Assembly: GCA_035570235.1 (NCBI GenBank)
Contig: DATMML010000071.1
Span: 1-38,714, forward strand
Origin: Vicinamibacteria bacterium
GTDB lineage: Bacteria > Acidobacteriota > Vicinamibacteria > Fen-336
Direction of reading: 5' to 3'
DNA length: 38,714 nt
The notes under the pieces are model-generated. The model was not told the DNA's origin and ran no database searches. It was given only the letters and a program-made list of their open reading frames with translations. Positions 1 through 38,714 of this stretch are shown one piece after another. Both the position numbers and the translations under genes were made by a program. Within the stretch, counting starts at the first letter, position 1. Every line of letters begins with the position of its first letter.

Positions 1-1
1 C

Positions 2-1191
2 TGGGGGATCTTCCTGGCCGAGCCCGTGGCCGACCGCCGGATCGGCTTCGGGGACGCGATGGGGCAGCCCTCTTGGTCGGTCGTCCCCGGCGAGCATCGC
101 AACGTGCTCCGGCGCCTGATCGTGACCCAGGGCGACACCGAACCCGCGAGCGTCGAGCAGCAGCGCATGCTGGGCCACACCGCCCCAGCCTCTACGACCT
201 TAGGAACCTCTTCCAGGTGAACGTGGAGGAAGGCCGGCACCTTTGGGCCATGGTCTACCTCCTCCACCGCCACTTCGGCCGCGACGGCCGCGAGGAGGCG
301 GAGGAGCTCCTGCAGAGGCGGAGCGGCAGCCCGGACAAGCCCCGCATCCTGGGCGCCTTCAACGCCCCCATCGAGAACTGGCTGGACTTCTTCATGTTCA
401 CCATGTTCACGGACCGGGACGGCAAGTATCAGCTCCTGGCCCTGGCGGAGAGCGGCTTCGACCCCCTCGCCCGGACGACCCGCTTCATGCTCACCGAAGA
501 GGCCCACCACATGTTCGTGGGGGAATCGGGGGTGGAGCGCATCGTGCAGCGCACGGCCGAGCTCATGAAGCAGGAGACCAATGGGGACGTGCGCGCCTTA
601 GGGGGCATCGACCTCCCCACGATCCAAAAGTACTTGAACCTGTGGTTCGCGCTCTCCCTGGACCTCTTCGGAGGGGAGATCTCGAGCAACGCCGCCTCAT
701 TCTTCGCCGCCGGCCTCAAGGGCCGCTACAAGGAAGAGAGCTATCCCGACCACCTCGCCCTCGACCAGTCTTACCGGATGAGCGTTCTCGAGGACGGCCG
801 GGTGACGGAGGTCGAGGTCCCCCTGCGAAACTCAATGAATGAGGTCTTGCGCGACGCCTACGTGGAGGACTGCCAGCGAGGGGTGGACCGCTGGAACAAG
901 CGCCTTCAGGAAGCGGGCCTTGAGGGGCGCCTGTCCCTGCCCAGCAAGCGCTTCTACCGTCACATCGGCCTCTACGCCGAACAGCCGTTCGATGTCGATG
1001 GGCGGCTCCTGGGCAAGCCGGAATGGGAGCGGCGCCGGGACGAGTGGCTCCCCACGGAGGCGGACCGAGCCTACATCGCCAGCCTCCAGAAGCCGGTCCG
1101 GGAGGCGGGAAAGATTGCGAATTGGATCGGAAAGCCGCCCCGGGGCATCAAGGGCCTGCCCTTCGAATACGAGTACGTCCGTCTGGACTAG
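2..1191 (+). CDS. boxB: Benzoyl-CoA 2,3-epoxidase subunit BoxB, 5' partial and frameshifted
   Basis: BoxB is the di-iron oxygenase component that epoxidises benzoyl-CoA in the aerobic box pathway for benzoate breakdown, working in the cytoplasm with reductase BoxA. The reading frame enters from the left edge, so the N-terminus is missing. Family landmarks are visible: GDTEPASVEQQ, NVEEGRHLW (an ExxH iron-ligand pair), FTDRDGKYQ and LTEEAHHMFVGES (the second ExxH pair), then a typical C-terminus. The frame breaks near 183-186. Residues up to GHTAP lie in the frame beginning at base 2, and SLYDLRNLFQ onward lies in the frame beginning at base 1. Adding one C to the four-C run at 183-186 restores a continuous family-like protein, so this is either a sequencing or assembly error or a very recent mutation. 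The long intact C-terminal frame argues against an old pseudogene. Family assignment is very secure; whether the gene is functional is open. Confidence 0.9.
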   Translation, partial: GDLPGRARGRPPDRLRGRDGAALLVGRPRRASQRAPAPDRDPGRHRTRERRAAAHAGPHRPSLYDLRNLFQVNVEEGRHLWAMVYLLHRHFGRDGREEAEELLQRRSGSPDKPRILGAFNAPIENWLDFFMFTMFTDRDGKYQLLALAESGFDPLARTTRFMLTEEAHHMFVGESGVERIVQRTAELMKQETNGDVRALGGIDLPTIQKYLNLWFALSLDLFGGEISSNAASFFAAGLKGRYKEESYPDHLALDQSYRMSVLEDGRVTEVEVPLRNSMNEVLRDAYVEDCQRGVDRWNKRLQEAGLEGRLSLPSKRFYRHIGLYAEQPFDVDGRLLGKPEWERRRDEWLPTEADRAYIASLQKPVREAGKIANWIGKPPRGIKGLPFEYEYVRLD

Positions 1192-1224
1192 CGAGCCGCG
1201 CTCACGCCCCCGCGCAGAGCTCCC

Positions 1225-1902
1225 TCAGGCGGAAGCGGCCCGTCTTGGCTCGGGGGTGAGGGCCCGGCGCCCGGCGTTGGCCGCCCGCTGCAGGCGGGCC
1301 ACGTCCTCGGGGAGGAAGACCGGAATGTCGAGGCCTCCCGTCACGTCCTGGGCCTGCTTGGCCAGGCGGTTGTAGTTCTCGACGTAGCCGAGGGCGCTGG
1401 CCGCGGAGGCGGGCGTGCCCTTCAGGCTAGCGTTGGCCATGCGGGCCGTGGCCCGGGCCATCCCCCGGAGCGAGACCTCGAGCACGCGGGCAATGCCCCG
1501 CCGGGCGTTGGCGATGAGGCCTCCCGTGACGCTCATGAGCCGTCCGTGGAGGTCGGCCTCGTGGCAGAGCAGCCGGGCCGCGCGCCGGCTGTAGCCGACG
1601 AGCTCCGCCTGGCGGCCTTCGGCCCTGAGGCTAGCCAGCTGCTGCTCGACCAGAGCGAGATCCTCCCGCACGGCGTCGAGGGCCGCCACCGCCTGGCGGT
1701 GGGCCTCCTCGAAGGCGGCCACCGCCTCCAGGGGCCGGCGGATCCAGCGCGGGAACAGGGTATCCACTCCGCGCGAGCGCATGTCGGCGATGTCGTGGGA
1801 CAGTCGGGATTCGACCTCGGTTCGGTCCAGGTCCGCGAAAGCGGCGAACTGATCCAGGGTCTCCCGAGCCGCGTCATATTGAGTCAGGAGTTCGGCGTTC
1901 AC
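1225..1902 (-). CDS. Uncharacterised alpha-helical protein, 225 aa
   Basis: I do not recognise this family. The GTG at 1902 is preferred as start because GGGAGG lies just upstream; the longer open frame to 2001 adds 33 low-complexity residues unlike a real N-terminus. The protein appears almost wholly helical. It has heptad-like stretches around residues 45-110 (rich in Ala, Glu, Leu and Arg) that could form a coiled coil, no Cys pairs, no signal peptide, and one mildly hydrophobic segment near residues 125-150. It converges on boxB with about 30 bases between the stop codons and diverges from the regulator at 2181, with a structured intergenic region in between. A role as a partner or target of that regulator is possible but is only inference from position. 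Confidence 0.7.
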   Translation of the reverse strand: MNAELLTQYDAARETLDQFAAFADLDRTEVESRLSHDIADMRSRGVDTLFPRWIRRPLEAVAAFEEAHRQAVAALDAVREDLALVEQQLASLRAEGRQAELVGYSRRAARLLCHEADLHGRLMSVTGGLIANARRGIARVLEVSLRGMARATARMANASLKGTPASAASALGYVENYNRLAKQAQDVTGGLDIPVFLPEDVARLQRAANAGRRALTPEPRRAASA

Positions 1903-2088
1903 GAGCACCTCCCGGGGAAGCACCGGACAGACCGGGCGCGCAGCAGTCTGATCGGCCCTAGCGGGGGGCGGGTGGTACCCCCGGCCGACCGAACCCGCCA
2001 TTCATGGCGGGTGTCTTCAGGCTCGCCGCGTTCGAGGGCCTCCTCCTCGATCCGAGGCGAGTCTAGTGTGCTCTGCATCACGACAGCT

Positions 2089-2151
2089 ACTGTACTCAGG
2101 TACGGTTTTCGTACAGTCATTAGCCTGGCCGAGTATATATATCGGCCAGGC
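2089..2151. promoter_or_regulatory. Nested inverted repeats in an AT-rich divergent intergenic region
   Basis: The interval 1903-2180 has no gene and is clearly more AT-rich than its surroundings. It holds ACTGTAC at 2089-2095 facing GTACAGT at 2111-2117 (a perfect 7-bp inverted repeat). Inside this lies GTACG at 2100-2104 facing CGTAC at 2110-2114. Further on, GCCTGGCCGA at 2123-2132 faces TCGGCCAGGC at 2142-2151 (a perfect 10-bp inverted repeat) around an alternating TA centre. Such symmetry between divergent genes, one of which encodes an HTH regulator, suggests operator sites. The 10-bp repeat could also fold in RNA, but no U tract follows, so a terminator is unlikely. Confidence 0.5.
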
Positions 2152-2180
2152 CTAGATGCAAGTCTCACCAGACTGCCCAT

Positions 2181-2975
2181 ATGGACCCCCAGGGTGTGTT
2201 GCCCGGTGATCTCCATGGTATTATGTATACGGGAACCGTGCCTACAGTGGACAGACCGCCGAGTCGGGCATATCTCCTTTCGCCTCACTCATTTGTGCTG
2301 GAGGAGCTAGGTCGTTGGCTCCTGCCTTCCGGGATCCCGTACGAGAGGATCCGTCTCGCCTACTCCCTGGCCCCCCGACCCGGTCCCCTCGTCATGAAGC
2401 GTGGCTCGGTTTGCGTCGTGGACGCCTGCTTCCCCCCGGCAGGAACGGAGTCCCTGGTCTCCACGGTCCTGTCCGGCTCCCCCGACGCCCGGATCCTGGT
2501 CGCGGCCGAGGAGCTCACGGAAGCCTTCGCCTTCCCTCTGCTGCGCCTGGGAGTGAAGGGGCTCATGACCTATGCCCACACCCGGCGGGAGCTCCTCCCC
2601 GCCCTGGCCGCGGTCGCCAAGGGCGGTTACTGGGTTCCCCGCGGCTTGCTCTCACGCTTCCTGGACGTGCTTCTGGCCAAGGTGCCGGCGCCGCCCGTGC
2701 CCCACACCATCCTCAGCCGGCGCGAGCAGGACGTGCTGGAGCTCCTCCTTCAGAACCTGGCCAACAAGGAGATCGCGGGGAGACTGAACATCTCGGAGCG
2801 CACGGTGAAGTTTCACGTCTCGAACCTGCTCGCCAAGTTCTCGGTCCAACGGCGCGCCGACCTGATCCTCCACTCCTTCCAGTCCCATTCGATTCCCCCT
2901 CAACCGGGGCGTGCAAGTCTGGAGGACACGGCCCCCCACGTCCCGCGATTCACGCCGCCCCGCGTGGCCGGCTGA
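2181..2975 (+). CDS. LuxR/NarL-type transcriptional regulator with degenerate receiver-like domain
   Basis: A DNA-binding response-regulator-like protein. Residues about 25-150 look like a receiver fold: VCVVDACFP holds an Asp where the phosphoacceptor would sit, and GVKGLMTYAHTRRELLPALAAVAKGG matches the last receiver segment in two short blocks. However, the usual lysine (as in LLK) is replaced in GLMTY, and the paired acidic residues are not evident, so phosphorylation is doubtful. Residues about 175-235 form a clear LuxR-type HTH, with LSRREQDVLELL, NKEIAGRLNISERTVKFHVS and LLAKFSVQRRADLI. The start is uncertain: ATG 2181, ATG 2223 and GTG 2238 are all in frame and none has a strong ribosome site. 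No sensor kinase is adjacent, which suggests an orphan or atypical regulator. The inverted repeats just upstream are candidate binding sites. Confidence 0.85.
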   Translation: MDPQGVLPGDLHGIMYTGTVPTVDRPPSRAYLLSPHSFVLEELGRWLLPSGIPYERIRLAYSLAPRPGPLVMKRGSVCVVDACFPPAGTESLVSTVLSGSPDARILVAAEELTEAFAFPLLRLGVKGLMTYAHTRRELLPALAAVAKGGYWVPRGLLSRFLDVLLAKVPAPPVPHTILSRREQDVLELLLQNLANKEIAGRLNISERTVKFHVSNLLAKFSVQRRADLILHSFQSHSIPPQPGRASLEDTAPHVPRFTPPRVAG

Positions 2976-3005
2976 GGCCGGGGTCGTTCATGCTAGATTT
3001 TGCTC

Positions 3006-3668
3006 GTGGACGCCACGAGCCAGCCCCGGGTGAAGATCTGCTGCATACGCAGCGTGACCGAGGCTTGGATGGCCATCCGCCACGGCGCCTCCGCCCTGGG
3101 CCTGGTCTCCGAGATGCCGAGCGGGCCGGGCGTGATCGCGGAGGAGACGATTGCTGAGATCGCGCGCACCGTCCCGCCTGGGGTGGGGTCCTTCCTGCTC
3201 ACCAGCCGACAGGATGCAGCGTCCATCATCGAGCAACAGCGAAGGCTGCGCGTCAGCACCCTGCAGATCTGCGATCGTCTGACATCGGGCCGCCACCGCG
3301 ACCTGCGCGCGGCCTTGCCAGGCATCGGGATCGTGCAGGTGGTCCATGTCGTCGGCCCGGAATCGGTTGCGGAGGCGGTCGGGGTGGCTCCTGAAGTGGA
3401 CGCGATTCTTCTCGACTCCGGAAACCCGGGCCGAGCCGTGAAGGAGCTGGGGGGTACCGGACGCCGGCACGACTGGCGGCTCAGCCGGCGCATCCGGGAG
3501 GCGGTCGCGGTCCCCATCTTCCTTGCCGGAGGTCTCGACCCCGACAACGTGGCCGAGGCCGTGGCTGAGGTCGGGCCCTTCGCGCTGGACGTCTGCTCCG
3601 GGCTGCGCACGGGCGGAGAGCTGGACGAGAACAAAGTATCTCGATTTTTCGCGGCCATCGCGTCCTGA
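3006..3668 (+). CDS. Phosphoribosylanthranilate isomerase-like protein (TrpF family)
   Basis: A TIM-barrel protein of the TrpF family, which in tryptophan synthesis converts N-(5-phosphoribosyl)anthranilate to CdRP. Supporting motifs are VKICCI at the N-terminus (classical proteins have KICG, with Cys the catalytic base), ILLDSGNPG in the middle (the Asp fits the catalytic acid), GGTGRRHDW, and the C-terminal phosphate-binding strands IFLAGGLDPDNV and DVCSGLRTGGELD. Length (about 220 aa) is normal. The Gly after the catalytic Cys is replaced by Cys, and the gene stands alone with no other trp gene nearby, so it may be a divergent paralogue. A TTG at 3000 is an alternative in-frame start to the GTG used here. 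No clear ribosome site is visible. It lies 30 bases after the regulator on the same strand and may be cotranscribed. Confidence 0.82.
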   Translation: MDATSQPRVKICCIRSVTEAWMAIRHGASALGLVSEMPSGPGVIAEETIAEIARTVPPGVGSFLLTSRQDAASIIEQQRRLRVSTLQICDRLTSGRHRDLRAALPGIGIVQVVHVVGPESVAEAVGVAPEVDAILLDSGNPGRAVKELGGTGRRHDWRLSRRIREAVAVPIFLAGGLDPDNVAEAVAEVGPFALDVCSGLRTGGELDENKVSRFFAAIAS

Positions 3669-3734
3669 GGCACCCCAAGAGGCCTGGTGATGAGCGCCTC
3701 CATCTTTACGTCTCATGGATTGTGATTGTGTGGG

Positions 3735-4283
3735 ATGGAGAATTCGGGTGGTTACAACATGACTGGAACCCACGGAAGAGGGCCGATCGGAACAGGAGTG
3801 TTCTTGCTGGGAGCGAATGCTCGCACACCGGAAGTCCAAGAGGCTGAGCTTTGGCTATCACTCCTTTTCGTCCCCGTGGCTCCGCTCGCGAGGTGGCGTC
3901 TGAAGATCGTGGTCAGAGACGGCCAGGAAGGAGCTTCTGAGAGCCTTGAGATTCAGGCTCTGGAGAAGCTGCGTCTGCAACCCCTGGCCGCAATCCGCCG
4001 TTTTTGTGTCGGCATTGCCCTGGCCGGGCTGACTTGCCTACCCTTGGCAATTGCCTTGTCCAAGGTCGGAACCCCCTGGGCGGCCGCCCTCCTATCCCCT
4101 CTTCTGGGCGCGCTCCTGCCGCCGTCTCTGCTGGATAAGACAGCAATAGCAGCAGAGGCCGGTCTGCTTGTGGCCGGTGCGCTCATGCCGACTCTCTTGG
4201 TGAGCGAGCTGGACGCCCGCGCCATCCGCGTTCCCTTTGCCGCGCTGCGTAGGGGCGCGGTCTTCCCCCCTCAGGAGGGATGA
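3735..4283 (+). CDS. Small predicted membrane protein of unknown function
   Basis: I do not recognise the family. The product is about 182 aa, with a cytoplasmic-looking N-terminal part (GRGPIGTGVFLLGANARTP and a weakly hydrophobic ELWLSLLFVPVAPLA stretch). Two or three hydrophobic segments follow in roughly residues 85-160 and are likely membrane spans, and the tail is short and basic. In-frame starts at TTG 3726, ATG 3735 and ATG 3759 are possible and none has a convincing ribosome site. GC content at the 5' end (about 50% over the first 60 bases) is well below that of the neighbours, hinting at relaxed composition or later acquisition. It precedes the lipase-maturation-factor gene by about 50 bases on the same strand, so cotranscription is plausible. 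Confidence 0.65.
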   Translation: MENSGGYNMTGTHGRGPIGTGVFLLGANARTPEVQEAELWLSLLFVPVAPLARWRLKIVVRDGQEGASESLEIQALEKLRLQPLAAIRRFCVGIALAGLTCLPLAIALSKVGTPWAAALLSPLLGALLPPSLLDKTAIAAEAGLLVAGALMPTLLVSELDARAIRVPFAALRRGAVFPPQEG

Positions 4284-4334
4284 GCCCTCGAACCGTCTCA
4301 CGGCCGGCGCTGACGACCGTGCTATCGTTTCGCG

Positions 4335-5798
4335 GTGGGCTCGACGAGGACGGCCGTGGGCGGCACGGCCTGGCTGTTCCTGCGTCTCCTCGGCCTGACC
4401 TACCTCGTCGCCTTTCTCTCCCTTGCCGGGCAGGTGCAGGGTCTCATCGGTCCCCAGGGCCTGCTCCCGGCGGCGGGCTTGCTCGACTCCCTCTCCGCTC
4501 GCCTCGGGCCTGAACGTTTTTGGCTCTTGCCCACCGTGTTCTGGCTCGGGGCGGGGGAGGCCGCCTTGCGGGCCGGCGCCCTCGCGGGCATCCTTCTTTC
4601 CCTGCTGCTGGTGGTGGGCGTCCTGCCCCTGCCGACCCTGGGCTTGCTCTGGGCCCTTTATCTGTCGTTCACGAACGTGGGCCAGGTCTTCCTGGGATAT
4701 CAGTGGGACAGCCTGCTCCTCGAAGCAGGCTTCCTGGCCCTGTTCCTAGCGCCCCCCCGCCTGTATCCGCGGCCGGGGCGGGAGTCCGAGCCGTCGCTGC
4801 TCGCCCTCTGGCTGCTTCGCTTTCTGCTCTTCCGGTTGATGCTGAGCTCGGGTCTGGTGAAGCTCGAGAGCGGCGATCCGTCGTGGTGGGGGCTCACCGC
4901 CCTTCGCGTCCACTACGAGACGCAGCCCTTGCCCACCTGGGTCGCGTGGTGGGCGCACCAGCTCCCCCCGTGGTTCCACACCCTCTCGGGCGTGCTCATG
5001 TTCGTGGCGGAGCTGGGAGTGCCGTTCCTCCTTTTCGCGCCGCGGCGGCTGCGAATCGCGGGGGCGGCGGCTCTGGCCGGCTTCCAGCTCCTGATCGCGG
5101 CCACCGGCAACTACGGCTTCTTCAACCTCCTGACCATCGTCCTCTGTGTGCTGGCCCTCGACGACCTTGCCCTGCCCTCTCGCCTGCGTGCGCGGCTCTC
5201 CGCCCCCGGAGCGCGCCCACCCCGACCCTGGCCGGTCTGGCTCCTCGCGCCGGTGGCCGCGCTCGTCGTGTTCGTATCCCTGGCCCAGATGGCGGGACGC
5301 GCCGGCCGCGACCTCCCCTGGCCCTCCGCGGCCCTCGCCCTCTTCCGCACGGTGGCACCGTTCCGCACCATCAACCCCTACGGCCTTTTTGCCGTCATGA
5401 CGACCTCGCGCCCGGAGATCGTGGTGGAGGGGAGCTCGGACGGGGAGACCTGGAGGGCCTACGAGTTCAGGTGGAAAGCGGGCGACGTCACGCGCGCCCC
5501 GGCCTTCGTCGCCCCCCACCAGCCGCGGCTGGACTGGCAGATGTGGTTCGCCGCCCTCGAGTCCTGCGAGGACAACCCCTGGTTCGTGCGCTTCTTAGTG
5601 AAACTGCTCGAAGGCTCGCCGCCGGTCCTGGGCCTGCTCGGCACGAACCCCTTTCCGGACCGCCCCCCGCGCTTCGTGCGCGCGGTGCTCTACGACTACC
5701 GCTTCACCCGCCCGGCCCGGCCTTGGAGCGAGCGCGCCTGGTGGACCCGCGAGCGGACGGGTCTCTACTGCCCGGTGCTGTCGCGTGAAGGCGAGTGA
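4335..5798 (+). CDS. Lipase maturation factor family membrane protein
   Basis: A multi-pass membrane protein similar to the lipase maturation factor (LMF1) family; in vertebrates LMF1 helps lipases fold in the ER, while bacterial members have no settled role. It has about 487 residues, with several hydrophobic spans over roughly residues 10-290. It carries the family-typical segments LTYLVAFLSLAGQVQGLIG, GQVFLGYQWDSLLLEAGFL, LRFLLFRLMLSSGLVKLESGD and W-WGLTAL-HYETQPLPTW. The C-terminal half (about 340-487) is soluble, with PFRTINPYGLFAVMTTSRPEI and RWKAGD. The start is GTG 4335, which gives a sensible N-terminus ahead of the first span. Its 3' end overlaps the convergent HIT gene by 34 bases. 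Family assignment is firm; the substrate is unknown. Confidence 0.85.
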   Translation: MGSTRTAVGGTAWLFLRLLGLTYLVAFLSLAGQVQGLIGPQGLLPAAGLLDSLSARLGPERFWLLPTVFWLGAGEAALRAGALAGILLSLLLVVGVLPLPTLGLLWALYLSFTNVGQVFLGYQWDSLLLEAGFLALFLAPPRLYPRPGRESEPSLLALWLLRFLLFRLMLSSGLVKLESGDPSWWGLTALRVHYETQPLPTWVAWWAHQLPPWFHTLSGVLMFVAELGVPFLLFAPRRLRIAGAAALAGFQLLIAATGNYGFFNLLTIVLCVLALDDLALPSRLRARLSAPGARPPRPWPVWLLAPVAALVVFVSLAQMAGRAGRDLPWPSAALALFRTVAPFRTINPYGLFAVMTTSRPEIVVEGSSDGETWRAYEFRWKAGDVTRAPAFVAPHQPRLDWQMWFAALESCEDNPWFVRFLVKLLEGSPPVLGLLGTNPFPDRPPRFVRAVLYDYRFTRPARPWSERAWWTRERTGLYCPVLSREGE

Positions 5799-6241
5799 GC
5801 GCCGGAGAGGAGGGCCCGCACTGACCCCGCGACCGCGGTCTGGGTGAGGCGCATGGCTTCCGCGCTCTCGTACTTTTGACGGGGCCAGAAGAACCCCCGC
5901 AGGCCGTCCTTGAAGCGGCGCGGCACGACGTGGACGTGGAGATGGGGGACGCTTTGGCTCACCCGGTTGTTGAGGGCCACGAAGGTCCCCTCCGCGGACA
6001 TCGCCTCCTGGACGGCCCGGGCGAGGAGGCGCGCGGCCAGAAAGAGCGGGGCCACGAGGCCCGGGGGCAGGTCGAGCAGGGTCTCATGGTGGGCCCGGGG
6101 CACGAGCAGGCAATGGCCGGGAAAGAGCGGACGGTGATCCAGAAAGGCCACCGCGGTCTCGTCTTCCAGGACGAAAAGGGCCTCCGACCGGCCGTCCACG
6201 ATCGCGCAGAACGCGCAGCCGGCGCGGGTGGGGGTCGCCAC
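5765..6241 (-). CDS. HIT-family nucleotide hydrolase or transferase
   Basis: A histidine-triad protein that would hydrolyse or transfer nucleotidyl groups on substrates such as dinucleoside polyphosphates or AMP-lysine adducts. The triad VPHLHVHVVPR is clear, with His at about residues 100, 102 and 104. The upstream part has the expected FPGHCLLVPRAHHE segment and an N-terminal Cys pair (GCAFCAI, residues 9 and 12) that in many HIT proteins binds zinc. I chose GTG 6241 because GGAGAGGAG lies five bases upstream. The frame stays open to 6364, but the extra 41 residues are not family-like. The gene reads towards the LMF gene and overlaps its 3' end. It lies 52 bases downstream of the DUF547 gene on the same strand, so they may share a transcript. 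Confidence 0.88.
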   Translation of the reverse strand: MATPTRAGCAFCAIVDGRSEALFVLEDETAVAFLDHRPLFPGHCLLVPRAHHETLLDLPPGLVAPLFLAARLLARAVQEAMSAEGTFVALNNRVSQSVPHLHVHVVPRRFKDGLRGFFWPRQKYESAEAMRLTQTAVAGSVRALLSGAHSPSRDSTGQ

Positions 6242-6293
6242 CGCTACTCCTCTCCAAGCCCCGACGGGCGGGACCGCTGCCGAAGCCCCGGTG

Positions 6294-7088
6294 TCATTTC
6301 CGTCGGCCCTTTTCCCGGCTATTGAGCGTCCAGTCGTAGTCCGTTGCCTCGAGCTTGAAGGCACCGCCGAGGAGCAGGGACTTCTCGGGACCCTCGGGAT
6401 AGAACCCGGCCAGGTACTTGCCGATCGCCTCCGGGGTGCCCCCGAAGTCTTCGCGGTACCACTCGACCAGGATCGGGCTCGCGTAGACGACGCCTTCGGC
6501 GACCGCCACGCGGTTCTTGGCCGGGCTCTCCCGGAGGAAGATCCGCGCCTGATCGGCGAGCTGGTCTTCCAGGCGCGCCCCCGTGTAGGCCTCGCTCCGG
6601 AGGGGAGGGCAACCCAAAGCCGCGCAGACGAGGGCGAAGTGGATGCGCGGCTCCGCGAACTGCTTGCGGATGATGTCGTGCTCCACGTTGTCCAGGTGGT
6701 AGACCTGCCCGCCCGCCCTCACCAGCTTTTCCCGCCACGGCCCCCCGCCGCCGCCGACGGCGAACCCCGACTCGCTAATGTTGCGGATGGACTCCCGCTC
6801 CCCGTGGAGGAGGATGGCCTCAATCGTGTAGGCGTTGTAGGTGTTGATCCAGTAGGCCAGCCGCTCGGGGGGGGAGAGCCGCGCGGGGTCGGCTCCGGCC
6901 AGGCCCTCCAGGTAGGCGGGGAACTCTCGCGCCTTCTTGAAGCCGTTGTAGTCCACGAGGCCCCCCGCCACGTGCTTCCGGAGCAGGGTGTCGAAGAGGG
7001 AGTGGTCGAAGCTCGTCGACTGGGCGGGGGAGGATCGCGCGCAAAGGGCCGCGGCGAGGGCGAGGGCCAGGGTCCGGGAAGAGGTCAT
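6294..7088 (-). CDS. DUF547 domain exported protein
   Basis: A DUF547-family protein with no known biochemical role, although plant members form part of larger scaffold-like proteins. The N-terminus (TSSRTLALALAAALCARSSP) is a signal peptide with a likely cleavage site shortly after, so the mature protein should be periplasmic or secreted. DUF547 landmarks follow: LVDYNGFKK, LAYWINTYNAYTIEAI, HLDNVEHDIIRKQF, HFALVCAALGCPPLRSEAY (the family signature) and YREDFGG. The length of 264 aa is typical. ATG 7088 is preferred over in-frame ATG 7100 because AAGGA sits just before it and nothing precedes 7100. The start region is AT-rich and is shared back-to-back with the thrC leader promoter. Confidence 0.88.
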   Translation of the reverse strand: MTSSRTLALALAAALCARSSPAQSTSFDHSLFDTLLRKHVAGGLVDYNGFKKAREFPAYLEGLAGADPARLSPPERLAYWINTYNAYTIEAILLHGERESIRNISESGFAVGGGGGPWREKLVRAGGQVYHLDNVEHDIIRKQFAEPRIHFALVCAALGCPPLRSEAYTGARLEDQLADQARIFLRESPAKNRVAVAEGVVYASPILVEWYREDFGGTPEAIGKYLAGFYPEGPEKSLLLGGAFKLEATDYDWTLNSREKGRRK

Positions 7089-7125
7089 GGGATCCTTCAT
7101 TATTTATGATTATGGTATTTGGCGG

Positions 7126-7154
7126 TTGACGAGGGGTCCGGCCTCCCCTATACT
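7126..7154 (+). promoter_or_regulatory. Sigma70-type promoter of the thrC leader
   Basis: TTGACG (7126-7131) and TATACT (7149-7154) are separated by exactly 17 bases, five of six matches to consensus in each box. The predicted transcription start falls at about 7160-7162, where an ATG sits at 7162. The surrounding bases are AT-rich on the upstream side, as expected for a promoter in a GC-rich genome. Confidence 0.75.
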
Positions 7155-7161
7155 CTCGTCC

Positions 7162-7275
7162 ATGAAACGGGCGTCCCTTCTCGCGGCGGTCCGGGTGAGA
7201 GGGCAGCGTCCGTCCGTGGGCCCCATGGCGATGCGCATTATCGTCCGCCGGGGCCCCGCGCGCCCGCTCGGCTAG
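7162..7275 (+). CDS. Candidate thrC leader peptide, 37 aa, probably leaderless
   Basis: This short frame starts at ATG 7162, about seven bases after the -10 box, so the transcript would carry almost no untranslated leader. It ends at TAG 7273-7275, 26 bases before an intrinsic terminator hairpin that precedes thrC. The peptide begins MKRASLLAAV and contains M-A-M-R-I-I-V-R-R at residues 22-30, with ATT ATC GTC as consecutive codons (7237-7245). There are no Thr codons. An Ile-Ile-Val run before alternative hairpins suggests sensing of charged isoleucyl- or valyl-tRNA, which makes sense because threonine is the precursor of isoleucine. The role is inferred from layout; no homologue is known to me. 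Confidence 0.5.
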   Translation: MKRASLLAAVRVRGQRPSVGPMAMRIIVRRGPARPLG

Positions 7276-7330
7276 CAAGCCAGCGCGTCGCGCGCAAAAT
7301 GGCCCTCGGCGAAATCGCCGAGGGCTTTTT
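7218..7330 (+). terminator. Intrinsic terminator acting as candidate attenuator of thrC
   Basis: The terminator is GCCCTCGGCG (7302-7311) pairing with CGCCGAGGGC (7316-7325), a perfect 10-bp stem around AAAT, followed by TTTTTCGTTTT. Competing pairs are visible. GGGCCCC (7218-7224) can pair with GGGGCCC (7250-7256) around the Ile-Ile-Val codons. CGCCGGGG (7246-7253) can pair with CCTCGGCG (7304-7311), eight pairs with one G-U, which would disrupt the terminator. The thrC ribosome site follows the U tract at once, so readthrough is needed for thrC expression from this promoter. Confidence 0.7.
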
Positions 7331-7348
7331 CGTTTTGGGGAGGCCGAC

Positions 7349-8593
7349 ATGGGTTGGGTGACTGGCTTGAAGTGCAAGGAGTGCGGGAAGGAACGGGGGA
7401 TCGAACCCGTGGCGGCCTGCGACGCCTGCTGGGGAGCCCTGGAGCCGGTCTACGACCTGGAGCGGGCCCGGGCCACGTTCACCAAGGAGGCGATCGCGGA
7501 CCGCCCGCGCGACCTCTGGCGCTACCGCGAGCTGCTGCCCCTGGAGGCGGAAGGGACCGTGGGCTGGGGGACGGGGTTCACCCCCCTCCTGCGCGTCCCG
7601 CGCCTGGGCGAGCGGCTTGGCATCGCCGATCTCTGGGTCAAGTACGACGCGGCCTGTCATCCCACCCTCTCCTTCAAGGACCGGCTGGTGGCGGTGGCGC
7701 TAAGCAAGGCCAAGGAGTTCGGGATGGACACCGTGGGCTGCGCCTCCACCGGCAACCTGGCCAACGCGGTGGCGGCGGGGGCGGCCCGGGCCGGCCTGCG
7801 CGCGGTCGTGCTCGTTCCGGAGGACCTGGAGGCGACCAAGCTCCGGGGGACGGCCGTGTACCGCGCGACGCTCGTGGGCGTGCGCGGCAACTACGACCGC
7901 GTGAACCGGCTCTGTGCGGAGATCGTGGACCGGCACGGCTGGGGGATCGTCAACGTCAACCTGCGCGCCTACTACGGCGAGGGCTCCAAGACGGTTGGCT
8001 TTGAAGTCGCGGAGCAGAGGGGCTGGACCCTGCCCGGCCACGTGGTCGCGCCCATGGCCGGGGGCAGCCTGCTCACCAAGATGGAGCGGGCCTTCCGCCA
8101 GCTCGTGGAGCTGGGGCTGGTTGACGACGAACCCTTCGTACTTCACGGGGCCCAGGCCGCGGGCTGCAATCCAATCGCGGGGGCCTGGAAGGCGGGGCTC
8201 GCCACGCCACGGCCGGTGAAGCCGGCCACCATCGTGCGCAGCCTGGCCATCGGCGATCCCGCGGACGGCGCGTCCGCCCTGGCTGCGATCCGGCGCACAG
8301 GGGGGCGGGCCGAGGATCCCACCGACCCCGAGGTGATCCAGGGCATGCAACTCCTGGCGGAGACGGAGGGCCTCTTCGCGGAGACGGCGGGGGGGACGGT
8401 GGTGGCCGCCGCCCGCCGGCTCGCGGAGGGCGGGGCCTTTGCGGACGGCCGGCCAGTGGTGCTCCTTATCACGGGCCACGGCCTCAAGACCGCGGAGGCC
8501 CTGGGCGGGCCTGCCCCCTTCGATACCGTCATTGACGGGCGGCTCTCGGAGTTCGAGGCGTTCTGGAGCGCCCGGGAGGGGGCGGTGGCCTGA
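7349..8593 (+). CDS. thrC: Threonine synthase
   Basis: A cytoplasmic PLP enzyme that converts O-phosphohomoserine to threonine, the last step of threonine synthesis. The 414-aa length suits the family. An N-terminal zinc-ribbon-like part (Cys 9, 12, 24 and 27) is followed by the fold-type II PLP domain. HPTLSFKDR holds the Schiff-base lysine (about Lys110), CASTGNLANAVAA is the substrate loop, and PMAGGSLLTKM and a late LLITGHGLKT are the phosphate-binding and C-terminal landmarks. ATG 7349 is preceded by GGGGAGG at 7337-7343, an excellent ribosome site. No hom or thrB gene is adjacent. Expression is probably controlled by the leader and terminator directly upstream. Confidence 0.95.
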   Translation: MGWVTGLKCKECGKERGIEPVAACDACWGALEPVYDLERARATFTKEAIADRPRDLWRYRELLPLEAEGTVGWGTGFTPLLRVPRLGERLGIADLWVKYDAACHPTLSFKDRLVAVALSKAKEFGMDTVGCASTGNLANAVAAGAARAGLRAVVLVPEDLEATKLRGTAVYRATLVGVRGNYDRVNRLCAEIVDRHGWGIVNVNLRAYYGEGSKTVGFEVAEQRGWTLPGHVVAPMAGGSLLTKMERAFRQLVELGLVDDEPFVLHGAQAAGCNPIAGAWKAGLATPRPVKPATIVRSLAIGDPADGASALAAIRRTGGRAEDPTDPEVIQGMQLLAETEGLFAETAGGTVVAAARRLAEGGAFADGRPVVLLITGHGLKTAEALGGPAPFDTVIDGRLSEFEAFWSAREGAVA

Positions 8594-9025
8594 GCACCGG
8601 CAGTGAGAGTGGCGGATGCTCACGCCTCTCAGACCCCGCTGTCGGATATGTGCGCGCGCAAGGCCGGGCTCGGAGAAAGGCGCTCTGTGACACACCGGTG
8701 GGGCTATACTCGGACGCGAGATATGGTATGTCGACGAAAGAAATCTTGACCGAGATGGACCTGCAGCGAGAGCCGCGGGACGGGCGCAAGCACGAACTTG
8801 TCGACGGGACGCGGCTCGCGCCGCTGACCAGGACAAGTAGGGGAGAGCGGGTGCCGCGGGTGCGGAAGACGAGCGACTTAATGATCTCTTCTACCCTGCA
8901 GCCAATCGCGGCTGCGGCCTCACGAGCGCTGCGGGCAGTCTCGGGGAGCTCCCGAACCCGAGCTGCGCTCCGTGACCGTGGGAGAGGTGGCCAGGCTCAG
9001 CGGGTGAGCCAGGAACCCGCTACCA
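8594..9025. other. Gene-poor interval with a decayed Uma2 start and a weak hairpin
   Basis: These 432 bases between thrC and the intact Uma2 gene contain an imperfect hairpin (TGAGAG at 8604-8609 facing CTCTCA at 8626-8631, with GCG/CGC inside) and no U tract, so it is at best a weak terminator of thrC. A TATACT at 8705-8710 precedes the Uma2-like remnant at 8728. Beyond about 8820 I see no recognisable coding sequence, apart from a 12-codon MerR-like fragment that I do not count as a gene. Confidence 0.5.
8728..8820 (+). pseudogene. Remnant of a Uma2-family (DUF820) gene, N-terminal part only
   Basis: The first 27 codons from ATG 8728 read as a Uma2 N-terminus, including DLQREPRDGRKHELVDG. 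This closely parallels DLLRLPRDGRKYELVDG in the intact gene starting near 9044. After VDG the similarity ends, and the remaining open frame (to 9039) has no family feature. The simplest reading is a tandem duplicate or related gene truncated by deletion. Upstream of both copies lies TATACT at a short distance from the start codon (8705-8710 and 9032-9037), so a promoter-like segment may have been duplicated too. Confidence 0.6.
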
Positions 9026-9580
9026 ATGACGTATACTGACGAGGTGGCAACGACTCGGCCAGCAGTCACCGACCAGGACCTCCTGCGGCTTCCCAGGGAT
9101 GGGCGCAAGTACGAGCTCGTGGATGGGGAGATTCGCGTGAGCCCCGCCGGTGCGCGCCACGGAAAGATCTCCGTGCGTCTCACGGCTGCTCTCCTGGCTT
9201 TCGTCAGCCCGCAGCGCCTCGGGGATGTCTTCGACTCCAGCACCGGATACCGGCTTCCGGGGGGCAATGTCCGCTCTGCGGACGCCAGCTTCGTTTCCTC
9301 GAAGCGCCTTCCGAGGGTCCCCGAGGGCTTCGCGGAACTCGCGCCCGACCTCGCGGTCGAGGTCCTCTCGCCCGAGGACCGTCCCCGCGAAGTGCTTGAC
9401 AAGGTCGGGGAGTACCTCTCGGCCGGCGTGCGGCTCGTGTGGGTGATCGACCCCCGCGCTTCCCGCGCCGCCTCTTACCGCTCGCTCACCGACGTGCGGG
9501 AGATCGGGCCGGACGGGACGCTCGATGGGGAAGACGTGCTCCCTGACTTCCGCTGCCGGCTCGCCGATCTTCTCAGCTGA
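9026..9580 (+). CDS. Uma2-family (DUF820) putative endonuclease
   Basis: A member of the Uma2/DUF820 family, which has the PD-(D/E)XK nuclease fold and is greatly expanded in cyanobacteria, Chloroflexi and some Acidobacteria; no cellular function is established. Family features are RDGRKYELVDGEIRVSP (N-terminal strand and loop), GKISVRLTAALLAFV, SADASFVSSKRLP, and PDLAVEVLSPEDRPREV with a catalytic-type Asp and Glu. DKVGEYLSAGVRLVWVIDP then completes the core. Length (about 180 aa) is usual. The start could be ATG 9026 or GTG 9044. For the GTG, a TATACT six bases upstream would give a leaderless message. It follows a truncated relative and ends 124 bases before the convergent DAHP synthase gene. 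Confidence 0.85.
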   Translation: MTYTDEVATTRPAVTDQDLLRLPRDGRKYELVDGEIRVSPAGARHGKISVRLTAALLAFVSPQRLGDVFDSSTGYRLPGGNVRSADASFVSSKRLPRVPEGFAELAPDLAVEVLSPEDRPREVLDKVGEYLSAGVRLVWVIDPRASRAASYRSLTDVREIGPDGTLDGEDVLPDFRCRLADLLS

Positions 9581-9703
9581 GCTGGCCGACACCCGAGTCA
9601 CCTAGGGGTCTCTCGAGGCCATAGGGCCGTCGCCTACTCAGCTAGGGCACCTATCGTCAGCGTCCGACCAAGGGGACGCGAGTTGGGCGGGCTCTTAGCG
9701 GCC
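9581..9703. other. Convergent intergenic region without recognised signals
   Basis: This stretch separates the ends of the Uma2 gene and the leftward amino acid operon. I looked for a hairpin followed by a T run on either strand and found none, so how the long ilv-leu transcript ends is not evident here. Confidence 0.4.
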
Positions 9704-10831
9704 TCAGGCGATCCGCTGCCCGCTCCGTATCTCGGCTAGCGCCCGTCGCTCCAGGTAGGCCCGGCGCACCAGCTCCGCATCGCGGATGAAGTGGTCCAGC
9801 TCCTCGAGACCAAGGGCCTGCGGCCCGTCGCAGAGGGCCTCCGCCGGCCGGGGGTGGAAGTCCACGAGCACCATGTTGGCGCCGGCGATGATGCCCTGGG
9901 CGGTGGCGTGGTGGATGTCGAGCAGGCCGTCGACTGCTTCCAGGCGCTTGCCCACGGAATGGGAGGGGTCGACGCCCACGGGCAGACGGGTCAGGCGCTT
10001 GACCACCGGCACGTGGCCGAAGTCCACGAAGTTCCTGTGCGGATCTCCCAAGTGGCTCTTGGCCCCCCGCAGGCAGAAGATGATCCGGTTATTCCCCCCC
10101 GCGGCTAGGTACTCGCAGGCGTTCAGGGACTCCTCGAGGCTGATGCCCATCCCCCGCTTGAAGAGGACGGGGAAGTCCTGCTGCTGGCCCACGATCTTCA
10201 GCAGCTCAAAGTTCTGGGCGTTTCGGGTCCCGATCTGGAGCATGACCCCGGTGGGGTGCCCGGCCGCGGCCAGGGCGGAGCGGATCTCGTCCAGGTGCGA
10301 CTCGTGGGTCACCTCCATGGCGATGACCTTGATGCCGTGCTCTCCCGCCAGGTCGAAAACAAAAGGCAGGCACTTGGCCCCGTGCCCCTGGAAGTCGTAG
10401 GGGCTGGTCCGGGGCTTGTAGGCGCCGGCCCGGGTGGTCCTCAGCCCCACCCCCTTCAAGGCCCGGAAGGTCCTCTCCACGTTCTCGCGGGTGTCCACCG
10501 CGCAGAGCCCGGCGAAGATGTGGAAGCTGTCCTGGTCGAAGCGCAGGCCCTGGTAGGAGAAGCCGACCGCCTCCGCCTGGCCCTCGTGGCGGCCGATCGT
10601 GCGGTAGCTCTGGCGGATGCGGATCACCTTCTCGACCGCGGAAAACTCCTCGAAGGGCTCCTGGGGGATGGCCCCCGTGGCCCCCAGCAGGTAGATCTCG
10701 GTCAAGGAGCGGGTGGCCCCCTCGATCACGCGCACCTCCGTGCGCACGTCGGGGTAGCGCTCCGCCATCTGGCGGACCTGCCGGACCTCCGGGGAGTCGG
10801 GCCGGATGTCGGCCTTCAACACCAGGATCAA
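9704..10831 (-). CDS. aroF: 3-deoxy-7-phosphoheptulonate (DAHP) synthase homologue, divergent
   Basis: Type I DAHP synthase family: condenses PEP and erythrose-4-phosphate in the first shikimate step. Residues 1-72 form the small ferredoxin-like regulatory domain seen in Thermotoga-type enzymes, then the barrel. Conserved are RAGAYKPRTSPYDFQG, IGTRNAQNF, VLFKRG and GVDPSHSVGKR. Three deviations stand out. The usual AGPCS(V/A)E is AGLCAVD, keeping metal-ligand Cys110. The Glu ligand expected in a VEVHP-like motif is Asp324 (VDFHP). A longer SHLGDPHRNF loop follows CLRG. His291 and Asp335 are kept. It starts with TTG 10831 and lies 40 bases after leuB on the same strand, so it is probably the last gene of the branched-chain operon. 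It may be a true but divergent DAHP synthase, or an aldolase with altered substrate. Confidence 0.85.
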   Translation of the reverse strand: MILVLKADIRPDSPEVRQVRQMAERYPDVRTEVRVIEGATRSLTEIYLLGATGAIPQEPFEEFSAVEKVIRIRQSYRTIGRHEGQAEAVGFSYQGLRFDQDSFHIFAGLCAVDTRENVERTFRALKGVGLRTTRAGAYKPRTSPYDFQGHGAKCLPFVFDLAGEHGIKVIAMEVTHESHLDEIRSALAAAGHPTGVMLQIGTRNAQNFELLKIVGQQQDFPVLFKRGMGISLEESLNACEYLAAGGNNRIIFCLRGAKSHLGDPHRNFVDFGHVPVVKRLTRLPVGVDPSHSVGKRLEAVDGLLDIHHATAQGIIAGANMVLVDFHPRPAEALCDGPQALGLEELDHFIRDAELVRRAYLERRALAEIRSGQRIA

Positions 10832-10871
10832 AAGCCGGGTCCCCCGCGCGTTTCCCGGTGGGGGGCGTCCA

Positions 10872-11945
10872 CTAGACGCCCCACTCCGAGACCGCGCCCG
10901 CCTCGTCCCCGGAGGCGTGGGCCCAGCGCAGCCAGGAGAGGTGGCGCAGGACCGAGGCCGTCACCTCGACGGTGGTGGAATCGCCGCCGATGTCGGGGGT
11001 GCGGACCTCCTTGAGGGCGGCCGCCACCGAGGCCTCGACGGCCCGCGCCAGCTCCGGTCGCTCCAGGCCGTACTCCAGGAGCATGGCCACGGTAAGGATG
11101 GCTCCGATGGGGTTGGCGATGCCGCGCCCGGCAATCTCCGGGGCCGACCCGTGTATGGGCTCGAAGAGGGAGGGTCCCGCGCCCAGGGAGGCGGAGGGCA
11201 GGATGCCGATGGAGCCCGCCACCACCGCCGCCTCGTCGCTCAGGATGTCGCCGAAGAGGTTCTCGGTCAGGATCACGTCGAAGCGGTGGGGCGCGCGCAG
11301 GATCTCGAAGCTGGCCGCGTCCACGTAGCGGTGCTCCAGCTCCACGTCCGGATACTCTAGCCCCACCTCCGTGACCACCGTCCGCCAGAGGCGCGAGGTC
11401 TCGAGGACGTTGGCCTTGTCCACGGAGGTCACGCGCTGCCGCCGCCGGCGGGCCTCCTTGAAGGCCACGTGGGCCACCGCCCGCACCTGCTCCGCGGACT
11501 GCCGCCAGGTATTGAAGGCGTCGGTGCTGTTCCCCCCCCTCGGCTCCCCGAAATAGACGCCCCCCGAGAGCTCGCGCACGATGAGCATGTCCGCGTGGCG
11601 CGCGAGGCCGTCGCGCAGCGGGGTGGGGAGGCCCATGTAGCGGGCGGGGCGGAGGTTGGCGTAGGCGCCCAGGGCCCGCCGCAGGCGGAGGAGGCCGTCC
11701 TCGGGCCGCACGGGCCCTCCCTCCCAGCGCGGGCCGCCCACCGCGCCCAGGAAGACTGCGTCCGCCCCCGTGCAGAGCTCGAGGGTCTCGCGGGGCAGGG
11801 GATCGCCGGTGGCGTCGATGGCGGCTCCCCCCACCCGCCCTTCGCAGACCTCGACCGGCAGGCAGGCCCTCAAGATGGTGAGCGCGGCCTTGGTGACCTC
11901 GGGGCCGATGCCGTCTCCGGCCAGGACAGCGATGGTGGGGCTCAT
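10872..11945 (-). CDS. leuB: 3-isopropylmalate dehydrogenase
   Basis: Oxidatively decarboxylates 3-isopropylmalate to 2-oxoisocaproate with NAD+ in leucine synthesis. It begins [18 protein letters not shown], the standard N-terminus. It also has [29 protein letters not shown], the Tyr-containing [15 protein letters not shown], the [17 protein letters not shown] segment with the catalytic Lys, [20 protein letters not shown] with the metal-binding Asp residues, and [24 protein letters not shown] for NAD+ binding. The 357-aa length is typical. Its ATG overlaps the leuD stop by four bases (ATGA at 11942-11945), indicating translational coupling. Confidence 0.96.
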
Positions 11946-12538
11946 GACGCGGGACCTCCAGGGGGGGAACCGTGGGACTGCTCGTGGGCGGCGATGGCCG
12001 CCTCTTGGGAGAGGAGAAAGGACAGGGCGTCCGCCCCCTCCAGGAGGCAGTGGCGGGCGAAAGGCTCGATGGGGAAGACGGCTACGCTCCCGTCGGGGAG
12101 GCGGAGGGTCTGATCCTTGAGGTCGATGGTGACCTCGCGGGGAGGAGCGGCGACCTTCTGGTAGGTGATGGGATCGACCTGGACGGGCAGAAGGCCCGCT
12201 TTGAGGGCGTTGCTGCGGAAGATGTCGGCGAAGGAGGTGCTGACCACGGCCCTAAAGCCGTTCTCCTGGAGCGCCCACACCGCGTGCTCGCGCGAGGAGC
12301 CGCAGCCGAAGTTGCGGCCGGCGACGAGGACGCGCGCGCCCTCCGCCTCCGGCCGGTTCAGCGCGAATTCCGGCCGCGGCCGGCCCTGCCCGTCCAGGCG
12401 CCAGTCCGCGAAAAGGGCGGTGCCAAAGCCGCCCCGCGTGGTCGAGGTCAAGAAGCGGGCGGGGCAGATCTGGTCGGTGTCGATGTTCTCGGCGTCGAGG
12501 ACGACGACGCGGGAGGTGAGAGCGCGGAAAGGTTCCAT
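11942..12538 (-). CDS. leuD: 3-isopropylmalate dehydratase small subunit
   Basis: Swivelling small subunit that completes the isopropylmalate isomerase with LeuC, converting 2-isopropylmalate to 3-isopropylmalate. Landmarks are [19 protein letters not shown] near the N-terminus, [21 protein letters not shown] (substrate-recognition loop with the GCGSSREHA signature), [21 protein letters not shown] and [10 protein letters not shown]. Length 198 aa is normal for the two-subunit bacterial form. It starts three bases after the leuC stop and overlaps leuB by four bases. Confidence 0.96.
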
Positions 12539-12541
12539 GTC

Positions 12542-13948
12542 CTACCCCACCATCTCGCGGGCGTCCGCGATGCGGCCGGTCACGGCGGCCGCGGCCGCGG
12601 TCAGGGGGCTGCCCAGGAAGGTCCGGCCCCCCACCCCCTGCCGTCCCTCGAAGTTCCGGTTGCTGGTGCTGACCGCGTACTGCCCGGGCTTAAGGGTGTC
12701 GCCGTTCATGGCCAGGCACATGGAGCAGCCGGCCTCGCGCCAGTCCGCTCCCGCCTGCTTGAAGATGCGGTCCAGGCCCTCGGACTCCGCCTGCCGCTTC
12801 ACTTGCTGGGAGCCGGGCACCACCAGAACCCTCACCCCCGGGGCCACCTTGCGGCCGTCCAGGAACCGGGCGGCCAGGCGCAGGTCGGAGATACGCGAGT
12901 TGGTGCAGCTCCCGATGAAGACCACGTTGATGGGCCGGCCGAGCAGAGGCTCTCCGGGCTCGAGGCCCATGTAGCGGAGCGCCTTCTCGAGGGCGGGGTC
13001 GCCCCCGGGGTCGGGGATCACCCCGCGGATCGAGATCCCCATGCCGGGGTTGGTGCCGTAGGTGATCATGGGCTCGAGCGCCGCGGCGTCGAAGTGCTCA
13101 TGTCGATCGAAGGCGGCCCCCTCGTCGCTGGGGAGCGCACGCCAGCCCTCGAGGGCGCGTTGCCAATCGCGGCCCGCGGGCGCGTGGGGCCGCCCCCTTA
13201 GGTAGGCGAAGGTGGTGTCGTCGGGGGCGATCAGGCCCGCGCGAGCCCCCGCTTCCACGGACATGTTGCAGACCGTCATTCGCTCTTCCATGGAAAGGGA
13301 GCGGATGGCCGAGCCCCGGTACTCGATCACATGACCCGTCCCGCCCCCCACTCCCAGGCGGGCGATGAGGCCCAGGATGAGGTCCTTGGCCGTGACCCCC
13401 GGGGCCAGCGCCCCCTCCATCTCCACGGCCAGGGTGCGGGGCCGGTCCTGGAGCAGGCACTGGGTGGCGAGCACGTGGGCCACCTCGCTGGTCCCGATCC
13501 CGAAGGCCAGGGCGCCGAAGGCCCCGTGGGTGCTGGTGTGGCTGTCCCCGCAGACGATGGTCATGCCGGGCTGGGTGAGGCCCAGCTCGGGGCCGATGAC
13601 GTGGACGATCCCCTGCCGCTCGCTCCCCAGGCCGTAGAGGGTGATGCCGAACTCCTGGCAGTTGACCTCGAGCTGGCGGATCTGGGCCGCGGCCCGGGGG
13701 TCGGCGACGGGGATCGCGCCCTCCCCCCCGCGGGGGGTGGTGGGGGTGGAGTGGTCCATGGTGGCCAGGGTGCGGTCCGGGCGCCGGACCTTGAGCCCGC
13801 GCTCGCGCAGGAGCGTGAAGGCCTGGGGCGACGTCACCTCGTGGATGAGGTGCAGGTCCGCGTACAGCACGGCCGGCGTCTCCGCGGTGGGCGGGCGCAC
13901 CAAGTGGCCCTCCCACACCTTCTCGAAGAGAGTCCGCGGTCGTGCCAT
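12542..13948 (-). CDS. leuC: 3-isopropylmalate dehydratase large subunit
   Basis: Aconitase-family catalytic subunit carrying the [4Fe-4S] cluster for isopropylmalate isomerisation. Cluster cysteines are visible at about Cys348 ([11 protein letters not shown]) and Cys408/Cys411 ([10 protein letters not shown]). Other conserved pieces are [45 protein letters not shown] (shown in part), [20 protein letters not shown] and the C-terminal [10 protein letters not shown]. Length 468 aa matches the bacterial LeuC type. It follows leuA by five bases, and leuD begins three bases after its stop. Confidence 0.96.
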
Positions 13949-13953
13949 AGGTC

Positions 13954-16508
<2,555 letters not shown>

Positions 16509-16568
16509 GTCACCCTCCTTGCCGGCTCAGGGAAGCGTTCGAAGCGCCGATCGGAGCCCGGGGCATCG

Positions 16569-17069
16569 CTAGCCCGCCTCTCCGGGGGCGGCGGCGGTGC
16601 CCCGGACCATCGCGACCTTGCCCGTGCGCACCATCTCCAGGATGCCCCGGGGGCGCAGCAGCTCCACGAGGCCATTCACCTTCTCCAGGTCGCCCGTGAT
16701 CTCCACGATCACCGAATCCGGGGCCACGTCCACGATGCGGCTCCGGAAGATCTCCACCAGGTTCGCGATCTCCCCCCGCGTGCCCGGCTCGCAACGGACG
16801 CGGATCAGGGCCAGGTCCCGGTCCACGGTCGGCAGATGGGTCACGTCCGTGACCTCCGCCACCGGCACCAGCTTGCGCAGGTTGGCCGCCACCAGGTGGG
16901 CGGGGGCCCGTGCCGTGTCCACCACGATGGTCATCCGGGAGAAGTCAGGCACCTCGCTGCCCCCCACGGTCAGGCTCTCGATGTTGAAGGCCCGCCTCCG
17001 GAAGAGGCTGGCCACCCGGTTCAGGACCCCCGGCTGGTCCTGAACCCGAGCCACCAGGGTGTGCTTCAT
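16569..17069 (-). CDS. ilvN: Acetolactate synthase small (regulatory) subunit
   Basis: Regulatory subunit that stimulates IlvB and confers valine inhibition. The first about 75 residues form an ACT domain (HTLVARVQDQPGVLNRVASL, RRRAFNIESLTVGGSEVPD, FSRMTIVVD), followed by the second ACT-like C-terminal domain (RDLALIRVRCEPGTRGEI, VIVEITGDLEKVNGLVELL, EMVRTGKVAMVRG). Length 166 aa is standard. ATG 17069 overlaps the ilvB stop by four bases; the upstream open frame is only an ilvB shadow. The N-terminal DQPGVLNRV loop that contacts the effector is intact, so feedback control is expected. Confidence 0.95.
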   Translation of the reverse strand: MKHTLVARVQDQPGVLNRVASLFRRRAFNIESLTVGGSEVPDFSRMTIVVDTARAPAHLVAANLRKLVPVAEVTDVTHLPTVDRDLALIRVRCEPGTRGEIANLVEIFRSRIVDVAPDSVIVEITGDLEKVNGLVELLRPRGILEMVRTGKVAMVRGTAAAPGEAG

Positions 17070-18781
17070 GCCTGCGCCTCCTGGGCCTCGACCGCGGCCT
17101 CCGCGGGGCGGCGGATCATGGCGTGGAGGTCGGCGCCCGAGGGCACCATGGGGTAGACCACGTCCTCCTGCTCCACCTGGAACTCGATCAGGGCTGGCCC
17201 CGGCGCGTTTCGGGCCGCCTCCACCGCAGGCACGACGTCGGCGCGGCGGTTCACGCGGCGCGCGGGGATGCCGTAGGCGGAGGCCAGGGCCACAAAGTCG
17301 GGGGAGAGCATCGGGGTGGCCGCGTAGCGGCGGGCGTAGAAGAACTCCTGCCATTGGCGGACCATGCCCAGGAAGCCGTTGTTCACGACCGCGATCTTGA
17401 TGTCCAGCTTCTCCTGCTGGAGGGTGGCCAGCTCGCACTGCGTCATCTGGAACCCGCCGTCCCCCGCGATCACCCAGACCTCGGCCTCCGGGCGGGCCAG
17501 CTTGGCCCCGATGGCGGCGGGCAGGGCGAAGCCCATGGTGCCGAGCCCGCCCGAGGTGATGAGGGTGCGGGGCTTCTCATGGTGGTAGTACTGGGCCTCC
17601 CACATCTGGTGCTGGCCCACGTCGGTCACGACCACGGCCTCGCCCCCCGTGGCCTCCCAGAGGTCGTTGATCACGTGGGCCGCGAACAACCGGCCGCCGT
17701 CCGGCTGGTGCAGGATGTCGCGGGTCCGGGTCTCGGCGCGGCCGGCGTCGATCTCACGCCGCCACTCCGGGTGCCGCCTCTCGGGGAGGAGGGGGAGGAG
17801 CGCGGAGAGGGCCGCCCGGAGGTCGGCCGCGATCTGGACGTCCACGGCCACGTTCTTGCCGATCTCGGAGGGGTCGATCTCCACGTGGACCTTCTTCGCA
17901 TCCGGGGCGTAGGTCTTGAGGTTCCCGGTGACGCGGTCGTCGAAGCGCATCCCGAAGGCGAGCAGAAGGTCCGCCCGCTGGATGGCCTGGTTCACGAAGG
18001 CCTCGCCGTGCATGCCCATCATGCCCAGGGCCAGGGGATGGCTGGCCGGGAAGCCGCCCAGGCCGAGAAGGGTCGAGGCCACGGGGGTATCCGTCTTCTC
18101 CGCGAACTCCTTGAGGAGGTCGGAGGCCCCCGACCGGATCACGCCCGCGCCGGCCAGGATCAGGGGTCGCTTGGCCCCCGCCACCAGCTCCGCGGCCCGG
18201 GTGAGGTCCGCGGCCCGGGGCGGGGAGGGCTCGTGGCCGTTCAGCGGTGGCGCCTCCGCCGGCCACTCGAACTCCGTGCGCGCCTGCTGCACGTCCTTGC
18301 AGATGTCGACCAGGACCGGTCCCGGGCGGCCGCTGCGCGCGAGGTGGAAGGCCTCGCGCAGCGTGCGGGCGAGGGTCGTGACGTCGGTGACGAGCGCGTT
18401 GTGCTTGGTGATGGGGAGGGTGATTCCGGTGACGTCCGTCTCCTGGAAGGCGTCGGTGCCCAGCAGGAGCGACGACACCTGGCCGGTGATGAAGACGGTG
18501 GGGGTGGAGTCGAGCATGGCGGTGGCGATGCCGGTGGTCAGGTTCGTGGCCCCCGGGCCGGAGGTGGCCACCGCCACCCCCACCCGCCCACTGGCGCGGG
18601 CGTAGCCATCCGCCATGTGCGCCGCCCCCTGCTCGTGCCGGACGAGGACGTGGCGTATGGCGGGGTAGTCGAGCATGGCGTCGTAGGCAGGGAGGATGGC
18701 CCCGCCCGGATAGCCGAAGACCGTGGTGACGCCCTCCTTGACCAGACATTCCCAGAGAATCTGCGCCCCGGTCAGAATCAC
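17066..18781 (-). CDS. ilvB: Acetolactate synthase large (catalytic) subunit
   Basis: ThDP-dependent enzyme that makes acetolactate from two pyruvates, or acetohydroxybutyrate from pyruvate plus 2-oxobutyrate. From GTG 18781 the product is 571 aa. VFGYPGGAILPAYDAM and VRHEQGAAHMADGYARA hold the catalytic Glu (about residue 50). SGPGATNLTTGIATAMLDS, QETDVTGITLPITKHN and FGMRFDDRVTG follow. The ThDP motif is VIAGDGGFQMTQCELATL to NNGFLGMVRQWQEFF (about 430-465). The GTG start is preferred because GGGGAGG (18789-18795) sits seven bases upstream; a longer in-frame start (18817) would run into the attenuator. First structural gene of the operon, directly behind the leader and terminator. Confidence 0.96.
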   Translation of the reverse strand: MILTGAQILWECLVKEGVTTVFGYPGGAILPAYDAMLDYPAIRHVLVRHEQGAAHMADGYARASGRVGVAVATSGPGATNLTTGIATAMLDSTPTVFITGQVSSLLLGTDAFQETDVTGITLPITKHNALVTDVTTLARTLREAFHLARSGRPGPVLVDICKDVQQARTEFEWPAEAPPLNGHEPSPPRAADLTRAAELVAGAKRPLILAGAGVIRSGASDLLKEFAEKTDTPVASTLLGLGGFPASHPLALGMMGMHGEAFVNQAIQRADLLLAFGMRFDDRVTGNLKTYAPDAKKVHVEIDPSEIGKNVAVDVQIAADLRAALSALLPLLPERRHPEWRREIDAGRAETRTRDILHQPDGGRLFAAHVINDLWEATGGEAVVVTDVGQHQMWEAQYYHHEKPRTLITSGGLGTMGFALPAAIGAKLARPEAEVWVIAGDGGFQMTQCELATLQQEKLDIKIAVVNNGFLGMVRQWQEFFYARRYAATPMLSPDFVALASAYGIPARRVNRRADVVPAVEAARNAPGPALIEFQVEQEDVVYPMVPSGADLHAMIRRPAEAAVEAQEAQA

Positions 18782-18815
18782 CGCTTGGCCTCCCCGGCTC
18801 CCAAAAAAGAACCCC

Positions 18816-18967
18816 AAAAAGCAAAACCCCCGAGGTTTGCTGCCTCGGGGGTTCTGATCGATCTCGACTTGGCTCTTGGCCTAGATCACCGAACCCCCGT
18901 GCGGTCTAATGGAAATCAGTACCAGCAGTCGCAGGGACAGTCGTACCGCGACCAAGGTGGGTTCGGC
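18816..18967 (-). promoter_or_regulatory. ilv operon transcription attenuator (leader RNA with alternative hairpins)
   Basis: Read on the minus strand. Segment 1 is GCCGAACCC (18967-18959), segment 2 CGGGGGTTC (18899-18891), segment 3 GAACCCCCGAGG (18854-18843) and segment 4 CCTCGGGGGTT (18835-18825). Segments 3 and 4 form a perfect 11-bp terminator stem with a seven-base loop and then TTTTGCTTTTT. Segment 2 pairs perfectly over 9 bp with the first part of segment 3, which would prevent the terminator. Segment 1 can pair with the segment 2 region (18896-18888) over nine pairs, one of them G-U. The control codons lie between segments 1 and 2. A ribosome at the leader stop would cover segment 2 and allow termination; a ribosome stalled on Leu/Val/Ile codons would leave it free. 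This matches the classical ribosome-mediated attenuation design. Confidence 0.88.
18825..18853 (-). terminator. Intrinsic terminator within the ilv attenuator
   Basis: Perfect 11-bp stem AACCCCCGAGG/CCTCGGGGGTT with loop CAGCAAA, followed on the minus strand by TTTTGCTTTTT. It lies between the leader peptide stop (18881) and the ilvB start (18781), so it would cut the operon transcript short unless the antiterminator forms. Confidence 0.9.
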
Positions 18968-18985
18968 GAGGCCGAATTGAGTCAT
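18881..18985 (-). CDS. ilvL: ilv operon leader peptide, 34 aa
   Basis: A short frame on the same strand as ilvB, from ATG 18985 to TAG 18881; an in-frame ATG at 18994 would add three residues. Residues 11-26 read L-V-A-V-R-L-S-L-R-L-L-V-L-I-S-I, so 11 of 16 are Leu (6), Val (3) or Ile (2), the products of the operon. Codons include GTA twice and ATT twice, which are rare in a genome this GC-rich and would increase sensitivity to tRNA charging. The last codons (CAC GGG GGT TCG) contain antiterminator segment 2. The start lies only about 13 to 22 bases after the -10 box, and no ribosome site is visible, so initiation may be leaderless or nearly so. The symbol follows usage for such leaders. Confidence 0.85.
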   Translation of the reverse strand: MTQFGLAEPTLVAVRLSLRLLVLISIRPHGGSVI

Positions 18986-19007
18986 CGAGGGCATACGAAC
19001 GGTCGGT

Positions 19008-19036
19008 AGCGTACGCGGGATCTCGGGGGCTGTCAA
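19008..19036 (-). promoter_or_regulatory. Promoter of the ilv-leu operon leader
   Basis: On the minus strand a perfect -35 TTGACA (19036-19031) is followed after 17 bases by TACGCT (19013-19008) as -10. The transcription start would fall near 19001, only about seven bases before ATG 18994. The exact -35 box and correct spacing make this the best candidate promoter of the whole operon. Confidence 0.7.
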
Positions 19037-19175
19037 GGCCCTGTACTCGTCCCCATGATTTAGTGACACCCGGGCAGGTTTTTGTGGCCGGACCGGGCGG
19101 CCAGGGCCCTGGCCGGTCTGGAGGCGGTCGTCCGGCGGCCTTGCACGACCGGACCTAGAACGTCTGAATCGCAGC
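19037..19175. other. Intergenic stretch with a 16-bp perfect palindrome
   Basis: Between the hydrolase stop and the ilv promoter lies GGCCAGGGCCCTGGCC (19099-19114), a perfect palindrome. GACC (19091-19094) and GGTC (19115-19118) extend it after an asymmetric bulge. A T run precedes it on the plus strand, and it reads as an A run after it on the minus strand, so it does not have intrinsic terminator form in either direction. It could slow polymerase, bind a dimeric protein, or be chance in GC-rich DNA. Confidence 0.4.
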
Positions 19176-20141
19176 TCAGTCAAGTTTCTCGGAACCCTGT
19201 GGCCAGGCCCCTCCCATGAAGGATCGGATCGACGGAATAACGATCTCCGGATATTCCACAAACGATTGGTGCGCGGCATTTCGGATGGTCAGCAACCTCG
19301 CATTTGGAAGAGTCGTTGCCCATTCCTTCCCCGATCCATAGGGTGCGTTGCGGTCCCTCGTCCCGTGGATCGTCAGCACTGCCGTGCGTAAGGTGCGGGC
19401 ACCCTGCGACACGTCCACCTTCTTGACCGATTCAATTGAGGCGGCGAAGTGTCTTTGAAGATGGGTCGGCCACTCGTTGGGCATGTCGCACCATCCCGGC
19501 CCGAGCTTGCCAACATTGGCCGGGTTGCCCACGAGCATGAACCGGGTCACCTCCCACTCCTTCTCGCAGTATTCTCGGGGATGCTCATCGTCGAGATGGG
19601 CCCGGCGAAGCTCTTTCAATTCCTCCAACTTTGCAGGATCAGGCACCGACTTCACGTCCTCAGCCATCAGGTCGGCTGGATACGTGCTGTTGAAGCTCAT
19701 GGGCACAGGCCCCATTTGCACGATGCGCTCGACCTGTTGCGGATGTTCGAGCGCATACATCACCACCACCAATCCGAGATACGAATATCCGACGGGCGTG
19801 AACCTCTTCACTCCGAAGTGGCGGCGCACATCTTCCAAGTCGCGCACATCGTCTTGGATCGTCAGTCGCGCCGGATCCGAGATGGGCTGTGACCACCCAC
19901 GGTCCCGCATGTCATAAGCAATGACTGTGTACTGGTCGGATAAGACTTTCAGGGCGTCAAACACGAACAAGCGGCCGGGTGTGATCAATACCGGCCCGCG
20001 TCCTGCCCTTTCGTAGTAGAGCTGGCTTCCGTCCCGCACCCGCAGAGATCCGTGCTGGACTCCCGACGCATTTGGAGAGTCCGCCCGCAATGTCTCCGCA
20101 ACGACCAGTAACCCGACGAGAACTGCCAACACCGCTTTCAT
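19176..20141 (-). CDS. Exported alpha/beta hydrolase (proline iminopeptidase-like)
   Basis: An alpha/beta-hydrolase fold enzyme of unknown substrate. Residues 1-20 form a signal peptide (KAVLAVLVGLLVVAETLRA), so it should act outside the cytoplasm. The catalytic triad is readable: Ser120 in VGYSYLG (nucleophile elbow), Asp263 in IHGTRDRNAPYG and His291 in NAAHQSFVEYP. The cap region around 150-230 is rich in charged residues. ATG 20141 has a GGTGA ribosome site. GC content in a sampled 60 bases (19561-19620) is 55%, well below the flanking ilv genes, and the gene breaks up an otherwise amino-acid-biosynthetic block, so recent acquisition is plausible. Proline iminopeptidase or haloalkane dehalogenase relatives are possible; I cannot choose. 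Confidence 0.85.
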   Translation of the reverse strand: MKAVLAVLVGLLVVAETLRADSPNASGVQHGSLRVRDGSQLYYERAGRGPVLITPGRLFVFDALKVLSDQYTVIAYDMRDRGWSQPISDPARLTIQDDVRDLEDVRRHFGVKRFTPVGYSYLGLVVVMYALEHPQQVERIVQMGPVPMSFNSTYPADLMAEDVKSVPDPAKLEELKELRRAHLDDEHPREYCEKEWEVTRFMLVGNPANVGKLGPGWCDMPNEWPTHLQRHFAASIESVKKVDVSQGARTLRTAVLTIHGTRDRNAPYGSGKEWATTLPNARLLTIRNAAHQSFVEYPEIVIPSIRSFMGGAWPQGSEKLD

Positions 20142-20153
20142 CGTTCACCCCGA

Positions 20154-20420
20154 CTATGGAACCTGAGGGACCCGAATCACCCAACTGCCTTCCGGCTGTA
20201 GGAGACGCGCCATCGCTGCACAGGCGGCCTGGAGCTCCAACGTGAACGCGAAACGGCCGTCAGGGGGGGCGGGATGTCCCATATGCATGACCGGCTCTTC
20301 CGTTCCGACGGAGTCTAGGTCGACTCGGGCCGACATGGTCTGTCGGTTCAGGACAAAAAGCGGACTCTTCTGGCCACCGTCTCGCGGCAGGCAGCCCTTA
20401 TGACAGAGTTTTGCAAGCAC
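20154..20420 (-). CDS. Small hypothetical ORF, possibly a gene remnant
   Basis: An 88-codon frame (or 60 codons from the internal ATG at 20336) that ends 12 bases before the hydrolase start. No family is recognised. Its C-terminal part (TLELQAACAAMARLL and GSWVIRVP) looks protein-like, while the N-terminal part does not. Its composition is moderate in GC like the hydrolase, so both may belong to the same acquired segment. It could be an upstream cistron, a truncated gene or non-coding. Confidence 0.3.
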   Translation of the reverse strand: MLAKLCHKGCLPRDGGQKSPLFVLNRQTMSARVDLDSVGTEEPVMHMGHPAPPDGRFAFTLELQAACAAMARLLQPEGSWVIRVPQVP

Positions 20421-20502
20421 GCGCAGCAGGGACGTGCGCGGATTTCAACGGACGGCAGTGGTCTCGCCAAACTACAAGTACCGCCCCTGCCCTTTTTTGC
20501 GG

Positions 20503-22176
20503 CTAGTCGGTCACCGCGCCCAGGCTGGCGCTCGAGACGAGCCGGGCATACTTGGCGAGCACGCCCCTCCGGTAGCGGGGCGGGGGGGGCGACCAGGCCG
20601 CACGGCGGCGCGCGATCTCGCCCTCCTCCACGTCCAGGCTCAGCCGGCGCGCCTCGGCGTCGATGGTGACGAGATCGCCCTCCCGGACCAGGGCGATCGC
20701 CCCCCCCACCGCCGCTTCGGGAGACACGTGGCCGACCACCATGCCGTGGGTGGCCCCGGAGAAGCGGCCGTCGGTGATGAGCCCCACTGAGTCGCCGAGG
20801 CCCGCGCCCACGATGGCCGAGGTGGGGCCGAGCATCTCGCGCATGCCGGGGCCCCCCCGCGGGCCCTCGTAGCGGAGCACGATCACGTCCCCCGCGCGGA
20901 TGCGGCCGGCCAGGGTCGCCTCCATGCAGGCCTCCTCGGAGTCGAACACCCGGGCGGGGCCGGTGATTTTCGTAGCTTTGAGGCCGGTGATCTTGGCCAC
21001 GGCCCCTTCTGGGGCCAGGTTGCCCCGCAGGATGGCCAGATGCCCCTGGGGGTGGATGGGTCTTTCCCAGGGGCGGATGACGTCCTGATCGGCCCGCGGC
21101 GTCGCGGGCACATCCTTAAGCTGCTCGGCCACGGTGTGGCCGGTGATGGTGAGGGCCTCCCCGTGGAGCCGGCCGTGGACGAGGAGCATCTTCATGACCT
21201 GGGGGATGCCTCCCGCCCGGTGCAGGTCGGTGGCCACGTACCGGCCGGAGGGCCTGAGATCGCAGAGCACGGGCACCCCCCCGCGCAGGGTCTCGAAATC
21301 GTCGATGCTGAGCGGAACCTCCGCGGCGTGGGCGATGGCCAGGAGGTGCAGGACGGCGTTGGTGGACCCCCCCACCGCCATCACCACCGCAATCGCGTTC
21401 TCGAAGGCGGCGCGGGTCAGGATCTGCCGGGGGGAGAGGCCGCGCCGGATGGCGGCGGCCAGCACCGCCCCCGACTCGGCCGCGCTCTCGGCCTTCTCCG
21501 GGTCCTCGGCGGCCATGGTGGAGGAGTACATCAGGCTCATGCCCATGGCCTCGAAGGCGGAGGACATGGTGTTGGCGGTGAACATGCCACCGCAAGAGCC
21601 CGCCCCCGGACAGGCCTTGCCCTCCACCTCCTTGAGCGTGGCCAGGTCGATCTTGCCCGCCGCCTGCGCCCCCACCGCCTCGAACACGCTGCCGATCGTG
21701 AGGTCCTGCCCCGCGTAGTGGCCGGGCTTGATCGTCCCCCCGTAGACGAAGATGGCGGGGATGTCCATGCGGGCCACGGCGATCATGGCCCCCGGCATGT
21801 TCTTGTCGCAGCCGCCGATGGCCAGGACCCCGTCCATGGTCTGCCCGTTGCAGGCCGTCTCGATGGAATCGGCGATCACCTCGCGGGAGACCAGCGAGTA
21901 CTTCATCCCCTCCGTGCCCATGGAGATGCCGTCGCTCACGGTGATGGTCCCGAAGACCTGGGGCATGGTCGCCGCCTCACGCAGGGCGGCCTCCGCCCGC
22001 GCGGCGAGGGTGTTGAGCCCGAGGTTGCAGGGGGTGATGGTGCTATAGGCGTTGGCGATACCTACGATCGGCTTGCTGAAGTCGCCCTCCCCGAACCCCA
22101 CCGCGCGCAGCATGGCCCGGCTGGGGGCGCGCAGCACCCCTTCCGTCACGACTCGGCTCCGGCGGTGGTCGGTCAT
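20503..22176 (-). CDS. ilvD: Dihydroxy-acid dehydratase
   Basis: Fe-S enzyme that dehydrates 2,3-dihydroxyisovalerate and 2,3-dihydroxy-3-methylvalerate to the 2-oxo acid precursors of Val/Leu and Ile. Cluster-related cysteines appear at Cys50 (TPCNLGLN), Cys123 (GGCDKNMPG) and Cys195 ([14 protein letters not shown]). Further landmarks are [41 protein letters not shown] and [20 protein letters not shown]. The 557-aa length is typical. ATG 22176 has a GGGGGG stretch just upstream as ribosome site. It begins 31 bases after the gltB stop on the same strand, so cotranscription with gltB is likely, while it is separated from the rest of the ilv genes by the hydrolase segment. Confidence 0.96.
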
Positions 22177-22207
22177 GAACCCCCCCGCGCTCTGGCGGCG
22201 GGGAAGT

Positions 22208-25200
22208 TTACCCCAGCCCCGGGGTCCCCTCGCCCAGGGGTTGGGCGATCCAGGCCTGGGGGCGGGGCGCGTGCCTCTCCGCCGGCCGCGGGAACTCCAC
22301 GATCCGGGCCGGGGTCGCGCTGCGCCAGGGGAGCGGTCGGGCGAGACCCGCGGTCGCCTTGGGGGCGATGCGGCGGAACAGAGACTTCATCTCCGCCCAG
22401 TTATCGAGGATGTGCCGGGCGCGGTCGCTGCCCGTCGAGTCCCGATGGCACTCGATCCCCTCCCGCAACCATTCCTCGTCCTCGACGGGAAGGGGGCCCA
22501 CCGACACCAGGTCGAGGTTGCAGCGGCGGGGCAGCCGGTCCTCGGGGTCCAGGGCGTACACCAACCCCCCCGACATCCCCGCCCCCAGGTTGCGGCCGGT
22601 GTCGCCCAGGATGATCACCGCCCCCGCCGTCATGTACTCGCAGGCGTGGTCGCCCACCCCCTCCACCACCGCCTGGGCCCCGCTGTTGCGAACGGCAAAG
22701 CGCTCGCCGACGCGCCCGGCCAGGAAGAGTCGGCCGCCGGTGGCGCCGTAGAGCAAGGTGTTGCCGGCGAGGACGGGCTGGGAGGCGAGGGGCGCGGCCT
22801 TGGGGGGGTGCACCACGATCTCCCCACCCGACATCCCCTTGCCCACGTAGTCGTTGGCCTCGCCCTCGAGAACGAGCCGCATCCCCTCCACGCAGAAGGC
22901 CCCGAAGCTCTGGCCCGCACTGCCCCGGAAGCTGAGGCGAACGGTGTTCGGGGGGAGGGGGTGGGCGGGCAGGCGCCGCGCCAGCTCGCCGGCCACCGCG
23001 GCTCCCACCGCCCGGTCCGCGTTGGTGATGAGAAACTCCATCTCGAGGGGCGCCACCGTGGCCCCCCCGAAGCGCAGACGGGCGAGCACGCCCTCGTCCA
23101 GGCGCCCGCCCGTCTCGGGCGGGTCGTTGCGGGGATCCCGGCTGCGGCGGGGGAAATCGGGAGGGGGCGCCTCCGCGAGCACCCGCTCCAGGCTGACCAT
23201 GGAGGCCTTCCCCGCAAGCCGGGGCCGGGCCTCCAGCCGCTCCGTGAGGCCGATGATCTCCTCGATCCGGCGGTAGCCGAGCAGGGCCAGGATCTCCCGC
23301 ACCTCCTGCGCCACCGCGGTGAAGAACTTGACCACGTCCTCGGGGGTGCCCTTGAACCCGAGCCGAAGGTCCTCGCGCTGGGTGGCGATCCCGGCCGGGC
23401 AGGTGTTCAAGTGGCACTGGCGGGCCATGACGCACCCCACGGCCACGAGGGCGGTGCTCCCGAAGCCGAACTCCTCCGCCCCCAGGAGCGCGCCCATGAC
23501 CACGTCGCGGCCGGTCTTGAGCCCGCCCTCCACCTGCAGCCGCACCCGGCCGCGCAGGCGGCTGCGGGTCAGGACCTGCTGGGCCTCGGCCAGGCCCAGC
23601 TCCCAGGGCGTGCCCGCGTTCTTGATCGAGCCCAGGGGGGAGGCGCCGGTGCCCCCGTCGTAGCCCCCGATGAGGATGGCGTCGGCGTGGGCCTTGGCCA
23701 CCCCCGCGGCCACGGTCCCCACCCCGGCCTCGGAGACGAGCTTCACTGCCACGGTGGCCGCGGGGTTCACCCGCTTGAGGTCATAGATGAGCTGGGCCAA
23801 GTCCTCGATGCTGTAGATGTCGTGGTGGGGCGGGGGCGAGATGAGGGTGATGCCGGGGGAGGCGTGGCGCACGCGCGCGATGTGGGGAGCCACCTTGTGG
23901 CCGGGGAGCTGGCCCCCCTCGCCGGGCTTGCTGCCCTGGGCCATCTTTATCTGGAGCTCGTCCGCCGTGACCAGGTAGTGGGCGGTCACTCCGAACCGGG
24001 CGGAGGCCACCTGCTTGATGCGGTTGTGGGCACGGTCCCCGCCGGGGAGCGCTCTCCAGAAGAGGTCGGCGGGCTCGCCGCCCTCCCCGCTGTTGCTGCG
24101 GGCGCCGATCCGGTTCATGCCGATGGCCAGAACCTCGTGGGCCTCCGGGCTCAGGGCTCCCAGAGACATGGCCGCGGTCATGAAGCGGGGGAAGATGGCC
24201 TCCACCCCCTCCACCTCCTCGAGGGGGATGGGGCCCCGTCCCGAGAACTCCAGGAGGTCGCGCAGGACGAGGGGGTCGCGCGCGTGGACGAGGGCGGCGT
24301 AGGCCCGGTACCCCAGGGGCTCCCCGGATCGAACCGCGGCGTGGAGGGCCTTCACGACCTTGGGGGCGAAGGCGTGGGCCTCGCCGGTCTGACGGAAGCG
24401 GTGGAAGCCCCCCTCCTCGAGGTCGGACGCGGCCTTCACGAACGCGGCCGCGTGGCGGGCGAGGGTCTCGCCGGCGATCTCGGCGAGGCCCACCCCCCCC
24501 ACGAAGGAGGGCGTGCCCGTGAAATGACGGCGGACGAGCGCGGGGGCGACCCCCACCGCTTCGAAGAGCTGGGCCCCGTGATAGGAGCGCAGGGTGGAGA
24601 TGCCCATCTTGGAGAGGATCTTGAGGATCCCCTTGGCCAGGGTCTTCAGGTAGCGGTCCTCGGCCTCCGCCGCTGGCTCTTCCCCGCCCCCCGCCGCCTG
24701 GACCGCCCGGCGGATGGCGGCCAGGGCGAGATAGGGGGAGACCGCGTTGGCCCCGTACCCGAGGAGGCTGGCCACTTGATGGTCGTCGCGGGCCTCGCCC
24801 GTCTCCGCAATCAGGCTTGTCTTGAGCCGCGATCCCCGCCGGACGAGGTGCTGGTGGACGGCGGAGACGGCGAGAAGCGCGGGCAGGGCCGCTCGGCCCT
24901 CGTCCACCCCGCGGTCGGAGAGCACGAGCAGGGTCGCCCCCTCTTCCACCGCCGCCGCGGCCTCGCGCAACAGCCGGTTGAGCGCGGAGGAGAAGGCGCG
25001 CGTGCCGCCCGGAGCCGGGAAAAGCAGGCTCAGCCGCCGCACCACCCACCCCGGGTGCTCCCAGGCCTCGAGGGCCTTGAGCTCCTCCCTCCGCAGCAGG
25101 GGGCCCTCGAGGTGGACCTGGGGCCCGGGCCCGGGCGCCTCCGCCAGCAGATCGCCCTGGGGGCCGAGGTGGGTGCCGAGGGACATCACGAGGGATTCGC

Positions 25201-26794
25201 GGAGGGGATCAATGGGCGGGTTCGTGACCTGGGCGAAGCGCTGTTTGAAGTACGAGTAGAGGAGCCGGGGTTGCGCCGAGAGCACGGCCAGGGGGACGTC
25301 GTCGCCCATCGAGCCCAGGGGCTCGAGCCCCTCCTTGAACATGGGCCCCAGGACGAGCTGCATCTCCTCGCGGGTGTAGCCGAAGGCGCGGAGCGGCCCC
25401 ACCTCCGCGGTCTCGACCTCCGCGGACGGCCGGGGCAGGTCCCTGAAGGGAACACGGTGCTGGGCCAGCCAGGCCGCGTAGGGCCGGCGCGCGGCCAGCC
25501 CGTCGTGGATCGTCCCCCGGTCCAGGAACCGTCCGGCCGCGAGGTCCACCGCGACCATGTCCCCCGGACCCAGCCGCCCGCGGTGGAGGATCCGGCCCGG
25601 AGCCACGTCCAGGACCCCGGCCTCGGACGCCACCAGGACCAGGCCGTCCACGGTGACCGCATAGCGGGCCGGCCGCAGGCCGTTGCGGTCGAGACCGGCA
25701 CCCACGATCTTCCCGTCCGTGAAGACCACGAGAGCGGGGCCGTCCCAGGGCTCCATGAGGCAGGACTGGTACTCGAAGAGGGCCCTGACCTCCGCGGCAA
25801 GCTCGGGGTCGCCCTCCCAGGCCGGGGGCATGAGCAGGCTGACGCCCTGGGTGACGTCGCGCCCGGCCAGGGTGAGGAGGGCGAGGGCCTCGTCCAGGCT
25901 GGCGGAGTCGCTCGTCCCCTCCGGAAGCAGGGGACGGATCGCACCCGCCTTGAGGCCCAGGAGCTGGGAGCTGAGGCCGGCCTCTCGCGCCCGCATCCAG
26001 CTCCGGTTTCCCTCGATGGTGTTGATCTCGCCGTTGTGGGCCACGAGGCGGAAGGGCTGGGTCATGGCCCAGGAGGGGAAGGTGTTGGTGCTGAAGCGCT
26101 GGTGGAAGAGGGCGAAGGCGGTGGCGTAGGCGGGGTGGCGGAGATCGGGGTAGAAGTCGGCGAGATCGGTGGCCCGCACCAACGCCTTGTAGACGAGGGT
26201 CCGGTGGCTGAGGGAGGCGACATAGAGCCCGCGGAGCCCCAGGCGCCGGGCGCGCGCCTCCAGCTCCCGGCGCGCCCGGTAGAGCCGACGCTCGAAATCC
26301 GCGTCCGACGCCGCAGGGGGCCGGCCCACAAGGAGATGGGCGATCCCGGGGCGCGCCCGCCAGGCCTGCTCCCCCAGGACCTCCTCCCGGATCGGCACCT
26401 CCCGCCAGCCCAGGAAGGGAAGGCCCTCCTGGACCAGGACTTCCTCGACCAGGGCCCGGGCCCGGGCGGCGCGGGCCGGCTCGGGGGGAAGGAATATCGA
26501 GCCCACGGCCAGGCCGCCCGGCTCGAGGCCGGAGAGGCCCCGGGCCGCGAGGTCCTCCCGCAGCACATCGAAAGGGATCTGGGTCGTGACCCCCGCCCCG
26601 TCCCCGGTGGTTCCGTCCGCGGCGACCGCCCCCCGATGGGCCATGCGGGAAAGGGCGGTCAAGGCCAGGGGCAGGATGCGGACGTGGGGGCGGCCCCCGA
26701 GTTCGGCCAGGAACCCCACTCCGCAGGCGTCGTGCTCGAAAGCCGGCTCGTAGAGGCCCCGCGTCGAGGCCCGCGCATTCTCCCTGGGCTTCAC
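22208..26794 (-). CDS. gltB: Glutamate synthase large subunit (GOGAT)
   Basis: Makes two glutamates from glutamine and 2-oxoglutarate. The 1528-aa protein has the usual order: a short propeptide, then Cys24 ([15 protein letters not shown]), the N-terminal nucleophile of the type II glutaminase domain (about 24-430); a central domain with a linker; the FMN-barrel synthase domain (about 820-1200), including [11 protein letters not shown] and [20 protein letters not shown]; the 3Fe-4S motif [19 protein letters not shown] (about 1119-1135); and the C-terminal GXGXG beta-helix (about 1270-1480). GTG 26794 has GGGAGG four bases upstream. No gltD lies beside it in the window, so the small subunit must be elsewhere or another electron donor (such as ferredoxin) is used. 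Divergent from a LysR regulator that probably controls it; ilvD follows. Confidence 0.96.
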
Positions 26795-26815
26795 CCTGCC
26801 TCCCAGGTCTCAGTA

Positions 26816-26903
26816 TGGCCATGGCCAAATATATGTAAAATTGAAAGAATGCATGAGGGTCATGAGTTTCTTGCACATGAGCGTTGTACAAGATACGCAT
26901 GAG
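26816..26903. promoter_or_regulatory. gltB-lysR divergent regulatory region with four CATGAG repeats
   Basis: This AT-rich region holds direct copies of CATGAG at 26852-26857, 26861-26866, 26876-26881 and 26898-26903, and a perfect 12-bp palindrome TGGCCATGGCCA at 26816-26827. A plausible lysR promoter is TTGCAC (26871-26876), 17 bases, TACGCA (26894-26899), with two repeats overlapping it. On the other strand TATATT (26833-26828) is a possible gltB -10 without a good -35, as expected for an activated promoter. The repeats may be the binding sites of the LysR protein. Confidence 0.55.
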
Positions 26904-26927
26904 CTCCATCTAGAAAGGGCATGACCC

Positions 26928-27839
26928 ATGGACGTGCGTCAGCTCGACATGTTCCGGGCCGTGGCCGAAGAGGGCAGCTTCACCCGGGCCGCGGAGCGCC
27001 TCCACGTCTCCCAGTCGGCGATCAGCCGCCAGATCAAGCTCCTGGAGGAGGAGCTGGGAGGGGTCCTGCTCCACCGGGGCGGGAAGCGGGTGGCCCTCAC
27101 CCCCCCCGGAGAGTTGCTGCTGAAGACGGCCAACCGGGTCCACCGCGACCTGCAGGAGGTGGCCTCCCAGATCTCGGACACCCACGCCCTCCACCGCGGC
27201 ACCCTGAGCCTGGCCGGAGGGATGACGGTCTGCATGCACATCCTCCCCCGCGTGCTCCGGAAGTACCTGCGCCTCTACAAGGAGGTGGACCTGCGGGTGG
27301 TCTCCGCAGCCACCGAGACCATCCTCCGCCTCATCCGGAACCACGAGGTGGACCTCGCCCTCTTGACCCTGCCCATCGTGGCCAAGGACCTGGAGGTGGT
27401 GCCGGTGCTCAAGGAGGAGATGGTGGTGGTCACCGCGCGCGGCCACCCCCTCTCCCGCGAGCGCACGATCGAGACCTCGCGTCTCGGCCGCTACCCCTGG
27501 ATCCTCTACGAAGCCGGGTCTAACACCCGGAAGATCCTGGAGCAGTTCTTCCGGGAGGAGGAGATCCAGGTGGACGTGGCCATGGAGACGGAGAATGTGG
27601 AGATCATCAAGTCCATGGTGGCGGCCGGCCTCGGCATCACCCTCATCCCCTATGCCGCCATCGTCAAGGACGTGCGGCACGGGCGCTTTTCCTACGCGCG
27701 CGTCCGCGGGCGCCGCCTCTACCGGGAGACGGCCTGGGTCTACCTGAGGTCGGACTACGTGCCCCGGTCCATCACCGAGATGATGCGCGTCTTCGACCTC
27801 ATGAAGGACCAGTTCGGGAGCAAGCCGCCGGGGGCCTGA
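26928..27839 (+). CDS. LysR-family transcriptional regulator
   Basis: A 303-aa LysR-type regulator. Residues 1-60 form the winged HTH (VRQLDMFRAVAEEGSFTRAA, ERLHVSQSAISRQIKLLEEE). The rest is a periplasmic-binding-protein-like effector domain (LSLAGGMTVCMHILPRVL from about residue 93, DLALLTLPI, GLGITLIPYAAI near 240). ATG 26928 has AAAGGG upstream. The divergent position next to gltB parallels GltC in Bacillus subtilis, which activates glutamate synthase, so control of gltB (and ilvD behind it) is the natural inference; the effector could be 2-oxoglutarate or glutamate, but nothing in the sequence decides this. It converges with the HAD gene, 21 bases apart. Confidence 0.92.
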   Translation: MDVRQLDMFRAVAEEGSFTRAAERLHVSQSAISRQIKLLEEELGGVLLHRGGKRVALTPPGELLLKTANRVHRDLQEVASQISDTHALHRGTLSLAGGMTVCMHILPRVLRKYLRLYKEVDLRVVSAATETILRLIRNHEVDLALLTLPIVAKDLEVVPVLKEEMVVVTARGHPLSRERTIETSRLGRYPWILYEAGSNTRKILEQFFREEEIQVDVAMETENVEIIKSMVAAGLGITLIPYAAIVKDVRHGRFSYARVRGRRLYRETAWVYLRSDYVPRSITEMMRVFDLMKDQFGSKPPGA

Positions 27840-27860
27840 GCGGGCGGGGGCGCCTGGCCC

Positions 27861-28547
27861 TCAGGGGCCGGTCGCCGGCCGGGCCGCCGCGAGCAAGCCC
27901 TGCCGGTCGTGGCCCAAGAGGTCACCGATCCGATCCAGGGTCACGTCCGCGGGGGGGTATCTCCCCACCTCCGCCGCGTCCAGGGCGTAGTGCCCCTGGC
28001 GCGGGAACACCGTCGTGACCCGCGAGCCCCACGCCTTCTTGACCGCGCTCAGGATGCGGATCTTGTCATCCACGAGCACGTAATGCTCGGCCGGGTAGCG
28101 CCCCTCCACGTCGTCCAGCTCGTGCTCCTTGTGCACGTAGATGAGCACCTTTCCCTCGAAGAGCTCGCCCAGCCCGGAGCGCTCGACCTTGCGGGGCTGG
28201 AAGACGACGTCGCCGTCGGAGAGGATGACCGCGGGCCCCCACTGCTGGCAGTGCATCACCGCGTCGAGCGAGTTCGGATAGAGCCGGTTCGCGAAGGGGT
28301 AGTTCACCAGGAAGCTCGAGACCGTGAAGAGGTGCGGGTCCCGGGGATGCTCGATCCGGTAGCGCTGGAGGGCGCCCAGGTAGTCGGCGTAGCCGAGCTC
28401 GACCCGGAGCTGCTCGAAGATCTCCCAGTAGCGCTGCTGACGCTCATGTCCGACCGCGCGCTCGAGGTGCCGCCTCAGGTCGGCGATGACCCGGTCGTTG
28501 TCGAGGAGGGTGTTGTCGACGTCGAACAGGAAGACCACCCCGGCCAT
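27861..28547 (-). CDS. HAD-superfamily hydrolase
   Basis: A cytoplasmic HAD phosphatase-like protein of about 228 aa. Motif I is FLFDVDNTLLDND with Asp9 (nucleophile) and Asp11. Motif II is AVILSDGD, a Lys is available near KVERSGL, and motif IV is HYVLVDDKIRIL with the acidic pair. A helical cap lies between motifs I and II (about 25-95). ATG 28547 is chosen, with GTG 28559 as an in-frame alternative. It lies 18 bases after pgl and is the last gene of the pentose phosphate operon. A sugar phosphate or a damaged metabolite could be the substrate, but this is a guess from position. Confidence 0.85.
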   Translation of the reverse strand: MAGVVFLFDVDNTLLDNDRVIADLRRHLERAVGHERQQRYWEIFEQLRVELGYADYLGALQRYRIEHPRDPHLFTVSSFLVNYPFANRLYPNSLDAVMHCQQWGPAVILSDGDVVFQPRKVERSGLGELFEGKVLIYVHKEHELDDVEGRYPAEHYVLVDDKIRILSAVKKAWGSRVTTVFPRQGHYALDAAEVGRYPPADVTLDRIGDLLGHDRQGLLAAARPATGP

Positions 28548-28565
28548 GGCGAGCCCCACCTCCCC

Positions 28566-29318
28566 TCAGCTGTGGCCGCTGCCCAGCCGGGCCGCCGCCG
28601 ACCGGTCCACGAGCCAGACCAGCCTTCCGCCCTCGGGACGGACGAGCTGCGCGGGGAGCTGGTCGGGTTCGCGCGGGCCCTCCAGGACCGCCTTCAAGGG
28701 CACGGCCTTGTCCGCCCCCGCCACCAGGAAGACGACGAGGGCGGCAGCGTTGAGGACGGGGGCGGTGAGGGTGATGCGGTGGGTGTAGAGCTTGCCGACC
28801 CAGTTCGCCACCACCAAACGTCGCTCCTCGTGGAGCGCCTTCGTGCCCGGGAAGAGAGAGGCGGTGTGCCCGTCGGGCCCCAGGCCCAGGTACACGAGGT
28901 CGAAGCGCGGGCGCTCCTCCCCCGTGAGGCGGAAGAATCCCTTGAGGGTCCGCTCGTAGGCGGCGGCCGCCGCCCCCGCGTCCTCCTCTTCCCCCGGGAT
29001 CCGGTGCACGTTGGCGGGGGGGACCGGCACCCGCGAGAGCAGGGTCTCCCGGGCCATGCCGTAGTTGCTGTCGGGATGGTCGGGAGGCACCGGGCGCTCG
29101 TCGCCCCAGAAGAAGTGGATCGCGTCCCAGGGCAGCTGTGCGCGGTAGGGCTCGCCGGCCAGCAGCGAGAACAGGCTCCGGGGAGTGGAGCCCCCGGAGA
29201 GCACGACCCGGAACGCCCCCCCCGCCGCCACCGCTTCCAAGGCCCGCCCCCGAAACTCGTCCGCCCCGGCCCGCGCCAGCTCCGCCCCGTCCTCGACCAC
29301 CCGGATCTCGGTCTTCAT
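28566..29318 (-). CDS. pgl: 6-phosphogluconolactonase
   Basis: Hydrolyses 6-phosphogluconolactone, the second step of the oxidative pentose phosphate pathway (DevB/SOL type). Typical segments are VVLSGGSTPRSLFSLLA, IHFFWGDERPVPPDHPDSNY with GMARETLL after it, FDLVYLGLGPDGHTASLFPG, and RITLTAPVLNAAALVVFLV followed by GADKA. Length is about 250 aa. ATG 29318 is used; GTG 29327 is an in-frame alternative with no better ribosome site. It starts 25 bases after the zwf stop, matching the order of reactions. Confidence 0.94.
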   Translation of the reverse strand: MKTEIRVVEDGAELARAGADEFRGRALEAVAAGGAFRVVLSGGSTPRSLFSLLAGEPYRAQLPWDAIHFFWGDERPVPPDHPDSNYGMARETLLSRVPVPPANVHRIPGEEEDAGAAAAAYERTLKGFFRLTGEERPRFDLVYLGLGPDGHTASLFPGTKALHEERRLVVANWVGKLYTHRITLTAPVLNAAALVVFLVAGADKAVPLKAVLEGPREPDQLPAQLVRPEGGRLVWLVDRSAAARLGSGHS

Positions 29319-29343
29319 CGGGCGCACGACGCCGGGGCGTCCC

Positions 29344-30873
<1,530 letters not shown>

Positions 30874-30900
30874 GGCTCGTCTCCCTTCAGTGAGGAGCCC

Positions 30901-31617
30901 TCAGGTGCGCCAGAGGGCGATGCCGCCCAGCAACCCGGCGACGTTGGGCACGATGCGGGCGTTGCGGGGCAGATCGACGGTGATCCGGCTGGCGTTGCCG
31001 CCGCCCAGGTACAGGGTGTCGTAGATGAAGAGGCGCTCCAGGGCCCCGATGGCCCGGACTAGGCGCTTGTTCCACTTCTTCTTGCCCACCTTCTTCAGGG
31101 CCTTGAGCCCCAGCTCCTCCTCGTACGTCCGGCCCTTCCACGCCTGGTGATGGGCCAGCTCCAGGTGGATCAGGCTTCCGTCCACGAAGAGGGCCGAGCC
31201 CAGACCCGTGCCCAGGGTGATCACGAGCTCGACCCCCTTGCCCTTGATGACGCCGTACCCCTGGATGTCGGCGTCGTTGCAGACCCGGGTCGGTCGGCCG
31301 AAGGCCTTGGCCAGGGCCTTGGCCAGGTCGACCCCGACCCATTTGGGATCGAGGTTGGGCGCGCTGCGGACCACGCCCTTGCGGACCACGCCCGGAAAGC
31401 CGACGGAGGCCCGCGCGAACTCCCCCTGCTCCCGGGCGAGGCCCACGATGGCTCCGATCAGCGCCGCGGGCGTGGCGGGATGGGGGGTGTCGACGCGGGT
31501 GCGCTCGGTCAGGGGCTTGCCCGCCTCGTCCAGCACGAGGGTCTTGATGCCGGTCCCCCCGATGTCCACGGCCAGGGTGCGCACGGGTCCCGCGGGATGC
31601 TCTGGAGAGCTGGACAT
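30901..31617 (-). CDS. ppgK: Polyphosphate glucokinase (ROK family)
   Basis: Phosphorylates glucose to glucose-6-phosphate using polyphosphate and often ATP, feeding Zwf and Pgi. The phosphate motif LAVDIGGTGIKTLVLD (from about residue 15) has the DIGGTGIK form characteristic of this subfamily. SVGFPGVVRKGVV, CNDADIQGYGVIKGKG (catalytic Asp) and VITLGTGLGSALFVDG complete the ROK core. A Lys-rich KALKKVGKKKWNKR stretch is the sort of basic patch proposed for polyphosphate binding. It has 238 aa, a usual size. It starts five bases after the gnd stop; a GAGAGGGG site lies within the gnd end. Its presence suggests that polyphosphate is a phosphoryl source for glucose uptake. Confidence 0.92.
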   Translation of the reverse strand: MSSSPEHPAGPVRTLAVDIGGTGIKTLVLDEAGKPLTERTRVDTPHPATPAALIGAIVGLAREQGEFARASVGFPGVVRKGVVRSAPNLDPKWVGVDLAKALAKAFGRPTRVCNDADIQGYGVIKGKGVELVITLGTGLGSALFVDGSLIHLELAHHQAWKGRTYEEELGLKALKKVGKKKWNKRLVRAIGALERLFIYDTLYLGGGNASRITVDLPRNARIVPNVAGLLGGIALWRT

Positions 31618-31622
31618 GGCGG

Positions 31623-32642
31623 TTACCCCTCTCGCGGCTTCTCGGCGTGGCCGCCGAACTCGAAGCGCATGGCGGAGAGGAGCTTGTTGGCGAAGTCGCC
31701 CTCCCCCCTCGAGCTGAAGCGCTGGTAAAGGGCGGCGGAGAGCACGGGGGCGGGGGCGGACTCTTCTATGGCGGCCAGGATCGTCCAGCGCCCCTCGCCG
31801 GAATCGGAGACCTGGCCCGAGAAGGAGTTGAGGTCGGGCTGCTTGAGGAGGGCGAGGGCGGTGAGGTCCAGGAGCCAGGAGGCCACGACGCTGCCCCGGC
31901 GCCACACCTCCGTGATGTCGGAGAGGTTCAGCTCGTATTGGTAGTGCTCGGGATCCCGGAGGGGGGTGGTCTCGGCGTCCACGGCCCGCCCCTGCCGGCC
32001 GGCGTTGGCGTGGCGGAGGATGTTCAGGCCCTCGGCATAGGCGGCCATGAGTCCGTACTCGATCCCGTTGTGGACCATCTTCACGAAGTGGCCGGCTCCC
32101 GAGGGCCCGCAGTGCAGGTAGCCCTCCTCGGCGGTGCCCCCCACCTTCTCCCTTCCCGCCGTGCGATCGATTCCACCGCGGCCGGGGGCCAGGGTCTTGA
32201 AGATCGGATCCAGGCGCCGCACCACGTCCGTCTCGCCGCCGATCATCTGGCAATAGCCGCGCTCCAGCCCCCAGACGCCGCCGCTCGTCCCCACGTCCAG
32301 GTAGTGCAGGCCCCGGGCGGTCAGCTCCCGGGCCCTGCGGATGTCGTCGATGTAGTAGGAGTTGCCGCCGTCGATGATGATGTCGCCCTTCTGGAGCCGG
32401 CCCGCGAGGTCGGTGAGCGTCGCCTCCACGGCTGCGGCCGGCACCATCAGCCAGGCCGCGCGGGGCGGTTTCAGCTTGGCCACGAAATCGTCTAGGGAGT
32501 TCGCGCCCGTGGCCCCTTCCCCGGCCAGCCGCTTCACGTTGGCGGGGTCGCGGTCGAACACCACGCATTCGTGCCCGCCCTTCAGCAACCGGCGCACCAT
32601 GTTGGCGCCCATGCGTCCCAGCCCGACCATCCCCAGCTGCAT
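31623..32642 (-). CDS. gnd: 6-phosphogluconate dehydrogenase, decarboxylating (short form)
   Basis: Converts 6-phosphogluconate to ribulose-5-phosphate and CO2. The Rossmann start is [25 protein letters not shown] places an Asp where the second strand meets the cofactor. [37 protein letters not shown], and [20 protein letters not shown] with the catalytic Lys are clear. At 339 aa it is the short (about 300-340 aa) form rather than the about 470-aa NADP+ enzyme; short-form enzymes often prefer NAD+, and the Asp (not Arg) in the cofactor loop agrees. This could make one of the two oxidative steps yield NADH. It lies 33 bases after tal-pgi. Confidence 0.94.
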
Positions 32643-32675
32643 ATGCTCCCTCTGCTCGGAGAAGCCCGGGCGCGG

Positions 32676-35546
32676 CTAGGCCAGGGCCCGATTGATGGCG
32701 GCGGCGAGAGTGGCCAGGCCCGCCGCCACGTCCTTGCCCAGGTGGACCCGCAGGGCTCGGCGCTCCCGCTCGGCCAGGACCTGGAAGTCCCCCCGTGCCT
32801 GCGCGGCCTTCACCACCCCGAAGGTGTATTTCTGGCCGGGCACCGGGAGGTCGAAGCCGTCCTCCGCGGTGAGCTGGAGGAAGACCCCGGAGTTGGGGCC
32901 CCCCTTGTAGGCCTGCCCGGTGGAGTGGAGGAAGCGGGGCCCGAAGCCGAGGCAAGTGGCCACCCGCTTGCGGTCGCGCACGGACATCCGAATGGCGGAG
33001 AGCGCGCGCTCGTGGGCGTCGTTCATCTCCAGGTAGGCGAGCAGCGCGAAGTAATCGCCGAGCCGGAGACGGTCCAAGTGGGCCTTCAGGTAGCCGGCGA
33101 GGGAGGGGCGGGCTCCGGCCGCGGGCTCGAGGGCGGCCGCGTTCCGGCCGTCCGTGAAGAGCCGGATGCCCCCTTCCTCGAAGAAGGGGCTCTCCTTGGG
33201 GAGGGCGCCCTTCTGCTCGTACTCCGTGGTCAGCTTCCGCGTGGCTACTTTGCTGGCCTCCACGTCCGGCTGATTGAAGGGGTTGAGGCCGAGGATGGAG
33301 CCGGCCACCGCGGTCGCGATCTCCCAGCGGAAGAACTCCTCCCCCAGGTCCCAGACCTCATCGACCGAGATGCGCACCACCGGGTGCCCGGCCCCCTCCA
33401 AGGCGGCCACCGCCGCGTCCTGCGCCGGGTCCGGCCCCGCCTCCAGCCGCAGGTAGGCGAAGAGGCGGTCCCCGCCGTAGACCCCGGGGGGGCCCGGTTC
33501 CTCGCTGTCCACCGGGATCAAGCCCTTGCCATCCTTGCCCGTGGACTCCGCCAGCAGCTGCTCCAGCCAGGCCCCGAGGTCGTGGATGCCGGGGGAAGCG
33601 ATGATGGTGACCTTGTCGCGCCCGAACCGAGCCGCGGCCAGGCCCAGGATGGTGCCCAGCACCACCCCCGGGTTCTCCTCCACGGGAACGCTGGCCGCGC
33701 ACGCGTGCACCATCTCCTCCGTTCGGTCCAGGAACTTGTGGACGTCCACACCCATCACCGCCGCCGGCACCAGCCCGAAATCGGAGAGCGCGGAGTAGCG
33801 CCCGCCGATGCTGGCCAGGCCATAGAAGATGTGGCGGAAGCGGTCGCGCTCGGCCACGTGCTGCATCTGGGAGCCGGGGTCGGTGATGGCCATGAAGCGG
33901 TTGCCCACCTCACCCTCGCCCACCGCCTGCTTGACGCGCTCGAAGAAGTACTGCTTGAAGATGTTCGGCTCCAGGGTGCCCCCGGACTTGCTGGACACGA
34001 TGAAGAGGGTGTGGGAGAGATCGATCTTGGCCTCGAAGGCCTTTATCTGGGCGGGGTCGGTGGAGTCGAGGACGTGGAGCTCGGGGTAGCCGGGGATCCG
34101 GCCGAAGGTCATCTTCATGACTTCCGGACAGAGGGTCGAGCCGCCCATGCCGAGGAGCAGGACGTGGGTGAAGCCGGCGAGGCGCACCTCTTCCCCGATC
34201 GCCGCTAGATGCGGGAACCGGGCGTGCTGGTCCTCGGTGATGCCCAGCCAGCCGAGCCAGTTGCCCTCGTCCGTGCCCATCCAGAGCGACGCATCGCGGG
34301 CCCAGAGCCTCCGCGCCTTGCCCTCCCGTCCCCACTCCTCGAGGGAGGCCCGTACCGCCGCGGCCAAGGCATCGGGCAGACGCGCGGTCTGGCGGTTGAT
34401 CTTGGCCTTCCCCGGCTCCTGGCTGTACTTGCCCACCGCCAGGATCAGCTTGTCGAAGGCATCCGCGAAGATCGTGACCCCGTCCGCGAGCAGCTTGTCC
34501 GTCACCTGCTCCATCGAGATGCCCGCCGCGGGCAGGCTCTCCATGGTCGCGTGAGCGGCGTCCAGGTCCTCGGTCAGGCTCGCCCGCAACCGCCCATGGT
34601 CGCGGAACGCGTCGAAGGTGGCGGGGGGGATGGTGTCCACGGTGTCGGGCCCGATGAGCTCCTCTACGTACATCACGTCGCGGTAGCGGGGGTTCTTGGT
34701 GCTGGTGCTGGCCCAGAGGACGCGCTGGGTCTGGGCCCCGCGGGCGGAGAGGGCCTGCCAGCGGGGACCGCTGAAGATCTCGAGGTACTTTTGGTAGGTC
34801 ACCTTGGCGTTCGCGATCGCGACCTTGCCGACCAGGCCCGCGAGGAGCGCCTGCTGCGCGGGCGGGGGGGAGCCCTTGAGCCGCTCGCCGATGAGGGCGT
34901 CCACCGCGGAGTCGATGCGGCTGATGAAGAAGCTGGCCACGCTCGCAACCCGGCTCACATCGCCGCCCCGCGCGGCCAAGGCCTCGAGGCCGGCCAGGTA
35001 GGCGGCCGCTACCCGCGCGTAAGCGACCTGGGAGAAGAGAAGGGTGACGTTGATGTTGATCCCCTCCCCGATCAGCTCCTGGAGGGCGGGTATTCCTTCG
35101 GGGGTGGCGGGGACCTTGACCATGAGGTTCTCGCGCCCCACCTCCTTCCACAACCGGCGCGCCTCCGCCAGCGTGCCCGCCGTGTTGTGGGCCAGGAGGG
35201 GGGAGACCTCCAGGCTGACGTAGCCGTCCCGTCGCCGCGACTGCTCGTAGACGGGGCGCAGGAGGTCGGCCGCGTCCTGAATGTCGCGCACCGCGATCTT
35301 CTCGTAGAGGGCCGGGGGATCGAGGTGCCGGGAATCGGGGGCCTCCAGAAGGTCCTTGTAGTCGTTGCTGCCCGCGATGGCCTTCTCGAAGATGGCGGGG
35401 TTGGAGGTCATCCCGCGCAGGCCATCCTCGTCGAGCAGACGCTTCAGCTCGCCCCCCGTGATGAGGCTGCGCCGGATGTAGTCGAGCCAGACCGACTGTC
35501 CGTAGTCCAGCAGGGCCCGCAAGGGATTCTTCACCGCTTCGGACAC
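32676..35546 (-). CDS. tal-pgi: Bifunctional transaldolase/glucose-6-phosphate isomerase
   Basis: A single 956-aa chain joining transaldolase (about 1-365) to glucose-6-phosphate isomerase (about 390-956). The transaldolase part has LRGMTSNPAIFEKAI, VSLEVSPLLAHNT, NLMVKVPATPEGI with Schiff-base Lys144, and NINVTLLFS. It also has VLWASTSTKNPRYRD with the phosphate-binding segment. The isomerase part has HVLLLGMGGSTLCPEVM, FIVSSKSGGTLEPNIF, GGRYSALSDFGLVPAA and LGLNPFNQPDVEASK. Such fusions are known in several bacterial phyla. The GTG start at 35546 has AAGGAGG five bases upstream. The fusion links the non-oxidative pathway product fructose-6-phosphate directly back to glucose-6-phosphate for recycling through Zwf. 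It begins 11 bases after rpiB. Confidence 0.95.
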   Translation of the reverse strand: MSEAVKNPLRALLDYGQSVWLDYIRRSLITGGELKRLLDEDGLRGMTSNPAIFEKAIAGSNDYKDLLEAPDSRHLDPPALYEKIAVRDIQDAADLLRPVYEQSRRRDGYVSLEVSPLLAHNTAGTLAEARRLWKEVGRENLMVKVPATPEGIPALQELIGEGININVTLLFSQVAYARVAAAYLAGLEALAARGGDVSRVASVASFFISRIDSAVDALIGERLKGSPPPAQQALLAGLVGKVAIANAKVTYQKYLEIFSGPRWQALSARGAQTQRVLWASTSTKNPRYRDVMYVEELIGPDTVDTIPPATFDAFRDHGRLRASLTEDLDAAHATMESLPAAGISMEQVTDKLLADGVTIFADAFDKLILAVGKYSQEPGKAKINRQTARLPDALAAAVRASLEEWGREGKARRLWARDASLWMGTDEGNWLGWLGITEDQHARFPHLAAIGEEVRLAGFTHVLLLGMGGSTLCPEVMKMTFGRIPGYPELHVLDSTDPAQIKAFEAKIDLSHTLFIVSSKSGGTLEPNIFKQYFFERVKQAVGEGEVGNRFMAITDPGSQMQHVAERDRFRHIFYGLASIGGRYSALSDFGLVPAAVMGVDVHKFLDRTEEMVHACAASVPVEENPGVVLGTILGLAAARFGRDKVTIIASPGIHDLGAWLEQLLAESTGKDGKGLIPVDSEEPGPPGVYGGDRLFAYLRLEAGPDPAQDAAVAALEGAGHPVVRISVDEVWDLGEEFFRWEIATAVAGSILGLNPFNQPDVEASKVATRKLTTEYEQKGALPKESPFFEEGGIRLFTDGRNAAALEPAAGARPSLAGYLKAHLDRLRLGDYFALLAYLEMNDAHERALSAIRMSVRDRKRVATCLGFGPRFLHSTGQAYKGGPNSGVFLQLTAEDGFDLPVPGQKYTFGVVKAAQARGDFQVLAERERRALRVHLGKDVAAGLATLAAAINRALA

Positions 35547-35557
35547 GGCATCCTCCT

Positions 35558-36022
35558 TCAGGCTCTCGGGGGGCCGGAAAAGCGCGTCTCCATGGCCTCC
35601 ACTTTGGCCAGCCGGCGCCGATGGCGCTCCTCGTTCGTGAAGCGGGCGGCCAGGAAGGCCCGGACCAGTTCGCGGGCCAACTCCGGACCGATGACGCGCG
35701 AGCCCAGGACGAGCACGTTCATGTCGTCGTGCTCCACCCCCTGGTGCGCGGAGTAGGTGTCGTGACAGAGGCCGGCCCGGATGCCCCGGACCTTGTTCGC
35801 CGCCACCGAAGCCCCCACCCCGCTCCCGCAGATCACGATCCCGCGCTCCGCTCGGCCCTCGATGACGGCACGCCCCACCGCCTCCGCAAAGTCCGGGTAG
35901 TCCACCGGCTGCAGGTCGTGGGTCCCCAGGTCGAGGGCCTCATGGCCCAGCTCCGCGAGCAGCGAGAGGACCTTCTCCTTCAACTCGAAGCCGGCGTGAT
36001 CGGCGCCCAGAGCGAGCCGCAT
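35558..36022 (-). CDS. rpiB: Ribose-5-phosphate isomerase B
   Basis: Interconverts ribulose-5-phosphate and ribose-5-phosphate (RpiB/LacAB family). The 154-aa protein starts [19 protein letters not shown]. It has [37 protein letters not shown] with catalytic Cys65, and [20 protein letters not shown] followed by GSRVIG. Its start lies two bases after the tkt stop. Confidence 0.95.
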
Positions 36023-36024
36023 GC

Positions 36025-38088
36025 TCAGCCGCCCGCAGCGAGAAGCTGCGCCTTGGCCGCCTGGTAAACCAGTTCCGGAGTGAAGCCAAAGGCTTTCTGG
36101 AGCTCCTTGAGGGGGGCGGAGGCCCCGAAGGTGCGCATCCCGACCATCTGCCCGCGCAGTCCGACGTAGCGCGCCCAGCCCAAGGTGGAGGCGAGCTCCA
36201 CGGAGACGCGGGCCGTGACCGCGGGCGGGATGACCTCCTCCCGATAGTTCAGGGGCTGTTGCTCGAAGAGCTCCCAGGACGGCATGCTCACCACGCGGGC
36301 CTTCACGCCCTCCGTCTTGAGCCTCTCGTAGACCTCGACCGCCAGGCCGACCTCGGTGCCGGTGGCGAGCAGGAGCAAGTCGGGCTTGCCCCCCGGGGCG
36401 TCGGCCAGGACGTAGGCGCCCCTCTCCAGGCCGGCGGCGGAGGCGTAGCGGGTCCGGTCCAAGGTGGGCATGGCCTGCCGGCTCAAGACCAGGGCCGCGG
36501 GCTGGTGATGGAACTTCATGATGACCTTCCAGGCCTCGACCACCTCGTTGGCGTCGCCCGGTCGGAGCACGACTAGGTGGGGCACGGCCCGCAGGGAGAT
36601 CAGCTGTTCGATCGGCTGGTGGGTCGGCCCGTCTTCCCCGACCCCGATGGAGTCGTGCGTGAAGATGTGGATGACCGGGATCTCCATGATGGCGGAGAGG
36701 CGGATGGCCCCCCGCTCGTAGTCGCTGAAGATCAGAAAGCCGGAGCCGTAGGGCCGCACCTTGCTCAAGGAGAGGCCGCTCAAGACCGCCCCCATCGCGT
36801 GCTCGCGCACCCCGAAGTGGAAGTTGCGGCCCCCGTAGCTACCGGCCTCGAAGTCCCCCGCCCCCTCGAAGGTCAGGCGGGTCTTGGTGGAGGGGGCGAG
36901 GTCGGCGGAGCCGCCGATCAGCCATGGGATGTTGCGGGCGAGGGCGTTCAGGACTTTGGCGGAGGCGTCGCGCCCGGCCACTCCCTTGGCGTCGGGGGCG
37001 AACGCGGGAAGGTCCCGGTCCCAGCCGAGAGGCAGCTCGCGGCGCTGCATCCGCTCGATCTCGTCGGCGAGGGCGGGCGCCTGAGCGCGGTATTCCTTGA
37101 AGCGGGCCTCCCAGGCCTCGCGCAGGCCCCGGCCCCGGGCGCCGATGCCGCTCTGGAAGTGCTCGCGCACCCCTTCCGGCACCAGGAACTTCGCGTCCTC
37201 CGGCCAGCCGTAGTTCCTCTTGGTGAGCCGGATCTCCTCCTCCCCCAGGGGCTCCCCGTGGGCGGCGGAGGTGTCCTGCTTGTTGGGGGCCCCGTAGGCG
37301 ATGTGGCTGTCGACGATGATGAGGGTGGGCCGGTCGGCGGTCGCGCCCGCGGTCCGGAACGCGCGCTCCAGCATCTCCAGGTCGTTGGCGTCGCCCACCC
37401 GGGTCACGTTCCAGCCGTAGGCCATGAAGCGCGTGGCCACGTCCTCGCTGAAGGCCCAGTCGGTGTGCCCCTCGATCGTGATCTTGTTGTTGTCGTAGAT
37501 CCAGCAGAGGTTGCCGAGCTTGAGGTGCCCGGCCAGGGAGGCGGCCTCGCTGGAGATGCCCTCCATCATGCAGCCGTCGCCGGCCAGGGCGTAGACCCGG
37601 AAGCCAAAAAGCTCGAAGGAAGGGCGGTTGTAGCGCGCGGCCAGCCACTTGCTCGCGATGGCCATGCCCACGCTTGTGGCCACGCCCTGCCCGAGGGGTC
37701 CGGTCGTGGTCTCCACGCCCGAGGTCCAGCGGTACTCGGGATGGCCGGGGCAGCGGCTCCCGAGCTGGCGGAAGGTCTTGATGTCGTCGAGGGAGACCGA
37801 GGGCTTGCCCACGATCTCGTATACGGGGTTGACAGCCTTCACCCCCGTCAGGTGGAGCAGGGCATAGAGCAGCATGGAGGCGTGGCCTTCGGAGAGCACG
37901 AAGCGGTCTCGGTCGGGCCAGATGGGATCCTCGGGGTCGAAGCGGAGGAAGCGCTGCCACAGGCAGTAGGCCACGGGGGCCATGCCCATGGGTGTGCCCG
38001 GATGGCCGGAGTTGGCCTGCTGGATGGCGTCGATGGCGAGGGTGCGGATGGTGTTGACGCAGAGGGAGTCGATGTTCGTGGCGGTCAT
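36025..38088 (-). CDS. tkt: Transketolase
   Basis: ThDP-dependent transfer of two-carbon units among sugar phosphates in the non-oxidative pentose phosphate pathway. The 687-aa protein has the N-terminal [37 protein letters not shown], and the ThDP motif [20 protein letters not shown] to [35 protein letters not shown] is also present. The middle domain has [18 protein letters not shown] with the catalytic Glu and [20 protein letters not shown], followed by the C-terminal domain (about 540-687). The ATG at 38088 is preceded by AGAGGGATATG context. It is the first of the pathway genes in the run and lies 94 bases after the kinase gene. Confidence 0.96.
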
Positions 38089-38182
38089 ATCCCTCTCCGG
38101 GCTCGTCCCTACGGCGGCCAGCCCACCCCGGCCCCCGGTGACGAGAGGATTCTATGCCAAGGCCGGCGGTTTCGGGGGAGGG

Positions 38183-38707
38183 CTAGAGAGGCGCCGCCCG
38201 CAGGGCATCGATGGCCCGGCGCGCGCGGGCCCGACGCTCCTCCCAGCCGCCCCGGATGTCCAGGTAGCGCGCGCCCCCGGCCTCGAGCGCCTTCCGGAAA
38301 AGGGCGTGCATCTCCTCGCGCCGGTCCGGGATATCGCGAAAGAGTCCGTCGGCGACCCAGGGAACATCGGGGTGCTGGAGAAGGTAGAGGTGGGCGCGGC
38401 GCTCGCGGGCCGCCGCCTCCACCCAGGGGGGGCAATCCCCGTAGTAGTGCCGGCTGTACACCACGGTGCTGAGGAGGTCGGTGTCCAGGATCAAGAGACG
38501 ATTCGCCCGCGGGACCGCCTCCTCCTCGGCCGCGATCACCGCGCGCGCAATCGCCTCCACGTCCGCGTAGACGAGGGGCGCGCCCTTCCTGTCCAAGTAG
38601 ACCCGGCTCTGCTCGGGCACCCAGACCGTCCGATAGTGCTCCGCGAGCTCGGAGGCGAGGGTGGTCTTGCCCGTGCACTCCGAGCCTGTGAGCACGACAC
38701 GGAGCAA
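38183..38707 (-). CDS. NadR-like nicotinamide riboside kinase / AAA ATPase, possibly 5' partial
   Basis: A P-loop kinase of the kind found as the C-terminal domain of NadR (phosphorylates nicotinamide riboside) and in related stand-alone ATPases. The Walker A motif is VLTGSECTGKTTLASELAEH (Lys14). YLDRKGAP, the Asp pair in LLILDTDLLSTVVYSRHYYG (Walker B-like) and the lid segment LYLLQHPDVPWVADGLFRD with RRE after it fit this family. There is no nucleotidyltransferase domain in the visible part. The start shown is TTG 38707, but the frame is still open at the window edge (38714), so the true start or an extra N-terminal domain may lie outside. Its place upstream of an NADP-reducing pathway suggests a role in NAD supply, by inference. 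Confidence 0.8.
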   Translation of the reverse strand: MLRVVLTGSECTGKTTLASELAEHYRTVWVPEQSRVYLDRKGAPLVYADVEAIARAVIAAEEEAVPRANRLLILDTDLLSTVVYSRHYYGDCPPWVEAAARERRAHLYLLQHPDVPWVADGLFRDIPDRREEMHALFRKALEAGGARYLDIRGGWEERRARARRAIDALRAAPL

Positions 38708-38714
38708 GGCCTCG

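Follow-up and report, generated by a model that had tools for sequence, protein, structure and literature searches.

A candidate methionine-responsive leader-peptide attenuator upstream of a MetM-like gene in a Vicinamibacteria family

Organization of the locus

The window analyzed in this study, 38,714 nt in length, corresponds to one entire contig of a 5.7-Mb, 138-contig genome (completeness rating, 99.6%), and the DNA around the leader has a G+C content of 70%. All conclusions on the leader and the gene behind it are computational. Every element listed in the first-pass annotation was present on direct reading of the sequence, and the features are arranged as follows.

7126-7154, plus strand: sigma-70-type promoter TTGACG-N17-TATACT (-35 box TTGACG at 7126-7131, 17-base spacer, -10 box TATACT at 7149-7154)
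7162-7275, plus strand: leader ORF of 37 codons, MKRASLLAAVRVRGQRPSVGPMAMRIIVRRGPARPLG (ATG at 7162, stop codon TAG at 7273-7275)
7218-7230, plus strand: segment 1 (GGGCCCC at about 7218-7224), predicted partner of segment 2 until segment 3 has been transcribed
7225-7227 and 7231-7233, plus strand: proposed control codons Met22 and Met24 (from conservation and stall positions)
7237-7245, plus strand: Ile-Ile-Val codons ATT ATC GTC, directly before segment 2 (run not conserved; a stall here would cover part or all of segment 2)
7246-7255, plus strand: segment 2, the 5' arm of the antiterminator, CGCCGGGGCC (predicted pairing with 7301-7311, 10 bp and one bulge, -22.5 kcal/mol)
7257-7294, plus strand: predicted inner part of the antiterminator, a hairpin that carries the stop codon (7273-7275) close to its tip
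7301-7336, plus strand: intrinsic terminator (segment 3 at 7301-7311, loop, segment 4 at 7316-7326, then T tracts; -23.6 kcal/mol; conserved)
7337-7343, plus strand: ribosome-binding site GGGGAGG (from sequence)
7349-8593, plus strand: gene for a probable MetM-like homocysteine synthase (similarity-based annotation, threonine synthase; ATG at 7349, 414 residues; assigned from tree and neighbourhood)

The promoter and 37-codon frame proposed in the first-pass annotation were both confirmed and have counterparts in four relatives (at the same position in the case of the promoter); translation also bore out the claim that the leader ORF contains no Thr codon. The perfect hairpin of the terminator, U tract, and ribosome-binding site described there were likewise read directly. 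Since the leader ATG is only 7 bases past the -10 box, the leader mRNA is probably leaderless, and the ORF is probably read from the extreme 5' end of the RNA. The pattern TTGAC-N15/18-TANNNT-N5/9-RTG was found 52 times in the 5.7-Mb genome, versus 3 times for a reversed control pattern, and leaderless translation is therefore plausible in this host. These matches mostly precede longer ORFs; among the places examined with this pattern, the window copy was the only one with a short ORF and a terminator behind it. TTGAC promoters with a start codon 5-9 bases past the -10 box stand ahead of many long ORFs genome-wide (e.g., L092 and L093), and leaderless translation therefore seems to be widespread in the organism.

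Probable identity of the downstream gene

The product of 7349-8593 passed the broad TIGR00260 cut-off for threonine synthase, and the leader had initially been described as lying upstream of a threonine synthase gene. However, the tree and gene neighbourhood pointed to a MetM-like homocysteine synthase. In the tree, the window protein grouped with MetM-like, MoaD-linked orthologs (support 100/99), apart from the solved ThrC enzymes (33-37% identity), whereas a paralog from the same genome (C15) grouped with the solved threonine synthases (support 100/97). The active-site motif is NPTGSFKDRG in C15 and the solved ThrC enzymes, and HPTLSFKDRL in the window protein. MetM of Streptomyces albulus was represented in the tree by a syntenic Nonomuraea homolog; this protein is 48% identical to the window protein and belongs to the same clade, and its gene sits between a SAM-I riboswitch and a MoaD/ThiS-like carrier gene.

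A MoaD/ThiS-like sulfur carrier was encoded directly downstream of all six homologs from other phyla (about 50-52% identical), and a carrier was found downstream of 25 of the 26 phylum homologs read. The window gene has no adjacent MoaD-type carrier; contig C117 carries the nearest MoaD homolog. No strong match to MetX was found in the window genome, in spite of its 99.6% completeness rating. Because of the carrier neighbours, the clade in the tree, the separate canonical ThrC (C15), and the lack of a strong MetX match, 7349-8593 most likely encodes a MetM-like, O-phosphohomoserine-dependent homocysteine synthase; its homocysteine-forming activity is one that we infer from these comparisons. 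Canonical threonine synthase was dropped as the leading view on the basis of the tree and neighbourhood. In many class members, the gene comes after that for homoserine kinase, an arrangement compatible with both uses of O-phosphohomoserine; for a cyanobacterial relative, threonine synthase activity has been reported. The window genome also contains two more ThrC-like paralogs on long branches (C37:50638-51606 and C83:38466-39434).

Leaders in related genomes

Four genomes of the family contain orthologs of the gene with 75-82% identity, and one more genome has a homolog at 51%. A promoter, short ORF, and terminator were located ahead of the same gene in four of these five relatives, with the following leader peptides (start codon written as M).

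G010: MSLTMISRPEPSVRRMTISRRGWPAR
G003: MNAIMSRGGWPAR (13 codons)
G002: MTSAGTLMRAMSIRPLGVSPPPP
G012: MFKRYHRRMMGMCPGPRDPRAPMTG

The first-pass annotation had considered that relatives might keep the terminator but not the peptide; these four kept both. The automated leader scan recovered three of the four, because weak T tracts escape it, and G012 was missed. The comparison thus comprised five leaders (the window and four relatives), two of which share one genus. They vary greatly in length and sequence, yet the ORF and the Met codons persist, and their multiple alignments diverged too far to support covariance counts or a covariance model.

No leader was found ahead of the MetM-like gene of G008, the remaining one of the five relatives. 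In this genome, a cluster at L043:5084-10614 contains genes for a tetrapyrrole methyltransferase-like protein, sulfite/nitrite reductase, the MetM-like protein, rhodanese-MoeB, and MoaD. In another member of the family, G004, a leader with Thr-Arg-Arg-Thr-Thr and a terminator precedes an aspartokinase-homoserine dehydrogenase gene (L052:1259-1420); this putative attenuator shows what the threonine type looks like in the family. Except for this thrA leader, similar leaders were not found near the MetX, Cys_Met_Meta_PP, lysC, thrA, and MoaD loci of the order by the scan, which misses weak T tracts.

Proposed control codons in the leader peptide

The Met codons at 7225-7227 and 7231-7233 had been overlooked in the first-pass annotation, in which the leader was proposed to be tuned to isoleucine or valine through the ATT ATC GTC run. 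Internal Met was present in all five leaders (11 observed versus 2.07 expected; 5.3-fold, p = 8e-6), while the Ile-Ile-Val run occurred in the window leader alone. All 11 internal ATG triplets were in frame, with none in either of the remaining frames. In the whole-leader count, Met and Arg were the only amino acids still significant after correction for all 20. Near the point where a stalled ribosome starts to cover segment 2 (within three codons), Met accounted for 9 of 33 residues and Ile for 5 of 33 (p = 0.012, uncorrected), with no enrichment of Thr; the Met and Ile values are softer than the whole-leader count because this stretch was defined from our own folds.

Most Met codons are placed such that a ribosome stalled there would leave segment 2 uncovered. 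In the window, a stall at Met22 or Met24 kept 9-10 of the 10 segment-2 pairs over the ribosome edges tried, and stalls at Ile26, Ile27, and Val28 kept 0-7, 0-4, and 0, respectively. The single Met codon of G003 kept 3-5 pairs (4-6 for the neighbouring Ile codon), and one of the Met codons of G012 kept 0-1. By enrichment and position, Met would provide control codons for the end product ahead of segment 2, more weakly so in G003. The proposed tuning to Ile or Val was not supported: the run is conserved in no relative, and a stall at ATT (7237) or ATC (7240) would cost 3-10 of the 10 segment-2 pairs. Ile-Ile-Val was rejected as the set of control codons on both grounds.

Alternative RNA helices

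The window helices 1:2, 2:3, and 3:4 were predicted to be mutually exclusive, with about -20 to -24 kcal/mol each. The predicted antiterminator is a long hairpin, in which segment 2:segment 3 forms the outer part and the inner hairpin encloses the stop codon. Since the DNA has a G+C content of 70%, single helices are less special, and the duplex between the ORF and terminator arm gave p values of 0.03-0.15 per leader against shuffles. When six leaders were combined, 2:3 pairing gave a p value of 0.002, and the inner hairpin enclosing the stop codon, predicted in six of six, gave 0.0001; both values assume independent leaders, an assumption that holds only in part. The protector helix 1:2 was predicted in the window, G010, G002, and G004, was weak in G012, and was missing in G003. 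An antiterminator excluding the terminator was predicted in the window and mostly also in the relatives.

Segment 2, 20-27 bases before the stop codon, had been regarded as a poorer fit for masking by a terminating ribosome than in the ilv leader. This worry is largely answered by the folds: when a ribosome was placed at the stop codon, 1:2 was predicted to re-form in the RNA behind it, and the terminator in the RNA ahead. Since segment 2 would be re-paired with segment 1 behind this ribosome, segment 3 would be free for the terminator. The minimum-energy fold of the complete downstream RNA retained the terminator also when a ribosome was placed at Met24, and the switch must therefore act during transcription, as in classical attenuators. 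The exclusive helices and conserved layout agreed with the initially proposed attenuator with segments 1-4, and, by its structural features, the region looks like a ribosome-mediated leader-peptide attenuator.

Proposed mechanism and alternative explanations

We consider it probable, though well short of certain, that the leader is a classical ribosome-mediated attenuator with methionine as the main control amino acid, and that it controls the MetM-like homocysteine synthase gene. When methionyl-tRNA is short, the ribosome on the leaderless peptide would stall at Met22/Met24 (7225-7233) and cover segment 1, leaving segment 2 (7246-7255) free for segment 3 (7301-7311); this pairing would block the terminator, and the gene would be transcribed. 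When methionine is plentiful, the ribosome would proceed to the stop codon, which lies within the inner hairpin; segment 2 would re-pair with segment 1 and segment 3 with segment 4, and transcription would stop. The promoter, ORF, terminator, exclusive helices, in-frame Met codons, and kinship with MetM are supported by sequence and comparison, and from these we infer the transcription start, ribosome stalling, and response to methionine. Counted against the methionine attenuator are the number of leaders (five), the weak Met position in G003 and that of one Met codon in G012, the modest 2:3 pairing per leader, and the dependence of the switch on the order of events during transcription. Methionine is also an awkward control amino acid because initiation uses it as well, and a shortage would lower initiation too.

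An unlikely but serious competitor is a mixed aspartate-family attenuator, in which Met, Ile, and Thr codons jointly report all homoserine end products; it is suggested by the homoserine dehydrogenase carried on the transcript of some relatives. Ile occurs in four of the five leaders, in G010 Thr lies close to the control codons, thrA (aspartokinase fused to homoserine dehydrogenase) follows in G003 and G010 and hom in G002, and the leader before thrA in G004 is of the Thr type. The weak Met codon of G003, together with homoserine dehydrogenase downstream in G003, G010, and G002, keeps this mixed sensor as a candidate. However, after correction for 20 amino acids, only Met and Arg remain, the signal of Ile near the threshold codon is uncorrected and Thr has none; moreover, in the window, an Ile stall would leave segment 2 partly covered, and no homoserine gene lies downstream.

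The other explanations appear much less probable. An attenuator of threonine synthase tuned to Ile or Val, as first proposed, draws on the position of ATT ATC GTC immediately ahead of segment 2 and is very unlikely, because the run is in no relative, a stall there covers segment 2, and the gene is MetM-like. Orthologs elsewhere have SAM riboswitches at the same place, and this leader may in principle be an undescribed riboswitch (e.g., a new SAM aptamer) with an incidental ORF; we regard this as very unlikely, given that no Rfam SAM family matched and that the leaders diverge (13 codons in G003) while the ORF and Met codons persist. We give similarly little credence to an ordinary terminator with a chance ORF and no regulatory switch: pairing per leader is only modestly above shuffles in this G+C-rich DNA, but the order of parts is conserved, ATG triplets are in frame only, and the stop-codon hairpin is found in six of six leaders.

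SAM riboswitches and a proposed exchange of the sensor

Among the 26 phylum homologs read, a SAM-I core was found upstream in 13 and a SAM-II core in 6. Seven class members have SAM-I ahead of the gene or ahead of the pair that it forms with homoserine dehydrogenase. The SAM-II-like cores precede MetM-like genes in L193, L195, L199, L201, L204, and L205, from other Acidobacteriota-like families, and L199 and L201 have two such cores in tandem. No SAM-I riboswitch was found in any of 17 genomes of the window organism's order, and the window leader had no Rfam match to any SAM family, T-box, or other riboswitch, or to Thr_leader; a T-box or known riboswitch ahead of the 7349 gene was rejected accordingly. 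Since SAM-I was not found in these 17 genomes and a leader with conserved Met codons occupies the place of the riboswitch in relatives, the simplest account is that a methionine attenuator stands in for the SAM riboswitch ahead of the gene in the window family.

Comparison with known systems

In common with the enterobacterial thr operon leader thrL (Rfam Thr_leader) and the trp, his, leu, ilv, and phe leaders, the window has a short ORF that contains control codons, three alternative helices (1:2, 2:3, and 3:4), and a terminator before a biosynthetic gene. It differs from thrL, which has Thr/Ile codons, in its Met control codons, seemingly leaderless ORF, MetM-like gene, and lack of an Rfam match. 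The ilv leader mentioned in the first-pass annotation also lies in the window (18815-19040, minus strand), with a TTGACA promoter, the ORF MPSMTQFGLAEPTLVAVRLSLRLLVLISIRPHGGSVI, and a terminator with the arm GAACCCCCGAGG; its duplex between ORF and terminator arm was strong against shuffles (p = 0.001).

SAM-I (RF00162) and SAM-II (RF00521) resemble the window leader in position, gene, and response to methionine supply, the last being proposed for the leader. They bind SAM directly, whereas the window leader, in which no SAM aptamer was detected, would sense charged tRNA-Met via translation. In S. albulus, metO reportedly adjoins metM, and the window gene shares a clade with the Nonomuraea gene of metM-metO layout. 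The S. albulus locus differs in its SAM riboswitch and adjacent metO, in place of which the window has a leader peptide and its nearest MoaD homolog on C117. A SAM riboswitch is reported upstream of S. albulus metM (PMC12172450, citing Hasebe et al. 2024).

The candidate attenuator would work in the manner of known ones, with methionine as its proposed control amino acid. Attenuation by leader peptides is an established mechanism for several amino acids, while methionine genes are noted for their riboswitches, T-boxes, and repressors. In a survey from 2005, methionine is assigned to riboswitches, and attenuators are given for His, Thr, and Phe (PMC1262725). The literature open to search, mostly without subscription papers, yielded no methionine attenuator of the leader-peptide kind. 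On balance, we lean slightly toward the fuller proposal that this is the first leader-peptide attenuator sensing methionine, in which the charging of elongator tRNA-Met would be read by a leaderless Met-codon ORF that has replaced a SAM riboswitch before metM in one bacterial family.

The "threonine synthase" annotations of the gene's clade are flagged as probable homocysteine synthases. If it works, a methionine attenuator would be mechanistically informative, given the role of methionine in initiation, and, if the proposal is true, it would represent a clean case of one gene switching its sensor type across a phylum.
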